From: Alkalispirillum mobile | GTDB taxonomy: Bacteria > Pseudomonadota > Gammaproteobacteria > Nitrococcales > Halorhodospiraceae | Direction: 5' to 3' | Length of the DNA: 64,000 bases | NCBI RefSeq assembly: GCF_003664325.1 | Contig: NZ_RCDA01000001.1 | Span: 372,001 to 436,000 of the forward strand | Shown: one piece after another, positions 1 through 64,000 of the stretch | How positions within the stretch are numbered: position 1 is the stretch's first letter | Layout: each line of letters begins with the position of its first letter | Position numbers and translations under genes: made by a program | Notes under the pieces: generated by a model | Database searches by the model: none | Seen by the model: only the letters and a program-made list of their open reading frames with translations | What the model was told of the DNA's origin: nothing

Positions 1-387
1 CAGGTCCTTCCCGCGGGGGTCCAGGCCGGCCATCTGCTCCCGTAGATCCAGCAGCGAACGGGCCACCGGACCGCCCTCCTCGCCCTGGTGGGCCAGCTTG
101 CGGATAGGTTCCTGCAGCATTTCGCTGCGGCGAGCGGCCTGGCGCTGGACCTCGATGCCCATGTTGTCAACGGCGGCGCGCTGGCGTTGTGCGCCCGGGC
201 CCGCGGCGGTCTCGTCCGGTGTTGCCGCAAGCACGTCCTCAACAAAACGATCCGCCATGCGGATCAGTTCCGGGTCGGCTCCGGACGCCTGCTCCGTCTG
301 CCGGTCCACCTCCCGCTCTATCTCATCCACCGGAGGTAGCGACAGGCTGAAGTCCTGTGTCTGGTCTTCGTCGGAGGCGTTGGCCAT
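1..387 (-). CDS. TelA-family toxic anion resistance protein, N-terminal part only (cut by window edge)
   Basis: The frame starts at ATG 385-387 and runs off the left edge, leaving 129 codons. The N-terminus is acidic. Residues from about 75 on resemble the TelA/KlaA family start: an 'NMGIEVQRQAARRSEML' segment, then a run ending 'LLDLREQMAGLDPRG', which matches the family pattern of helices before a 'LDP' turn. TelA proteins are cytoplasmic helical proteins linked to tellurite and other stress resistance; their biochemical role is unclear. It lies 28 bp downstream of a membrane/coiled-coil gene on the same strand, an arrangement like the XpaC-TelA pairs of other bacteria. The C-terminus is not visible, so the family call rests on about a third of the protein. 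Confidence 0.7.
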   Translation of the reverse strand, partial: MANASDEDQTQDFSLSLPPVDEIEREVDRQTEQASGADPELIRMADRFVEDVLAATPDETAAGPGAQRQRAAVDNMGIEVQRQAARRSEMLQEPIRKLAHQGEEGGPVARSLLDLREQMAGLDPRGKDL

Positions 388-415
388 GGCATGCTCCACT
401 GCGTTGGCGGATGGT

Positions 416-1351
416 TCAGGGGCGTTCTTCGTATTGTGACGCGCGAGCGGCAAACCGATGCAACTCCTTGAGTGCTTCCTCGGCGGCCTGGGCCCGTCGG
501 CTTGGCCCGGTGTCGATGCGCGATACCGAAACGGCGGCATCATCCAGCGCGGTCAGCGCCGCCTCGTTGGCCGCCACGGCCTCGCGCACCTGGCGTTCGG
601 CATCCTCTGCCAGGGCGAGTCGGCGTTCCAGCGCCCGCCGCTCTCCGGCATCCAGACTCGTCTCGGCGAGGCGTCGGCGCACAAAGTTGGTATCAATGGG
701 CGCCGCCCCCGCCACCAGTGAAACGGCCCGCTCCAGGCGTTCAATGGCGGAGCCGGTCACCTCCCGGACCAGCCCGAGCGCCCGCCGGAAGGCCATCTCC
801 TCGGCGTCAAACCGCCCGTGCAGTACCGATATGACGTGGGTATAGCGGGAGTAAAGACGGTCCGCCTGCACGGCCAGATCCCGACGCCCCTGCTCCTGCA
901 GCGCGCGTTTGATCCGGCACAGCGCCCGGACGGTGTCATCGGCACCGGCTGGGGGGTGGTCCGGGTCCAGCACGCGCAAGCGCGCCTCTCGGGCCCGGCG
1001 CTCTGCCTCGGCCCGCGCCTGCTCCTGCCCGGCCTGTCGGTCGACCGCCGCCCGCCGGGCCACCCACGCGGCCTGCCAACGGCGCCAGCGACGCTCCACG
1101 AACAAACCCGCCGGGATGGCTACCAGACCGGTCAACCAGCCGGCAAGGCTGGGCCCAAAGCCGCCCCACAGCGAGGTCAGCCAGAGCAGAAAGGCGAGAA
1201 AAGGGATAGCCAGCCAGTAGCGCAGGAAGAGCTGCCAGCGTCGGGGCGATGCCGTGGGCAAGGCAATATGCGGGTTGATCAACCCGGCGATGAACCACGG
1301 CAGGCAGGAGAGCCAAAGGCCGTAGGCAAAACCCTGAAGAAACCCGAGCAT
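416..1351 (-). CDS. Membrane-anchored coiled-coil protein upstream of TelA-like gene
   Basis: This is a 311-residue protein. Residues about 1-85 are hydrophobic, with three or four predicted membrane segments. They are followed by an Arg/Glu/Ala-rich helical stretch (about 95-130) and a long charged helical C-terminal region that looks like coiled coil. No catalytic motif is visible. Position suggests it partners the TelA-like protein immediately downstream, as XpaC-type proteins do, but I cannot show homology to XpaC. The start is ATG 1349-1351. Function unknown. Confidence 0.7.
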   Translation of the reverse strand: MLGFLQGFAYGLWLSCLPWFIAGLINPHIALPTASPRRWQLFLRYWLAIPFLAFLLWLTSLWGGFGPSLAGWLTGLVAIPAGLFVERRWRRWQAAWVARRAAVDRQAGQEQARAEAERRAREARLRVLDPDHPPAGADDTVRALCRIKRALQEQGRRDLAVQADRLYSRYTHVISVLHGRFDAEEMAFRRALGLVREVTGSAIERLERAVSLVAGAAPIDTNFVRRRLAETSLDAGERRALERRLALAEDAERQVREAVAANEAALTALDDAAVSVSRIDTGPSRRAQAAEEALKELHRFAARASQYEERP

Positions 1352-1450
1352 CCCGCAGTACGTCCCTGAATGAACCGTATGGCCCTACTTTGGCACGGAT
1401 CAGGGTACGGGGGACACCGATGGATGGGGAAACCAAGGCGGGAAACGCAA

Positions 1451-1471
1451 TCGGGCCCGCAACGGGCCCGA
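1451..1471 (-). terminator. Probable terminator of katG
   Basis: A perfect 9-bp inverted repeat (1451-1459 and 1463-1471) with a 3-base loop lies about 65 bp beyond the katG stop. Read on the minus strand it is followed by a modest T-containing stretch, so this is a weak-tract intrinsic terminator. Confidence 0.55.
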
Positions 1472-1535
1472 CCACGGTACTGCTTCCCCGGTCCGGCAGG
1501 GCCTAAGGCGGCCCCGCCGGGTCGGGCGCCCCGGA

Positions 1536-4002
<2,467 letters not shown>

Positions 4003-6882
4003 TTACCCGCCGCCCTGCAGCCAGAGCAGAAACGCTAACGGCAACAACAAGCACATGACAATGCGGCCCACCACGGGCCAGCCATGCAGCCGGCGCTCGA
4101 CGATCACGATCTGCCGCAATGCGCGAACCCGTTGCAGACCGCCCGGCGGCAAAAGGCGGGCCAATGTACGGCCGGGCTCACCCGCCCGAGGCGTCCGACT
4201 TGGGAGTCGAGCCAAGAGGCCGAGCAGCAAAACCCCCACCGCCAGCGGCCAGAGCCCCTCCAGGAGCGCACCGGCAGACAGGGCATACCGCCCCGGCTCC
4301 GCCGCCCCCGCATGCCACCAGGGCAGCACCAGCGCCAGCACGACCAGGGCCAGGTAAGGCGGGAAAAGCCCGAGGCCGCCCTCGTGCGCAGTGTCGCCCC
4401 GCCCCGGGCCGGCTGCATGTAGTCGCCAGAGGAACCGCCACATCAGCATGGTGGTTGCGACACTGGTGACAGCCAGTGCCGGCACCACCCAAACCGAATA
4501 AACACTCGCCTCCACCGTTATCTCGAAGGCCGCCTTGACCAGCGCGCCGCCGGTGAGCGGCGCGGCGGCCAACGACAGTGCTGGCAGCCAGAGCACCCAC
4601 CACCCCCGCCACCACCAGGCCCCACCCAACTGCGGCACCAACCCGGCACCCAGAAACAACGCCCCCTTGGACAGTCCATGGTTGACCACGAATAACAGCA
4701 ACACCGGCCAGGCCGCCTCGGCGCTCACCTCGGGCGTGGCAACGAGCCCCAGCGCTGCGGTGGCCAACCCCATCTGGCTGACACTGGACCAGCCCAGCAT
4801 GGCCTTGGGCGCGCCGCTTCTCAGGCCCATGACGACCCCGTAGATTGCCCCGGCGAAACCCAGCGCCAACAACGGCGCTGCCAGATCCGCGACCTGGGCG
4901 GTGCCCGGTTCCAGCAGCCGCCACGCCCCCAGCAGACCGGCCTTGATCATCACACCGCTGAGCACGGCACTGGCTGGCACGGGCGCCACGGGGTGTGCCC
5001 GGGGCAACCAGGCGTGCAGTCCGAGCACCCCTATTTTCACCCCGAACCCCAAGCCGAGCAGGAGCAACAACAGCGGTGGGGCGGTACCGGCCACGCTGGT
5101 GAAGGCGAGCGACCCGCCCGACCCGGGGAAGATGGCGGCCCAGGCCACTGCCGTCAGCAACGCCAGCTCTGCCCCCATCGCCATGGCCAGATACAGCCAG
5201 CCCGCCCTTAGCGCCTTCCGGCTGCGCTCATGCACCACCAGACCCCAGGCGGCAAAACTCATGATCGCCAGACCGGTGTAAAACGTCAGCAGGTCCTGTG
5301 CCAGGATCAACAGCAGATTCCCGCCCAGGGCTGCGAGCCACAGGACCGCGAAAGCGGCTCGGCGCGCCGGCACCGCATGGGTTCGAGCAGCGAACGCGCC
5401 GGCCAGCAGCCAAAGCAGGACCGCCGGCAACAGGAACCCGCGGGCGGTCGCATCCAAGCCGATGGACAACGCCGGCGAGAGGGCCTCTCCGCCGGGCAGG
5501 GCCATTCCCAAAGCGACCGCAGACAGGGCCAGCACAAGTGCCGGCAGTGCCGCCCAACGCCCTCCCGCCAAGGCCTGCCGCCCCTGCCCCGCCGGGCGGA
5601 GCAATACGGCCAAGATGCGGAAAAGATAGGCCGCGGTGAGCACTGTCCCGAGCAGGATGGCAACCACCCATAGCCAGGCCCCGTTCGTTAGCGCGCTCTG
5701 CAGCAGCCACCACTTGCCCACGAACCCACCGGTGGGCGGCAACCCCAGCAGGCTGGCACCGGCCAGGAGCAGCGCCAACCAGGGCAACACCACGCCCGCC
5801 CCCATACCGCCCAAGGCATCCAGGCGGTCATGCCCGCAGGCGCGGGCGATACACCCGGCCGCCAGGAACAGACTGGCCTTGGCCAGACCGTGGCTCAGGA
5901 TGATTACCATCGCACCGCGCCAGGCCAGGTCGGCCGCCCCACCCCCGGCCAACGGCAGGACCAACAGGGCAAAGCCGAATTGTGAGACCGTGGAATAGGC
6001 GATCAGCATTTTCAGGCGGCGCTGCATCAGCGCCATGGTCCCGCCCCAGAGCATGGCGCCGACGGCCAAGAGGCCGAACAGACCGCCAGGCCATGTCCCC
6101 TGGAAGGCCGCAAAGGGGCCGAACCAAAGCATTGCCAGCAGGTACAGGGCGGCGGCCACCACCACACCGGAGAGTGCGGCGCTCACCACGCTCGGTGCCC
6201 GCCCGTGGGCCGACGGCAGCCAGAAGTGCAGAGGGAACACCGCGGCTTTGAGGAGCAGGCCGAGGCTGATCAGGGCGGCGGCCAGCGCCGATGGCAGATC
6301 CAGCACCAACGCCTCGGCAATCAGGCCGATGTCCAGAATCCCGTAGCGCCCGTAGAGCAGCGCCACGCCCAGCAGGTAGACCGTCGAGCCCAGCAGCGAG
6401 GCCAAGAGATAGCGCCACGCAGCCGGCAGTGCCCCCCCGCCCGCCATGGCAATCAGCGCCACGGCTGCGAGAGACAAGACCTCCAGGGCCACGTAAAGAT
6501 TAAACAGGTCCACCGACAGGAAGAGCGCGTTGAGCGCGCCCCAGAGAAAAAGCCACAGCGGCCAGAAGAGCGGTGACTGCTCGGATTCCGCGGCGCGATG
6601 GGCGGCGCCGGCGGCACAAACCATCGCCGTGAGCAGCAGCAGGCTCGCGCTCACCCCATCGATCTGCCAGCCGACGCCCAGCGGCGCGGTCCAGCCCCCG
6701 AGGTCCAGCCGCCAGGCGCCCTGCTGCCAGACGGCATGGACAAGCGCCGCGCTCGCCGCCAGCACACCGGCCGCACAGAGCGCGGTGACGGTGACGGCAC
6801 GCACCGGGTAGACGAAGGTGGCGATCGCTCCGATCAGGGGCAGGCACACCACCAAGACCATCAGCATATCCGGCTGACTCAC
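4003..6882 (-). CDS. Double-module Mrp/NuoL-M-N-type antiporter subunit (MnhD-like fused to a second antiporter module)
   Basis: This is a 959-residue polytopic membrane protein containing two proton-conducting antiporter modules in tandem. Module 1 (about 1-480) has the family residues: Glu134 in the TM5 region, Lys212 before 'FPLHFWLP', the 'SHGLAKA' segment near 330-336 and Lys390. Module 2 (about 485-830) has Lys616 before 'GLHAWLPRAH', 'NHGLSKG' near 734-740 and Lys783. The residue aligned with the TM5 Glu is Ala539. A further hydrophobic tail follows. MnhD subunits are normally about 500 residues, so this is a fusion. The GTG start (6880-6882) overlaps the stop of mnhC as GTGA. It probably catalyses Na+/H+ exchange with the other operon products, in place of separate MrpA and MrpD. 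Confidence 0.9.
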   Translation of the reverse strand: MSQPDMLMVLVVCLPLIGAIATFVYPVRAVTVTALCAAGVLAASAALVHAVWQQGAWRLDLGGWTAPLGVGWQIDGVSASLLLLTAMVCAAGAAHRAAESEQSPLFWPLWLFLWGALNALFLSVDLFNLYVALEVLSLAAVALIAMAGGGALPAAWRYLLASLLGSTVYLLGVALLYGRYGILDIGLIAEALVLDLPSALAAALISLGLLLKAAVFPLHFWLPSAHGRAPSVVSAALSGVVVAAALYLLAMLWFGPFAAFQGTWPGGLFGLLAVGAMLWGGTMALMQRRLKMLIAYSTVSQFGFALLVLPLAGGGAADLAWRGAMVIILSHGLAKASLFLAAGCIARACGHDRLDALGGMGAGVVLPWLALLLAGASLLGLPPTGGFVGKWWLLQSALTNGAWLWVVAILLGTVLTAAYLFRILAVLLRPAGQGRQALAGGRWAALPALVLALSAVALGMALPGGEALSPALSIGLDATARGFLLPAVLLWLLAGAFAARTHAVPARRAAFAVLWLAALGGNLLLILAQDLLTFYTGLAIMSFAAWGLVVHERSRKALRAGWLYLAMAMGAELALLTAVAWAAIFPGSGGSLAFTSVAGTAPPLLLLLLGLGFGVKIGVLGLHAWLPRAHPVAPVPASAVLSGVMIKAGLLGAWRLLEPGTAQVADLAAPLLALGFAGAIYGVVMGLRSGAPKAMLGWSSVSQMGLATAALGLVATPEVSAEAAWPVLLLFVVNHGLSKGALFLGAGLVPQLGGAWWWRGWWVLWLPALSLAAAPLTGGALVKAAFEITVEASVYSVWVVPALAVTSVATTMLMWRFLWRLHAAGPGRGDTAHEGGLGLFPPYLALVVLALVLPWWHAGAAEPGRYALSAGALLEGLWPLAVGVLLLGLLARLPSRTPRAGEPGRTLARLLPPGGLQRVRALRQIVIVERRLHGWPVVGRIVMCLLLPLAFLLWLQGGG

Positions 6883-7172
6883 CTGCCCTCCTTCCCGGGG
6901 CCCTCTTCCTCCCCCCGCCGTGGCAGCGACAGGCGTACCAGCAGCACCAAAGCCACCGCCGTCGCACTGACACTGACCACGATGCCGGTAAGCACGATGG
7001 CGTGGGGCACCGCATCCAGTGGGTCGGCCTCACGGGCGAGCGCCACCAACAGCAGGAATACCGCCGCCGAGAGCACGTTCAGCGAGAGAATCTTGCGCAG
7101 CAGGTGCCGGGCCACGAACAGCCCGTGCAAACCGATCACGAACAGCACACCGGCGAGCGCCAGGTAGATCAT
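6879..7172 (-). CDS. mnhC: Na+/H+ antiporter subunit C (MnhC/MrpC, NuoK-like)
   Basis: This is a 97-residue protein with three hydrophobic segments and the NuoK/MrpC pattern: a 'GLHGLFVARHLLRKILSLNV' loop after TM1 and an 'AIVLTGIVVSVSATAVAL' third helix. It is a small membrane subunit of the Mrp complex. Its ATG overlaps the stop of the B-subunit gene, and its own stop overlaps the start of the D-like gene, so translation is coupled on both sides. Confidence 0.92.
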   Translation of the reverse strand: MIYLALAGVLFVIGLHGLFVARHLLRKILSLNVLSAAVFLLLVALAREADPLDAVPHAIVLTGIVVSVSATAVALVLLVRLSLPRRGEEEGPGKEGR

Positions 7173-8113
7173 CGGCGCATCGACTCCCCGTTACAGGATG
7201 CAGGCGGCTGGCCGGCCAGGTAGAGCGCCACCAGCGACATGGCGATCGAAAGCCCAGCGGCCAGCTCAAGCAGCAGCACAATCGGCCCGGCCAGGTCGGT
7301 GGGGTAAGCAAAAAAGGGTTGCCCGAGTGCGATCACACCCAAAGCCACCGCGAGCATGGCAGCCAACCCCAGGGACAGGAGGATACGCCACGGACCATAG
7401 GCGCTGCCGGTCAGCCAGGGCTGTGCGCCGGCCAGGATCGTCAGGATGCCGCCCGCACCCATGACCGCACCGGCGGAAAAGGCGCCCCCCGGCGCATGAC
7501 TGCCACGCCAGAGCAGATAAACGCTCACCAATGCGAACATGGGAAAGAGCACCCGCCCCAGGGCGGGCAGCACCGGGGAGGTCATGGCGGGAACGCCCGG
7601 GACGGGCATGCGGCCCAAGGACCAGATGGCAACGGTCGCCAGCAACAGCACGCCGATCTCGAGCAGCGTGTCGAACGCCCGGAAATTCAGCAGCACCGCC
7701 GTAACCGGGTTTTCCACCCCGGATTCTGCCAGGGATGCCTGCACCTCCTCCCCGAGACCGGGACTGGGCAACTGCCAGGCGGCGAGCGTCAGCAGGCCCA
7801 GCAGGGCCAGCCCCGCGGGAACCCAGAAGTAGAGATCACCGCGCTCCTGCCAGGGTGTGCCCGCCTCGTCGGTTACCGCCAGGCGCCCGAGTGCCGAGAG
7901 CAGCAGGGCCCCGGTCGCACCCGCACCAATCGCCGCCTCGGCCAGAGCGATATCCGGTGCCTCCAGGCGAACCCAGGCCAAGGCCATCAGCAGACCGAAG
8001 ATGATGAAACTGATGACGGCGCGGAAGAGGCCCGGGGTGTGGGTGGCCTGCCAGGCCAGCCAGATCAGGGCTGCGGCCAGCAGGCCGTCAAACACCAGCA
8101 CCAGCGCGCCCAC
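7169..8113 (-). CDS. mnhB: Fused MbhD/DUF4040 + MnhB antiporter subunit
   Basis: This is a 314-residue protein with about 8-9 membrane segments. The N-terminal part (about 1-90), with the 'RLEAPDIALAEAAIGAGATGALL' region, matches the DUF4040/MbhD domain that forms the C-terminal end of MrpA in classic Mrp systems. The C-terminal part (about 180-314), with 'SHAPGGAFSAGAVMGAGGIL', matches MnhB. I chose GTG 8111-8113 as the start: it overlaps the mnhG stop by one base and follows a GGGGGGTG ribosome site. Its presence without a full MrpA indicates an Mbh-like or split Mrp organisation. The product is a membrane subunit of the antiporter. Confidence 0.88.
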   Translation of the reverse strand: MGALVLVFDGLLAAALIWLAWQATHTPGLFRAVISFIIFGLLMALAWVRLEAPDIALAEAAIGAGATGALLLSALGRLAVTDEAGTPWQERGDLYFWVPAGLALLGLLTLAAWQLPSPGLGEEVQASLAESGVENPVTAVLLNFRAFDTLLEIGVLLLATVAIWSLGRMPVPGVPAMTSPVLPALGRVLFPMFALVSVYLLWRGSHAPGGAFSAGAVMGAGGILTILAGAQPWLTGSAYGPWRILLSLGLAAMLAVALGVIALGQPFFAYPTDLAGPIVLLLELAAGLSIAMSLVALYLAGQPPASCNGESMRR

Positions 8114-8412
8114 TACACCCCCCAGGGCTTGATGCCCCGGGCCAGGGCCGTGCGCCCGATCAGGCTGGCGCCGGCGGCCGAGGCCACCAGCATCAGCAAC
8201 CAGATCAGTAGCAGTTTCAGGGCGGTAATCAGGCTGCCCGAGTAAACCGCCAGCCCAAGACAAACCAGGCCCAAGGCGACATTATCGCTCTTGGCCAGGG
8301 CATGAAGCCGGGTATAGGCGTCCGGGAAACGCAGCAGCCCGAGCATGCCCAGGAAGAAAAACGGCATGCCCGCGATGACCAGCAGGGCACCGAGCCAATG
8401 GTTAAGACTCAT
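8113..8412 (-). CDS. mnhG: Na+/H+ antiporter subunit G (MnhG/MrpG)
   Basis: This is a 99-residue protein with three hydrophobic helices and the typical MrpG sequence 'LGLLRFPDAYTRLHALAKSDNVALG' (about residues 24-48), conserved across the family. It belongs to the Mrp membrane complex. The ATG overlaps the mnhF stop as ATGA, and its stop overlaps the B-subunit GTG. Confidence 0.95.
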   Translation of the reverse strand: MSLNHWLGALLVIAGMPFFFLGMLGLLRFPDAYTRLHALAKSDNVALGLVCLGLAVYSGSLITALKLLLIWLLMLVASAAGASLIGRTALARGIKPWGV

Positions 8413-8708
8413 CCTTGCTTACCCCCTTGGTCGTCATCAGAAGTGGGCGCTGCCAGTTCCGACCAGACGCGCCCCACGAAGGTCACCACCGCCAGGGCCG
8501 CCAGCAGCGCCAGAACCAGCGCCACATCGAGCAGCTCGCGCCTGTCCAGGATGAACGCCATCAGGAGCAGGATCGCCACGGCAGAGGTGGAGAACATCTC
8601 GGACGCCAGCATCCGGTCCACCGCCGATGGCCCGCGCAACACCCGCGCCAGTCCGACGACGATGTTCAACAGCAACAGCGCCGCCAGCACCCCAAACAGT
8701 TCAGTCAT
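8409..8708 (-). CDS. mnhF: Na+/H+ antiporter subunit F (MnhF/MrpF)
   Basis: This is a 99-residue protein with three hydrophobic segments and the MrpF signature 'RVLRGPSAVDRMLASEMFSTSAVAILLL' region near residues 22-49. ATG 8706-8708 lies inside the 3' end of mnhE (8-base overlap), as usual for Mrp operons. A longer in-frame extension upstream is not needed. It is a membrane subunit of the complex. Confidence 0.93.
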   Translation of the reverse strand: MTELFGVLAALLLLNIVVGLARVLRGPSAVDRMLASEMFSTSAVAILLLMAFILDRRELLDVALVLALLAALAVVTFVGRVWSELAAPTSDDDQGGKQG

Positions 8709-9150
8709 CGTCCTCCGCCTCCACCATTTGCAGCACGATCGCCTCGAGATGCGCCAACGCAGCCTGGGCTCGCTCCGGGTCACCGATGACATGTACCGTC
8801 ATGACCGAGTCGGTAATCTGGATGCACAGCGTCCCCGGCATGAGGTTGATCAGGTTGGCAAAAAAGATCCGCGCGGACTGGGCGCGCAACGCCCAGGGGT
8901 GGTCCACCAAGGTGGTTGTGAGCAGGCGCCCGTGGCGCAGCACGCGCCGCCCCACATCCACGGCACCGCGCACCGACCAGACGACGAAGACCGAGCAGAA
9001 GCGAAGCAGCACCAACGGCTTGAGGCGCAACCGGCCCTTCGCGGGGAAGGGGTTCAGCAATGCAGCAGCGAGCACGGCCGGCACCCCCCACACCCATGAG
9101 GCAGCATCCCCACCGGTCAACACCCACCAGACCAAGGCGTAGCCAATCAT
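8701..9150 (-). CDS. mnhE: Na+/H+ antiporter subunit E (MnhE/MrpE)
   Basis: This is about 149 residues from ATG 9148-9150. N-terminal hydrophobic helices are followed by a cytoplasmic region with the MrpE pattern 'ARIFFANLINLMPGTLCIQITD', then 'MTVHVIG'. It is the first gene of the antiporter operon. The start is uncertain: an in-frame TTG at 9241-9243 would add 31 residues without a clear signal, and no strong ribosome site marks either start. The operon order E-F-G-B-C-D differs from the standard A-to-G order. Confidence 0.88.
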   Translation of the reverse strand: MIGYALVWWVLTGGDAASWVWGVPAVLAAALLNPFPAKGRLRLKPLVLLRFCSVFVVWSVRGAVDVGRRVLRHGRLLTTTLVDHPWALRAQSARIFFANLINLMPGTLCIQITDSVMTVHVIGDPERAQAALAHLEAIVLQMVEAEDDD

Positions 9151-9651
9151 GCGGGCGAACAGCCCCGGGCTGCAGAGTTGTTGGCGAATCGTTGCGATAA
9201 TGCTGATGGTGTCTACCCTCTGACCTGAGCCATGCTCCCCCAATTAACGCAGGAGCCATACGATAGGCCGCACGGCGGGCCCGATTCCCAGAGGTAGAAC
9301 AACGTGCCATAGTAAGAGCGTCTAGAACAGAATCGGACCCCTGCCCCGGTACCTGTTGCCCGGCACCCCCTTTGATCTCCGGGCCAGAGCAACCCCACCC
9401 TGCGTCCGAACCACCTCGGGAATATCCCGTCTCGCCTCTTGAACATTTTGAAGGCCCGAAGGCACCGCCCCCCGAACACCGCTGAGTGCTTGATCGGCGT
9501 TTGCTGTTCTTACTGCCGATCGCAATAGCCAGCCACCATGGCATCGAGGACCACCATTTGGCACCACTTGCTGAACCGGTTGGGGCCTCCCATAGTTACA
9601 AGCATGAGGGTTGATCCAGATTGACGCGCACCGGTGGCCGGGAGGTCTTCC
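9151..9651. other. Intergenic region between mnhE and uspA
   Basis: This is a divergent gap of about 500 bp. It must hold promoters for the antiporter operon (left) and uspA (right). Several short open frames occur, but none shows a recognisable family, a ribosome site or plausible composition. I see no repeat, RNA gene or clear operator. Confidence 0.4.
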
Positions 9652-10119
9652 ATGACACTGCAGCATTTCAAGAGCGTGATTGTTCCCCTGGATGGGTCAG
9701 AGAATGCCCTGCGGGCCCTGGACTACGCTGCGGCCCTGGCCAAAGCGAACGGTATGGCGCTCCACCTGCTCCACGTAAGCCCACCCACCCCAACAGAGCT
9801 GATGAAGGCCATGGGGTATTCGCAGCGGCTCCGGCGTCTGGCCGATGCGTCGATGGGCGACTTCGTGGAATTACGTCAAGAGGCAGGCGAGCAAGTGCTC
9901 GCAGCAGCAAGAGAGCGGCTGCCTGCTGACATGGCACCGGTAGAGGCCATCCGCTCTGGCGACCCGGCGCACGCAATTCTCGAATACCTGGAAAGCCAGG
10001 ACGATGCCGTGATTGTGATGGGGCGCCGTGGGCTCTCCCACTTCCGGGAGTTGCTGATGGGCAGTGTCAGTGAAAAGGTCCTGCACCTCGCCACCTGTCC
10101 GGTAACCATCCTGCGCTGA
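9652..10119 (+). CDS. Universal stress protein, UspA family
   Basis: This is a 155-residue single Usp domain. It begins 'MTLQHFKSVIVPLDGSENALRAL', with the first strand and Asp of the nucleotide-binding fold. It ends with the ATP-binding pattern G-2x-G-9x-G-S ('GRRGLSHFRELLMGSVSEKV') and the final strand 'CPVTIL'. The family works as cytoplasmic dimers in stress survival. I chose ATG 9652 because GGAGGT at 9641-9646 precedes it. It sits beside the Na+/H+ antiporter operon but on the opposite strand, so co-regulation is only a guess. Confidence 0.95.
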   Translation: MTLQHFKSVIVPLDGSENALRALDYAAALAKANGMALHLLHVSPPTPTELMKAMGYSQRLRRLADASMGDFVELRQEAGEQVLAAARERLPADMAPVEAIRSGDPAHAILEYLESQDDAVIVMGRRGLSHFRELLMGSVSEKVLHLATCPVTILR

Positions 10120-10124
10120 ACCGG

Positions 10125-10244
10125 CCTGCGCGGCTTATTAAACGCCTGGCAATAGGCCTGCGCGTAGCCCCCGCCGTCCATCAGGCTGCGCGCGGTGGCC
10201 ACGGTCAGAAGCGTCCCGCAGTCGCTCGTGATCAGGCCCGCCAT
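10125..10244 (-). pseudogene. Remnant of an ADP-ribosylglycohydrolase-like gene
   Basis: About 40 codons read 'ITSDCGTLLTVATARSLMDG' followed by 'GGYAQAYCQAF'. This resembles the ADP-ribosylglycohydrolase segment around 'TDDTvLTvA.AeaLL.GGdYa.a', with the metal-binding Asp pair altered to Asp-Cys. No flanking frame on either side continues the family, so it is most likely a decayed fragment. The match is short and made by eye. Confidence 0.4.
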
Positions 10245-10334
10245 GGCCCACCATTGCGGTTAGCGTGCCGGCGAAGGCGGACCGGAGATGGCGGCTGGGG
10301 GAGAGATCAAGCCGGTCGGTCCGGGCTGCATTGG

Positions 10335-10478
10335 TCAGCGGCCCCTGAGGTATAGCACGCGCGCGGCAAAAGCTATGAGCAGGATGATCCAGCCAATTGG
10401 ATACGGGAGCACGCCCGCGAAATACGCGCTCACCGTTGCAAACAGCAGTGCCCCGAGAACAATCAGAGGGATATCCAT
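10335..10478 (-). CDS. Small two-helix membrane protein
   Basis: This is a 47-residue hydrophobic protein with two probable membrane helices separated by 'GVLPYPIGW' and a basic C-terminus 'RVLYLRGR'. ATG is at 10476-10478 with only a weak ribosome site. It is not recognised. Coding is plausible because of the clean hydrophobic pattern, but the length is small. Confidence 0.45.
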   Translation of the reverse strand: MDIPLIVLGALLFATVSAYFAGVLPYPIGWIILLIAFAARVLYLRGR

Positions 10479-10549
10479 AGGCTTATAGAGTTGCGATTCC
10501 GGCAGCGGTTCCGCGCGGGGTCCCCCGTGGATCTGCGCGCAGGCTGCAA

Positions 10550-10590
10550 GAAAAAAGCCGCCCCGGTTTCCCGTAGGCGGCTGTTTTTCT
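10550..10590 (-). terminator. Bidirectional intrinsic terminator after tRNA-Val
   Basis: The stem agccgcc (10556-10562) pairs with ggcggct (10576-10582). It is flanked by an A-run on the left and a T-rich run on the right, so it can stop transcription in both directions. It lies just beyond the tRNA 3' end. Confidence 0.85.
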
Positions 10591-10600
10591 TTCGGTTTTA

Positions 10601-10675
10601 TGGTGGGCGGTGCTGGGATTGAACCAGCGACCCCTGCCGTGTGAAGGCAGTGCTCTCCCGCTGAGCTAACCGCCC
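10601..10675 (-). tRNA. tRNA-Val, anticodon CAC
   Basis: The minus-strand sequence folds as a standard tRNA. The acceptor arm is GGGCGGT, the D-arm contains AGCTCAGC..GGGAGAGC and the anticodon stem is CTGCC/GGCAG around loop TTCACAC, giving anticodon CAC. The T-arm contains GGTTCAATCCC and CCA is encoded at the 3' end. It reads GUG valine codons. It follows sprT on the same strand and has a strong terminator downstream. Confidence 0.97.
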
Positions 10676-10707
10676 GAAAGCGTGCGCAAATGATAGGGAG
10701 GCGCCCT

Positions 10708-11307
10708 TCAGGTGTCAACCCCTGGGCCGCCTTCCAGTTCTCGCGCCAGGGCCTCGCCACAGCGGCGGCAGTGGTAGCGCATGCGCCCCTGACGGATCCG
10801 GTTGTGCCGGGTAGTGGTGATACGGTGGGTGCTGCACGCGCAGCGGTAGCGCCAGCGCCGCTGGGTGCCGGGAATACCGCTGACATCCAGCGAATGCGTC
10901 CGGGTGGCGGGCACGCCCAGTGCGGCCATGACCTGGCGCCAGCCGGCGCCATGCCCTCGATCGCGGTACACGGCCCAGGCGGCCAAATGGGCCACCTCAT
11001 GCGCCACCGTCTCACGGGCCGCCTGCCAGCCATCCGCCCGGCGCAGCAAGGGCGCGTTCAGGCCAATCCGGTGTTCCCGAAGCCAGGCCCGGCCCAGTGC
11101 ACTCCCGCGATGGTAAAGCCGGACCGCCGGAACGGCATCGCCTTCCAATGCCGGCCAGCGGCTACCCAGCACACGCCAGTCCTCGGCCGTCCAGACACGC
11201 AGCTGCTCAAGACACTCGGCATCACTGGCTGGCGGACAGCCATTGGTCGCGTGGCCGGGTTGCTGGCCACCCGCGTTCGGCGCCCTGTGCCGCCCGCAGC
11301 AGCTCAC
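10708..11307 (-). CDS. SprT-like zinc metalloprotease-fold protein
   Basis: This is about 199 residues. It has the zinc-binding HEVAH motif in '[25 protein letters not shown]' and a C-terminal zinc-ribbon-like set of cysteines ('YRCAC', then 'YHCRRCG'), as in bacterial SprT (about 165 residues). The family resembles the SPRTN protease; the bacterial role is poorly defined. I chose GTG 11305-11307 because it overlaps the ilvD stop as GTGA, implying translational coupling. A TTG at 11320-11322 is an alternative start. Confidence 0.85.
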
Positions 11308-12995
11308 GGCGCCTCGCTCCAACGGTCCGTGACGGCCCCGCGCGCCGCCGACCCGACCACGCGGGCGTACTTGCCCAGGACGCCGCGGGTTTCCCGCGGT
11401 TGGCGTGGCTGCCAGTTGGCCCGGCGGTCGGCCAGCTCGGTTTCATCCACATCCAGCCGCAGCAGGTTGGCGTCCGCGTCCATGGTGATGGTATCGCCCT
11501 CCTCCACCAGCGCGATGGTCCCGCCTGCCGCTGCTTCGGGGGCCACATGGCCAACCACCAGCCCGCGTGTGCCGCCCGAAAACCGTCCGTCCGTGATCAA
11601 CCCCACGCTCTCACCCAGCCCGGCCCCCATCAGGGCTGCGGTGGGTGAGAGCATTTCCCGCATTCCGGGACCACCCTTGGGCCCTTCATTCCGGATGACG
11701 ACCACGTCACCGGCTTGGATGTGCCCGGCCAGGATAGCCTCCAGGCAGTCCTCCTCGGATTCGAAGACCCGGGCCGGCCCGACGATACGCCGCTGCTTCA
11801 GACCGGAGACCTTGGCCACCGCCCCCTCCTCCGCCAGGTTTCCGCGGAGGATCGCAAGATGCCCCACCGGATATAGCGGATCGTCCAGCGTGTGGATGAT
11901 GGACTGATCGGCGGACGGACGCGCTGGCACGTCGGCCAGGGTTTCAGCCATCGTTCTGCCGGTGATGGTCAGGCAATCGCCGTGCAGCAGGCCGCCATCC
12001 AGCAGCAGTCGCAACACCTGGGGCGTACCGCCCACCTCGTGGAATTCGGTGGTCACATACTGCCCCGAAGGGCGCAGGTCACAGAGCACCGGCACCTTGT
12101 GCCGGATGCGTTCCACGTCGTCCAGGTCGAAGGGGACATCCGCCGCATCGGCGATGGCCAGCAGGTGCAGCACGGCGTTGGTAGAGCCCCCCACCGCCAT
12201 CACCAGGGCAAAGGCGTTCTCGAAGGCCTCCCGGGTGAGGATGTCCCGGGGCTTGCGATCCGCCCGGACCGCCTCCATCAACACGCGGGCAGCGGCCGCG
12301 ACGTCATCGCCCTTTTCGTCCGCCTCGGCGGCCAGCGTGGAGCTGGCGGGCAGGCTCATCCCCATGGCCTCGAAAGCGCTGGACATGGTATTGGCGGTGT
12401 ACATGCCGCCACAGGAGCCGGCCCCCGGACAGGCGTTGCGCTCCACCCCCAGCAGATCCTCATCACTCATACGCCCGGCCGAGGCTTGCCCGACCGCCTC
12501 AAAGGCCGAGACGATATCCAGGCGCTCGCCCTTGTAGTAGCCGGGGCGAATGGTCCCGCCGTAGACGAACAATGCGGGGATGTTCATACGCGCGATGGCG
12601 ATCATCGCGCCCGGCATGTTCTTGTCGCAGCCCCCGGTGGCCAGCACACCATCCAGGCTCTGGCCCTGGCAGACGGTCTCGATGGCGTCGGCGATCACTT
12701 CCCGTGACACCAGCGAATAGCGCATGCCCGGCGTACCCATGGCGATGCCGTCGGACACCGTAGGCACGCCGAACTCCGGCGCCATGGCCCCCGCCTCATG
12801 CAGCGCCTCCACGGCCCGCCGCGTCAACGCCGCGATGTGCATGTTGCAGGGGGTGATGGTGCTGTGGGCGTTGGCGACGCCGATGATGGGCTTTTCGAAG
12901 TCCTCATCGCGGAAGCCGGTAGCGCGGAGCATGGCCCGGTTGGGGGTGCGACGCAGGCCCGCGGTGACAACACGACTACGACGGTTATCGCTCAT
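11304..12995 (-). CDS. ilvD: Dihydroxy-acid dehydratase
   Basis: This 563-residue enzyme of valine, leucine and isoleucine biosynthesis dehydrates 2,3-dihydroxy-acids to 2-oxo-acids. Cluster cysteines lie in 'PCNMH', 'GGCDKNMPG' and '[18 protein letters not shown]'. The C-terminal '[24 protein letters not shown]' is diagnostic. I chose ATG 12993-12995; a GGAG box lies about 10 bases upstream. The length of about 560 residues suits the shorter IlvD subgroup rather than the 616-residue E. coli form. sprT follows in overlap. Confidence 0.98.
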
Positions 12996-13124
12996 CAGAT
13001 GCACTCCTGCCGAGTAGACCCTATGGATCGGGATAGGGCGGACCCCCGACCACACGCTTCGGCGGCCGGAGGTTCAAAGCTTAGCAGGAGGAACCGGCGC
13101 CCGGACAGGCACGACCGGCACGCC

Positions 13125-14639
13125 TCAGGTCTGGAAGGCGCGGACCGACTGGTCCAGGTGGCGGGCCCGCCGCTCGAGCTCCTCGCAGGCCTGGCTGGTG
13201 GCCTGGGCCCCGTCAGTGGCGTCGGCAGAGGCCTCCCGCACCGAGACCAAGCGCCGGTTGATCTCCTCGGCCGCCGCACTCTGCTGCTCAGAGGCGCTCG
13301 CGATCTGGTCATTCATATCGTTGATGCGTTGCACCGCATCGTCGATGTCGGAGAGCCGCTGACCGGCGGCGCGGGCCGCCTCGACCGCCTGCGCTGATGA
13401 TTCATTGCCGGCGGTAACCACCTGGTAGACCCCGCCAGCCTCCTCCCGGAGCCGCCCGATCATGCCCGCGATCTCCTCGGTGGACTCGCGGGTACGCTGG
13501 GCCAGCAGCCGGACTTCGTCAGCCACCACGGAGAAGCCGCGTCCATGTTCACCGGCGCGGGCGGACTCGATAGCCGCGTTGAGCGCCAGAAGGTTGGTCT
13601 GCTCCGAGACATCGCGGATCACGTCCACCACGGTGCCGATCCGATCGCTCTCCTGGTTCAGACGCTCCACTACGCCCGCTGCCTGCTCCACGGCTTGCGC
13701 AAGCGTGGTGATTCGGTCCTGCGCGTCGCTCACCACACCGCGCCCCGCCTTCGTGGCCTGGCGGGCCTCGCTGGCGGATTCCGCCGCCGCGGCGGCATTC
13801 CGGGCGACCTCCTGGGTCGTGGCCGCCATCTGATTCATGGCACCGGCGATCTCGTCCGTGTCCTCCTGTTGCTGCCGCACCCGCTGCCCGGTGCCCTGCG
13901 CATCCGTACGGAGCTGCTCTACCGTGGCCATAACCGATTCTGCGGCGGTGCGGGCGCTCCTCACCCCGCCGTGCACCTTGTCCAGGAAGGTGTTCACACC
14001 CTGGGTGACCCGGCCGTGGGCCACCGGGTGGCGCCAGGTGAGGTCCACCTGCTCGCCCTCCACGGCAAGGCGCTCGCCCACTTCCCCAAGCTCTGCGGCC
14101 TGCTCGGCATCCCGGTGCAGGATGATGGCCATGTAAATAAGCAGCGAGGCCTGAAAGACGACATAACCGGCATGGAGGAACACCACCCCCCACCCGTGGT
14201 CGGCGTGCGAGAAGACATAGATCGGGAAGCCGCCGTGCTGCAGGACATGGCCGACCACATGGTGCAAAGCCGTCGCCACGGCCCCGGCCAGGATGACCAG
14301 CCAGTCCCGGTAATAAAGCAGCAGGGCCAGCAGCGCGAAGATGCCGAAGTGCATCTCGATCATGCCGTAAGCCAGGTGGATGGCGAGTGCCGAGTAGGCC
14401 ATGAACGCAACGGCCACCATCACGCGGGTTACCCGCCTGCCCGGCAGGGCGAGGATCAAGCCACCGGACAGCAGCAGAATGGCAAGCCCGTAGCCTAGGG
14501 CCTGGCCCACCGACGTCCCCAACACCACCGCAATGCCCAAACAGTAAACCAGGTGAACCCCCAGCACGCCCGCCATGAGTCGATCGGCGTGCTGGTAATG
14601 CGCGATCAGGCCATTCTCATCGTGTTTCAATGCGTCCAT
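13125..14639 (-). CDS. Methyl-accepting chemotaxis protein with His-rich six-helix sensor
   Basis: This is 504 residues. The N-terminal region (about 1-190) has about six membrane helices and no periplasmic ligand domain. It carries conserved histidines in '[14 protein letters not shown]' and '[11 protein letters not shown]'. A long cytoplasmic coiled coil follows, with the receptor hairpin tip '[38 protein letters not shown]'-type sequence. The signal is probably sensed within or at the membrane (redox, quinone or gas), but the ligand is unknown. ATG 14637-14639 is preceded by GGAGG. No other chemotaxis gene is nearby. Confidence 0.95.
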
Positions 14640-14733
14640 CCGGGCCTCCGACGGCGTTGACGACACCTCTTTGCAGCTATCGGCAGAGGCCGCAAAGCCT
14701 TGAGCACCAGCGCCTCGCCATCACGCCGCCAGG

Positions 14734-15351
14734 TCACTCCCCGCGCGGTGTCCGTCCGGCGGCCAACAGCGTCTTGCGGCTCCAATCGGTGCGCTTGACG
14801 CGGTGGATGACCGCGGCACATTGCACCACGGGGCGGAGGTCACCGCCCAGGCGGCCCGCCATGATCAGCAGCCCCGCCAGTGCGACCAAGGCCACGCTAA
14901 GGGGTGAGAACAGCAGAAGCGGGGGGATCATCAGAGACCAGTAAAACAACAGCTTGCGACTCCCCCCGCGACTGAGCAGGAGCATCAATGCAATCAGAAA
15001 GCCGGAGAAGAGCAGCCCCGCACCCACCAGGGTCAGGCTGTCGGTCATGCGAAGACCGGAGAACACCAGTTCCCCGTGCCGGATCGCCATGTAGACCGAC
15101 CAGGCAAACGCCGCCTGGGACAGTATGGAGAACAGCGGCATCAACCAGTCACGGAGCAATACCGCGATCGCCACCGCCGAGACCGCAAGCACGACCCCCG
15201 CCGCGGTCAGATTACCCAACGCCAGCACCCCGATAATCAAGCCCACGACAGCGGAATACCCCAGCAGACAGAGCAACATGGGGGCCAAGCCGCTGGCCAG
15301 CACCCGCCCCGTGTCCTTGTCGAGGGTGAGATCATTGTTCTGCGCTTCCAT
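14734..15351 (-). CDS. Polytopic membrane protein of unknown function
   Basis: This is a 205-residue protein with about six hydrophobic helices in pairs (for example residues 20-65, 68-110 and 118-170), an acidic N-terminus and a basic C-terminal tail ('VKRTDWSRKTLL'). ATG 15349-15351 follows an AGGAG site with good spacing. I recognise no family. It lies upstream of the chemoreceptor gene on the same strand with a gap of about 94 bp. Confidence 0.7.
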   Translation of the reverse strand: MEAQNNDLTLDKDTGRVLASGLAPMLLCLLGYSAVVGLIIGVLALGNLTAAGVVLAVSAVAIAVLLRDWLMPLFSILSQAAFAWSVYMAIRHGELVFSGLRMTDSLTLVGAGLLFSGFLIALMLLLSRGGSRKLLFYWSLMIPPLLLFSPLSVALVALAGLLIMAGRLGGDLRPVVQCAAVIHRVKRTDWSRKTLLAAGRTPRGE

Positions 15352-15606
15352 GAAATACTCCTGAAACCCGATGGTGTTGGTTATGTCCAGTCTATCCGAG
15401 ACGCAGAGCCGTTGCGCAGCAACCCGCGATACCCCCGTCTTCGTGCCCGACCACCCCGGCCGGACTTCAAGTTTGAGATCGACAACAGCCCAGCGCTTTG
15501 CCGGCGTCGCCGGACAGGTTATGCTGCATCCAGACCGTAGCGCCGGGCAGCGGCGCTCAGGAATTTGACACATTTGATTCTGAAGTTGAAAGCAGGAGGA
15601 GACCCG

Positions 15607-15798
15607 ATGGGTGTATTAGTTTTCTGGCTGGCGGGCATCTTTTTCACGATCGGCTTCGCGATCATGGGGGAAGGGGGCGATAACCCCAAGATGAAGCTCT
15701 TCGGCGGTGAGCGTTTCTTCATGTCGCTGTTCGCCTTCGTGATCTGGCCGCTGATGCTCGGGGTCCACGTGCGCGAGTTGCTCGAGAAGAAGGGCTGA
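15607..15798 (+). CDS. Small two-helix membrane protein
   Basis: This is 63 residues with two hydrophobic segments ('VLVFWLAGIFFTIGFAIMG' and 'FFMSLFAFVIWPLMLGV'), joined by a Gly/Asp/Lys loop, and a charged C-terminus ending 'ELLEKKG'. The strong GGAGGAG site just before ATG 15607 supports translation. It is followed by a hairpin. Family not recognised. Confidence 0.65.
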   Translation: MGVLVFWLAGIFFTIGFAIMGEGGDNPKMKLFGGERFFMSLFAFVIWPLMLGVHVRELLEKKG

Positions 15799-15808
15799 AC
15801 CCGCTCTC

Positions 15809-15838
15809 GGGCGCACTCGGTCCTCAACCGGTGCGCCC
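15809..15838 (+). terminator. Hairpin after small membrane protein gene
   Basis: Perfect 8-bp arms gggcgcac (15809-15816) and gtgcgccc (15831-15838) have an additional inner cggt/accg pairing. It is a strong hairpin directly downstream of the stop but lacks a T-tract, so it may act as a weak terminator or mRNA stabiliser. Confidence 0.5.
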
Positions 15839-16148
15839 GCCCGCCACGAGCGGTTCGCCAATGATAAGCCCCCCTTATCCCCCGCTTTTACCCCATCAGA
15901 AAACACTCTGCTCCGCCCCCTACCCGTCTGCCATCCCATTGCCTTAGAATGCGCTTCGCAGTTCAGCGGAGGCGCCAAACAGGGCTCGGCCCGACCCGGC
16001 TACCCCCTCCCGGTAACCGCCTTTTTCTATTGGACCGGACGGTCCGGGCACCCACCCGGGCTTCCGGGACCTTTTGCTATACTCTGGACTTGTTGCGCTG
16101 CAACATCTCTCGGCGGACAGGTATTAAGACGTTTTGCGGGGTGCGGAC
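15839..16148. other. Intergenic region upstream of the 16149 gene
   Basis: This stretch of about 310 bp has no supported gene. It holds a short palindrome (ccggac-g-gtccgg, 16035-16047) and a good -10-like TATACT at 16078-16083, without a matching -35 at 17-bp spacing. It presumably contains the promoter of the downstream gene. Confidence 0.35.
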
Positions 16149-16664
16149 ATGAAGGACCACAACATGGACACCATGGGGCCCATGCGCGACACCCGGAGCG
16201 GTCGCGTAACCATCCCCTATCGCCTGCACGCCCGGGCCCGTTTTTGGGGAATGGTTCAGCGCACGTTCTGGCTAACGGCTCTGCTCGGCAGTCTCGCCGC
16301 CCTGATCTGGGCCGCCCGGCTGGAACTGAACAGCGAAACCACGGCCAGCACCCTGGGCCTGGCCGCCGTTATCGGGCTCGCCCTCTCCCTGTGGATGTTC
16401 GCCATGGCGGTGTTGCGACTGCCGCCGAGCGAGGGACGGATCACCCTGTCCGAGGACGACTGCCGCGGCATCACCTGGTGCCAGGACCGTCGGGGCGGCT
16501 GGACGATCAAGGCAGGGGGCGTCAGGTTGCGCGGCCTGGAGAACAACGACGCGTTTCGCACGGCCCGAGAGACCGCACACGCGCGCGCCGAGACGGTGCT
16601 GCAGCAGTTGCGTGGTGGTGACAGCGCGGACCAGCCAGCGGTGCACGGCCGCAAGGTCGCCTGA
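16149..16664 (+). CDS. Inner-membrane protein of unknown function
   Basis: This is 171 residues with two membrane helices (about 38-58 and 68-90). They are followed by a soluble cytoplasmic part with a 'GRITLSEDDCRGITWCQDRRGGW' strand-rich segment and a helical C-terminus. ATG 16149 follows a GGGGTG box. I recognise no family. It is followed by a very strong bidirectional terminator shared with apbC. Confidence 0.7.
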   Translation: MKDHNMDTMGPMRDTRSGRVTIPYRLHARARFWGMVQRTFWLTALLGSLAALIWAARLELNSETTASTLGLAAVIGLALSLWMFAMAVLRLPPSEGRITLSEDDCRGITWCQDRRGGWTIKAGGVRLRGLENNDAFRTARETAHARAETVLQQLRGGDSADQPAVHGRKVA

Positions 16665-16703
16665 CCCTTACACACCGCGGTCACCTCCCCAAAGCACAAA
16701 AAG

Positions 16704-16749
16704 GCCGGCGGGGTGCGCCATTCAGATCGCGCACCCCGCCGGCTTTTTT
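16704..16749. terminator. Bidirectional intrinsic terminator between convergent genes
   Basis: A perfect 15-bp stem (16704-16718 with 16729-16743) has a 10-base loop. It is flanked by an A-run on the left and six T on the right. It serves the plus-strand gene ending at 16664 and the minus-strand apbC ending at 16801. Confidence 0.95.
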
Positions 16750-16800
16750 GATGGTCAGGACCCTGAAATTGTTAGGATCCCTGCCAGGTTTCTGACGCGC

Positions 16801-17889
16801 TCAGGTTTCGGACACGCTGATATTGGGGAAGGCGCTACCGGAGTGCTTCTGCTGCAGCGAGAGCTTGCCGGCCACCCGGCGCGCGATCTGCCGGTAGCTT
16901 TCCGCCACCTTCCCGTCCGGGTCAGACACCACGGAGGGGCGCCCTGAGTCTGCGTTTTCCCGAATGCTGATGTCCAGCGGCAGCGAGCCGAGCAGATCCA
17001 CGCCGTACTGCTCCGCCATACTCTGACCACCGCCTTCCCCGAAGATATGCTCCGCGTGACCGCATTCGCTGCAGATGTGGATGGACATGTTCTCCACCAC
17101 CCCAAGCACCGGCACATTGACCTTCTCGAACATCTTCAGGCCCTTGCGGGCGTCCAGCAGGGCGATGTCCTGCGGTGTGGTGATGATCACCGCACCGCTT
17201 ACGGGCACCCGCTGCGCCAGCGTCAACTGCACATCCCCCGTCCCCGGGGGCATATCCACGATCAGGTAATCGAGTCCCTGCCAGTGGGTGTCGCGGATGA
17301 GTTGGTCCAGCGCCTGGGTAACCATCGGGCCACGCCAGACCATGGGAGTCTCCTCATCGATCAGGAAGCCGGAGGACATGGCCTGGATGCCGTAGTTGAC
17401 CACCGGCTCCAGCTTCTTGCCGTCGCGGGATTCGGGCCGGGCCGAGACCCCCAGCATGCGTGGCTGGCTGGGGCCGTAGATGTCCGCATCCAGCATACCC
17501 ACCTTGGCACCCTCGGCGGAGAGGGCCAGCGCCAGGTTGACCGCCGTGGTGGATTTGCCGACACCGCCCTTGCCGGAGGCCACGGCAATGATGTTCTTGA
17601 CCTCGTCCAGCAGCTTCATCCCGGGCTGCACCGTATGCGGCTCGACTTTGCTGGTGACCGTGACGTCCGCTGTACCGATGCCTGGCACGGCCTCCGCGGC
17701 CTGCTTGAGTTGCCCCGCCAGCGCCTGGCGCACCGAGTCCGCCGGGTAGCCCAGCTGGACGTCAATCCGCACCCGATCACCCTCCACGGCGATCTCCTTG
17801 ACGCATTCAGCGGCAACCAGATCCATTTCCAGATCCGGGGCGACCACCTCCTGCAGCGCCGCTTCCACCTGCGCACGCAGATCACTCAT
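16801..17889 (-). CDS. apbC: Iron-sulfur cluster carrier protein ApbC (Mrp/NBP35 ATPase)
   Basis: This 362-residue cytoplasmic P-loop ATPase carries and inserts [4Fe-4S] clusters. The N-terminal domain (about 1-85) is of the MIP18/DUF59 type. It is followed by the deviant Walker A 'SGKGGVGKST' (about residue 108), the 'DADIYGPSQP' switch and the cluster-binding 'CSECGH' near residue 280. ATG 17887-17889 has GGAGG 8 bases upstream; a GTG one codon earlier is possible. It lies beside a Rieske protein gene on the same strand. Confidence 0.96.
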   Translation of the reverse strand: MSDLRAQVEAALQEVVAPDLEMDLVAAECVKEIAVEGDRVRIDVQLGYPADSVRQALAGQLKQAAEAVPGIGTADVTVTSKVEPHTVQPGMKLLDEVKNIIAVASGKGGVGKSTTAVNLALALSAEGAKVGMLDADIYGPSQPRMLGVSARPESRDGKKLEPVVNYGIQAMSSGFLIDEETPMVWRGPMVTQALDQLIRDTHWQGLDYLIVDMPPGTGDVQLTLAQRVPVSGAVIITTPQDIALLDARKGLKMFEKVNVPVLGVVENMSIHICSECGHAEHIFGEGGGQSMAEQYGVDLLGSLPLDISIRENADSGRPSVVSDPDGKVAESYRQIARRVAGKLSLQQKHSGSAFPNISVSET

Positions 17890-17967
17890 CACTCAACCTC
17901 CAGGCGTTGTCCAGGGTGCCGGCCCTCTGGCCAGCTTCAGCCTGACCATGATAACGCAGCCATACAC

Positions 17968-18696
17968 TCAGGAGGGATCGGGCTGTGCTGCAGCGCAACG
18001 TATGATGTTGCGGGAGTAATCCTCGAGCCGACGGACCCGGCAGTCGTCGGTGACGCGGATATTCGGGTCGCGACCCCGGTTCTCCAGCCTCAACCGCTCC
18101 CAGTACTCATCGAAGTAGCGGTTGAACATCTCACCCCCGAGTGTGCCCACGGCATAAAGGGCGTCTTCCGACTCGTCATGCTCCAACAGCACCGCGGCCA
18201 GGGGCTGGTCCGCCGGTCCGGACAGCACATTGGCACCGGCGCAGGGGTCGTAGACGCTGTGCTCAGCGCAACAGGCAATTACCCCGGCCCCCGTGCCCAT
18301 GTCGGTGACCTCGGGTCGGTAACTGATATAACTCACGCTTGGGGTGGGGTGGGCCATGCGGTGCGCGCAAATTGCCGAATAGGCCACTAGCGTGCGGTCC
18401 GGCCCGACACCGCCCTGCCAGAGGTACGGCCGACCGTCCTTATCCAGGAGTTGTTGCGGTTGCATCGGCCGATCCAGCCGAAGCAGGAAACAGGGCGTCG
18501 CAATATAGGGGTAATGGAAGACGTAGTTGGCCTTGGACGCCAGGTCCGCGGCGTGGAGTGGAAAACCTTCCTCGTCCAGAAGACGGGCGCGGTCGTAGTG
18601 CCTCAGGGTGACCGGTCCGCTGACACCGGCGACACCGCCCGCAGCCATACAGCCGGCACCGAGGGCACAAGCCTGCATGAAGGTTCGTCTGCGCAT
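17968..18696 (-). CDS. Tat-exported Rieske [2Fe-2S] protein
   Basis: This is 242 residues. The N-terminus 'MRRRTFMQACALGAGCMAAGG' is a twin-arginine signal with a hydrophobic core. The Rieske cluster motifs are 'CAHRM' (C-x-H) and, downstream, 'CCAEHSVYDPCAG' (C-x-x-H), with an extra Cys pair that could form the usual disulfide. It is probably a periplasmic or membrane-anchored electron-transfer protein. The partner enzyme is not encoded nearby, so its role is open. A GGAGGG box precedes ATG 18694-18696. Confidence 0.82.
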   Translation of the reverse strand: MRRRTFMQACALGAGCMAAGGVAGVSGPVTLRHYDRARLLDEEGFPLHAADLASKANYVFHYPYIATPCFLLRLDRPMQPQQLLDKDGRPYLWQGGVGPDRTLVAYSAICAHRMAHPTPSVSYISYRPEVTDMGTGAGVIACCAEHSVYDPCAGANVLSGPADQPLAAVLLEHDESEDALYAVGTLGGEMFNRYFDEYWERLRLENRGRDPNIRVTDDCRVRRLEDYSRNIIRCAAAQPDPS

Positions 18697-18801
18697 CGTA
18701 TACCCTCCCGGTCCAAACAGTGGCGACCGTGACAGTATAGGCAGCGCAGACGCGGCCGCTGGACCGGTCGGCCCCCTTTCTGGAGGCCGGCCCGCCCGCG
18801 C

Positions 18802-19227
18802 TTACCGCCCTTCCAGCGGCACCCCGTCCTGGTACCGGGAACTACCGTCCTGATACACCTCATTCTTCCAGACCGGCGCCCGTTGCTTCAGGGTGTCGAT
18901 GGCAAACCGCGCCGCATCAAAGGCGTCGCCCCGATGGGCCGAGCGCACCACCACCAGCACGCTGTCCTCACCCACCTCCAGCTCGCCGATGCGGTGAATA
19001 ATCCGGCAGGACTGGATCGGAAAACGGGAGAGCGCCTCCCGCTCTATCTCCGCCAGCACCCGCTCGGCCAACGGCTTGTAGACGGTGTAGCTGATCGCTT
19101 TGACGTCGCGCCCTTCGTGGTGATTGCGCACGGTCCCCGAAAAGACCACCAATGCGCCGCTCTCCGGGTTCGCGGTCTCCTCCAACAGGGCATCCAGCGC
19201 CAGGGGTTTATCGCTTATTCTTTCCAT
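18802..19227 (-). CDS. moaE: Molybdopterin synthase catalytic subunit MoaE
   Basis: This is 141 residues. The conserved motifs are 'GALVVFSGTVRNHHEG', 'IIHRIGELEVGEDSVLVVV', 'SAHRGDAFDAARFAID' and 'LKQRAPVWKNE', with the catalytic lysines. MoaE with MoaD-thiocarboxylate converts cyclic pyranopterin phosphate to molybdopterin. moaD is not adjacent, so this is an isolated moaE. It would supply the Mo cofactor needed by the CO dehydrogenase encoded about 4 kb away, though nothing shows co-regulation. Confidence 0.97.
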   Translation of the reverse strand: MERISDKPLALDALLEETANPESGALVVFSGTVRNHHEGRDVKAISYTVYKPLAERVLAEIEREALSRFPIQSCRIIHRIGELEVGEDSVLVVVRSAHRGDAFDAARFAIDTLKQRAPVWKNEVYQDGSSRYQDGVPLEGR

Positions 19228-19307
19228 GCCGGCCTCGTTGAAAAAAGGTCTGACCTGTCATTATGGCATAGCCCTACCGAGGCTGGCGCCCGGGCCGGTC
19301 GCTCCGG

Positions 19308-22010
19308 TCACGGGTTGGGCCCGTCACCCTGCCCGGCCAGCAGTGCGCTGAACGCCTCCAGTGGCATCGGCTTGCCGAAATAATAGCCTTGGGCGTAATC
19401 ACACTGCTGCTGCGCAAGGTACTGCCGCTGACTCTCCTGCTCCACCCCTTCCGCCACCACGTTCAGCCCCAACGAGTGCGCCATGCGGATAGTCGCCGTG
19501 ACAATCGCGGCATCATCTTCATCGCGCGTCACCTGGCGCATGAAGGACTGATCCACCTTCAGGGTATCGATGGGGAAACGCTTCAGGTGGGCGAGGCTCG
19601 AGTACCCGGTACCAAAGTCATCCAGCGCCAGGCGCACGCCCATGGCCTTCAGCTCCCGCAGTATCTGCACGGCCACCTCCGGGTTGTGCGCCATGAGACT
19701 CTCGGTGAGTTCCAGCTCCAGCAAGCCGGGCAGGATCCCGTGCTCCTCCAGCATGCTGCGCACGTCCTCCACCAGTTCCTGGTGCAGAAACTGGCGTGCG
19801 GAGATGTTCACCGCGACCGGCACCACGGGTAGCCCCTGCTGCTGCCAGTGCGCCAACTGCCTGGCGACGGTCTGAAGCACCCACCGCCCCATCGGAATGA
19901 TCAGGCCCACTTCCTCGGCCAGGGGGATGAAGTGCATGGGCGAGACCAGCCCCCGGGTGGGGTGCTCCCAGCGCAGCAGGGCCTCGGCACCGGTCAGGCG
20001 ACCGGTATCCACGTCCACCTGGGGCTGCAGGAACAGACGCAGTTCCTCCCGCTCAAGCGCATGCTGCAGGTCGGACTCCAGCGTCAGCCGGTCCAGGTGC
20101 CGGGGTTCGGAGCGCTCCGAGTAACGCTTGATCATGCCGCCGCCGGCGCGCTTGGCCTCGTGCATGGCCAGACCGGCACGGCGGACCAGGTCCTCCGACA
20201 CATCACCGTCGTCGGGAAACACCGAGTACCCGATGGACACGGAGAGAAAGACATCCTGGCCGGTCACGGAGAAGGAGGGCGTCAGCGCGTCCTGAAGCTC
20301 CGCGGTCAGAAGTTCCGCATCCCGCGTGTTTCGAAGCTCGGTGAGCACTACGTTGAATTCATCACCGCTCATCCGGGCCACGGTATCGAACCCGCGAAGG
20401 GCGCTGGTGAGCCGGTCCGCCACAGAGCGCAGCAACTGGTCACCGGCCGCGTGGCCCAGGCTTTCGTTGATAATCTGGAAGCGATCCACGTCCACGTTCA
20501 GCAGCGCCACGAAGCGCCCCGACCGGCGGGCATAGAGCAGCGCCTGGCGCAGGCGGTCCGCCAGCAGGTTGCGGTTGGGCAGCCCGGTCAGGGCATCGTA
20601 GTGCGTCCGTTGCTCCAGCTCGGCCTGGTACCGCTTCCGTTCCGTCACGTCATTGATGACACTGACCATGTAGTGAACCGAGCCGTCGTCCTCCAGCACG
20701 GGCGCAACGAACAGTTCGTTCCAGAACAGCGTGCCATCCTTGCGGTAATTGCGGATAACCGCGTGTGCTTCCCGCCGGGCGCGGAGCGCCTTGCGGATCT
20801 CCTCCAGCCCGGGCTGGTCCTTGTCATCCCGGACCAGGAAGCGCCCGTTCCGCCCGACCACCTCGTCCCTGCTGTAGCCCGTAATCCGTTCGAATGCGGG
20901 ATTGACGTAAATGATCGGGTTATCCCGCAACCGCAGGTCCGAGATGAGAATGCCGTTGGCAGTGGACTCCAGCGCCCGCTCCCGCAGCCGGATGGCGGAT
21001 TCGGCACGCTTGCTCTCGGTAATGTCCTCACGCACGGCGACAAAATGGCTAATGCGGCCGTCATTGCCCTTCAACGGGGAGATGATCTGGCGTTCCCAGA
21101 TCAACTGCCCGTCTTTCCGCCGATTCTGCACCGTACCCTGCCACGTCCGGCCGGCCCGCAGGGTCGTCCACAGCTCCCGGAAGACCTCCTGTGGGGTGTG
21201 GCCAGAGCTCAGAACCCGGGGGTTTTGCCCGACCACCTCTTCGGGCGCGTAGCCGGTCAACCGCGTAAAGGACGGATTGACGTACTCGATGCGGGCGTCC
21301 GAGTCGGTGATCAGGATTGAGACCGGACTGTTCTCCGTGGCCTGCGCATGCTTGCGCAGTTCCGCCTTCATCCGCCGCTGACGCTCGCGCATGCGCAGGG
21401 CCCAGACACCGTGGGAAAGGTTCGCGGCCAGGTCCTCGAGCAGCCGGACCGAATCCTGGCAGAGTAAGCCGGCGTCCCGGGCGTGCAGGACCAACGTGCC
21501 GAATACGGCCCCGTCCCGACCCCGTCCTTCGCGCAGCGGCAAGGCCAGAATTGACTGGAACCCCCGACGGACGGCCTCCACCCGCCACGGTCGGGGCGAC
21601 TGCCGGGCGGCCAGGTTGTGCAACACCGTCGGCTGGCCGCTGCGCAGCGTGGCGCCGGCAGGCCCGTGGCTACGGACACTGACGCCCCCACCCCGCATGA
21701 GCTGCTCAAGGTAGCCCTCGTCGTGTCCCGAGCTGGCGAGGCATTCCAACGGTCCGCCCCAATGCAACGGGCCAAGCACGCAGACCAGGTCGTAGCCGGC
21801 ATCTTCCGCCAGCAGGCGGGTGGCCTCGCCCAGCAGTTCATGCTCGGCGCGAGCCCGGATGACGGCCTGGTTACTCCTGGCCAGCACCCGCAGCAAGGTG
21901 TTCTCCCGGAACAAGGCGGACGCCCGCGCTGCAGAGGCCGACGGGTTCGCACCGGTGACCGACGGGTCCCTTTCTTTATGAGTAATGCCTGGTCCTGAGG
22001 AATTGGGCAT
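19308..22010 (-). CDS. GAF-PAS-LOV-like PAS-GGDEF-EAL cyclic-di-GMP protein
   Basis: This is 900 residues. A GAF-like domain (about 40-200) is followed by a PAS ('SILITDSDARIEYVNPSFTRL', about 228-345). A second PAS of LOV type (about 350-470) reads 'GRNGRFL', with Gly389 where LOV photoreceptors have the flavin-bonding Cys. The GGDEF domain carries SGDEF at the active site. The EAL domain retains 'EALLRW', 'NISARQ', 'ELELTES', 'DDFGTGYSS' and 'VAEGVE', so phosphodiesterase activity looks intact. The variant SGDEF leaves cyclase activity uncertain. No membrane helix is seen. It lies divergent from rcoM. Confidence 0.95.
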   Translation of the reverse strand: MPNSSGPGITHKERDPSVTGANPSASAARASALFRENTLLRVLARSNQAVIRARAEHELLGEATRLLAEDAGYDLVCVLGPLHWGGPLECLASSGHDEGYLEQLMRGGGVSVRSHGPAGATLRSGQPTVLHNLAARQSPRPWRVEAVRRGFQSILALPLREGRGRDGAVFGTLVLHARDAGLLCQDSVRLLEDLAANLSHGVWALRMRERQRRMKAELRKHAQATENSPVSILITDSDARIEYVNPSFTRLTGYAPEEVVGQNPRVLSSGHTPQEVFRELWTTLRAGRTWQGTVQNRRKDGQLIWERQIISPLKGNDGRISHFVAVREDITESKRAESAIRLRERALESTANGILISDLRLRDNPIIYVNPAFERITGYSRDEVVGRNGRFLVRDDKDQPGLEEIRKALRARREAHAVIRNYRKDGTLFWNELFVAPVLEDDGSVHYMVSVINDVTERKRYQAELEQRTHYDALTGLPNRNLLADRLRQALLYARRSGRFVALLNVDVDRFQIINESLGHAAGDQLLRSVADRLTSALRGFDTVARMSGDEFNVVLTELRNTRDAELLTAELQDALTPSFSVTGQDVFLSVSIGYSVFPDDGDVSEDLVRRAGLAMHEAKRAGGGMIKRYSERSEPRHLDRLTLESDLQHALEREELRLFLQPQVDVDTGRLTGAEALLRWEHPTRGLVSPMHFIPLAEEVGLIIPMGRWVLQTVARQLAHWQQQGLPVVPVAVNISARQFLHQELVEDVRSMLEEHGILPGLLELELTESLMAHNPEVAVQILRELKAMGVRLALDDFGTGYSSLAHLKRFPIDTLKVDQSFMRQVTRDEDDAAIVTATIRMAHSLGLNVVAEGVEQESQRQYLAQQQCDYAQGYYFGKPMPLEAFSALLAGQGDGPNP

Positions 22011-22116
22011 GTCCTCCCCCGGGTGCCCCCTTGATGTTTTCTAGTTTTCGGCCGGGAGTCTACCGTAATCATTCACCGGTCGTCCTGAGTCTAGGCAATT
22101 TCCCCAGGATTTGACT

Positions 22117-22896
22117 ATGATTCAGCATCACCCGGTTTCCCGGCAGGCATTTCGCTCATCGATGCAAAGCTTTGAACACAAACTTCAGCAGTTTGACCCG
22201 GGCATCATCTGGCTGGACACCACCAACCAGGTCACGGCGATGAACGCGGTGGCCATCCGCATTCTGGGCGTAAGGCCCGGTGACGTGCTCGGACAGGAAG
22301 TCCTGCAACTCCATCCAGAGAAGAGCCGGGGCAAAATCGCCTGGCTGCTGGAGTCCACCCATGAGGCGGACGGCTGCCCGGTGAAATCGCCGCCCCCCAT
22401 GACGATGATGATCAACATCCCCGACCGGGTGCTGCTGATTAAACTCTCCCGCATGTATGGGCAGGACGGCGGCCCCACGGGTGCCTGCCTGGTCTTCTAC
22501 GACCTCACCGAGGTGACCTCGACCGAGGTCGTCGAGGAGACCGCCCCGGCCCGCCCCAGGCAGCTGCTGAAACTGCCCGTATACAAGAATCAGCGCGTCA
22601 TGCTGCTCAACCTGAAAGAGGTCGTCCGGCTGCGCGCCGAAGGCCATTACACCGAGGTCTACAAAAACGGCGCCCCCTACCTCTGCAACCTGTCACTGGC
22701 GGACCTTGAAGGCCGACTGGACCCGGAGCGCTTCATGCGGGTCCACCGCTCCCACATGGTCAATCTCGACTTCGCCGCTGCGCTGGAACGGGACGGCGAT
22801 CAATACCAGTTGGTGCTGCAGGACGACCACGAGACCCGGGTACCGGTCAGCCGCGGCAATGCCCCCCGGGTCCGCGCCCTTTTCGGGCTGGGCTGA
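22117..22896 (+). CDS. rcoM: CO-sensing heme-PAS / LytTR transcription regulator, RcoM type
   Basis: This is 259 residues with an N-terminal PAS domain (about 20-130) and a C-terminal LytTR DNA-binding domain (about 150-255, 'VRLRAEGHYTEVY' and 'FMRVHRSHMVNLD'). RcoM proteins bind heme with a PAS His plus Cys (ferric) or Met (ferrous), and CO displaces the Met. Here His66, Cys87 and Met95/Met97 fall at almost the same spacing as His74, Cys94 and Met104 of Burkholderia RcoM. The gene sits directly upstream of coxM, as expected for an activator of CO oxidation. I chose ATG 22117 with an AGGA box; a TTG two codons earlier is possible. Confidence 0.85.
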   Translation: MIQHHPVSRQAFRSSMQSFEHKLQQFDPGIIWLDTTNQVTAMNAVAIRILGVRPGDVLGQEVLQLHPEKSRGKIAWLLESTHEADGCPVKSPPPMTMMINIPDRVLLIKLSRMYGQDGGPTGACLVFYDLTEVTSTEVVEETAPARPRQLLKLPVYKNQRVMLLNLKEVVRLRAEGHYTEVYKNGAPYLCNLSLADLEGRLDPERFMRVHRSHMVNLDFAAALERDGDQYQLVLQDDHETRVPVSRGNAPRVRALFGLG

Positions 22897-23105
22897 ATCC
22901 CCCCGGCGTCATTCCCGCAGCATATCCGCCGTTCAGGCGCCCATCCCGCCAGTGATGAAGTGGCACTTGCCCTCCCCGCCGCCCTGCCCTCTACTGAATC
23001 GCAAGTGAGGCGGTTTGCCGCACCGTCGGCCTGACCTCACCAGCCAGGAGGAGAGCAGCTCTGGTTTCCAGGCTGCACAAAACAACACCTGCAGAGGTGC
23101 CACAA
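22897..23105 (+). promoter_or_regulatory. Leader and presumed promoter of the cox cluster
   Basis: This 209-bp gap lies between rcoM and coxM. Near the start codon are two small inverted repeats: agagc/gctct (23052-23062) and cacct/aggtg (23086-23099). The second contains the coxM ribosome site AGGTG and could partly mask it. It is the expected place for RcoM binding, but I cannot name a specific operator by eye. Confidence 0.4.
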
Positions 23106-23972
23106 ATGATTCCGGGTAACTTCGAATATCACGCCGCCCGCGGCGTGGATGAGGCCTTGCAATTACTCGCCCGGTTCGGTGACGAGGGCAAGCTGCTGGC
23201 CGGCGGTCACAGCCTGCTGCCCATGATGAAACTGCGCTTTGCCGAACCGGCCCACCTGATCGACCTCAACCCGATAGAAGAGCTGCGCGGCGTACGCGAA
23301 GACGGCAACGATCTGCTCATCGGCACGATGACCACCGAGACCGCGCTGCAGCAATCGGACCTGGTCCAACGGCACTGTCCCGTGCTGCAGGAGGTGGTGG
23401 CGCTTATCGCCGACCCCCAGGTCCGCAACCGCGGGACCATCGGCGGGGACGCCCTGCACGGGGACCCCGGCAATGATCACCCGGCGGTACTGATGGCCCT
23501 GGACGCGCGTTTCGTGATCCGTGGGCCCAACGGCGAGCGCGAGTCCCCGGCCAACGGCTTCTACCTCGGCCCCTACCTGACCCAACTTGGTGACAACGAG
23601 CTGGCCACGGCCATCCGCATTCCCAAGTGCCCGCCCGGCCAGGGCTACGCCTACTGCAAGATGAAGCGCAAGACCGGTGACTACGCTACCGCGGCCGCCT
23701 GCGTCCTGCTGACCCTGGCGGACGGCAAAGTGCAGTCCGCGCGCATCACGCTCACCAACGTTGGCCCCACGGCACTGCGCGCCGAGGACGCGGAGGAGCT
23801 GCTCGTCGGCCAGGCGCTGGACGACGGCCTGATCGAGCAGGCGGCCCAGGCGGCCATGAGCGTTTGCGAGCCTGCCGAGGACTTGCGCGGCAGCCCTGAT
23901 TACAAGACCCATATCGCCGGCGAGATGACCCGCCGGGCCATCCGCCTCGCGTTGCAGCGCGCCCGCGGCTAA
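23106..23972 (+). CDS. coxM: Carbon monoxide dehydrogenase medium (FAD) subunit CoxM
   Basis: This 288-residue flavoprotein subunit of the aerobic Mo/Cu CO dehydrogenase receives electrons from CoxS and passes them to quinone. The FAD-binding motifs '[15 protein letters not shown]' (about residues 30-44) and '[21 protein letters not shown]' (about 108-128) are in the expected places, with Asp in the second where Asn is common. The C-terminal CO_deh_flav_C domain is complete. ATG 23106 follows AGAGGTG; an in-frame GTG lies 9 bases earlier. coxS starts 14 bp downstream. Confidence 0.96.
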
Positions 23973-23986
23973 AGGGAGTCTCCACC

Positions 23987-24484
23987 ATGGCAAAACATGC
24001 GATCACCCTGCACATCAACGGGCAGGCCCACGACGTGGCTGTTGATTCCCGTGAGTTGCTGATCCACACCCTGCGGGAAAAGCTGCGCCTCACGGGGGCC
24101 CATATTGGCTGCGAGACCTCCCACTGCGGTGCCTGCACGGTCGACATCGACGGCGTCTCTGTGAAGTCCTGCACCATCCTCGCCGTGCAATGCGATGGCG
24201 CCGAGGTTCAGACGGTGGAGGGCCTGGCCACCCCCGAGGGCCTGCACGCGGTGCAGGAGGGATTCATGCAGGAGCACGGTCTGCAGTGCGGGTTCTGCAC
24301 CCCCGGGATGCTGATGCGCGCCTACCGCTTTTTGCAGGAGAACCCGAACCCGACGGAGGAGGAGATCCGCTACGGCATGGCGGGCAATCTCTGCCGATGC
24401 ACCGGCTACAACAACATCGTCAAGGCCGTTCAGTACGCAGCGCGCAAGCTGCAGGATCAGGCCAAGGGCGGCCAGCCGGCCTGA
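23987..24484 (+). CDS. coxS: Carbon monoxide dehydrogenase small (iron-sulfur) subunit CoxS
   Basis: This is 165 residues carrying two [2Fe-2S] clusters. The N-terminal plant-ferredoxin-like domain has '[12 protein letters not shown]' and a later Cys in 'VKSCTIL'. The C-terminal helical domain has 'CGFCTPGM' and '[13 protein letters not shown]'. It relays electrons from the Mo/Cu site in CoxL to FAD in CoxM. The order M-S-L matches known form I cox operons. Confidence 0.97.
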
Positions 24485-24545
24485 GATCGGCGGCGCATAA
24501 CCAAAACAGAGCGGCAACGCCGCACCGAGGATCAGGAGCTGAGAC

Positions 24546-27500
24546 ATGGCAACCCCCGCAGAAGAGCTGGAACGCAGTGAAAAGCTGGGCGGCATCGGCT
24601 GCTCCCGGAAACGCAAGGAGGACCCGCGCTTCATCCAGGGCAAGGGCCACTACGTGGACGACATCCAGCTGCCCGGCATGCTGGTCGGCGACTTCGTCCG
24701 CAGCCCCCATGCCCACGCCCGCATCAAGGCGATCCACAAGGATAAGGCGCTGGCCCACCCCGGCGTGCACGCCGTGCTCACCGCCGAGGACCTGGCGCCG
24801 CTGAACCTGCACTGGATGCCCACCCTGGCCGGTGACAAGCAGATGGTGCTGGCCGACGGCAAGGTCTGCTTCCAGAACCAGGAAGTGGCCATGGTCATCG
24901 CCGATGACCGCTACATCGCCGCCGACGCCACTGAACTGGTGGAGGTGGAATACGAACCCCTGGAGGTGCTGGTCGACCCCCACCAGGCGATGGACGACGA
25001 CGCCCCTGTTATCCGTGACGACCTGGAGGGCCAGACCGAGGGCTTCCACAGCAAGCGCGTACACCATAACCACATCTTTACCTGGGATGTGGGCGACAAG
25101 GACGCCACCGACAAGGTCTTTGATGAGGCCGAGGTCACTGTCACCGAGAAGATGCTCTACCAGCGGGTCCACCCTTGCCCGCTGGAGACCTGCGGCTGTG
25201 TCGCCGACTTTGACAAGGTGAAGGGCGAGCTCACCGTCCACATCACCTCCCAGGCCCCCCACGTGGTGCGGACGGTCTTCTCCCAGCTCTCCGGTATCGC
25301 CGAGAGCAAGGTGCATATCAACGCCCCGGACATCGGCGGCGGTTTCGGCAACAAGGTGGGAATCTACCCGGGCTACGTGGTGGCCACGGTGGCCTCCATC
25401 GTGCTCGGCCGCCCGGTCAAGTGGGTGGAGGACCGGATCGAGAACCTCTCCACCACCGCCTTTGCCCGCGACTACCACATGACCGGCGAGCTGGCCGCCA
25501 CCAGCGATGGCAAGATCCTCGGCCTGCGCACCCACGTGCTGGCGGATCACGGCGCCTTCGACGCCTGTGCCGACCCGGCGAAATGGCCCGCCGGCTTCTT
25601 CAACATCTGCACCGGCAGCTACGACATCAAGACCGCCTACGCGCGGGTGGACGGTGTCTACACCAACAAGTGCCCTGGTGGCGTCGCCTACCGTTGCTCG
25701 TTCCGGGTCACCGAGGCGTGCTACCTGATCGAGCGGATGATCGACGTGCTGGCCCAGAAGCTGGGCATGGACAAGGCGGAGATCCGCTTCAAGAACTTCA
25801 TCCGCCCCGAACAGTTCCCCTACCACTCCGCCCTGGGCTGGGAGTATGACAGCGGCGAGTACGCCCGCGCCCTCCAGAAGGTGCTGGACGCCTGCGATTA
25901 CGAGGGCCTGCGGCGCGAGCAGAAGGAAAAACGGGAACGCGGGGAGATCATGGGCATCGGCCTGTGCACCTTCACCGAAATCGTTGGCGCCGGGCCCAGT
26001 CGCAAGTGCGACATTCTCGGCGTCGGCATGTTCGACAGCGCCGAGATCCGGGTCCACCCCACGGGCAGTGTCATCGCCCGCATGGGCACCAAGACCCAGG
26101 GCCAGGCCCACGAGACCACCTACGCCCAGATCATCGCCACCGAGCTCGGCCTGAACTCCGACGACATCCAGATCGAAGAGGGCAACACCGACACCGCGCC
26201 CTACGGGCTCGGCACCTACGGCTCCCGCAGCACGCCGGTGGGCGGTGCCGCCACTGCCCGCGCCGCCCGCAAGATCCGGGACAAGGCGCGCAAGATCGCC
26301 GCCCACCTGATGGAGGTGAGCGAGGAGGACCTGGACTGGACCGGCGAGGGCTTCCAGGTCAAGGGCGTGCCCGATCAGAGCACCAGCATGCAGCAGATCG
26401 CCTGGGCGGCCTACAACAACACTCCGGAGGGCATGGAGCCGGGCCTGGAGGCGGTGGAGTACTACGACCCGCCGAACATGACCTACCCCTTCGGCGCCTA
26501 CCTGTGCGTGGTGGACATCGACCGCTACACCGGCGAGACCCGCGTGCGCCGCTTTTACGCGCTGGACGACTGCGGCACCCGCATCAACCCCATGGTCATC
26601 GAGGGGCAGGTCCACGGCGGGCTCACCGAGGCCTTTGCAGTGGCCATGGGCCAGGAGCTGCCCTACGACGGTGCCGGCAACATCCAGGGCGCCTCGCTGA
26701 TGGACTACTTCCTGCCCACCATGGTGGAGAGCCCGCACTGGGAGACGGACCACACGGTCACGCCCTCGCCCCACCACCCCATCGGGGCCAAAGGGGTCGG
26801 CGAGTCCTCCCACGTGGGCGGCATCCCCTGCTTCTCCAACGCCATCAACGACGCCCTGGCGCAGTTTGGCACCACCCACGTGGACATGCCGCACAACGCC
26901 TACCGCGTCTGGCAGACCCTGCACGAACTGAAGCTCGACCGCCACCCCGAGGCGGACAAGGTGACGCCCTTCAAGCCCCGGCCCCGCAAAGAGAAGCCCA
27001 AGCCCGCCGCGGAGCGACCGGCGCCGGCCGCGGGCGAGAAGAAGGCGGCCGCCAAGGGCATGGAGGTCCGGCTGGAACGGGATTACGGTCTGGACGTGCC
27101 CGCCGATGCCGCCTGGACGCTCATGCAGGATATCCGCGAGGTAGCGGCCTGCATGCCGGGGGCCTCGATCGTGGAACAGACCGGCGAGACCACCTACGTC
27201 GGCGAGATGCGCCTCAAGGTGGGCCCGGTCAGCTCCGCCTTCAAGGGCGACATCGAAGTGCTCGGGTTGGATGCCGAACGCCAGGAGTTGCGCATGCGCG
27301 GCGAGGGGGGGGACACCAAGGGCAGCTCCAGCGCCAGCATGACCCTGCAGGCCCGCATCGTCGACGAGGGCGCCGAGCGCTGCCGCCTGGAGGGGGTCTG
27401 CACCATCGAGCTCAAGGGCAAGATGGCCAGCTTTGGCGGCCGGATGCTGGAGAACATCTCCGATCGCCTGCTCTCCCAGTTCGTCGCCAACTTCGAGAAC

Positions 27501-27632
27501 CGGGTGGCGGCCCAGGGTGAGGGGGCCCAGGCGGAGGCCGCACGCCGCAAGCTGGAGGAAGGGCCGAAGGAGCTGAATGGCCTGGCTCTACTCTGGCAGA
27601 TGATCAAGAGCTGGTTCGGGGGCCGGCGCTGA
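24546..27632 (+). CDS. coxL: CoxL-CoxG fusion: form I CO dehydrogenase large subunit joined to a CoxG (SRPBCC) domain
   Basis: This is 1028 residues; CoxL alone is about 800. Residues 1-808 are the molybdopterin-binding catalytic subunit, with the form I active-site loop AYRCSFR (Cys384, ligand of the Mo-S-Cu centre) and the catalytic Glu753 in GVGES. Residues about 809-838 form a Pro/Lys/Ala-rich linker. Residues 839-1028 are a CoxG-type SRPBCC domain ('AAWTLMQDIREVAACMPGAS' start, 'GGRMLENISDRLLSQFVANF' helix), ending in a hydrophobic/basic tail 'WQMIKSWFGGRR'. CoxG is normally a separate protein reported to bind membranes and carry quinone to the enzyme. No separate coxG is visible in the cluster. 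The CDS is one uninterrupted frame, and coxD follows 2 bp later. Confidence 0.97.
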   Translation: MATPAEELERSEKLGGIGCSRKRKEDPRFIQGKGHYVDDIQLPGMLVGDFVRSPHAHARIKAIHKDKALAHPGVHAVLTAEDLAPLNLHWMPTLAGDKQMVLADGKVCFQNQEVAMVIADDRYIAADATELVEVEYEPLEVLVDPHQAMDDDAPVIRDDLEGQTEGFHSKRVHHNHIFTWDVGDKDATDKVFDEAEVTVTEKMLYQRVHPCPLETCGCVADFDKVKGELTVHITSQAPHVVRTVFSQLSGIAESKVHINAPDIGGGFGNKVGIYPGYVVATVASIVLGRPVKWVEDRIENLSTTAFARDYHMTGELAATSDGKILGLRTHVLADHGAFDACADPAKWPAGFFNICTGSYDIKTAYARVDGVYTNKCPGGVAYRCSFRVTEACYLIERMIDVLAQKLGMDKAEIRFKNFIRPEQFPYHSALGWEYDSGEYARALQKVLDACDYEGLRREQKEKRERGEIMGIGLCTFTEIVGAGPSRKCDILGVGMFDSAEIRVHPTGSVIARMGTKTQGQAHETTYAQIIATELGLNSDDIQIEEGNTDTAPYGLGTYGSRSTPVGGAATARAARKIRDKARKIAAHLMEVSEEDLDWTGEGFQVKGVPDQSTSMQQIAWAAYNNTPEGMEPGLEAVEYYDPPNMTYPFGAYLCVVDIDRYTGETRVRRFYALDDCGTRINPMVIEGQVHGGLTEAFAVAMGQELPYDGAGNIQGASLMDYFLPTMVESPHWETDHTVTPSPHHPIGAKGVGESSHVGGIPCFSNAINDALAQFGTTHVDMPHNAYRVWQTLHELKLDRHPEADKVTPFKPRPRKEKPKPAAERPAPAAGEKKAAAKGMEVRLERDYGLDVPADAAWTLMQDIREVAACMPGASIVEQTGETTYVGEMRLKVGPVSSAFKGDIEVLGLDAERQELRMRGEGGDTKGSSSASMTLQARIVDEGAERCRLEGVCTIELKGKMASFGGRMLENISDRLLSQFVANFENRVAAQGEGAQAEAARRKLEEGPKELNGLALLWQMIKSWFGGRR

Positions 27633-27634
27633 TC

Positions 27635-28516
27635 ATGATGAGTGCGGAGGCCTACCGCGAGGCCCTGGCCGGGGTGGGCTACGTCGCCGACCCCGGCCTC
27701 GCGGCCACGCTCAGCCTGGCCGATCGACTGGGCCGCCCCCTGCTCCTCGAGGGGGAGGCCGGGGTCGGTAAGACGGAAGTCGCCAAGGCCCTTTCCCTGG
27801 TCCACTGCTGCCGCCTGATCCGGCTGCAGTGCTACGAGGGGCTCGATGCCCAATCCGCCGTCTACGAGTGGGACTATCAGCGCCAGCTGCTGGCCATCCG
27901 GTTGCTGGAGGCGGAGGGCCGCGCCGGCGAGGACGCCGAGCAGGCCATCTTCTCCGAACGCTACCTGCTCCGTCGCCCTCTGCTGGAGGCCATCAGCCAA
28001 CCGGAACCCCCGGTACTGCTGGTGGACGAGATCGACCGGGCCGACGAGGAGTTCGAGGCCTACCTGCTGGAGGTTCTGGCCGAGTTCCAGGTGACCGTCC
28101 CGGAACTGGGCACCCTGCAGGCCAGCAGCCGGCCACGGGTCATCCTGACCTCCAACGCGACACGGGAATTGTCGGACGCCCTCCGCCGGCGCTGCCTCTA
28201 CCACTACCTGGATTTCCCCGGCCCGGCGCGGGAGATCGCGATCATCCGGGCCCGGCTGCCCGACCTGCCTGAGGCCCTGGCCCGCCAGGCGGTGGACTTC
28301 GTCCATCGGTTGCGGCGCGAGGGGTTGCGCAAGGTGCCCGGGGTGGCAGAAACGCTGGACTGGGCGGCGGCCCTCGCAGGCCTCGGCGTGGAGCGGCTGG
28401 ACCAAGACCCCGAGGTGCTCCTGGAGACACTGGCCTGCCTGATCAAGACCCGCCAGGACCGGGACAGCCTCACCCGGGAACGGCTGGAGGCACTGGCCGC
28501 CGGAGGTGCGGGATGA
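27635..28516 (+). CDS. coxD: CoxD, MoxR-type AAA+ ATPase for CO dehydrogenase maturation
   Basis: This is 293 residues. Walker A is 'GEAGVGKTE' (about residues 40-48), Walker B is 'VLLVDEIDRADEEFEAYLLE' (about 128-147), and a sensor 'ILTSNATRELSDALRRRC' follows. CoxD of other CO oxidisers is needed to build the Cu-S part of the Mo/Cu site. It starts 2 bp after coxL and overlaps coxE as ATGA, so the three are co-translated. Confidence 0.95.
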   Translation: MMSAEAYREALAGVGYVADPGLAATLSLADRLGRPLLLEGEAGVGKTEVAKALSLVHCCRLIRLQCYEGLDAQSAVYEWDYQRQLLAIRLLEAEGRAGEDAEQAIFSERYLLRRPLLEAISQPEPPVLLVDEIDRADEEFEAYLLEVLAEFQVTVPELGTLQASSRPRVILTSNATRELSDALRRRCLYHYLDFPGPAREIAIIRARLPDLPEALARQAVDFVHRLRREGLRKVPGVAETLDWAAALAGLGVERLDQDPEVLLETLACLIKTRQDRDSLTRERLEALAAGGAG

Positions 28517-29646
28517 GCCTGCCCGCGGCGGAACAGCTGCTGGCCTTCACCCGCGGCCTCCGCGCTCGCGGGTGGCCCGTCGGCCTGCGCGAGCAACAGG
28601 ACATCCTCCAGGTTGCCGAAGAGGCCGGGCTGGAGGACCCCCGTCGATTGGCGGCTGCCCTGCGTCCGATCTGCTGCGGCACCCGGACCCAGTGGGAGCA
28701 CTTCGACGACCTCTTCGAGCGCTGGTGGCGACCGCGGCGCGGCGTCCGCAGTCGCGCCACCGGGCCGGGCGGTGGCCTGCACCCCACCCCCGGACAGGCC
28801 GGCGATGAGGGTGAGCCCCAGCAACCCGACCGCGCCGGGGAGGGCAGCGCGGCGGATGCCGACCCCTTTGGCGCCCGCGCCGGTGCCAGTGCCCGGGAAA
28901 GCCTGGCACGGACGGACTTCCGCCACCTGCAGCATCCGGAGGAGTCCCGCGCGCTGGATGCCCTGATGGACCGGATGGCCCGTCGCTGGCAACGCCGCTT
29001 CCGCCGCCGCTGGCGCGCCATGAGCAAGGGCCGACGGCTCGCCCCGCGGGCCACACTTCGCCGCAGCCTCAGCCGCGGCGGCATCCCGATGGACCCGGTG
29101 TGGCTCCAGCCGAGACGGGTGCCGCCCCGGCTGATCCTGCTGGTGGATGCCAGCCGCTCCATGGAGCTCTACAGCTACCGCTTCCTGCGCTTTGCGGGTA
29201 GCGCCCTGTCGGTCTTCCCCCGCAGCGAGGCCTTCATTTTTCACACCCAGTTGGTCCGCATTACCGATGCGCTGACCGCCGAGAGCCCGGAGCGTCTGCG
29301 CGAGAAACTGGCCCTGCTCTCTACCGGTTGGTCCGGCGGGACCCGCATCGGCGCCTGCCTGACCGACTTCAACCGCCAGTATGGCGAGGCGGTGCGGCGC
29401 CGCAGTGTCGTGCTGCTGTTCAGCGACGGCCTGGATACCGGTGACCCGGAGGCACTCACGGACGCACTGGGCGAGCTGCGGGCCCGGGCCGGGCGTCTGG
29501 TCTGGCTGAACCCCCTGATGGGGCGTAGCGGCTACGCCCCCGATGCGCGGGGCATGCGCAGCGCCCTGCCCTATCTGGACCGGCTGGCACCGGCCCACAC
29601 GCTGGACAGCCTGCTGGCCCTGGAACACGAATTGATTCGCCTCTAA
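28513..29646 (+). CDS. coxE: CoxE, von Willebrand factor A domain maturation protein
   Basis: This is 377 residues. The N-terminal helical region is followed by an Arg/Gly-rich acidic linker (about 75-130) and a VWA domain (about 205-377). The MIDAS motif is DASRS, the second motif lies in 'WSGGTRIGACL' and the third in 'LFSDGLDTGDPE'. MoxR ATPases work with VWA proteins, so CoxE is probably the CoxD partner in inserting copper or sulfur into CoxL. The start overlaps the coxD stop. Confidence 0.95.
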   Translation: MSLPAAEQLLAFTRGLRARGWPVGLREQQDILQVAEEAGLEDPRRLAAALRPICCGTRTQWEHFDDLFERWWRPRRGVRSRATGPGGGLHPTPGQAGDEGEPQQPDRAGEGSAADADPFGARAGASARESLARTDFRHLQHPEESRALDALMDRMARRWQRRFRRRWRAMSKGRRLAPRATLRRSLSRGGIPMDPVWLQPRRVPPRLILLVDASRSMELYSYRFLRFAGSALSVFPRSEAFIFHTQLVRITDALTAESPERLREKLALLSTGWSGGTRIGACLTDFNRQYGEAVRRRSVVLLFSDGLDTGDPEALTDALGELRARAGRLVWLNPLMGRSGYAPDARGMRSALPYLDRLAPAHTLDSLLALEHELIRL

Positions 29647-29665
29647 GGCGTCGGAGCATCTCCCC

Positions 29666-30544
29666 ATGGAACATGACAATGCCGTACTGGAAAAGCTGAT
29701 GCAGTTAACCGGCACCGGCACCCCCTGCGCGCTGGTCACCGTGGTCCGCGCTGTCTCCCCCACCTCCGCCAAGCCCGGCGAGAAGGCAGTGGTGACCGCT
29801 GATGGCCGGATACACGGCTGGATCGGCGGCGGCTGCGCCCAGCCCGCGGTGCTGCGCACGGTGCGGGAAGCGGTGGAGGACGGCGTCTCGCGACTGATCC
29901 GGGTCACGCCGCGCAAGAACGCCGAGCCCGAAGTCGAGGGCATCACTGACTTCAACATGGCCTGCCACAGCGGCGGCACGCTCGATATCTTCGTCGATCC
30001 CATGCTGCCCAGCCCGGTGGTGAATGTTTACGGGGCATCGCCGGTTGCCCGCCACCTGGTGGCCCTGGCCGCCCGGATGGACTTCCGCGTGCAGGTGCTG
30101 GCACCGGACACCGAGGCCGGTGACTTCCCCGAGGCCGCGCGCCACCACGACGCCTTCAGCACCCCGGAGGACTGGCCGGCCCCGCGGTGGGCCGTGGTGG
30201 CCACCCAGGGGCGCGGTGACCGCCCCGCACTGGAGGCGGCCCTGGCCACCCAAGCCAATCCCGTGGCCTTCGTGGCCAGCGAGCGCAAGTGCGGGAAGCT
30301 CGCCGACGAATTACGCGGTCGTGGCCTGTGTGACGGCCACCTGTCGCGGATCCGCGCGCCGGCCGGTATCGAGATCAGCGCCCGAACCCCGGCAGAGATC
30401 GCCCTCTCGGTCACCGCGCAGCTGGTGCAGTGGCGGCGCAGCGCCGACGGGTCATCGGCACTTGCCCCGGCCACGCCGGCGCTGGATAACGCGGAGCGGC
30501 CGAAAGAACCTGAAACCCACAGTTGCTGCGGAGGTAACGCATGA
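29666..30544 (+). CDS. coxF: CoxF, XdhC/CoxI-family Mo-cofactor maturation protein
   Basis: This is 292 residues. The N-terminal XdhC_CoxI domain has 'AVSPTSAKPGEKAVVTADGRIHGWIGGGCAQP'-type sequence (about 29-60). It is followed by a Rossmann-like domain ('VVNVYGASPVARHLVALAARMDF') and a Cys-containing tail ending 'THSCCGGNA'. XdhC proteins bind and sulfurate Mo-cofactor before insertion. The stop overlaps mocA. A second XdhC-family gene follows mocA. Confidence 0.9.
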   Translation: MEHDNAVLEKLMQLTGTGTPCALVTVVRAVSPTSAKPGEKAVVTADGRIHGWIGGGCAQPAVLRTVREAVEDGVSRLIRVTPRKNAEPEVEGITDFNMACHSGGTLDIFVDPMLPSPVVNVYGASPVARHLVALAARMDFRVQVLAPDTEAGDFPEAARHHDAFSTPEDWPAPRWAVVATQGRGDRPALEAALATQANPVAFVASERKCGKLADELRGRGLCDGHLSRIRAPAGIEISARTPAEIALSVTAQLVQWRRSADGSSALAPATPALDNAERPKEPETHSCCGGNA

Positions 30545-31143
30545 GCGGAGGCATGGCAGCGGTTTTGCTGGCGGCCGGGGAGTCCCGACGCATGGGCGCC
30601 ACCAATAAACTGGCCCTTGAGGTGGCAGGCGAGCCCCTGGTCTGCCGGACCGCCCGGGTGTTGCTCGAGGGCGGCGTGGACGACCTGCTGGTGGTGCTCG
30701 GGCACGAGGCCCAGGTCATCCTGCCCTTGCTGCACCACCTCCCGGTACGCACCACCATCAACCTGCGCTACACCGAGGGCCAGATGAGTTCGGTGCACTG
30801 TGGGCTGCAGGCGCTGGGGGGCCACCCCGAGGGCATCCTTATCGCCCTGGCCGACCAGCCCACGCTGCAGCCCCACGACGTGGCACGCCTGATCCGCTGC
30901 TACCGGGAGCGAGGCCACTACGGCATCGTCGTACCCACCCACCAGGGGCAACGGGGCAACCCCATCGCCCTCGATCCGCTGCAGCGGGACGAGATCCTCG
31001 GCAGTGGCAGCAACATCGGCTGCCGACGGCTGATCCAGCGCAATCCGGAGCGGGTGAAGGCGGTGGAGATGGCCAGCCCCAACTTCGTGATCGATATGGA
31101 CACTCCGGAAGACCGGGCGCTGCTGCTGGAGGCCGCCTCATGA
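30541..31143 (+). CDS. mocA: Molybdenum cofactor cytidylyltransferase, MocA family
   Basis: This is a 200-residue nucleotidyltransferase fold with 'AVLLAAGESRRMGATNKLAL' at the N-terminus, 'IALADQPTL' metal-binding Asp near residue 102 and 'NFVIDMDTPED' near the C-terminus. MocA makes MCD (cytidine dinucleotide) from Mo-molybdopterin, the cofactor form used by CoxL. It overlaps both neighbouring XdhC-family genes by ATGA. Confidence 0.92.
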   Translation: MSGGMAAVLLAAGESRRMGATNKLALEVAGEPLVCRTARVLLEGGVDDLLVVLGHEAQVILPLLHHLPVRTTINLRYTEGQMSSVHCGLQALGGHPEGILIALADQPTLQPHDVARLIRCYRERGHYGIVVPTHQGQRGNPIALDPLQRDEILGSGSNIGCRRLIQRNPERVKAVEMASPNFVIDMDTPEDRALLLEAAS

Positions 31144-31955
31144 GCGAACGGGATGTACTCGACGTCCTGGTGGAATTGCGGGATCGGGGCGCACCCCACG
31201 CCCTGGCCACCGTGATCGAGGTCGAGGGCTCGGTATCGGCGCAGACTGGCTCAAAGGCGGTGTTCGACGGCGAGGGGCGGCTGCTGGCCGGCTGGGTCGG
31301 CGGCGGCTGCGCCGATGCCACCACCGCCCAGGCCGCCCGCCAGAGTCTGGAGACCGGCGAGGGGCAGGTCATCCTCGTTGACATGGACGATGAGATCCTG
31401 GGCACCGGGGTGCCCTGCGGCGGCCGGATGCGCCTCTGGGTGGAGCCGGCCCTGCCCCGACCGACCCTCTGGCTGCTGGGTGCCGGGCGGCTCAGCGAGA
31501 CCCTGTGCCGAATTGCCACGGCCACCGGCTTCCAGGTGGTGGTCAATGACCCGCGGGCCACCCGGGAACGCTTCCCGGACGCGCGCACCATCCAGACCGA
31601 TGACATGGACTACCGGGGCCTGCGCCTGCGCCCGGGCGACTTCGTCGTGGTAGCCACCCAGCACAAGGGCGATCACCACGCGATTGCCAGCGCCCTGGCC
31701 GGCGGTGCGGAGTACATCGCCTTGGTGGCGAGCCGCAAGCGCGCCGCGCTGGTGCTGGAGGGCCTGCGTGAGGACGGCCACGACGAGGCACGGCTGGCGG
31801 CCGTGGTGGCGCCGGCCGGCCTGGACCTGGGTGGACGTGAGCCGGAGGAGATCGCCCTGGCCATCCTGGCGGAGATCGTCACCTTGCGCCGCGGCGGCAG
31901 CGGACGCCGGCTGCGCGACGTCAAGCCCTTGCCGACGCCCGGCGCCCGGAACTGA
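31140..31955 (+). CDS. Second XdhC/CoxI-family protein
   Basis: This is 271 residues with the same two-domain layout as CoxF. 'VEGSVSAQTGSKAVFDGEGRLLAGWVGGGCADATT' (about 28-62) is followed by a Rossmann part 'LWLLGAGRLSETLCRIATATGF' and 'VVVATQHKGDHHAIASAL'. It probably corresponds to CoxI. Two diverged copies flanking mocA suggest distinct steps in Mo-cofactor handling. The start overlaps mocA; the SufU-like gene follows after 16 bp. Confidence 0.88.
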   Translation: MSERDVLDVLVELRDRGAPHALATVIEVEGSVSAQTGSKAVFDGEGRLLAGWVGGGCADATTAQAARQSLETGEGQVILVDMDDEILGTGVPCGGRMRLWVEPALPRPTLWLLGAGRLSETLCRIATATGFQVVVNDPRATRERFPDARTIQTDDMDYRGLRLRPGDFVVVATQHKGDHHAIASALAGGAEYIALVASRKRAALVLEGLREDGHDEARLAAVVAPAGLDLGGREPEEIALAILAEIVTLRRGGSGRRLRDVKPLPTPGARN

Positions 31956-31971
31956 AAAGAGGGTCACGCTC

Positions 31972-32418
31972 GTGGAGCAGATCTACCGGAACATCATCCT
32001 GGACCATTACCGTCACCCCCGCCACTTCGGCCGGGTCACGGGCTATCCGCTGCAGGGGCAAGCCCATAACCGGCTTTGCGGCGACGAGTTGCTCCTGGGT
32101 ATCAGCATTGAAGATGGCCGCGTCGCGACGATGGGCTTTCACGGACGCGGTTGCGCGGTCTGTATGGCGGCCGCTTCGCTCGCATGCGACCACCTGCCCG
32201 GCACCCCCAGCGAAGGGCTCACGCAGTGGGTGCGCCAACTTGCGGCGGCGTTAGCCGCCGCCGACCAACCGTTGCCCTGGCCGCTCGACCCGCTGACGCC
32301 CCTTCGCGACTACCCGAGCCGGCACCGGTGCATACTGCTGGTGGCGGAGGCACTGGAGGACGCCCTCACGCACGGCCCCCTGCGGCAGGGCCAGGGGGCG
32401 GCACTGGAAGCCCCCTGA
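31972..32418 (+). CDS. SufU/IscU-like iron-sulfur scaffold protein
   Basis: This is 148 residues from GTG 31972 with a GAGGG box upstream. The N-terminus 'IYRNIILDHYRHPRHFGRV' is typical of SufU/NifU. The three ligand cysteines are present in 'NRLCGDELLL' (with the conserved Asp), 'GRGCAVCMAAASL' and 'RHRCILLVAEAL'. It is probably an Fe-S scaffold or sulfur-acceptor protein. Standing as the last gene of the cox cluster without suf or isc partners is unusual; a role in CoxS clusters or in the Mo/Cu site is inference. A terminator follows. Confidence 0.85.
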   Translation: MEQIYRNIILDHYRHPRHFGRVTGYPLQGQAHNRLCGDELLLGISIEDGRVATMGFHGRGCAVCMAAASLACDHLPGTPSEGLTQWVRQLAAALAAADQPLPWPLDPLTPLRDYPSRHRCILLVAEALEDALTHGPLRQGQGAALEAP

Positions 32419-32423
32419 TCAGC

Positions 32424-32449
32424 GGGGACAGCCCCGGGGGCTAGTCCCC
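32424..32449. terminator. Hairpin between convergent cox cluster and gspE-like gene
   Basis: Arms ggggac-agcccc and ggggctagtcccc pair with one bulged base. The hairpin overlaps the stop codon of the minus-strand gene and lies 6 bp after the cox cluster ends. There is no T-tract, so its efficiency is uncertain. Confidence 0.5.
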
Positions 32450-34207
32450 AGGGTCCAGCGCCTTCATCACGTCGCCCAGGTCCTCCAGCCGGACGCGGAA
32501 GGCCTCTTCGAGGGTGGTTGCTCCATTTCGCGCCAGGTGGAGGGCGTGCCGGGTCAGGCTGCGCATACCGCCTTCCGAGGCCAGCTCCCGCAACTCTTCC
32601 GTGGTAACCCCCTGGGTGATGCGGGTCGCCATGGTGCGGTCCACCACCAGCAGTTCGTACGCCATGGCGCGGCCGTGAAAGCCGGTGTTATCACACCGGT
32701 CACACCCGGCCCCGGTCCAGAACAGCTCATCCTCTCCCACGCCCATCACTTCGCGGGTCATCGCATCCGGCGAATGCTCGACACAGCAGTGCGGGCAGAT
32801 CACCCGCACTAGGCGTTGCGCCAGCACCCCCATCACCGTGGAACTGACCAGGTAGGGCTCCACCCCCATGTCCACCAGGCGCGTCACGGCACTGGGGGCG
32901 TCGTTGGTGTGCAGGGTGGAGAGCACCAGGTGGCCGGTCAGGGCGGCCTTGGTGGCGATCTCCGCCGTCTCCAGATCGCGGATCTCCCCCACCATGATCA
33001 CGTCCGGATCGTGGCGCAGGATATTGCGCAGGGCGCGGGCAAAGGTGTAGCCGATACCGGCATTCACCTGGATCTGTTCCACCCCCTCCATGTCGTACTC
33101 CACCGGCTCTTCCACCGTCAGGATGTGCGGCTCCGCGCGCCGCACCTCCTGGAGCACGGAATACAGCGTGGTGGATTTGCCCGACCCGGTAGGACCGGTA
33201 ACCAACAGCATGCCTTGCGGGCGCCGGATCATGGTGCGCAGGATGCGATCGTCCCGCTCCGAAAAGCCGATCTCATCCAGGCGCTTGAGCCCCTGCGCCT
33301 TGTTGAGGATACGAACGACGACGCTTTCGCCCGTATAGGTGGGCATGACCGAAATGCGGAGGTCCACCGGTTTACCGCCCACCCGCACCCGGGCGTGGCC
33401 ATCCTGCGGCAGGCGCTTCTCGGCGATGTTCATCCGGCCGAGGATCTTGATGCGCGCCACCACGGCAGCGAGTTGCGCCTTGTCGATCAAGCGGACACGC
33501 TGGATGGCACCGTCGATGCGGAACATGACCGCCAGGTCATTCTCGCGGGGCATGAAGTGGATGTCGGACGCGGCCCGACTGATGGCCTGCAGGATGATGG
33601 TATTGACCAGGCGGACGACGGGCCGGCTGCTCGCCAGGCTTTCAATCTCCTGGTCCTGCCGCTTCTCCTGGTCCTCGTCGGTGGTGAGCATGGTATCCAT
33701 GCTGTCGTTGCCACCGACGGCCAATGACTTGTAGGAGCGGTTGATGGCGCTGCTGATCTGGTGCGACGGGGAGAGGACCGGTTCCACGTTGAGCCCGGTG
33801 TGAAACCGCAGGGTGGAGACCAAATCTTCATCGGTGGGCCGGGCCGTGGCCACCAGCAACGTGGATCGGTGGCGCGACAACGGCAATACGTTCAGCCGAA
33901 GGCACATCTCGTACGGGATCAGGCCGGCCACCTCCGGCTTGGACACGAACCCGGCAAGGTCGACCCGGGGGATGCCCAACTGCTCGCAGAGCGCATCCTC
34001 CAGCTGTTCTTCGGTGATGATGCGGTGGGCCACCAACCAACGCCCTAACTGCTGGTGGCCCTTGCCCCGCTCATCGCACAGCGCCTGTTCCAGCGTCTCC
34101 GGGTCTATCAGGCCCCGCTCTATGAGGATCCCCCCGAGCCGGCGCACCTGGGTGCCCCGCGCCTTTACCAACGCCTGTTCCAGATCGTTCTCGTCAGCGA
34201 CCTTCAC
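32441..34207 (-). CDS. GspE/PilB-type secretion or pilus assembly ATPase with MshEN domain
   Basis: This is about 588 residues. An N-terminal MshEN-like region ('RLGGILIERGLIDPETLEQAL', then 'QLGRWLVAHRIITEEQLEDAL') is the kind that binds cyclic-di-GMP. The ATPase core has Walker A 'GPTGSGKSTTLYSVL', an Asp box 'EEPVEYDMEGVEQIQVN', Walker B 'IMVGEIRDLETAEIA' and a zinc-type Cys set ('CPHCC', 'CDRC'). It powers type IV pilus or type II secretion assembly. No other pilus genes are nearby. The start is uncertain: GTG 34205-34207 lies inside the end of the upstream gene, and in-frame starts reach to 34276. Confidence 0.92.
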   Translation of the reverse strand: MKVADENDLEQALVKARGTQVRRLGGILIERGLIDPETLEQALCDERGKGHQQLGRWLVAHRIITEEQLEDALCEQLGIPRVDLAGFVSKPEVAGLIPYEMCLRLNVLPLSRHRSTLLVATARPTDEDLVSTLRFHTGLNVEPVLSPSHQISSAINRSYKSLAVGGNDSMDTMLTTDEDQEKRQDQEIESLASSRPVVRLVNTIILQAISRAASDIHFMPRENDLAVMFRIDGAIQRVRLIDKAQLAAVVARIKILGRMNIAEKRLPQDGHARVRVGGKPVDLRISVMPTYTGESVVVRILNKAQGLKRLDEIGFSERDDRILRTMIRRPQGMLLVTGPTGSGKSTTLYSVLQEVRRAEPHILTVEEPVEYDMEGVEQIQVNAGIGYTFARALRNILRHDPDVIMVGEIRDLETAEIATKAALTGHLVLSTLHTNDAPSAVTRLVDMGVEPYLVSSTVMGVLAQRLVRVICPHCCVEHSPDAMTREVMGVGEDELFWTGAGCDRCDNTGFHGRAMAYELLVVDRTMATRITQGVTTEELRELASEGGMRSLTRHALHLARNGATTLEEAFRVRLEDLGDVMKALDPGD

Positions 34208-35942
34208 TGCCACCCTCTGTATCATTGCCCCTGGTATCATTGCCAGTGTGATCCGACGGGGCATCATCCGCCTCAAGCGCGATCGACTCCGCCCGCTTCC
34301 TGGCCCGCCCCAGCAGGGCCGTCAGCAACTCCCCCTCCCGGGGGTAGACGGCCGTACCCACCCGGGCCCGGCTGGGTGCTCCGGCCTCTGCAGTGGCCGT
34401 CTGCGCCAGGCTTTCCTTGACCCGCCGGTGCATCCGGGCCGCTACCGCCGGGGCCTCGCCCCGCACCAGGTCCGGGATCAGCATGACGAACTCGCCGGAG
34501 CGTGTACAGGCCAGGGTCTGGGAGGGCCGTAGCAGCGCCTCGAGCCGTTTGATGATCAGGCTGTGGCGCGCCGCGACCGCAGCGGCCTCAACCCGGCTCA
34601 CCGGCGCAGCGCCCTGTTCCACCTCAACCAGGATCAGGACCACGCTCAGGTCCTTCACGCTGGCGCGGGTCTGGGCCCGCTCGAAGTGCACGCCCAGCAC
34701 TCGTTCATCGGGCAGACCGGCCACCGGTTCGGCCCCGGCCAGCTGGGTCAACCGGCCCTGCACCTGCTTCTGCTCGGTGACATCACGCACCGCCCCGCGG
34801 TAACCGGTCAGCGCGCCGCTGGCATTGAACAGCGGCATGCCACTCACCCGCCACCAGCGCAGTTCACCGTTGCGCAGTACCCGGTGCTCGATTTCGGAGA
34901 AGCCGCGCCCGCTCTTGAGCAGGGCATTAAACCAGTTCCACACCCGACTGCGCTCTTCGGGGGGCATCAGGTCGAAGGGGCTGAGGGTCTCAAGGATCAC
35001 CGGCGGGACACCGGCGATCGCCTCGGCCTGGGAGGAAACCCACATGTAGCGCCCGTGATCATCCACCTCCCAGTAGAACTCCATCGGCAGACTGACCACG
35101 GGGCCGGTGGCGCGTTGCTCGCTCTCCACCAGCGCGCTCATCAAAGCCCGCTGCTCGGTGATGTCACGGGAAGTGCACTGGAGTGCGATCAGCCCGCCAT
35201 CCCCGTCCAGGTAGCCGGTGGCACGACTCTCCAGCCAGGCGTAGCTGCCATCGCGCCGCCGGATCCGGTACTGCACGTCGCGCGCGCTCTCTCCTTTGTC
35301 CGCGAGCTTGCGGAACATGTCCCGCATCCGGTCCACGTCGCCGGGATGCACATAGTCGAACGGGCTGGCCCCCGTGAGTTGGTCGGGGGAGTGGCCGAGG
35401 ACGTGCCGCACGGACTGGGAGACGTACATGAACTCCCCGTCCGGCGCGTGCAGTGTGACCAGGTCGCGGGTGCTCTCCGCCAGAAAGCGGAACTTCTCCT
35501 GGGCGCGCAACAGCGCCTGCTCCAGGTAGTAGCGCTCCGAGACGTCCAACACACAGCCCACCCATTCCACGCTGCCATCATCCAGCAGCAGGGGCCGGGC
35601 GGAGAGTTCCAGGTGAACGCGGGCGCGGTGGCCCGGCTTCACCACGTATTCGCACCGCCACGGGGTCAGGTGCTTGGCAGAATGGTACAGGCCGTCCTGC
35701 AGCCGCCTGCGGTCCGCCTCCGGGACAAAGCGAAACAGCTGGGACTCCGTCCAGGGCCCTTCGCCGTCACCCACCTGGTGGAGGCGGGCTAAATCGCCGC
35801 CGCGCGCCTGAAAGGTCAACCGCCCTTCCAGGTCCAGGCGGCAAAAGAGCACCTCCCCGGGCAGGCTGTCGGCAAGCCGATCGAACATGGACTGCTGCAT
35901 GGACTGGAACAGGTCTGAACCCTTATCGGGGTTGCTCGTCAT
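34194..35942 (-). CDS. Multi-PAS sensor with degenerate GGDEF domain
   Basis: This is about 582 residues with no membrane helix. Three PAS domains (about 20-150, 155-275 and 285-405) include PAC-type ends 'VGCVLDVSERY', 'LQCTSRDITEQ' and 'YRGAVRDVTEQ'. They are followed by a GGDEF-like domain whose active-site loop reads RSGEF instead of GGDEF, so cyclase activity is doubtful. The C-terminus is Asp/Thr/Gly-rich. It overlaps the start of the GspE/PilB-type ATPase, which suggests joint expression. The start is ATG 35940-35942, with weak ribosome-site support; a TTG at 35967-35969 is possible. Confidence 0.88.
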   Translation of the reverse strand: MTSNPDKGSDLFQSMQQSMFDRLADSLPGEVLFCRLDLEGRLTFQARGGDLARLHQVGDGEGPWTESQLFRFVPEADRRRLQDGLYHSAKHLTPWRCEYVVKPGHRARVHLELSARPLLLDDGSVEWVGCVLDVSERYYLEQALLRAQEKFRFLAESTRDLVTLHAPDGEFMYVSQSVRHVLGHSPDQLTGASPFDYVHPGDVDRMRDMFRKLADKGESARDVQYRIRRRDGSYAWLESRATGYLDGDGGLIALQCTSRDITEQRALMSALVESEQRATGPVVSLPMEFYWEVDDHGRYMWVSSQAEAIAGVPPVILETLSPFDLMPPEERSRVWNWFNALLKSGRGFSEIEHRVLRNGELRWWRVSGMPLFNASGALTGYRGAVRDVTEQKQVQGRLTQLAGAEPVAGLPDERVLGVHFERAQTRASVKDLSVVLILVEVEQGAAPVSRVEAAAVAARHSLIIKRLEALLRPSQTLACTRSGEFVMLIPDLVRGEAPAVAARMHRRVKESLAQTATAEAGAPSRARVGTAVYPREGELLTALLGRARKRAESIALEADDAPSDHTGNDTRGNDTEGGSEGR

Positions 35943-36087
35943 GGAGAATAAAATTTCCCGCGTTTGCAAAGGGCCATATCATCCAGAGTAGAACACCTCG
36001 GGGCAACTGTTGCGAAAACGAAGCACCCGGTCTGGCTGACTGGAACTGTAGACCCCGGGTTGCCCAATGTGTTTCCCGGTGGGTCGA

Positions 36088-37287
36088 TCAGGGGGCTGGG
36101 CGCACGCGAACCCGATGCCCCTCGGACAGTTCCCGGTCCGGATGCACGATCACCTGCTCCCCCGGCTCCAGCCCCGAGCGCACCTCCACGACGCCACCGC
36201 CCCGCAGGCCCCGCTCCACGGCGCGCACTCGGGCGCGACCGGCGTCGACCACGAAGACCGCCCAGTCCTCACCATCACGGAACAGGGCACTGACAGGCAC
36301 CCGGGTCACACCCTCCCGGCGGTCCAGCTCGAATTCGGCGTTTACCCGGTACCCATCACCGAGTGCGGCCCACTGCTCCGGCGCTGTCACGAAGTCGACA
36401 ATGACCAGCACCCGCTGCTCTTCCACCCCCAAGGCGGAGAACTTGGTGAAACCGCGGGGCTCAACGCGGCGCACTACCCCCGCCAGCGCCGGCTCCCCGC
36501 CCCAACGCTGCAATGATACCGGCATGCCAGGCCGGATTCGCACGGCATCGGCGGACAGCACCTCCACTTCCACCTCCAGGGCGCGGGTGTCGGCTACTTC
36601 CAGAATAGGCTCGCCCGGCTGCACGACCCGGGCGCTCTCAAAGTGGCGGGCCAGGACCTCGCCGCTGACCGGCGCGGTGAGTTCGATGACATCCGGTGCC
36701 GCCGCGTCCCGCTCCCCGGCAAAGGCCAGGGCCAGGCGTGCGTCCTCCAGGTCGGCCCGGGCGGTATTGACCCGGTACCGGGCCGCGGCCACCGCGGCCG
36801 CGGTCTGCCGCGCCTGTGCCGCCGCACCGTCCACCTCGTGGGCCGATACCGCACCCCGCTCTCCCAGGCGCGACAGCCGCTGGTAGGTTTCATCGGCAAA
36901 ATCGGCCGCCGCCCTGGCCGCCGTCAGCTCCTCGCGGGCCGTCTCCAGCGCGGACTCCGCACCCTCCACCCGGGCACGGGCCTGGCGTTCACTGCGCAGG
37001 TCCAGGGCCGGCGGGACCAACGGGTCCAGCCGGACCAGCACATCGTCCGGGGCCACCGGGTCACCGACCTCCGGCTCGACCCGCCGGGCGTGGGCGGTGA
37101 CCGGCGCAGAGAGCACATAACGGTACATGACCCGTGTTTTGCCCTCCTCCTCCACCGTGAGCCGCACGGTGCCCTCGTCCACCTCGCTGGTGTCCACCCA
37201 GACGGGCTGGGGGCGAAACCCGAGGAAGAGCAGGACTACCGCTACCAGGAGCACACCGGACCAGGTGGCTATTCGCTTCCAATTCAT
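36088..37287 (-). CDS. HlyD/MacA-type membrane fusion protein of ABC exporter
   Basis: This is 399 residues. The N-terminal membrane anchor (about 9-25) is followed by a biotinyl-lipoyl-like half ('APVTAHARRVEPEVGDPVAPDDVLVRLDP'), a long Ala/Arg-rich alpha-hairpin (about 100-200), the second lipoyl half ('APVSGEVLARHFESARVVQPGEPI') and beta-barrel and membrane-proximal domains. It would link the inner-membrane ABC permease to the outer membrane. It begins 4 bp after the permease gene and ends the operon. Confidence 0.93.
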   Translation of the reverse strand: MNWKRIATWSGVLLVAVVLLFLGFRPQPVWVDTSEVDEGTVRLTVEEEGKTRVMYRYVLSAPVTAHARRVEPEVGDPVAPDDVLVRLDPLVPPALDLRSERQARARVEGAESALETAREELTAARAAADFADETYQRLSRLGERGAVSAHEVDGAAAQARQTAAAVAAARYRVNTARADLEDARLALAFAGERDAAAPDVIELTAPVSGEVLARHFESARVVQPGEPILEVADTRALEVEVEVLSADAVRIRPGMPVSLQRWGGEPALAGVVRRVEPRGFTKFSALGVEEQRVLVIVDFVTAPEQWAALGDGYRVNAEFELDRREGVTRVPVSALFRDGEDWAVFVVDAGRARVRAVERGLRGGGVVEVRSGLEPGEQVIVHPDRELSEGHRVRVRPAP

Positions 37288-37291
37288 GCCC

Positions 37292-39661
37292 TTACTCCCT
37301 GGTCTTCAGGACTTCCACCAGATCCAGACGGTCGAGGCGCCGGCGCACCACCCCGGCCGAGAGCAGCGCGGCGATCACCACCACCAGGGCGGCGAAGGCC
37401 ATGCCGGCGGGCGTCAGGATAACCGGCACGCGGTAGAGGTCCGACTCCACGCCTCGTGCCACCCAGCCGTACAACAGCCAACCCAGCAGGAACCCCGGGC
37501 CCAGCCCGGCCAGGATCAGCACCGCCTGCTCCCCCAGCAGAATCCGGGCGACCTCCGCCCGGCTGAAGCCGAGCACTCGCAGGCTGGCCAGTTCCCGCGC
37601 CCGCTCCGCGAGGCTGATCCGGGCGCCATTGTAGATCACACCAAAGGCTATGCTGCCGGCCAGCAGGGTCGTGATGAAGGTGAACATCAGCACCGTCTCG
37701 GCCAGGTTCTCGTAAAAGCTGTCGATGGCCGCATCGCGCTCGCTGATGCCCGCCACCCGTGGCCGCTCGCGCAGGGCCGCCACCACGGCCTCCCGGTAGC
37801 CCGGCTCCAGTTGGAGGCGCGCTCCGGATATGGCGCGGCCCTCACCCAGAAGCCGGTTCACCGTCTCCAGCGGCAGATAGCTCGATACCCCCATGATCTC
37901 ACGGATCAGGCCCCCGACCTCGATCTCCCGCGTCTCGCGATGCCCCTCCAGGAACCGGAGCTCCACGGTATCCCCGGGGCGGATACCCAACTCCTGGGCC
38001 AACCAGTCGGTGAGCAGCAGACCGTGCTCCGGCATCGGCTGCTCGCGCAGGTTCTCGTCCAGGAGACGGCGCAACTCGCCGCCGGGCACCTCGCCCTGCA
38101 CCGCCAGACGCCAGCGCTGGTGCCCCGACCGCAACTCCACACTGGCACTGCGCCAGGGCTCCACGCGCACCACCCCGGGCAAGGCCTGCAGCTCGTGAAC
38201 GGCCTTGTACGAGGTGGGTTCGGTGAAGGTCACGGTGATGTCGTCGCGCTCCACCAGTCCGAACTGCACCCCGGCCATGTGGTGAATGGCGGCGTCCTGA
38301 AAGCGCCCTACCATGAGGATGGCACAGGCAAAGGCCACCCCGGTGATCCCCAGCAGCGCGCGCACCGGCCGTCGTTCCAGGCTACGCAGGATCATTCGCA
38401 CCGGCTGGCTGAACCAACGCTGCAGCCCCAGTCGCTCCACCACCGTGGCCCGGAAAACCGGCGGTGGCTCCGGCTGCATCGCCACCGCGGGCGGCAATCG
38501 CACCGCCCGGCGAACCGCCAACGCCACCGCCAGCAGGGCCGAGCCGACGGTGACCAGCGCCGCGATGGCAAAGGCCCTGGGGCCCAGGTGAAAGCTGAGG
38601 TAAGGGAACCGGAAGAACTCCGCATACAGGGCCGCCATGCCGCGCCCCAACCAGACCCCCACGCCAGTCCCCAGCACCAGCCCCAGGGCGACGATGAGCA
38701 ACACCAGGCGCACGTAATGGCCGCCCACCTCCAGGTTGCTCCGCCCGAAGGCCTTGAGCACCCCGATCTGCCCCCGCTGCGTGTTGATCAGCCGGCCCAC
38801 CACCACGTTGAGCAGGAAGGCCGCCACGCCGAGGAAGATGGCGGGAAACAGCGTCGCCAGGGTCTCCAGCCCCCCCAGCTCCTCCTCCAGGTAGCGGTTG
38901 GAGAGCTGATCACCCCGGCCGATGGCCCCCCTTCCGCCATAGCGATCGAGTATCGAATCAACCGCCTGGATCACATCCCCTTCACGCGCCTTGCGCTCCA
39001 GGCGCAGGCTCACATCGTTGAAAGCGCCCTCCATGTCGCGGGCGGCAGCCAACGCCTCGCGGTTCATCCAGAGCACGCCATAGCGCTCGTAGTCGGGCAG
39101 CATGGTGCCGGGCTGGATCTGGTAAATGTGCTCCGGGGAGAGGGCGACGCCGACGACCTCCAATGCCTGTCGGCGGCCATGGATCACCGCAACCAAACGA
39201 TCCCCGGGGACCAGTCCATGCGCCTCGGCGAAGGCCTCGCTGACCACCACCTCCCGGTCCCGCCCGGCCTCCGGGAGCCGCCCCGTCCGGAGGAAGAGCC
39301 GGTTCAGCTCGCTGTTCCGACCGTCCGGGAGGGACTGCAGGCGCCCGGCCACCGGGTCCGGGAAATCCTGCAACTCCAGGTGCGCGGCGGCCACCACCCG
39401 GCTCTCCGCAAGCTGAACGCCGGGCAGGTCCTGCAACCGCGCCAGCACTGACTCCGGGGCACGCTCCAGGCTGGCAAAGACGTGGCCGAACCGGTAATCG
39501 CGGTAGAAGTCGTCCCGCGTCTGCTGCAGGGTATCGATAATGGCCAACGACATGATCAGCGTGGCCACACCGCCGGCTATCACCACCGCGATGGCCGCCG
39601 CCTGGCCCCGCATCTGCCAGAACTCCCGGAGCAACATGCGGTAGAGCGCAGGCAGGCGCAT
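37292..39661 (-). CDS. FtsX-family ABC transporter permease, duplicated
   Basis: This is a 789-residue polytopic protein. One N-terminal helix, a large periplasmic domain and three helices (about 250-400) are followed by a second helix, periplasmic domain and three-helix set to the end. This is the two-repeat layout of MacB/LolC-like permeases. The 'TTLLAGSIAFGVIYNGARISLAERARELASLRVLGFSRAEV' region near 690-730 is typical FtsX. The substrate is not identifiable. The ATG shares a base with the stop of the preceding outer-membrane-like gene. Confidence 0.93.
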   Translation of the reverse strand: MRLPALYRMLLREFWQMRGQAAAIAVVIAGGVATLIMSLAIIDTLQQTRDDFYRDYRFGHVFASLERAPESVLARLQDLPGVQLAESRVVAAAHLELQDFPDPVAGRLQSLPDGRNSELNRLFLRTGRLPEAGRDREVVVSEAFAEAHGLVPGDRLVAVIHGRRQALEVVGVALSPEHIYQIQPGTMLPDYERYGVLWMNREALAAARDMEGAFNDVSLRLERKAREGDVIQAVDSILDRYGGRGAIGRGDQLSNRYLEEELGGLETLATLFPAIFLGVAAFLLNVVVGRLINTQRGQIGVLKAFGRSNLEVGGHYVRLVLLIVALGLVLGTGVGVWLGRGMAALYAEFFRFPYLSFHLGPRAFAIAALVTVGSALLAVALAVRRAVRLPPAVAMQPEPPPVFRATVVERLGLQRWFSQPVRMILRSLERRPVRALLGITGVAFACAILMVGRFQDAAIHHMAGVQFGLVERDDITVTFTEPTSYKAVHELQALPGVVRVEPWRSASVELRSGHQRWRLAVQGEVPGGELRRLLDENLREQPMPEHGLLLTDWLAQELGIRPGDTVELRFLEGHRETREIEVGGLIREIMGVSSYLPLETVNRLLGEGRAISGARLQLEPGYREAVVAALRERPRVAGISERDAAIDSFYENLAETVLMFTFITTLLAGSIAFGVIYNGARISLAERARELASLRVLGFSRAEVARILLGEQAVLILAGLGPGFLLGWLLYGWVARGVESDLYRVPVILTPAGMAFAALVVVIAALLSAGVVRRRLDRLDLVEVLKTRE

Positions 39662-40686
39662 CAGTACGCCCCCGGATGGCCGAAGGCCGCCTCCAACCCG
39701 ACGAAAATGCGGCGCTCGGTGTTGAAATCGTCGTCCCGGTCCCGGCGCAGTTGCGGCCGGACCTCCAGGCTGAGCCAGTCACGGTGAATCCGGGACCGCC
39801 AACGCACCTGCACGTAGTATTGGGTGAGCTGATTGTTGGGCTCACTCTCACCCCGTGTCCCCGCCTGCCAGACCAGCGAGCGGCGGGGACTGAGCGCCTG
39901 GATATAGGACAGGCGCTGGTCGTAGTAGAACTGCGATTCCCGGTCGAACCAGGTGGCACTACCCTCCAGCCGCATGGCGCTGTACTCGGTGACCGGGTGA
40001 TCCAGGCGGATATCGGTGGTGGCCCCCGTGCCGCGGGCGTCGTACCAGAACAGCGACTGGCGCGGTCGGATCCTCCATTGGCCGGGCTGGAAATCGCGCC
40101 AGACCCGGCCGCGGGTGAGCAGATCCACGGGGCTGCCGGAGCGCAGCCGGGCATCCAGCGAGCTCTCCCAGTTCTCGCTGGGCCGGAGGAATTCCAGCCC
40201 CACGCTCTGGGTCCGATCATCGTCCAACTCCACCGGCGTGCCCCGCTCGGCGTCGATCTCGTCCTCGGGCTCCTCGCTGCTGAAGACCAGGCTGAGGCGG
40301 TCCTGAGCCCCGGGTAGCCGCAACCGCCCGGACACGCCGGCCTCGGTGCGGTCACTGCCGATGTCGCTGACCCGCTGTTGCACGCGCACACGGACCAGGG
40401 AACGGTAGTCCTCGTCCGGGTAGAGGGTGTCGTCGGTACCGAGCATGCGGTCCAGCTGCCGGGAAAGCAGGAAGACCCCCCGGGAGACCGTTGCCTGGCC
40501 ACGGTCCATCCTTTCGATAAAGGGGCGGTCCTCCTCTTCCTCGGGCAGCCATTCGGTTTCGGGGTCATCCGGCACGTAGTCGCCCTCGCCCTGCGCGTCC
40601 CCATCGTCCCCCGCCACGACAACACCCAGGGGCATCGCCAGTAAGAGGGCGATCGCCCAGCGCCTGATCGCGGCCCGGTTCACCAT
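39661..40686 (-). CDS. Probable outer-membrane/periplasmic protein in ABC export operon
   Basis: This is 341 residues. The signal peptide (about 1-25, cleavage near 'VVAGDD') is followed by an acidic stretch. The remainder has alternating polar/hydrophobic strands rich in Arg, Trp and Tyr ('[28 protein letters not shown]' style) up to residue 341, which looks like a beta-barrel. I recognise no family. Its place between the ATPase and permease genes, with overlaps on both sides, suggests it is part of the export machine or its outer-membrane partner. Confidence 0.75.
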
Positions 40687-41390
40687 GCCAGCGCCTCCGG
40701 TGGCGCCGGCTCATCGACTTGTTCCACCTCACGGATACGGCCGTCGGCGAAGTGCACGACCCGGTGCGCCATGCGGGCAATGTCGGCGTTGTGGGTGATC
40801 ACGGCGGTGGTGGTGCCGAAGGAGCGATTGATGTCCAACAGCACGCGCAGCACGTTGATGCCGGTGCTGGAGTCCAGCGCCCCGGTGGGCTCATCACAGA
40901 GCAGGACCCGCGGGCGCTTGGCGATGGCCCGGGCAATGGCGACGCGCTGCTGCTCACCGCCGGACAGTTGGGCGGGGAAGTGATCCATCCGCTCGCCGAG
41001 CCCGACCCGCTCCAGGGCCTCCTCCGGCGAAATGGGATCGTGGGCGATCTCCGTGACAATGGCCACGTTCTCACGGGCGGTCAGGCTGGGGATGAGGTTA
41101 TAGAACTGAAAGACAAACCCCACCACGTGGCGCCGGAAGCGGGTCAGGTCCGCCTCGCTGGCCCGCGCCAGGTCGAAGCCGGCGCAGTGGACCTCGCCGG
41201 CCGTGGGCCGGTCCAGCCCGCCGAGGATGTTCAGCAGCGTGGACTTGCCACTGCCCGAGGGCCCGAGCAGGACCACGAACTCCCCCTGCTCCAGTGTCAG
41301 GTCCACCCCGCGCAGGGCGTGCACCGACACATCGCCCATACGGTAAACGCGGGTCACCCCCCGGGCCTGGAACACCGGCTCTGCTGCCAT
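40680..41390 (-). CDS. ABC transporter ATP-binding protein, LolD/MacB type
   Basis: This is a 236-residue ABC ATPase. Walker A is '[20 protein letters not shown]', the signature is '[14 protein letters not shown]' and Walker B is '[13 protein letters not shown]', with H-loop 'VITHN'. It energises the FtsX-type permease two genes downstream. The start at ATG 41388-41390 is preceded by AGGAGGG. It is the first gene of the four-gene operon. Confidence 0.96.
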
Positions 41391-41436
41391 CCACCCTCCT
41401 GTTCGGCCCCGTCAATCCGAGGCCTGTCATCCTGAC

Positions 41437-43554
41437 TCAAGTATTGGCGGCATCCGCCCTTTCAGCGAGCCCGTACACGTGCAGCAGGAAAACATAGCGC
41501 TGGGCCACCTCGTGCAGGTACTCGAAGCGCCCGCCCGGGCCGCCGTGGCCGGCGCTCATGTTCGTGTCCAGCAGCAACAGCCGGTCGGCCGGCCAGACCT
41601 CGCGCAGCTTCGCCACCCACTTGGCCGGCTCCCAGTAGGTGACCCGCGGGTCGCTGACTCCGGCGGTCACCAGCAAATGGGGGTAGCGGCGCTCCGCCAC
41701 GTTGTCGTAGGGCGACCAGCTGCGGATGCGGTGGTAGGCCGCCTCGTCCTCCACCGGGTTACCCCATTCCGGCCACTCCGGCGGAGTCAACGGCAGACTG
41801 GCGTCCAGCATGGTGTTGAGCACGTCGACGAAGGGCACGGCCGCCACCGCGGCGTGGAAAAGCTCCGGACGCTGGTTGAGCACGGCCCCGACCAGCAACC
41901 CGCCGGCACTGCCACCAAACAGGGCCAGCCGGCCGCTGCCGGTGTAGCCTTGCGCGATCAGGGCCTCGGCGCAGGCGATGGTGTCGCTGAAGGTGTTGGC
42001 CTTGTGCTCCCGCCGGCCCTCGCGGTACCAGCGGTGCCCCCGCTCCTTGCCGCCCCGTACGTGGGCGATGGCGAAGACAAAGCCGCGATCCAGGAGGGAG
42101 AGCCGGTGCGGGCTGAATCCGGCCTCGCTGGTGATGCCGTAGGCTCCGTAGGCGTAGAGCAGCAAGGGCGTCTGCGGGCCAGGGTCCAGGTCGGCGCGGT
42201 GGACCACGGAAATGGGCACGCGCTCGCCGTCCGGGGCTGTGGCGTGGGTGCGGGTGGCGGTATAGGCGGCCGGGTCGTGGCCGGTGGGGATCTGCTGGCG
42301 CTTGCGCAGCACCCGTGTCCCGTCGCGGAGGTCGTGGTCATGTACCTCCGCAGGCGTGGTCAGACTGCTCCAGACGGTGCGCAGTGTGTCGGTAGCGTAC
42401 TCGTAGCCGGCGACCAGGCCCAGGTCGCAGGGCTCGTCACCAAAGTCGATCCGGCGGGTCTCGCCGCCCTCCCAAGCCCGGTAGCGGATCGCCGGCTGGG
42501 CGTCCTCCATTTCGGCCCAGACGAGCCAGTCCCGCAACACGTGCACATCCCGGAGCAATCGCCCGGGGTGGTGAGGGACCAGATCGGTCCACTGGCCGGT
42601 ATCGCCGGGCGCCTCCAACGGGGCGGAGACGATGCGAAAATCCTCTGCCCGGTGGTTGGTCAGCAGGATCCAGCGCTCCCCGTGATCCACGGCGGCGTAC
42701 TCCTGCTCCGGGGCCCGGGGGATCAGGCAACGCGGTGGCGTGTCCGGGGCATCGGCGGGGATCACCCACTGCTCGTTGCTGCCGTGGCCGTGGCAGTCGA
42801 TGACCAGGAAGCGATCGCTCTGGGTCCGGCCGAGGCCCAGGAAATAACCGGGATCCGCTTCCTCGTAGAGCACCGGGCCGGGGTGCGCCCCGCCCGGGTC
42901 TTCGCCCAGCCTGTGACGGCGCACCCGCCGCGGGCGGTGTTCCTCGTCGCCCTCTATCCAGAGCAGGGTTCGGCTGTCGGCCGCCCACTCGAAATCGCCC
43001 CGCACCTCCTCGAGGCAGTCGGGCAACAATTCGCCGGTCTCGGTGTCGAGGAAGCGGATCTGCAGCTTCTCGGAGCCGGTCCGATCCTCGCTGAAGGCCA
43101 GGTAGCGATGGTCGGGGCTGTGCCCCCAGGCGGCCAGGTCGTAGTAATCGCAGTCGCGGGCTCGGGCATCGGCGTCCAGCAGCACCTGCTCACGCCGGTC
43201 GTCCTCGTCATCGCGCGGCCGCCGGCAGATGAGCGGGTGCTCACCGCCGGGACGGAACCGCCAGTAATAGGCCCACGGGCCGTCCGGCATGGGCACGCCA
43301 CGGTCATCCTCGCACAGCCGGCCGCGCAGTTCCCCGACCAGCTTGTCGTGAAGCGGTTTTAGCGGGGTCAGCACCCGGTCCGTCTCGGCGTTCTCCGCCT
43401 CCAGCCAGGCCCGGATCTCCGGGTGCAGCCGGCCAGGGTCGGCCATGGCCTCACGCCAATCCGGGTCGCGCAGCCAGGCCCAGGGGTCCTCGCGCCGGTG
43501 GCCGTGCCGCTGGTCAACGACGGGGCTTTTATCCAGATTTTTTGTGTCGTTCAT
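41437..43554 (-). CDS. ptrB: Oligopeptidase B / prolyl oligopeptidase family (S9)
   Basis: This is 705 residues. The N-terminal beta-propeller (about 70-400) is followed by an alpha/beta-hydrolase domain with the nucleophile motif GGSAGG (about residue 550), Asp in 'AGVSDPRV' and His in 'SAGHGG'. It cleaves short peptides after basic residues in the cytoplasm. No signal peptide. ATG 43552-43554 lies 18 bp after the acyl-CoA ligase stop, so the two may be co-transcribed. Confidence 0.93.
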   Translation of the reverse strand: MNDTKNLDKSPVVDQRHGHRREDPWAWLRDPDWREAMADPGRLHPEIRAWLEAENAETDRVLTPLKPLHDKLVGELRGRLCEDDRGVPMPDGPWAYYWRFRPGGEHPLICRRPRDDEDDRREQVLLDADARARDCDYYDLAAWGHSPDHRYLAFSEDRTGSEKLQIRFLDTETGELLPDCLEEVRGDFEWAADSRTLLWIEGDEEHRPRRVRRHRLGEDPGGAHPGPVLYEEADPGYFLGLGRTQSDRFLVIDCHGHGSNEQWVIPADAPDTPPRCLIPRAPEQEYAAVDHGERWILLTNHRAEDFRIVSAPLEAPGDTGQWTDLVPHHPGRLLRDVHVLRDWLVWAEMEDAQPAIRYRAWEGGETRRIDFGDEPCDLGLVAGYEYATDTLRTVWSSLTTPAEVHDHDLRDGTRVLRKRQQIPTGHDPAAYTATRTHATAPDGERVPISVVHRADLDPGPQTPLLLYAYGAYGITSEAGFSPHRLSLLDRGFVFAIAHVRGGKERGHRWYREGRREHKANTFSDTIACAEALIAQGYTGSGRLALFGGSAGGLLVGAVLNQRPELFHAAVAAVPFVDVLNTMLDASLPLTPPEWPEWGNPVEDEAAYHRIRSWSPYDNVAERRYPHLLVTAGVSDPRVTYWEPAKWVAKLREVWPADRLLLLDTNMSAGHGGPGGRFEYLHEVAQRYVFLLHVYGLAERADAANT

Positions 43555-43572
43555 TCAATCGCCTACAAAAGA

Positions 43573-45135
43573 TTATTCAGATTGTTTCAATATATTGGCC
43601 ACGCGCTTGCGGTCAATCTTTCCAGCCCCGGTCAGCGGCATCGCATCGACAAACCGCCAATGGCGCGGCCGCTTATAACGGGCCAGGTGCTGTTCGGCGT
43701 GCTCGGTCAGCGCTCGGGCATCCACGCCCGGGTCGGTGCGCACCACCAGCGCCCCCGGCACCTGACCCCAGCGGGCATCGGCCACCCCGGCCACCGCCGC
43801 CGCCTTGACCCCCGGGTAATCAGTCAGCACCCGCTCCACCTCCTCCGGGGCGATGTTCTCTCCGCCGGACACAAAGACGTTGTCAGCCCGTCCCATCAGG
43901 GTGACCCGCCCCTGCGCATCGGCCCGCGCCAGATCACCGGTCCAGATCCAGCCGTCGGGCTTGAGTACGTTCGCCGTGCGGCCCGTGTCGTCCAGGTACC
44001 CGTCAAAGGCGTGGGGACTGCGCACTTCCAGCACGCCGGTATCGCCGGGCTTCACGGGCGCCCCGTCCTCCGGGTCGGTGATGCGGTAGTCGGTGTGGAA
44101 CATGCTTTGACCGATGCTGTGGCGCTGGGCCCAGACGGTATCGGCATCCAGGCCGTCGGTGACCAGCATGAAGTTGGAGGGCCCGCCCTCCGTCAACCCG
44201 TAGGACTGCGCCACGGGAATGTCGCGCGCCACCCAGGGCCGCATGGTCGTCTCGCTGCAGGAGGCGCCAGCGGTGGTGATGCCCTCCAGCGTGCGCAGAT
44301 CGGCAGCGGCAAAATCGGGATGAGCGCTCATCATCTGCAGCATCGCCTCTACCGCGCCGAAATGGCTGATACCCTGCTCGCTGATCAGCGCCAGCGCCCG
44401 GCCCGGGTCAAACTGCCGCAGGATCACGCTGTAACCGCCGGCATAGTACACCGGGGTGAGCGTGTTCCAGCCGCCCACGTGGAAGAACGGGAAGGTAACC
44501 AGTTCCCGTTGCGGCCCCAGCGCCCCACCGGATGTGGCCAGGATGTCGATCGCGTTCCAGGTCATTTGGCGGTGGCTGATCGGGCAGATCTTCGGCTTGC
44601 CCGTGGTCCCGCCGGTGTGGATGTAAAGGAAGGGGTCACGCATGGCCAGCGGGCGGTTGGCCGGCTTGGCGGGCGCGGCCAACGGGCCCCGCTGCCAGGC
44701 CCCACCCGCGTCGTCCAGCCGGAGCCGGTGCGCCACGCTGTCGGGGAGTGTCAGCGCCTCGGCCAGCTCATCCAGCGCCTCCTCTTGCAAGAAAGCGCGG
44801 GGCGCGATGCGCGCCAGCAGGTCTTCCAGCTCCGGCGCGGCCAGGCGAAAGCTGAGCGGCGCCAGGACCACGCCGGTCTTGCCACAGGCCAGGTACAGGT
44901 CCACCAGTTCCAGTCGGTTACGACAAAGCACGGCCACCCGCTCCCCCGGCTTCAGGCCCAGGGCCCCCATGAGCCATTGCCCGGTGCGGTCGGCTCGCTC
45001 ATTCATTTCGGCATAGGTGAGCGGCGGCCCGGCATCCGGGTCACAGATGGCGGGCTTGTCCGGCGTAAGCGCGGCGCGCCGCCCGGCCCAGTCCCCCACC
45101 CAGTTCATGGGCAGTTGCTCGTAATCCTGTGACAT
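43573..45135 (-). CDS. AMP-forming acyl-CoA ligase (ANL superfamily)
   Basis: This is 520 residues. The P-loop is 'YIHTGGTTGKPK' (about 188-199), the A5 motif is 'SYGLTEGG', the A7/A8 region is 'GWIWTGDLARADAQGRVTLMGRADNVFVSGGENIAPEEVE' and the catalytic Lys lies in 'TGAGKIDRK' near the C-terminus. It activates a carboxylic acid as acyl-AMP and then acyl-CoA. The substrate cannot be read from sequence, and MenE-like or fatty-acid ligases are both possible. ATG 45133-45135 is the likely start. Confidence 0.9.
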   Translation of the reverse strand: MSQDYEQLPMNWVGDWAGRRAALTPDKPAICDPDAGPPLTYAEMNERADRTGQWLMGALGLKPGERVAVLCRNRLELVDLYLACGKTGVVLAPLSFRLAAPELEDLLARIAPRAFLQEEALDELAEALTLPDSVAHRLRLDDAGGAWQRGPLAAPAKPANRPLAMRDPFLYIHTGGTTGKPKICPISHRQMTWNAIDILATSGGALGPQRELVTFPFFHVGGWNTLTPVYYAGGYSVILRQFDPGRALALISEQGISHFGAVEAMLQMMSAHPDFAAADLRTLEGITTAGASCSETTMRPWVARDIPVAQSYGLTEGGPSNFMLVTDGLDADTVWAQRHSIGQSMFHTDYRITDPEDGAPVKPGDTGVLEVRSPHAFDGYLDDTGRTANVLKPDGWIWTGDLARADAQGRVTLMGRADNVFVSGGENIAPEEVERVLTDYPGVKAAAVAGVADARWGQVPGALVVRTDPGVDARALTEHAEQHLARYKRPRHWRFVDAMPLTGAGKIDRKRVANILKQSE

Positions 45136-45269
45136 GCGCTTGCGCCTCCCGAGGGGATGAACGTTTGACTGCAGTCTCACGGCAAAGGGCCCTGCCGGGC
45201 AAGCGGTTGGCCAGCAGGCCCGGGAAAGGCGATAATCCCGCCCCCAACCAACGGCAGCAAGAGGGTCCC

Positions 45270-46070
45270 ATGAGCGACGCGGCACTGGAACTGGTGGATA
45301 TCGGCGCCAATCTCAGCCACTCATCCTTTCGCAAGGACATGGACCAGGTGCTGGAGGAAGCCGCTGCGGTGGGCGTCAACCTGTTTATCGTCACCGGCGC
45401 TGACGCCAAGAGCGCGGTGGACGGCCTGGAACTGGCCCGCCGTCACCCGGAACGGATGAGGGCAACCGCCGGTTTTCACCCCCACCACGCTGGCGATTGG
45501 CACGGGGAGTCCGAGGCCCTGTTACGGGACCTGGCCGCTGATGACCTGGTGGTGGCCATCGGCGAGACGGGGCTGGACTTCTACCGGGATATCTCCCCGC
45601 GCTCGGTGCAGGAGAAGGTCTTCGAGCGCCACCTGGAACTGGCCTGTGAGCTGGGGCTGCCGGTGTTCCTCCACCAGCGGGAGGCCCATGAGCGCTTCCG
45701 GGACATGGTGCGGGCCTACCGGGACGACCTGGTAGACGCCATCGCCCACTGCTTCACCGGCGACCGGCGGATGCTTTACGACTACCTGGACATGGACCTG
45801 CACGTCGGGGTGACGGGCTGGGTGTGTGACGAGCGGCGGGGGCAGGCCCTGCAAGCGTGCGTCAAGGACATCCCCCTGGACCGGCTGATGATCGAGACCG
45901 ACTGCCCCTACCTGATGCCTCGCAATATACGGCCGCGCCCGAAGACCCGGCGCAACGTGCCCGCCCACCTGCCCTACGTGCTGGACAAGGTAGCGGAACT
46001 GACCGGGCACAGCCGCGAGACCATCGCCGGGGCCACCACCGCCAACGCCCGGCGTTTCTTCCGGATCTGA
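45270..46070 (+). CDS. tatD: TatD-family metal-dependent hydrolase / DNase
   Basis: This is 266 residues. Metal ligands lie in 'LVDIGANLSH', 'AIGETGLDFYRD', 'VFLHQREAHE', 'AIAHCFTG' and 'MIETDCPYL', in the usual TatD order; the first motif has N in place of the usual H of HxH, as in E. coli TatD. It acts as a 3'-5' exonuclease in DNA repair or quality control. ATG 45270 is preceded by GAGGG. It is convergent with dusA, 7 bp away. Confidence 0.94.
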   Translation: MSDAALELVDIGANLSHSSFRKDMDQVLEEAAAVGVNLFIVTGADAKSAVDGLELARRHPERMRATAGFHPHHAGDWHGESEALLRDLAADDLVVAIGETGLDFYRDISPRSVQEKVFERHLELACELGLPVFLHQREAHERFRDMVRAYRDDLVDAIAHCFTGDRRMLYDYLDMDLHVGVTGWVCDERRGQALQACVKDIPLDRLMIETDCPYLMPRNIRPRPKTRRNVPAHLPYVLDKVAELTGHSRETIAGATTANARRFFRI

Positions 46071-46077
46071 GCCGACG

Positions 46078-47145
46078 TCAGGCCACAGCGCGGCCCTCGG
46101 GGACCAGGGCCAGCGCCTGCTCGATCACCTCGGGCCCGGCCCCGTCCTTGTGGGCCTGCTCGCTGATGTGGCGCCGCCAGCGCCGGCCACCCGGGCAGCC
46201 GTTGAACAGGCCGAGGATGTGCCGGGCGAGGTGCTGCAATCGCGCCCCCGCCGCCAGTTGCGCCTCCACGTAAGGCAGGAATGCCCGCACGGCTGCATGC
46301 CGGTCCGGCACCCCGGCGCCCGCCGCGCCGTACAGCGCCCGGTCCCAACCGGCCAGGGCCCACGGGTTGCCGTAGGCCTCCCGGCCGACCATTACCCCGT
46401 CCAGTCCCTCCTGCAGCGCGGTTTCGATCTCCTCCAGGGCGGTGATGCCGCCGTTGAGCACCACCTCCAACTGCGGGAAATCGCGCTTCAGGCGGTGGAC
46501 GCGGGCGTAGTCCAGTGGCGGGATCTCGCGGTTCTCCTTCGGGCTCAAGCCCTTCAACCAGGCCTTGCGGGCATGCACATAAAAGGTTTGGCAGCCGGCC
46601 GCCGCGACCCGCTCGACAAAACCGGCGAGGAAATCATAGTTGTCCAGGTCGTCCACGCCGATCCGGTGTTTCACCGTCACCGGCAATCGACAGCTCTCCC
46701 GCATCGCCGCCACGCAGTCGGCAACCCGGTCCGGCTCGGCCATCAGGCAGGCGCCGAAGGCGCCGGCCTGCACCCGGTCGCTCGGGCAGCCGACATTTAG
46801 GTTCACTTCATCGTAACCCCAGGCCTCCGCCAGCCGGGCGCAATGGGCCAGGTGCTCCGGGTCCGCACCGCCGAACTGGACTGCCAGCGGGTGCTCTTCC
46901 GGGCTGTAGGCCAGAAAACGGGTCGGGTCGTTGTGCCAGACCGCCAGGGCCGGGACCATCTCCGTGAACAGCAGCGTGCGCGGGGCGAGCAGGCGCAGAA
47001 AATAGCGCGCATGACAATCGGTCCACTCCATCATGGGTGCGACCGACAGGGTTCGGTCCGGCACGAATGTCGCCTGTTCCGGATTATACAAAGCTGGGCC
47101 CTCCACGGCATTGTCCGGCGATATGATCTGCCGCTCCAGACTCAT
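46078..47145 (-). CDS. dusA: tRNA-dihydrouridine synthase A
   Basis: This is a 355-residue FMN enzyme reducing U20/U20a in tRNA D-loops. The motifs are 'SVAPMMEWTDCHARYF', 'VNLNVGCPSDRVQAGAFGACLM' (catalytic Cys), 'VTVKHRIGVDD' and 'FYVHARKAWLKGLSPKENREIPPLDY', which is specific to the DusA subfamily. The last region reads 'GVMVGREAYGNPW'. ATG 47143-47145; a TTG one codon earlier is possible. The ribosome site is weak. Confidence 0.97.
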   Translation of the reverse strand: MSLERQIISPDNAVEGPALYNPEQATFVPDRTLSVAPMMEWTDCHARYFLRLLAPRTLLFTEMVPALAVWHNDPTRFLAYSPEEHPLAVQFGGADPEHLAHCARLAEAWGYDEVNLNVGCPSDRVQAGAFGACLMAEPDRVADCVAAMRESCRLPVTVKHRIGVDDLDNYDFLAGFVERVAAAGCQTFYVHARKAWLKGLSPKENREIPPLDYARVHRLKRDFPQLEVVLNGGITALEEIETALQEGLDGVMVGREAYGNPWALAGWDRALYGAAGAGVPDRHAAVRAFLPYVEAQLAAGARLQHLARHILGLFNGCPGGRRWRRHISEQAHKDGAGPEVIEQALALVPEGRAVA

Positions 47146-47205
47146 CAAGTTTCTGCGATGGGCAGATTACCTTTCAAGGGGCGGGCAGTTTACCACTACC
47201 CCCAG

Positions 47206-48057
47206 TCACGACACCGGTGCGGGATCCGATCCATCGGCCCGGGAGTGGATGGTGGCCAGGCGGTCGGCCAGAATCTCCAGCAACAGTGGGTGTTCGCCCA
47301 CCAGCGGCGCCATAACGGTTCTAAGCGCGGGATGGCGGGCCTCCGCGTCAGCGCAGATCCGGGCAACGTCCCCGTCTGCGCCCGCGTGCCGGCCCGGTTG
47401 CAGGAACATCATGGCAATTACCACCCGCCCGCTGGTGAACGCCGGCCGCTCCAGCAGCGTGGCCAGAAGTGGCTCGTTGAAGGCGTAGGCCGTTCCCGGC
47501 CGGCGCTCCATCGAGGCAGGCACCACTCTGTCCACCCGCCCCTGCAGCATGATGCTGAGCTGCCCGGCCACATAGTCACGGACTTGGGCAACGGCTGGCA
47601 CGGGGCTCCCATGGTCCACCAGAATGACGCGGGTACCGGCCCCATCCCGTACCGACTCGACGAAGTCCGCCAGGATCCGCGCGACGCGGGGGTCGTGCCC
47701 CCGCTCCAGATCCACCAACGGCGGTGCGACCCGTACATCCAGGTCGGGGAATTGTTGCGAGAGTTTCGTTACCCGTTCAGGCAGATAGTCGGTCAGTGCC
47801 CGGCTCGGACCAAAGAAGAGCGGGACAATGCGAAACCGCCGGATGCCGGCAGCCGCGCGCGCTTGCAGCGCCGGCTCCAGCGTCCGCGCGGGCACGCCGC
47901 CGAGCGCGGCGATCGGCGCCCTGTCCGAATGCAATAAAGAGACTGGCTGCACCGGCCGACCTACCCGGTTGCTCAGGCCCTCCGCCAGGCGGCGCAGGCT
48001 GATAGTGGACGCCGCGCGTAGCGAGCCATTGTCGACGAGCAGGACCTCCGTGGGCAT
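47206..48057 (-). CDS. CbiX/SirB-like sirohydrochlorin chelatase family protein
   Basis: This is 283 residues built of two chelatase-like halves. The second half begins 'VILVDHGSPVPAVAQV' with the metal-binding His. The first half begins 'LLVDNGSLRAAS', with Asn where the catalytic His is expected, so it may be structural only. Other regions read 'PLFFGPSRALTDYLPE' and 'VIAMMFLQPGRHAG'. It may insert iron for siroheme, since a siroheme-dependent sulfite reductase and a uroporphyrinogen methyltransferase are close by, but cobalt insertion cannot be excluded. It lies 100 bp downstream of korB. Confidence 0.78.
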   Translation of the reverse strand: MPTEVLLVDNGSLRAASTISLRRLAEGLSNRVGRPVQPVSLLHSDRAPIAALGGVPARTLEPALQARAAAGIRRFRIVPLFFGPSRALTDYLPERVTKLSQQFPDLDVRVAPPLVDLERGHDPRVARILADFVESVRDGAGTRVILVDHGSPVPAVAQVRDYVAGQLSIMLQGRVDRVVPASMERRPGTAYAFNEPLLATLLERPAFTSGRVVIAMMFLQPGRHAGADGDVARICADAEARHPALRTVMAPLVGEHPLLLEILADRLATIHSRADGSDPAPVS

Positions 48058-48157
48058 GCGCCTCCCTTGCCGTTAGCATCCAATGACGGCTGTCACGAGG
48101 TCCTGGGGGACCGACGCAGCGCGGCACCGACCTCCGGACAGCACTATGGTGGTCTCA

Positions 48158-49165
48158 CTACCCTGCGACACGCCAGACGTGCCCTTCGTTCAATAGCCGA
48201 TCCACCGCCGCCAGTTGCACGGGGCTTCGCTCGGTGTCCGTCCCGCTCTGATCCTCGGGGTCGCAGTAGAGCACGCCAAGGGCAACCGGCAGGTCCGGTG
48301 GCTGCATGCTGGCCAGCAGGCCAGCCAGCGCGGCATTCCGCTCATCGTGGACCAGCAGCTCGGATTCCGGCACCCCGTTTTCGCCACCCACGTCCACCAC
48401 GCGAAGGGCGCAGCTGGCTGGATCCAGCACCAATCCCCTGTCACCGTTTGCACCAAAACGCATGGGCTCGCCGTGTCGCAAACGGATGGTATTGTCTGCG
48501 GCGCGGCCCCGCTGGGTGATAGCCGCAAACGCCTGGTCGTTGTAGACGATGCAGTTCTGGTAGATCTCCACCAGTGAAGCACCGCGATGCTCGTGCGCAC
48601 GCTCCAGCACCACTCCCAAGGCCTTCGGGTCCGTGTCCACCGCCCGAGCCACAAAGCGCGCACCCGCGCCCAAGGCGAACCGCGCCGGCATCACCGGCGT
48701 GTCCACAGCCCCCCGTGGGCTCGTGGGGGAACGGGTTCCGGGCTTCGATGTCGGCGACAGCTGCCCCTTGGTCAACCCGTAGATTTCGTTATTGAACAGC
48801 AGAATCTGCATGTCGAGGTTGCGTCGCAGGACATGCATGAGATGGTTGCCACCAATGCTGAGACCGTCGCCGTCGCCTGTGATCACCCAGACGTCCAACG
48901 CCGGGTTGCCGAGCTTCACCCCCGTTGCCACCGCGGGGGCACGGCCATGGATGGTGTGGAAACCGTAGGTTTCGAGGTAGTACGGAAGGCGCGAGGAACA
49001 ACCGATACCGGAAACGAACACAAGGTTTTCCTGCGGCACACCCAGCCCCGCGAGGGTCTTCTGAATGCCCTTGAGAATCGCATAGTCACCGCAGCCCGGG
49101 CACCAGCGTATCTGTTGATCCGAGGCGAAATCCACGGGTTTGGGTGAAGCGGTCGCTGCAGTCAT
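48158..49165 (-). CDS. 2-oxoacid:ferredoxin oxidoreductase beta subunit (KorB-like)
   Basis: This is 335 residues. The thiamine-diphosphate binding subunit has 'RWCPGCGDYAILKGIQ', 'VSGIGCSSRLPYYL', 'HTIHGRAPAVATGVKLGNP' and the TPP motif 'WVITGDGDGLSIGGNHL' with 'NNEIYGLTKGQ'. It oxidatively decarboxylates a 2-oxoacid, probably 2-oxoglutarate, reducing ferredoxin. No ferredoxin-type cluster motif is visible in the chain. It starts 2 bp after the alpha subunit gene. Confidence 0.94.
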   Translation of the reverse strand: MTAATASPKPVDFASDQQIRWCPGCGDYAILKGIQKTLAGLGVPQENLVFVSGIGCSSRLPYYLETYGFHTIHGRAPAVATGVKLGNPALDVWVITGDGDGLSIGGNHLMHVLRRNLDMQILLFNNEIYGLTKGQLSPTSKPGTRSPTSPRGAVDTPVMPARFALGAGARFVARAVDTDPKALGVVLERAHEHRGASLVEIYQNCIVYNDQAFAAITQRGRAADNTIRLRHGEPMRFGANGDRGLVLDPASCALRVVDVGGENGVPESELLVHDERNAALAGLLASMQPPDLPVALGVLYCDPEDQSGTDTERSPVQLAAVDRLLNEGHVWRVAG

Positions 49166-49167
49166 GA

Positions 49168-51045
49168 TCAGGCTTCCAAAATCTCTTTGAATGCGTGTTC
49201 CAAATGGGCGATGCGGAACGGTTCCCCGGTCACCTGGCTGAGTCCCTCGGCGTGGACCCCGAAGCTGGCCCGGAGAACATTAACCAATTGGCCGTTATTG
49301 AGCTCCGGGACCAGCAGCCGGTCATAGCCCCGCAGCAAAGGCCCCAGGTTGCGCGGTAACGGGTTGAGGTATCTCAGGTGAATATGGGCCACCTCACGAC
49401 CTTTCATGCGACTTCGCCGGACCGCCTGGTTAACCGCCCCGTAGGTCGACCCCCAGCTCACCACTGCCAAGTCCCCCGAAAGCCCGCCAACAGCCACGTC
49501 CTGTTCAGGTATGGCATCGGCCATGCCGCGGATCTTCTGGGCGCGCACGTCGGTCATGCGCTGGTGGTTGCCCGGCTCATAAGAGATATGGCCGCTATCG
49601 AAGTCTTTCTCCAGCCCACCAATGCGATGCTCCAAACCCGCCGTCCCGGGCTTCACCCAAGGGCGGGCGCCGGTGGCGGCCTCCCGCAAGAAGGGGTGAA
49701 ACCCGTCCGGATCCGTATGGAAACGGACGGGGAAATCTTCCCAGTCCGAAAGCTCGGGGATCTGCCAGGGCTCCGCGGCATTAACCAGATAGCCGTCCGC
49801 CAGCAGCAGGACCGGCGTCATGTACCCCACGGCCAAACGGACGGCTTCAATTGCCATGCTAAAGCAGTCGGCCGCTGAAGCCGGTGCCAGGACGCAGAGG
49901 GGCGCGTCCCCGTTACGCCCGTAGAGAGCCTGGTAGAGATCCGCCTGCTCCGTTTTGGTCGGCAGCCCGGTGGAGGGGCCGCCGCGCTGGCAGTTCACGA
50001 CGACAAGCGGTAGCTCGGCACTTACCGCAAGCCCCAATGCCTCGCCCTTCAGGGCCACGCCGGGACCGGAGCTGGCGGTCACGCCAAGGGAGCCACTGAA
50101 CGAGGCCCCGATCGCGGCACAGGCCGCGGCAATTTCGTCTTCAGCCTGCAATGTGGTCAAACCAGGCTCACGGAGCCCGGCCAACGTGTGCAACAGCCCG
50201 GAGGCCGGTGTGATGGGATAGGAGGCAAATACCATGGGCAGTTCTGCCTTGCCCGCCCCGGCAAGCAGCCCCCAGGTCAGGCCATCCGCGCCGGTCACCG
50301 TTCGATAGCGCCCGGGTGCCCGTTCGGCGGGGGGCACATGAGTACGTGGGAGGGCTGGACCCAACTCCGCTGTCTCGCCGTAGGCGTGGCCCGCTAACAG
50401 CGCCGCACGGTTCGCGGCAGCGAGATCTTCCCGGTGGGCGAATTTTCGAGCAATCCACTCCAGCGTCGCGCCCGGATCGCGGCCGTATAACCAGTACATC
50501 AGCCCAAGCGCCCAGAGGTTCTTGCAGCGCCGGGCATCACCATGCCCCAAGCCGAACTCCTTGACCGCCTCCACGGTGCGTTGGGCGATGTCCACGGCCA
50601 CGACCTGATAGTTGTCCAGGCTTCCGTCATCCAAGGGGCTGACCTCGTAGCCGGCCTTGGCGAGATTGCGGTCCGTGAATGCACTGCTGTTGATAACCAG
50701 TGTCCCTGCCACCACGACGTCAGGCAAGTGAACACGCAAGGCAGCGGGGTTCATGGCCACGAGCACGTCCGGTGCATCACCCGGCGTGGCCACGGAACGC
50801 GCGCCGAACTGGATCTGGAATGACGATACGCCAAAGGTGGTCCCGGCCGGGGCACGGATCTCCGCAGGGAAGCTGGGAAGCGTAGCGAGATCATTGCCGG
50901 CAAGCGCGGTAGCGCGGGTGAACTGACTGCCCGTGAGCTGCATACCGTCGCCGGAATCACCCGCGAACCGCACGACCACGGCTTCGACTGCCTCACCCGC
51001 GGCAATGGCTTCGGTGCTGTACCCGACATCACTTAGCCCGGTCAT
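49168..51045 (-). CDS. 2-oxoacid:ferredoxin oxidoreductase fused gamma-alpha subunit (KorA-like)
   Basis: This is 625 residues. The N-terminal gamma domain (about 1-190, 'VVVRFAGDSGDGMQLTGSQF') is joined to the alpha pyrimidine-binding domain (about 215-625, 'FASYPITPASGLLHTLA', 'LQAEDEIAAACAAIGASFSG' and 'VVNCQRGGPSTGLPTKTEQADL'). This gamma-alpha fusion is common in 2-oxoglutarate:ferredoxin oxidoreductases. The ATG overlaps the stop of the DUF934 gene, tying it to the sulfite reductase transcript. Confidence 0.95.
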   Translation of the reverse strand: MTGLSDVGYSTEAIAAGEAVEAVVVRFAGDSGDGMQLTGSQFTRATALAGNDLATLPSFPAEIRAPAGTTFGVSSFQIQFGARSVATPGDAPDVLVAMNPAALRVHLPDVVVAGTLVINSSAFTDRNLAKAGYEVSPLDDGSLDNYQVVAVDIAQRTVEAVKEFGLGHGDARRCKNLWALGLMYWLYGRDPGATLEWIARKFAHREDLAAANRAALLAGHAYGETAELGPALPRTHVPPAERAPGRYRTVTGADGLTWGLLAGAGKAELPMVFASYPITPASGLLHTLAGLREPGLTTLQAEDEIAAACAAIGASFSGSLGVTASSGPGVALKGEALGLAVSAELPLVVVNCQRGGPSTGLPTKTEQADLYQALYGRNGDAPLCVLAPASAADCFSMAIEAVRLAVGYMTPVLLLADGYLVNAAEPWQIPELSDWEDFPVRFHTDPDGFHPFLREAATGARPWVKPGTAGLEHRIGGLEKDFDSGHISYEPGNHQRMTDVRAQKIRGMADAIPEQDVAVGGLSGDLAVVSWGSTYGAVNQAVRRSRMKGREVAHIHLRYLNPLPRNLGPLLRGYDRLLVPELNNGQLVNVLRASFGVHAEGLSQVTGEPFRIAHLEHAFKEILEA

Positions 51046-51512
51046 CGCTCGGCTCTCCGGACTGGCGTCGTCCCGAGTTGTCCGAATCGTTGCAGACAAC
51101 GCTGCGCAGTCTCCAGGTCCACGTCGTCGGATAATTCAATGGACGCGAACCCAGCGCGCCGTAACGCACTCAGCTGATCAACCCGCAGGTCACCGGTTGC
51201 CCGCACCGGGCCGACGTACCCCAACTGACGCAACCAGGGCAGCAGGCTGAATCCGCGGCCATCGGTGGCAACCGGAAAACGCACGGCTACCAGCGGCAGC
51301 TGGGGCAATAGATCCGCCAGCCCCTCGGGATCATCGTCACCCTCCAGTTCCAGGGCGAGTCGGGCACCTTTGGCCGGGCGGGGCCGCCCAGCGGCCTCCC
51401 AATCCTGCCGCGGGATCAGCCAGTTGCCCGCCGGCAGCGGGTTGGCGAGACCCTCCGCCGCGAGCCGCTGCCAGTTGTCAGCAGCCGTGCGACCCTCCTC
51501 AAGCAGCAGCAT
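51042..51512 (-). CDS. DUF934 protein linked to sulfite reduction
   Basis: This is 156 residues. 'DPEGLADLLPQLPLVAVRFPVATDGRGFSLLPWLRQLGYVGPVRATGDL' (about 60-110) matches DUF934, a family regularly found next to siroheme sulfite reductases in proteobacteria and annotated as an oxidoreductase probably involved in sulfite reduction. No cofactor motif is visible. It overlaps the sulfite reductase gene by 14 bp and korA by 4 bp. Confidence 0.88.
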   Translation of the reverse strand: MLLLEEGRTAADNWQRLAAEGLANPLPAGNWLIPRQDWEAAGRPRPAKGARLALELEGDDDPEGLADLLPQLPLVAVRFPVATDGRGFSLLPWLRQLGYVGPVRATGDLRVDQLSALRRAGFASIELSDDVDLETAQRCLQRFGQLGTTPVRRAER

Positions 51513-53154
51513 GAAGCACCTCCTTGAACGGCGCCAGGCCGACCCGGCGCACCGTATCGATGAAACGTTCCTCGCCTTCGCGGAGGGCCACGTAGCGCTC
51601 CATCAGGGACGCCACCACCGGGGCCACCTGGTCCTGGGCCACCGAAGGCCCCAGCACCTTACCGAGGCTGACCTCACCGGCAGAGGATCCGCCTACCTGG
51701 ATCTGGTACCAGGGCTCACCCCGCTTCTCGACACCGAGAATGCCGATATGACCCACGTGGTGGTGGCCGCAAGCGTTCATGCAGCCCGAGATATTCAGCC
51801 GCACCTCACCCAGATCGTGCAGATAATCCAGGTCCTCTAACTGCTCCTGCACCGCCAACGCAACCGGAATCGACTCAGCGTTGGCCAGGTTGCAGTACTT
51901 CCAACCCGGACAGCAGATAGTGTCGGCCACCGTGCCCACCACCGGGTGAGCCAGGCCCAGTCGAGCCAGCGTCTGCCAGACGGCGTAAAGGCGGCTGGCC
52001 GGAATATCCGGCAGCACCAGATTCTGGTGGTGGGTACTGCGGATCTCGCCCTGGCCTGCATGATCTGCCAGTTCCGCGACCACATCCATCTCATCGCTGC
52101 TGATATCACCCGGTTGCCGGTCACCATGTTTCAGGCAAACAGTCACCGCACGCACGCCGGTTTGACGCTGGCGTTCCGTATTCCAGCGCAGCCAGTTGGC
52201 GAACGCCTCGTCCCCTTCCGCCGTTGCCTGCAGCTCTGCCTCGTCCGCTGCCGTGGTGGCCACCGCCGGGCGTCGGAAGTGCCGAGCCACCTCGGCATAC
52301 CGTGACTCCGTGATCAGCAGGTGGTCGCGGGCCATGGTGGCGTACTCGGCCTCCACGAGTTCCCGGAAACGGGCCACCCCCAGCTGCCGCACCAGGATCT
52401 TGATGCGCGCCTTGTTCTTGTTGTCACGCCGGCCGAACCGGTTATAGATCCGCAGGATAGCCTCGAGGTAGGGCAGCACCTCCCGGCCCGGCAAGTCGTG
52501 GCGCAAGCGTTCGGCAATAACGGGGGTGCGTCCCAGGCCACCACCCACCCAGACCTCGAAACGGGCGTCGTGACCGCTGCCCTCCACCAGCCGCAAACCG
52601 ATGTCATGCACCTGCACGGCGGCGCGGTCATACCGTGCCCCGCTGACGGCGATCTTGAATTTACGCGGCAGGTAAATGAATTCGGGGTGAAGCGTGCCCC
52701 ACTGGCGAATCAGCTCGCACCAGGGCCTCGGATCATCCACTTCATCCGCCGCGATACCCGCCAACTGGTCACTGGTGACATTACGTATGCAGTTTCCGCT
52801 GGTCTGCATGGCGTGCATCTCCACCTCGGCCAGATCGGCGAGCACCTCCGGAACATCAGCCAGTTCCAGGTGGTGTAGCTGCATGTTCTGGCGGGTGGTG
52901 AAATGGCCAAGCCCCCGGTCGTAACGGCGGGCCACCTCCGACAAGGCTCTCAGCTGCGTAGATGACAGCGTGCCGTAAGGAATGGCGATCCGCAGCATGG
53001 GGCCCAACCGCTGGATATACAGCCCATTCATCAGCCGCAGCGGGCGGAAATCGTCTTCATTGAGCTGCCCTGCCAAGTGGCGGCGCGTCTGGTCGCGGAA
53101 CTCCTCCACGCGCGCTCGCACCAGGGCATGATCGTGATCGCTGTACTGGTACAT
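51499..53154 (-). CDS. Ferredoxin-type nitrite/sulfite reductase (siroheme/[4Fe-4S] hemoprotein)
   Basis: This is 551 residues. Two nitrite/sulfite reductase half-domains are present. The siroheme/[4Fe-4S] ligands are 'CCPGWKYCN' and 'SGCMNACGHHH', and substrate-site arginines lie in the 'HFTTRQNMQLHH' and 'SGNCIRNVT' regions. It reduces sulfite to sulfide for cysteine synthesis. No flavoprotein subunit (CysJ) is adjacent, so electrons probably come from ferredoxin. ATG 53152-53154 is the start. It is the first gene of a leftward operon, divergent from cysH. Confidence 0.93.
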   Translation of the reverse strand: MYQYSDHDHALVRARVEEFRDQTRRHLAGQLNEDDFRPLRLMNGLYIQRLGPMLRIAIPYGTLSSTQLRALSEVARRYDRGLGHFTTRQNMQLHHLELADVPEVLADLAEVEMHAMQTSGNCIRNVTSDQLAGIAADEVDDPRPWCELIRQWGTLHPEFIYLPRKFKIAVSGARYDRAAVQVHDIGLRLVEGSGHDARFEVWVGGGLGRTPVIAERLRHDLPGREVLPYLEAILRIYNRFGRRDNKNKARIKILVRQLGVARFRELVEAEYATMARDHLLITESRYAEVARHFRRPAVATTAADEAELQATAEGDEAFANWLRWNTERQRQTGVRAVTVCLKHGDRQPGDISSDEMDVVAELADHAGQGEIRSTHHQNLVLPDIPASRLYAVWQTLARLGLAHPVVGTVADTICCPGWKYCNLANAESIPVALAVQEQLEDLDYLHDLGEVRLNISGCMNACGHHHVGHIGILGVEKRGEPWYQIQVGGSSAGEVSLGKVLGPSVAQDQVAPVVASLMERYVALREGEERFIDTVRRVGLAPFKEVLHAAA

Positions 53155-53372
53155 AACCTTCGAAACCTTTCGGTGCGGCGATTTGACGGGCGTCAGCTTA
53201 GTACCCAACTGCTTACTACTAGAAAGAATGATTAGGGAATTGCTTATTCCCTATATCTGTTATTCGATCCCTGATTAATTCTTTATGGGATTAAGCAAAT
53301 TGATAAACATTCCTTTGGGGTCTTTACGAGCTTTGCTAGCTTGCCAGCCATAGCCGAGGGAGGCGCTTAGCC
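53155..53372. promoter_or_regulatory. Divergent AT-rich promoter region of the sulfur-assimilation genes
   Basis: This 218-bp region lies between the sulfite reductase operon and cysH and is strongly AT-rich from 53205 to 53335. It holds a perfect 7-bp inverted repeat (agggaat 53234-53240, attccct 53246-53252). TTGCTTA at 53240-53246 recurs inverted as TAAGCAA at 53292-53298. A CysB-type regulator site is plausible, but I cannot match it to a defined consensus. Confidence 0.5.
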
Positions 53373-54116
53373 ATGACCAATCAAGGCATCGACCACGACC
53401 GCTTGAACTCACTGACCGATGACGCCGTGCGCCTGCTCAGGGAGATCGAAGCCAGCCACGGGCCCGCGGCCCTGGCGGTGAGCTTCGGTGCCGAAGACAT
53501 GGTGTTGCTGGACATGGTCTGTCGGCATGCGCCGGGTATCACGCCCTTCACCCTGGATACCGGCCGACTCAACCCCGAGACCCATGCCCTGCACCAGCAG
53601 GCAAGGCGTCAGTACGGCATCGCCATCGAGACCTGGTTCCCCCAGGCCGAGGCCGTACAGGATTGGGTGCACAGCCACGGCATCAACGGGTTCTACGACA
53701 GCCGTAGTGCCCGCAAGGCGTGCTGCCACATCCGCAAGGTGGAGCCCCTGGCGCGGGCCCTGGCCGGCCGCAAGGCATGGATCACCGGGCAACGGCGGGC
53801 CCAATCGGTAACCCGCCAGGCGCTTGCCCTGGAGGAGCACGACGACGCCCACGGGCTCACCAAGTTCAACCCGCTGGTTGAGTGGGGCGAGCAGGACGTC
53901 TGGGATTACATCCGTGCCCACCAGGTGCCCTACAACGCGCTCCATGACCAAGGTTATCCCAGCATCGGCTGCGCACCCTGCACCCGAGCCATCACCGTCG
54001 GTGAGGACCCGCGCGCTGGCCGGTGGTGGTGGGAGGACCCGGAACACCGCGAATGCGGGTTACACCGGGCACCGCACGCCGAATCCGTGCGGGCCGGCGG
54101 AGGAAAACGACCATGA
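53373..54116 (+). CDS. cysH: APS reductase (adenylylsulfate reductase, assimilatory)
   Basis: This is 247 residues. The N-terminal PP-loop domain has '[17 protein letters not shown]' and the phosphate-binding 'FTLDTGRL'. The [4Fe-4S] cysteines that mark APS rather than PAPS reductases are present: CC in '[13 protein letters not shown]' and C-x-x-C in 'GCAPCTRAI'. The catalytic Cys lies in 'ECGLH' near the C-terminus. It reduces adenylylsulfate to sulfite with thioredoxin or glutathione. The stop overlaps the next gene. Confidence 0.95.
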
Positions 54117-54961
54117 CCCGGGCAACCACCCAAGGCGAGGTCTATCTGGTTGGCGCAGGCCCCGGCGACCCGGAACTGCTCACCCTGAAGGCCGTGCGCC
54201 TGATGCAGCGGGCGGATGCGGTGCTGTATGACCGGCTGGTGGCACCGGAGATCCTTGAACTGATCCATTCCGGCGCCGAGCGCATTCCGGTCGGCAAGGC
54301 CGCAGGCCGGCACACCCTGCCCCAGGAGGCGATCAGCGCCCGTCTGGTGGAATTGGCCCGCGCCGGTTATCGGGTGTTGCGCCTTAAAGGGGGTGACCCC
54401 TTTATATTCGGCCGCGGCGGCGAAGAGGTGGCGGAACTGGCTGCCGCCGGCATCCCCTTTCAAGTGATACCGGGCATCACGGCGGCGCAGGGCTGCGCCG
54501 CCTACGCGGGCATTCCGCTGACCCACAGGGACCATGCCCACAGCTGCCGCCTGTTGACCGGCCACCCGGCCGACGATCAAACCGACACCGACTGGGCGGA
54601 CCTGGCCCGTTCCGGGCAGACATTGGTCTTCTACATGGCCCTCGGGCGCTTGCCGGAGGTCTGCGCCAACCTGCGCCGCCACGGGCTGCCCAATCACCAC
54701 CCCGCTGCGGTGGTGGAACAGGGCACCACCCGCAGCCAGCGCGTGCTGATCGGCAGCCTGGAGACCCTGCCCCGCCGGGTGGCTGCCGAGGGCATCAAGC
54801 CCCCGGCACTGCTGATCGTGGGGGACACGGTGCGCCTGCACACGCAACTGCACTGGTTCCAGTGTGCCACCCCCGGGCAGTCGGCCTTCAGCCCCCTCCC
54901 GGAAAGCCCTGATACGCCCCCCCAGCGGGCGCCCCTGAAACACGCCGGAGGTACCCTATGA
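54113..54961 (+). CDS. cobA: Uroporphyrinogen-III C-methyltransferase (SUMT)
   Basis: This is 282 residues. The SAM-binding motifs are '[22 protein letters not shown]' and '[18 protein letters not shown]', plus '[23 protein letters not shown]'. It makes precorrin-2 for siroheme, the cofactor of the sulfite reductase encoded across the divergent promoter. The oxidase/chelatase half of CysG is absent. The start overlaps cysH as ATGA, and the stop overlaps cysD. Confidence 0.96.
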
Positions 54962-55908
54962 GCCAAGCCGCCAGTGCTTTGGAACACAGCAGAGCGTCCG
55001 AGCCCCTGCCTGCCACCAGTCATCTGGACCGATTGGAGGCGGAGAGCATCCACATCATCCGCGAGGTGGCGGCGGAGTTCGAGAACCCGGTGATGCTCTA
55101 CTCCATCGGCAAGGACTCGTCGGTGATGCTGCACCTGGCCCGCAAGGCCTTTCACCCAGGCAAGCCGCCCTTCCCTCTGCTGCACGTGGACACCACCTGG
55201 AAGTTCCGGGAGATGATCAGCTTCCGCGACCGCATGGCCGAGGAAGTGGGCATGGAACTGCGGGTGCACATCAACCCCGATGGCGTGGCACAGGGCATCG
55301 GGCCCTTCAGCCACGGCTCGTCGGTGCACACCGATGTCATGAAGACCCAGGCGCTCAAACAGGCGCTGGATGAGCACCGCTTCGACGCCGCGTTCGGGGG
55401 CGCCCGACGGGACGAAGAGGCCAGTCGCGCCAAAGAACGGGTCTACTCCTTCCGCGACCCGCACCATCGCTGGGATCCCAAAGGGCAACGCCCGGAGCTT
55501 TGGAACCTGTACAACGGCCGCATTCACAAGGGCGAGAGCATCCGGGTCTTTCCCCTGTCCAACTGGACGGAGCTGGATGTCTGGCTCTACATCCACCGCG
55601 AGAAAATCCCGGTGGTGCCCCTCTATTTCGCCGCCGAACGCCCAGTGGTGGAACGTGACGGCCTACTGATCATGGTGGACGACGATCGCATGCCACTGAA
55701 GCCGGGTGAGACCCCGCGCATGGAGCGCGTGCGCTTCCGGACGCTGGGCTGCTACCCGCTGACCGGTGCAATCCGCTCGAGCGCCACCACCGTGCCCGAG
55801 ATCATCGCCGAGATGCTGGACTCGCGCAGCAGCGAGCGCCAGGGCCGTGCCATCGACCACGACCAGGCCGGCTCCATGGAGAAGAAAAAACGTGAAGGCT
55901 ATTTCTGA
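54958..55908 (+). CDS. cysD: Sulfate adenylyltransferase subunit 2
   Basis: This is a 316-residue PP-loop ATPase. '[21 protein letters not shown]' is the pyrophosphate-binding motif; '[25 protein letters not shown]' and '[18 protein letters not shown]' are family-specific. With CysN it makes APS from sulfate and ATP. The C-terminus '[12 protein letters not shown]' is the typical CysD tail. cysN follows after 30 bp. Confidence 0.98.
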
Positions 55909-55938
55909 TCAGCCATCCACCAAGCGACGAGTGAGACC

Positions 55939-57618
55939 ATGACCAGCCATACCGACCTGCACCTGCGCCTGGAGGCGCTGGAGGCCCGCGACCTGCTGCG
56001 CCTGCTCACCTGCGGCAGCGTGGACGACGGCAAGAGCACGCTGATCGGGCGCCTGCTGCACGATGCCGGGGCCATACCGGAGGACCAGCTGGCGGCGCTG
56101 AACCAGGCCAGTGCCCGCTACGGAACCACCGGCGACGCGCCGGATCTTGCCCTTCTGGTGGACGGCCTGGAGGCGGAGCGGGAACAGGGCATCACCATCG
56201 ATGTGGCCTACCGCTACTTCGCCACCGAAAAGCGCAAGTTCATCATTGCCGACACCCCGGGCCATGAGCAGTACACCCGCAACATGGCCACCGGCGCCTC
56301 CACTGCCGACGTGGCCATTATCCTGGTGGATGCCAGCAAGGGGCTGTTGCCCCAGACCCGCCGGCATAGCGCCATCTGCGCCCTGCTGGGTATCCGTTCT
56401 GTGGTACTCGCCGTGAACAAGATGGATCGGGTGGACTGGGACGAAGCCACCTTCAGGGCGATCGAGAACGACTACCAGGTGCTGGCCGAACGCCTGGGCC
56501 TGGAGCGGGTGGACTGCATTCCGCTCTCTGCCCTGCAGGGGCGCAATGTGGTCCACTCGGCTGACGATGTGGCGCCCTGGCACGCGGGCCCCACCCTGTT
56601 GCAGTGGCTGGAGTCGGTGGCACCGGCAGTCGACCAGCGCCCACTCGAGGCGGTTCGACTACCTATACAGTACGTCAGCCGTCCGCACGCCGGTTTCCGC
56701 GGGTATGCCGGTACCCTGGCCACCGGTACCCTCTACCCCGGTCAGGCGGTGCGCGTCCTCCCCAGCGGTCAGCGAAGCCGCATCCACAGTTTGGCGGGAT
56801 TCAGCTGCCCAGTATCGTCGGCGGCCCACGCCGGCCAGGCGGTTACTGTTACCCTGGCCGACGAGTTGGATGTCTCCCGCGGCGACTGGCTGGTGGATGC
56901 AGACACCCCCAGCCTGACCAACGCTCGCGCCCTGGCAGCGGAACTGATCTGGATGCATGAGCGCCCCCTGCGCCCCGGTCAGCAGTTCTGGCTCAAGCTG
57001 GCCACTTGCAGCGTGCCGGCCACGGTATCCCGCCTGACCCATTCCCTGGACATCCATCGGCTGGAGCGCGGCGAAGCCCCGGGGCAACTGGCATTAAACA
57101 GTATTGGGGGGGTGGAGATCACGTTGGGCGCCCCGCTACCCTGCGAACCCTATGCCGCCTGCGCTGACGCCGGCGCCTTTATCCTGGTCGACCGCAGCCA
57201 TCACGGCACAGTCGCCGCGGGCATGATTGATCGTGTCCATGAAAGCACCGCTGCGGCCCCGGTTCCGGATGCCCGCGCCCGCGCCCGCCAGAAAGGCCAG
57301 CAAGCTCTGGCGGTCTGGGTCTACGGAGGTGCTGAAGCCACCCGCGGCGCCACGGTGCGCCGGCTCGAAGGGAATCTGTTCGCCCAAGGGCTGCACGTCT
57401 ACCGACTGCCGGAGCCCTTGCCCGACGGCATTCATGACCCCGAAGCGGTCATTCCACTGCTGCTGGATGCGGGCCTGGTGGTGCTGGCCGGCGCTGATCA
57501 TCCGCCTGCGGTTGGAGATGCGCAGACCTGGATCATCAGCCAATCGGCCGGTGACCCCGAGACCACGGCAGCCGAGATGACCGGGGCCGTCGTGGCCCGC
57601 CAGCCCGATCACCGCTGA
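55939..57618 (+). CDS. cysN: Sulfate adenylyltransferase subunit 1 with decayed APS-kinase-like tail
   Basis: This is 559 residues; CysN alone is about 430-475. The GTPase G1 motif is 'GSVDDGKSTLIGRLL', G3 is 'DTPGHEQYTRN' and G4 is 'NKMD'. Residues about 225-440 are the elongation-factor-like beta domains. Residues about 450-545 resemble the start of CysC ('ALAVWVYGG' and 'RLEGNLFAQGLHVYRL', then 'LLDAGLVVLAG'). The kinase P-loop GxSGSGKST is replaced by 'GGAEATRGAT', and the middle of the domain is missing. The enzyme therefore probably only makes APS, in line with the APS-type cysH in the same operon. Confidence 0.96.
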   Translation: MTSHTDLHLRLEALEARDLLRLLTCGSVDDGKSTLIGRLLHDAGAIPEDQLAALNQASARYGTTGDAPDLALLVDGLEAEREQGITIDVAYRYFATEKRKFIIADTPGHEQYTRNMATGASTADVAIILVDASKGLLPQTRRHSAICALLGIRSVVLAVNKMDRVDWDEATFRAIENDYQVLAERLGLERVDCIPLSALQGRNVVHSADDVAPWHAGPTLLQWLESVAPAVDQRPLEAVRLPIQYVSRPHAGFRGYAGTLATGTLYPGQAVRVLPSGQRSRIHSLAGFSCPVSSAAHAGQAVTVTLADELDVSRGDWLVDADTPSLTNARALAAELIWMHERPLRPGQQFWLKLATCSVPATVSRLTHSLDIHRLERGEAPGQLALNSIGGVEITLGAPLPCEPYAACADAGAFILVDRSHHGTVAAGMIDRVHESTAAAPVPDARARARQKGQQALAVWVYGGAEATRGATVRRLEGNLFAQGLHVYRLPEPLPDGIHDPEAVIPLLLDAGLVVLAGADHPPAVGDAQTWIISQSAGDPETTAAEMTGAVVARQPDHR

Positions 57619-57719
57619 CCAGGTGGGGACAGGTCTAGCTCGCTGTCCGGGCACCGATTGCCCGCCGCGGTGCGCCTTCGTATGATAGCGGGCGTATTCT
57701 CGCGCCTCGGGGGGCGTTC

Positions 57720-57956
57720 GTGCTTTATCTGTACATGACCGATTGCTGCCACCTCTGCGAAGAGGCGGAGCGTCTGCTCGAAACCGTCGCCGCCTACCAG
57801 TCGATGGAGTGGCGGCCGCGCGACGTGGTCGAAGACCCGGAGTGGATGGCCACTTACGGTGGTCACATTCCAGTGCTGGCTGATGACGCCGGCCACCGCC
57901 TCGGCTGGCCGTTCGATGCCACCGACCTGTTGCAGTTCCTGGAAGCCGCCCGATGA
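57720..57956 (+). CDS. Glutaredoxin-like protein
   Basis: This is a 78-residue thioredoxin-fold protein starting at GTG 57720. 'LYLYMTDCCHLCEEAERLL' has the C-x-x-C redox motif at the usual place, followed by 'GGHIPVL' with the cis-Pro. It fits the small glutaredoxin-like/DUF836 family and is cytoplasmic. The GTG start is chosen because the first beta-strand needs 'LYLY'. The stop overlaps the L,D-transpeptidase gene as ATGA. Confidence 0.85.
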   Translation: MLYLYMTDCCHLCEEAERLLETVAAYQSMEWRPRDVVEDPEWMATYGGHIPVLADDAGHRLGWPFDATDLLQFLEAAR

Positions 57957-58513
57957 GCGTGCTGGCGAGACTACTGGTCGCGGGCCTCATGCTGATGGCG
58001 GGGTCTGTGGCTGCGGCACCGAATCACGACGGCGAGATCTGGGTGAAAGTGGACCCGGACGCGGCGGAGCTCACGGTCTACCAGGGCCATGAGCCGGTGG
58101 AGGTCTTCCAGCAGATCTCGGTGGGTCGGGCAGGCACCGCCGCGCTCCGGCAGCGGGGCGACAACCGCACCCCGACGGGCGAATTCCGCATCAACCGGAT
58201 CAACCAGAACAGTCCCTTCCACATCTTTCTGGGCCTCGATTACCCCACTCCGCGGCACGCCCGCAAGGCGCTGGAGGCCGGGGTGTTCGACGAGGCCGAA
58301 TACCGCGCCTACCACGATCACCTCAGACGGCACCGCGCCCCGCCGCAGGAGACCCGACTGGGTGGCCATATCGGGATTCACGGTATCGGCGGAGGGGATC
58401 CGGACATTCACGATCGCTTCCACTGGACCCAGGGTTGCGTTGCGGTAACGAACGAAGAAATAGAGCGCCTGGCTGACTGGGTAAACATTGGCACTCGCGT
58501 TCTGATCCGCTAG
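57953..58513 (+). CDS. L,D-transpeptidase (YkuD domain), first copy
   Basis: This is 186 residues. The signal peptide (about 1-22, 'LLVAGLMLMAGSVAAA') is followed by a YkuD domain with 'HIGIHGIGG' and the catalytic 'TQGCVAVTNEEIERL' (Cys about residue 162). It is a periplasmic enzyme that forms L,D crosslinks in peptidoglycan or attaches lipoprotein. It starts within the glutaredoxin-like gene and lies just upstream of the Braun-type lipoprotein gene. Confidence 0.93.
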   Translation: MSVLARLLVAGLMLMAGSVAAAPNHDGEIWVKVDPDAAELTVYQGHEPVEVFQQISVGRAGTAALRQRGDNRTPTGEFRINRINQNSPFHIFLGLDYPTPRHARKALEAGVFDEAEYRAYHDHLRRHRAPPQETRLGGHIGIHGIGGGDPDIHDRFHWTQGCVAVTNEEIERLADWVNIGTRVLIR

Positions 58514-58582
58514 GATTCGCATGTGAGCTGATGCAAATTTAATCGCCCAGCTAGGGTTTTACGTCCGTACAAGGAGACTCCC

Positions 58583-58870
58583 ATGACCGTGAAGATCAAG
58601 AACGCACTGAAGTACTCTGCCATTGGTGCTTCCCTGGCCCTGCTCGCCGGTTGCGCCACCGTTGCCGAGGAAGATGTGCGCAGCATGGTGGACGAGGCCC
58701 GCGCCGAGGCCTCCGATGCCCGTGCCACCGCCGATGAGGCCCTGGCCACTGCGAACGAGGCCCGTGACATGGCCGCCCAGGCTCAGGCCGACGCTGACGC
58801 CGCGCTCGAGGCCTCTCAGCGCAACAGCGAAGAGATTGACCGCATGTTCCAGAAGTCCATGTACAAGTAA
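58583..58870 (+). CDS. Braun-type (Lpp-like) outer-membrane lipoprotein
   Basis: This is 95 residues. The lipoprotein signal ends in lipobox LLAGC (Cys24). The rest is an Ala-rich heptad coiled coil ('EARAEASDARATADEALATANEA') ending 'MFQKSMYK', comparable to the YRK end of E. coli Lpp, whose last Lys is joined to peptidoglycan. AAGGAG precedes ATG 58583. A strong terminator follows. Flanking L,D-transpeptidases are the enzyme class that makes this linkage. Confidence 0.9.
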   Translation: MTVKIKNALKYSAIGASLALLAGCATVAEEDVRSMVDEARAEASDARATADEALATANEARDMAAQAQADADAALEASQRNSEEIDRMFQKSMYK

Positions 58871-58895
58871 TTCACGGCTTCTGAGCACCGTTCCG

Positions 58896-58925
58896 GAACC
58901 CCGCCTTGCGCGGGGTTCTTTGTTT
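58896..58925 (+). terminator. Intrinsic terminator of the Lpp-like gene
   Basis: Arms gaaccccgc (58896-58904) and gcggggttc (58910-58918) enclose a 5-base loop and are followed by a T-rich tract. The hairpin lies directly downstream of the lipoprotein gene. Confidence 0.92.
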
Positions 58926-58960
58926 CTGCGTGTCTAAAACGGCGGTTTGCCTCGCCCCCG

Positions 58961-59971
58961 CTACAGATCACCGCTCAGGTGGCCTGGCAACAGCACATCG
59001 GCATCCCTGGAAATCGGTACCGGCAACCCCGTCGGGCTCTCCACCAGGCGCCGTAACCGGTTGTAGTCGACCCGGTGGCGCCGATCACCCAGGGCCTCGG
59101 CAACCGCGTCCGCGGCCATGCCGAGCTGCTCGCTCATCGGGGTGTTTTCGCGCTCTTCTTCAAGCAGGGGGTATGCCTGCAGGTAAAGCGTGTCGTCCTT
59201 CCAGCCCGCCTTGAACGGTGCATTCACCAGCTTGACCGATGTCCCCACGGGCAGGCGCGGGAACAGGTCCTCGATATCCTCCGGGTACATGCGGATGCAA
59301 CCCGCGGTTACGCGCATCCCGATCCCCCAGGGCCGGTTGGTCCCGTGAATCAGATAGCCGGGGATACCCAACCGCATCGCGTGGCGACCCAGCGGGTTAT
59401 CAGGCCCGGGCGGCACCACCCGCGGCAACTCTGTGCCCTGCTGCCGGGAGAACTCGCGAATGGACTCCGGCGGATACCAGGCCGGGTCCTCGGCCTTGGC
59501 GGTGATCTCCGTCTCACCGACGGGGGTATCCCAGTCCATCCGACCGACACTCACCGGATAGGTCTCCACCCGCCGGGGCTCATCCCCTTCCTGTGGCGGG
59601 TAGTAGTACAGGCGCATCTCCGCCACGTTGACCACCACACCCTCGCGCGGTCCCGGGGGCAGGATGAACCGCGTGGGCACCACCACCTCGGTCCCCTCCC
59701 CCGGCACCCAGAGACTGATGTCAGGGTTGGCGAGGCGCATCTCCTCGAAACCCACCCCGTGGCGGCGGCCAATTTCCAAGACGGTGTCCTCCTGCTCGGC
59801 CCGCACCACCTGGACCCGGCCGATAATGTCGCCCTCCTCCGGCAGCAGGTAGTGGCCGACAGGCAGGTCATCGGCGGCGGCCGCAGCCGGGCCCGCCGAG
59901 AGGAACAGCGCGACAACCAGGGCCGCAATCGACGGGAACAACTTGGGCATGGCACACAGGGATCGTTGCAT
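58961..59971 (-). CDS. L,D-transpeptidase ErfK/YbiS type with LysM-like region, second copy
   Basis: This is 336 residues. A signal peptide (about 1-32) precedes a LysM-like segment ('VVRAEQEDTVLEIGRRHGVGFEEMRLANP', about 55-85). The YkuD domain (about 110-245) carries 'YLIHGTNRPWGIGMRVTAGCIRMYPEDIEDLF' (catalytic Cys about 218). E. coli ErfK, YbiS and YcfS with this layout attach Lpp to peptidoglycan. It is convergent with the Lpp-like gene. The start could be ATG 59948-59950 instead, which also gives a good signal peptide. Confidence 0.95.
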   Translation of the reverse strand: MQRSLCAMPKLFPSIAALVVALFLSAGPAAAAADDLPVGHYLLPEEGDIIGRVQVVRAEQEDTVLEIGRRHGVGFEEMRLANPDISLWVPGEGTEVVVPTRFILPPGPREGVVVNVAEMRLYYYPPQEGDEPRRVETYPVSVGRMDWDTPVGETEITAKAEDPAWYPPESIREFSRQQGTELPRVVPPGPDNPLGRHAMRLGIPGYLIHGTNRPWGIGMRVTAGCIRMYPEDIEDLFPRLPVGTSVKLVNAPFKAGWKDDTLYLQAYPLLEEERENTPMSEQLGMAADAVAEALGDRRHRVDYNRLRRLVESPTGLPVPISRDADVLLPGHLSGDL

Positions 59972-60005
59972 GGGGGTTCAGTCCAGGGCTTGGGCCGGGG
60001 GGCCC

Positions 60006-60608
60006 TCAGGCGTTTTCGGCGGTGGGTGACAGCACTTGGCAGAACTGCATCAGGATGCCGGCTGTTGCACCCCAGATAAAGTGTTCTCGCCAGGTCAGGG
60101 CATGATAGCGCAGGCGTCGGCCGTGGCGCTCGGTTTCATATTGCCGGTGGTTGGCCGGATCGGTCAGAAAGGCCAGCGGCACGGTGAACACCTCGGCCAC
60201 TTCATCCGGGTCCGGGCGCCAGACTGCCGGCGGGTCGATACGCGCCACGATTGGGCGTACCCGGTACCCGGTGCCGGTATGGTAAGGCCCCAGCCGACCC
60301 AGCACAGTCACCCGTGACGGCTCCAGCCCTATCTCCTCCCAGGCTTCCCGCAGCGCCGCACGCTCAGAACTCTCGCCGGGCTCCTTGCGACCACCGGGGA
60401 AACTGACCTGGCCGGCGTGATCACGAAGGTGCTCACTGCGGCGCGTGAAAAGCACATCGTACCCCCTTTCACCCGGGATGAGGGGCAGAAGCACCGCGGC
60501 GGGCGTGCGCCTACCCTGCAGTTCCAGAAAGCCGGTCTCCGGCAGCTCCGCCCCCGACAGGCGGCGGCAGAGGCACTCTGCCAGATCGGTTTCCCGGTGG
60601 TGATTCAT
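60006..60608 (-). CDS. Nudix hydrolase, CoA pyrophosphatase NudL/YeaB type
   Basis: This is 200 residues. 'VLFTRRSEHLRDHAGQVSFPGGRKEPGES' combines the CoA-pyrophosphatase signature with the start of the Nudix box, completed by 'AALREAWEEIGL'. It probably hydrolyses CoA derivatives to phosphopantetheine and ADP. ATG 60606-60608 lies 10 bp after the lipA stop, so the two form an operon. Confidence 0.92.
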   Translation of the reverse strand: MNHHRETDLAECLCRRLSGAELPETGFLELQGRRTPAAVLLPLIPGERGYDVLFTRRSEHLRDHAGQVSFPGGRKEPGESSERAALREAWEEIGLEPSRVTVLGRLGPYHTGTGYRVRPIVARIDPPAVWRPDPDEVAEVFTVPLAFLTDPANHRQYETERHGRRLRYHALTWREHFIWGATAGILMQFCQVLSPTAENA

Positions 60609-60618
60609 GACCCCACCC

Positions 60619-61614
60619 TCAAGAGGCGGACTCCAGGCCCACGTTGTTTTTCTCCAGCACCTTGTCTGCGCGGTAACTGGACCGCACCATCGGCCCTGCG
60701 ACCACTTCAAGGAAGCCCATCTCCAGCCCCATCCGGCGGTACTCTGCAAACTCTGCCGGCGAGACATAACGCTCCACGGGCAGGTGGTTGCGCGTCGGCT
60801 GCAGGTATTGGCCGAAAGTGACGATATCCACTTGGGCGGCACGCAGATCCTGCAGTGTTTCACGGATCTCCGCATCGGTCTCACCCAGCCCAAGCATCAG
60901 GCTGGTCTTGGTCAGCATCTCGGGGCGCCGCGCCTTGGCCATGCGCAATACCTCAAGGGTCTGGTCGTAGCCCGCTCGCGGGTCCCGCACCGGGTGTGTG
61001 AGCCTGCGCACCGTCTCCACGTTCTGGGCGAACACCTCCGGCCCGGAGTCGACCACCGTGTGCACGTGCGCCTGAACGCCGTTGAAATCCGGGGTGAGTA
61101 CCTCCACGGCCGTCTCCGGATTGACCTCACGGATCGCCTGCACACAGGCCGCGTAGTGCCCGGCCCCGGCATCCGCCAGGTCGTCGCGGTCCACCGAGGT
61201 GAGCACCACGTACTTGAGGCCCATCAAACGCACCGACTCGGCGGCGTGGGCCGGTTCTTCGTGGTCCAGCCGGCCCTTGGGGTTGCCGGTGTCCACCGCG
61301 CAGAAGCGGCAGGCCCGGGTACAGACCGAGCCCATCAGCATGATCGTGGCCGTGCCGGCGTTCCAGCATTCACCGATGTTCGGACAGTGGGACTCTTCGC
61401 AGACGGTACTCAGCCGGTGGGTACGCACGATGTCGCGCACCTCCTGATACCCCTCGCCGCTCGGGACCCGGGCCCGCAGCCAGGAGGGCTTGCGCCCGCG
61501 GGGCGCCTGCTGCGCACCGGGATTGTGCTTGACCCCGTCCTTGATGGCGCGCACACCGTCGCGCTCGAACTTCATGCCACTGGTGACCACCGGAATGCCT
61601 TTCAGCGTGGGCAT
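60619..61614 (-). CDS. lipA: Lipoyl synthase
   Basis: This 331-residue radical-SAM enzyme inserts two sulfurs into protein-bound octanoyl chains. The auxiliary-cluster cysteines lie in '[12 protein letters not shown]' and the radical-SAM motif is 'CTRACRFC'. The C-terminal 'SSYRADKVL' provides the auxiliary-cluster Ser. ATG 61612-61614 follows a GGGGGAA box; an upstream in-frame extension to 61683 lacks support. lipB is not adjacent. Lipoate serves 2-oxoacid dehydrogenases and the glycine cleavage system. Confidence 0.98.
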
Positions 61615-61707
61615 TATTCCCCCTGCATGCTGAATGGGTTGCTGTCCATGCCGGACGATACCCTTATTGTACACTGACCCCACTTACTCGTATTGACTCG
61701 GTGCAGC

Positions 61708-62892
61708 ATGATGCCTCACTTCCCGCCCTATCGCCGTTCCACCCCCCTATTGATCACCACAGGAGCTGTTCTGTTCCTGAGTGGTTGCGCCACCACGCAG
61801 GAGGGCCTGCCAGCGGCGGGAGACGAATCCGCCTGCCCGGCACCGGGCCAATGGGTTGAACGGGACGGCACCACGATGACCACCGCCGAAGTGGTCAAGC
61901 GCGCTGCCGACTACGACGTGATCCTGCTCGGCGAGGAACACGGCAACCAGGATCAGCACCGGTGGCAACTTCACACCCTGAGCGCGTTGCAGGGGCAGAC
62001 AATCGTCCGGGCCGTGGGCCTGGAAATGCTCCCGCGGGACCGCCAGTCCAGCCTGGACCAATGGTTGGCCGGTGACCGGGACGAGGCGGCATTCCTGCGC
62101 GAGAGCGAGTGGTATGAACATTGGGGGCATCCGCCGGAGGGCTACCTGCCCCTGCTCCACCTGGCGAGGATGGAGCGGATCCCGCTCCGCGCCCTCAACC
62201 TGGACCGCGAAACCCATGGCCGCCTGGCCGGCACGGACTGGGACGACGATGCAAGCGCCCTGGAGGGCATCATCTCGCGCCCCGCCACCCCTCACCCTGA
62301 TTATCGTGACCGCCTGATCGAGGCCCTGGAGCGCCACCCCCACGCTGAAGTGGCAGATCAGGAGCGGTTCGTTCGGGCGCAACTGGTCTGGGACCGCGCC
62401 ATGGCCGAAGGCCTGCACGAAGCGCTGGACAAGCACGGTGGCCCGGTGGTCGGAATCATGGGACGTGGCCACGTGGAATACGGTCACGGCGTGCCGGAGC
62501 AGCTGGCGGACCTGGGGGTCGGGGACGTCCTGGTGCTGCTGCCCCATGCGACCGAGGAGGACTGCGAACCGCCGGACACCGCACTGGCCGACTTCACCTA
62601 CAGCTACCAACCGGGAACCGGCAGCGCGGATGCCCCCCTGCGACTCGGGATCATGGTGGAGTCGGCAGAGACAGGGCTGGAGGTAACACAGGTCAGTGAT
62701 GGATCGGCGGCCGATGATGCTGGCATTCGGGCGGGCGATATCCTGCTGGAGGCTGGCGGAGAGCCGGTGAACCAGCAGAGCGCATTGCTAATCATTCTCA
62801 ACAACGCCCGAAAAGGATTCGCATTACCAATAAAAATTAGTCGCAACGGCGATAGAAAAGACCTATTGGTCCGTTTTGAAAATGGCCACTGA
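61708..62892 (+). CDS. ChaN-family lipoprotein with C-terminal PDZ domain
   Basis: This is about 394 residues. Lipoprotein signal 'LFLSGC' gives Cys about residue 27. The ChaN (DUF399) domain (about 50-290) has 'DVILLGEEHGNQDQHRWQLHTL', 'LEMLPRDRQ' and 'GIMGRGHVEYGHGVP', including the conserved histidines reported to bind heme in ChaN. A PDZ domain (about 310-390, 'GSAADDAGIRAGDILLEAGGEPV') is added at the C-terminus. It is probably a periplasmic membrane-anchored protein in iron or heme handling. Start ATG 61708 or 61711; the ribosome site is weak. Confidence 0.88.
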   Translation: MMPHFPPYRRSTPLLITTGAVLFLSGCATTQEGLPAAGDESACPAPGQWVERDGTTMTTAEVVKRAADYDVILLGEEHGNQDQHRWQLHTLSALQGQTIVRAVGLEMLPRDRQSSLDQWLAGDRDEAAFLRESEWYEHWGHPPEGYLPLLHLARMERIPLRALNLDRETHGRLAGTDWDDDASALEGIISRPATPHPDYRDRLIEALERHPHAEVADQERFVRAQLVWDRAMAEGLHEALDKHGGPVVGIMGRGHVEYGHGVPEQLADLGVGDVLVLLPHATEEDCEPPDTALADFTYSYQPGTGSADAPLRLGIMVESAETGLEVTQVSDGSAADDAGIRAGDILLEAGGEPVNQQSALLIILNNARKGFALPIKISRNGDRKDLLVRFENGH

Positions 62893-63073
62893 ACTTCGGG
62901 CAGACAAGGCTGTCCTATCTCCATGACCCGGCAGGCGATTGCATAAAATCAATTCTTTGAATGCGAAAGCTTGCACCCGCCTGCCAGGTTATTTAAGCTT
63001 CAAAGCAGTCGATCAATGCAGCTATTGGTTGGCATTTCAAAAGCCAAATAATCAGTGGCAAAGGAGAAGCACC

Positions 63074-63406
63074 ATGTCCCAAGACATCGATACCAAGCGC
63101 CGCAGCTTCCTGAAGACCACCGCCCTGGGCGTGGCCGCCGTGCCCTTCGCCGGTGCCATGCTGCAGAGCCAGGTCGCCCGCGCAGACATGCCCCGCCTGG
63201 AAGAGGACGACGATATCGCCCAGAGCCTGGACTACGTGCACGACGCCGCTGATGCGTCCGATCACGCTCAGTACCAAGACGGCTCCACCTGCGCCAACTG
63301 CAGCCTGTGGCAGGGCGGCGATGAGCAGTGGGGTGGCTGCGACATCATCCCGGGGCACAACGTGAACGCCGACGGCTGGTGCAACGCCTGGGTACCGGCC
63401 GGCTAA
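63074..63406 (+). CDS. High-potential iron-sulfur protein (HiPIP), first copy
   Basis: This is a 110-residue precursor. A twin-arginine signal ('KRRSFLKTTALGVAAVP', cleavage near 'ARA-DMPR') is followed by a mature domain of about 73 residues with cluster ligands Cys73, Cys76, Cys89 and Cys103 in the HiPIP spacing. The mature protein is strongly acidic, as in halophilic Ectothiorhodospiraceae. It is a periplasmic one-electron carrier to terminal oxidases or photosynthetic reaction centres. AAGGAG precedes ATG 63074. It has its own terminator, so it is transcribed separately from the second copy. Confidence 0.97.
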   Translation: MSQDIDTKRRSFLKTTALGVAAVPFAGAMLQSQVARADMPRLEEDDDIAQSLDYVHDAADASDHAQYQDGSTCANCSLWQGGDEQWGGCDIIPGHNVNADGWCNAWVPAG

Positions 63407-63434
63407 ACACTGCGTCTTGACGCATGTTTACCGT

Positions 63435-63460
63435 AGCCCGCCACTCGGCGGGCTTTTTTA
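63435..63460 (+). terminator. Intrinsic terminator of the first HiPIP gene
   Basis: Arms agcccgcc (63435-63442) and ggcgggct (63447-63454) enclose a 4-base loop and are followed by a T-run (63455-63459). It separates the two HiPIP genes. Confidence 0.95.
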
Positions 63461-63641
63461 TGGCCAACCGCCCAACGCAATCGCGGGTGCGACAATGTGC
63501 GCCTTGCAATGATTCTAAAGAAGGGATAGCTTGCGTAGTTGAAGCCGGCAGGCAGGAAGCCGTTCTGAGATATGCAGAAGAAACGCCTCCAGCCCGCTTG
63601 TTGCTTCCATCCGATATGGTTCAACAAGGGAGTACCCGAGA

Positions 63642-63968
63642 ATGGCTGACCAAATCAATAAGGGCCGCCGCCGTTTCCTGAAGACCACCGCCCTGGGCGC
63701 CGCCGCCGTGCCGTTCACCGGGCTGATGCTGCAGCAGCAAGTGGCCCGTGCCGACCTGCCCCGGCTGAGCGAGGATGACGACATCGCGCGCAGCCTGGAC
63801 TACAAGCACGACGCCACCCAGGTTGAGCACCGTCGTTACCAGGAGGGCCAGATCTGCGGTAACTGCGCCCTGTGGCGGGGTGGTGACGACGAATGGGGTG
63901 TTTGCCAGATCATTCCGGGCAAGCTGGTCGCCCGCGAGGGCTGGTGCAACGCCTGGGTGCAGGGCTGA
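63642..63968 (+). CDS. High-potential iron-sulfur protein (HiPIP), second copy
   Basis: This is a 108-residue precursor with a Tat signal ('GRRRFLKTTALGAAAVP', cleavage near 'ARA-DLPR') and cluster ligands Cys72, Cys75, Cys88 and Cys102. It is clearly a paralogue of the first copy, with nearly identical signal and ligand regions. The mature surface carries more basic residues ('YKHDATQVEHRRYQEGQ' against an Asp/Ala-rich stretch in copy 1). The two may use different partners or potentials. An AAGGGAG box precedes ATG 63642. About 180 bp separate it from the previous terminator, room for its own promoter. Confidence 0.97.
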   Translation: MADQINKGRRRFLKTTALGAAAVPFTGLMLQQQVARADLPRLSEDDDIARSLDYKHDATQVEHRRYQEGQICGNCALWRGGDDEWGVCQIIPGKLVAREGWCNAWVQG

Positions 63969-64000
63969 CCCTCACCCCGCGCTCACACCGCCTGGTAGTC

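Follow-up and report, generated by a model that had tools for sequence, protein, structure and literature searches.

The route by which electrons travel from the Mo/Cu CO dehydrogenase to the respiratory chain has long been an open question, with CoxG as the proposed link. Known CoxLs are about 800-809 residues long, among them the large subunits of the solved CoxMSL enzymes 1FFU (CutL of Hydrogenophaga pseudoflava) and 1N5W (CoxL of Oligotropha carboxidovorans). Mutation of coxG in O. carboxidovorans leaves the cells with complete CO dehydrogenase (CODH), none of it particulate (membrane-bound), and slows growth on CO from one doubling in 21 h to one in 149 h; the authors propose that CoxG recruits the enzyme to the membrane (PMC4240915). 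In Sulfolobus, CoxG-like proteins anchor the dehydrogenase G3PDH at the membrane, an enzyme that reduces quinone without them (PMC11962113). As cited in a marine survey, Kropp 2025 describes CoxG as a menaquinone-binding membrane protein through which electrons enter the quinone pool (PMC13240472).

CoxG is usually a separate polypeptide; it is so in Mycobacterium smegmatis and in Sulfolobus, where its partner is an unrelated FAD enzyme. Unfused form I clusters of gamma- and betaproteobacteria (L058, L067, Paraburkholderia pBN2 and a scaffold of the Olavius Gamma 3 symbiont) share the gene order coxL-G-D-E with the locus described here, and their CoxGs belong to the same clade, C-terminal helix included, but coxG is a separate gene that begins 23-169 nt past coxL. 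The Alkalispirillum mobile enzyme resembles the Hydrogenophaga and Oligotropha enzymes over CoxL residues 3-796, in its AYRCSFR loop, in its coxM and coxS and in its coxD/E/F-type maturation genes, but its large subunit has some 230 residues more, and these carry CoxG.

The cox cluster and its fused gene

The window, a stretch of 64,000 nucleotides, lies on a 1.75 Mb contig of a genome (G000) that is 99.7% complete, and Pfam annotation of its open reading frames revealed a complete form I cox cluster, all on the + strand. The genes for the FAD-binding medium subunit (coxM, 23097-23972; FAD_binding_5, CO_deh_flav_C) and the [2Fe-2S] small subunit (coxS, 23987-24484; Fer2, Fer2_2) precede the fused gene coxL::coxG (24546-27632), which encodes 1028 aa matched by TIGR02416 and PF06240. 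Downstream are coxD, encoding a MoxR-type AAA ATPase of active-site maturation (27635-28516; AAA_5 and synteny), coxE, encoding a VWA protein (28513-29646; VWA_CoxE), and two XdhC/CoxI-family genes (each with XdhC_C and XdhC_CoxI), the first coxF-like (29666-30544) and the second at 31140-31955, with a gene for a MobA-like nucleotidyltransferase between them (30541-31143; NTP_transf_3). Directly upstream of coxM, also on the + strand, is a gene for a protein with PAS and LytTR domains (22111-22896), which we call RcoM-like from its architecture and position and which is probably a CO-responsive activator of the cluster; orthologues occupy the equivalent position in L023, L024 and L058. A scan for promoters and terminators gave no signal above chance.

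Directly after the second XdhC/CoxI-family gene is a gene for a SufU-like Fe-S scaffold (31966-32418), with a TIGR01994 score just under the cut-off; since similar genes lie close to other cox clusters (L023, L058, L067, L068 and L047), it may belong to this one. A few kb upstream of the cluster, on the - strand, are genes for a Rieske/SoxL2-like protein (17968-18696) and a moaE-like molybdopterin synthase component (18802-19227).

The CoxL portion comprises residues 1-798 (24546-26939, +). The TIGR02416 equivalog model for the aerobic CODH large subunit matched residues 25-790 with 1439.9 bits against a cut-off of 991.15, and residues 3-796 align with the closest solved relatives, 1ffu_B and 1n5w_B. 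The AYxCSFR loop with its Cu-ligating Cys is present as AYRCSFR, aligned with that of 1ffu_B, as is the GVGES motif. These features, together with the adjoining coxM, coxS and CoxD/E/F-type maturation genes, identify the portion by sequence as a form I Mo/Cu CO dehydrogenase large subunit. The original prediction of a complete form I CoxL in one uninterrupted frame with CoxG is thus borne out: all 1028 codons are open. A whole-genome search returned exactly one CoxL and one CoxG-family match, both within this frame, in agreement with the earlier statement that the cluster has no separate coxG; the 1:1 ratio of the two proteins that was also proposed is a direct consequence of the fusion.

The linker, the CoxG domain and its tail

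Homology to CoxL stops at about residue 796-799 and gives way to a flexible Pro/Lys/Ala-rich linker of about 40 residues (799-838; 26940-27059, +) that is predicted, from low pLDDT, to be disordered. Across the orthologues described below, the linker is 35-41 residues long (from residue 798 to the start of CoxG), holds most of the indels and has dN/dS values of 0.15-1.42. A Pro/Lys-rich linker had been predicted at residues 809-838; the linker is there, and its start is better placed at about residue 799.

A domain search of the C-terminal part matched CoxG; failure to match would, by the original prediction, have been a refutation. PF06240 (COXG) covered residues 851-987 with 64.7 bits against a gathering cut-off of 22.2 (E 9.7e-18), and the last 220 aa matched chain D of 8UDS, the CoxG of Mycobacterium smegmatis (E 6.9e-23). 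An AF2 model of residues 809-1028, built on an alignment of 14 rows, had a mean pLDDT of 83, mostly above 90 in the CoxG domain, with the element order of an SRPBCC fold and a disordered linker. Compared with the PDB by Foldseek, the modelled CoxG found 8UDS at rank 1 (TM 0.92 by target, rmsd 1.5 A, 31% identity), followed at lower ranks by more COXG-family structures, and on the strength of this model the added domain has the M. smegmatis CoxG fold. The pocket domain, an SRPBCC (helix-grip) domain at residues 839-989 (27060-27512, +), is also defined by alignment with separate CoxGs. Its dN/dS values among orthologues are 0.06-0.52, lower than the range given above for the linker, and by this comparison of coding sequences the domain is under purifying selection.

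Residues 839-1028 had been described as a full CoxG-type domain. This holds as to family, but in the model the SRPBCC fold itself occupies only about residues 838-989 and is followed by two helices, a short charged one (994-1005) and a C-terminal amphipathic one (1012-1025; 27579-27620, +). The latter, NGLALLWQMIKSWF, was modelled with moderate to low confidence and has a mean Fauchere-Pliska hydrophobicity of about 0.75; separate CoxGs in the same clade have a counterpart of it, for example ELNGLAFAWSVIVGFFKSLFG, and all fusions retain it. The PDB title of 8UDS reads "CoxG from M. smegmatis, minus lipid anchoring C-terminus", and we take the modelled helix to correspond to this lipid anchor and to be a putative membrane anchor. 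Because pocket domain and C-terminal tail were both found, both halves of a working CoxG appear to be present. A model of the full-length protein had a pLDDT of 48, too low for placing the CoxG domain on the enzyme.

Distribution and origin of the fusion

Orthologous fusions with the same gene order were found in five further genomes of the class, so that six are known from four families. Three of the five are from the same taxonomic order as the source genome (G019, G020 and G037), among them two closed, single-contig genomes (G020 and G037) and an Aquisalimonas MAG (G019, contig SKYZ01000372.1); the remaining two (G190 and G287) represent one genus of another order. All four carriers of form I CoxL found within the order have the fusion, as does 1 of 12 genomes of the source family, the source genome itself. 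Identity to the protein in the window is 87-88% in CoxL and 66-72% in CoxG. The six fused proteins form one clade with 100/100 support in maximum-likelihood trees of both CoxL and CoxG, and a second tree of 47 CoxG domains grouped them in the same way. Judged from these trees, the fusion has a single origin and is conserved; its carriers are a handful of halophiles and bacteria related to them.

An error of assembly or a frameshift that merged two genes can be dismissed with near certainty. Nothing speaks in its favour, and the recurrence of orthologous fusions in other genomes, two of them closed, excludes it; in addition, the contig is 1.75 Mb long and third-position GC is alike in CoxL, linker and CoxG (0.92, 0.93 and 0.91).

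As a query, the C-terminal sequence from the window alone had no match in the genome contigs, and a four-row alignment found 13 loci. Two largely overlapping samples of Gammaproteobacteria, one of 370, whose matches were examined further, and one of 369, contained form I-type CoxG as a fusion in G000, G190 and G287 and as a separate protein in G054, G132, G156, G203, G243, G329, G418 and G845; G243, G329 and G845 were assigned from the length of their open frames. Of all strong matches in a sample of 398 genomes from the phylum, the window alone had an open frame as long as about 1000 residues. In the loci from G287 and G190 (L055 and L056), the fused cluster is preceded, a few kb upstream, by another cox cluster, which is form II-like and has an unfused coxG of its own.

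Unfused form I clusters suggest how the fusion arose. In L043-L047, L058, L062, L067-L069 and L076, coxG begins 23-169 nt past the coxL stop, and in most unfused form I clusters it directly precedes coxD. (In one of these otherwise form I clusters, CoxL carries AYRCSLR instead of AYRCSFR; L062:5171-7759.) Because coxG lies so close behind coxL in these relatives, fusion probably came about by read-through of the gap. The ancestor would have had the order coxM-coxS-coxL-coxG-coxD, the stop codon of coxL would have been lost and the short gap, translated, would have become the flexible linker of about 35-41 residues. Loss of the coxL stop with translation of the gap is the simplest history that the compared sequences suggest, and the linker is probably the former intergenic region.

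The position of Met839 is that of the start Met in most separate CoxGs, which raises the question of whether CoxG is also, or mainly, made as a separate protein, by internal initiation at what would be the old CoxG start codon or by cleavage of a linker that is both disordered and rich in Lys and Arg. We regard this as improbable. Met839 is kept in four of the six fusions, but it is Thr in G190 and G287, and the ATG at 27060 has no well-spaced ribosome-binding site upstream, two observations that make it unlikely that CoxG is generally produced separately; the purifying selection that acts on the domain and the absence of stop codons from six lineages likewise favour continued fusion.

CoxG is also covalently joined to subunits of other enzymes of the xanthine oxidase family. 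CoxS-CoxG fusions occur with form II-like enzymes in Alpha- and Gammaproteobacteria (L039, 8659-9858; L041, 8367-9602; L048-L052, L054 and L063), and in the CoxG tree they form one clade apart from the form I fusion. Form II-like large subunits carry CoxG at the C-terminus in L025:8492-11503 and L026:8706-11966 and at the N-terminus in L057:5110-8172, the last a weak match on a long branch. A Pseudohalocynthiibacter match that resembled a form II fusion was rejected as two adjacent genes. These fusions differ from the one in the window in the subunit or enzyme form joined (no AYxCSFR) and in the CoxG clade, and they represent independent events; in the tree of 47 domains, CoxG must have switched between the separate and the fused state three times or more. 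CoxG has thus been tethered repeatedly, to CoxS as well as CoxL-like subunits, and the form I fusion is less singular than it would be if it stood alone.

The same comparison bears on whether the fusion brings any advantage. The stop codon could have been lost neutrally, leaving a fused enzyme that works like the separate pair, with no gain from the tether. A single origin fits drift, and coxL and coxG were neighbours already; retention across four families and the independent fusion of CoxG to other subunits of the enzyme family argue the other way. We consider neutral loss rather unlikely. The alternatives discussed here are in part compatible with each other, and this one is compatible with the explanation that we prefer, denying only the benefit of the tether.

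A proposed role in membrane docking and quinone handling

The best reading of the fused CoxG, from sequence comparison, is that of a tethered module for membrane docking and quinone handling. Each CoxL would bear an SRPBCC quinone-pocket domain together with the membrane-binding C-terminal helix of CoxG; docked at the inner membrane by the tether, the enzyme would receive quinone drawn from the bilayer by the CoxG domain, for reduction near the CoxM flavin. M. smegmatis CoxG, which has the same SRPBCC fold and family and a membrane-anchoring segment after the domain, uses menaquinone. In A. mobile the quinone is probably ubiquinone, because UbiG had two matches above the cut-off (G000:C2:131654-132310 and G000:C1:1097334-1098020) and MenD, the menaquinone gene searched for, had none in the genome. 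With RuBisCO also encoded in the genome, the bacterium may be able to grow autotrophically on CO.

The docking, binding and transfer steps are inferred, and the main alternative is that the fused CoxG serves as a membrane anchor only, with CoxM reducing quinone directly. This is possible because the Sulfolobus dehydrogenase reduces quinone without its CoxG-like anchors (PMC11962113). It also fits the coxG mutants of O. carboxidovorans, which lack particulate CODH and still use CO, slowly (PMC4240915), and the retention of the C-terminal helix in all fusions. An anchor helix alone, however, needs neither a conserved SRPBCC pocket domain nor purifying selection on it, and the M. smegmatis CoxG is reported, in the survey's citation of Kropp 2025, to bind menaquinone and to pass electrons (PMC13240472). 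We judge a purely anchoring role to be rather unlikely. The tethered quinone shuttle of the original prediction accordingly has a mixed standing: the 8UDS-like fold, the purifying selection and the retained helix are compatible with it, a plain anchor role also has published support, and the sequence itself fits both anchoring and quinone delivery.

Taken as a whole, an account in which a natural CoxL-CoxG fusion with a gap-derived linker provides tethered docking and quinone presentation seems to us somewhat probable. A stronger version, in which the enzyme is a self-contained CO-to-quinone oxidoreductase whose CoxG, swinging on the linker, shuttles ubiquinone from the bilayer to the flavin of the CoxM in its own complex and back, is a tentative proposal that may well be wrong. 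If true, it would turn a soluble molybdoenzyme into a membrane-docked respiratory complex with the quinone carrier inside the catalytic subunit.

The fusion joins two proteins known to work together and is not a new kind of system. In the open-access literature, searched by titles and abstracts, no CoxL-CoxG or CoxS-CoxG fusion was described. The marine survey used a coxG profile from proteins of 150-450 aa and leaves fusions unmentioned (PMC13240472); surveys of stand-alone coxG may miss or misclassify genomes with the fusion. A system in one polypeptide makes anchoring and quinone delivery separable through truncation and point mutation. Recurrent fusions of CoxG to different subunits suggest selection for direct tethering, and a conserved natural fusion is independent genetic evidence for CoxG acting at the enzyme itself.
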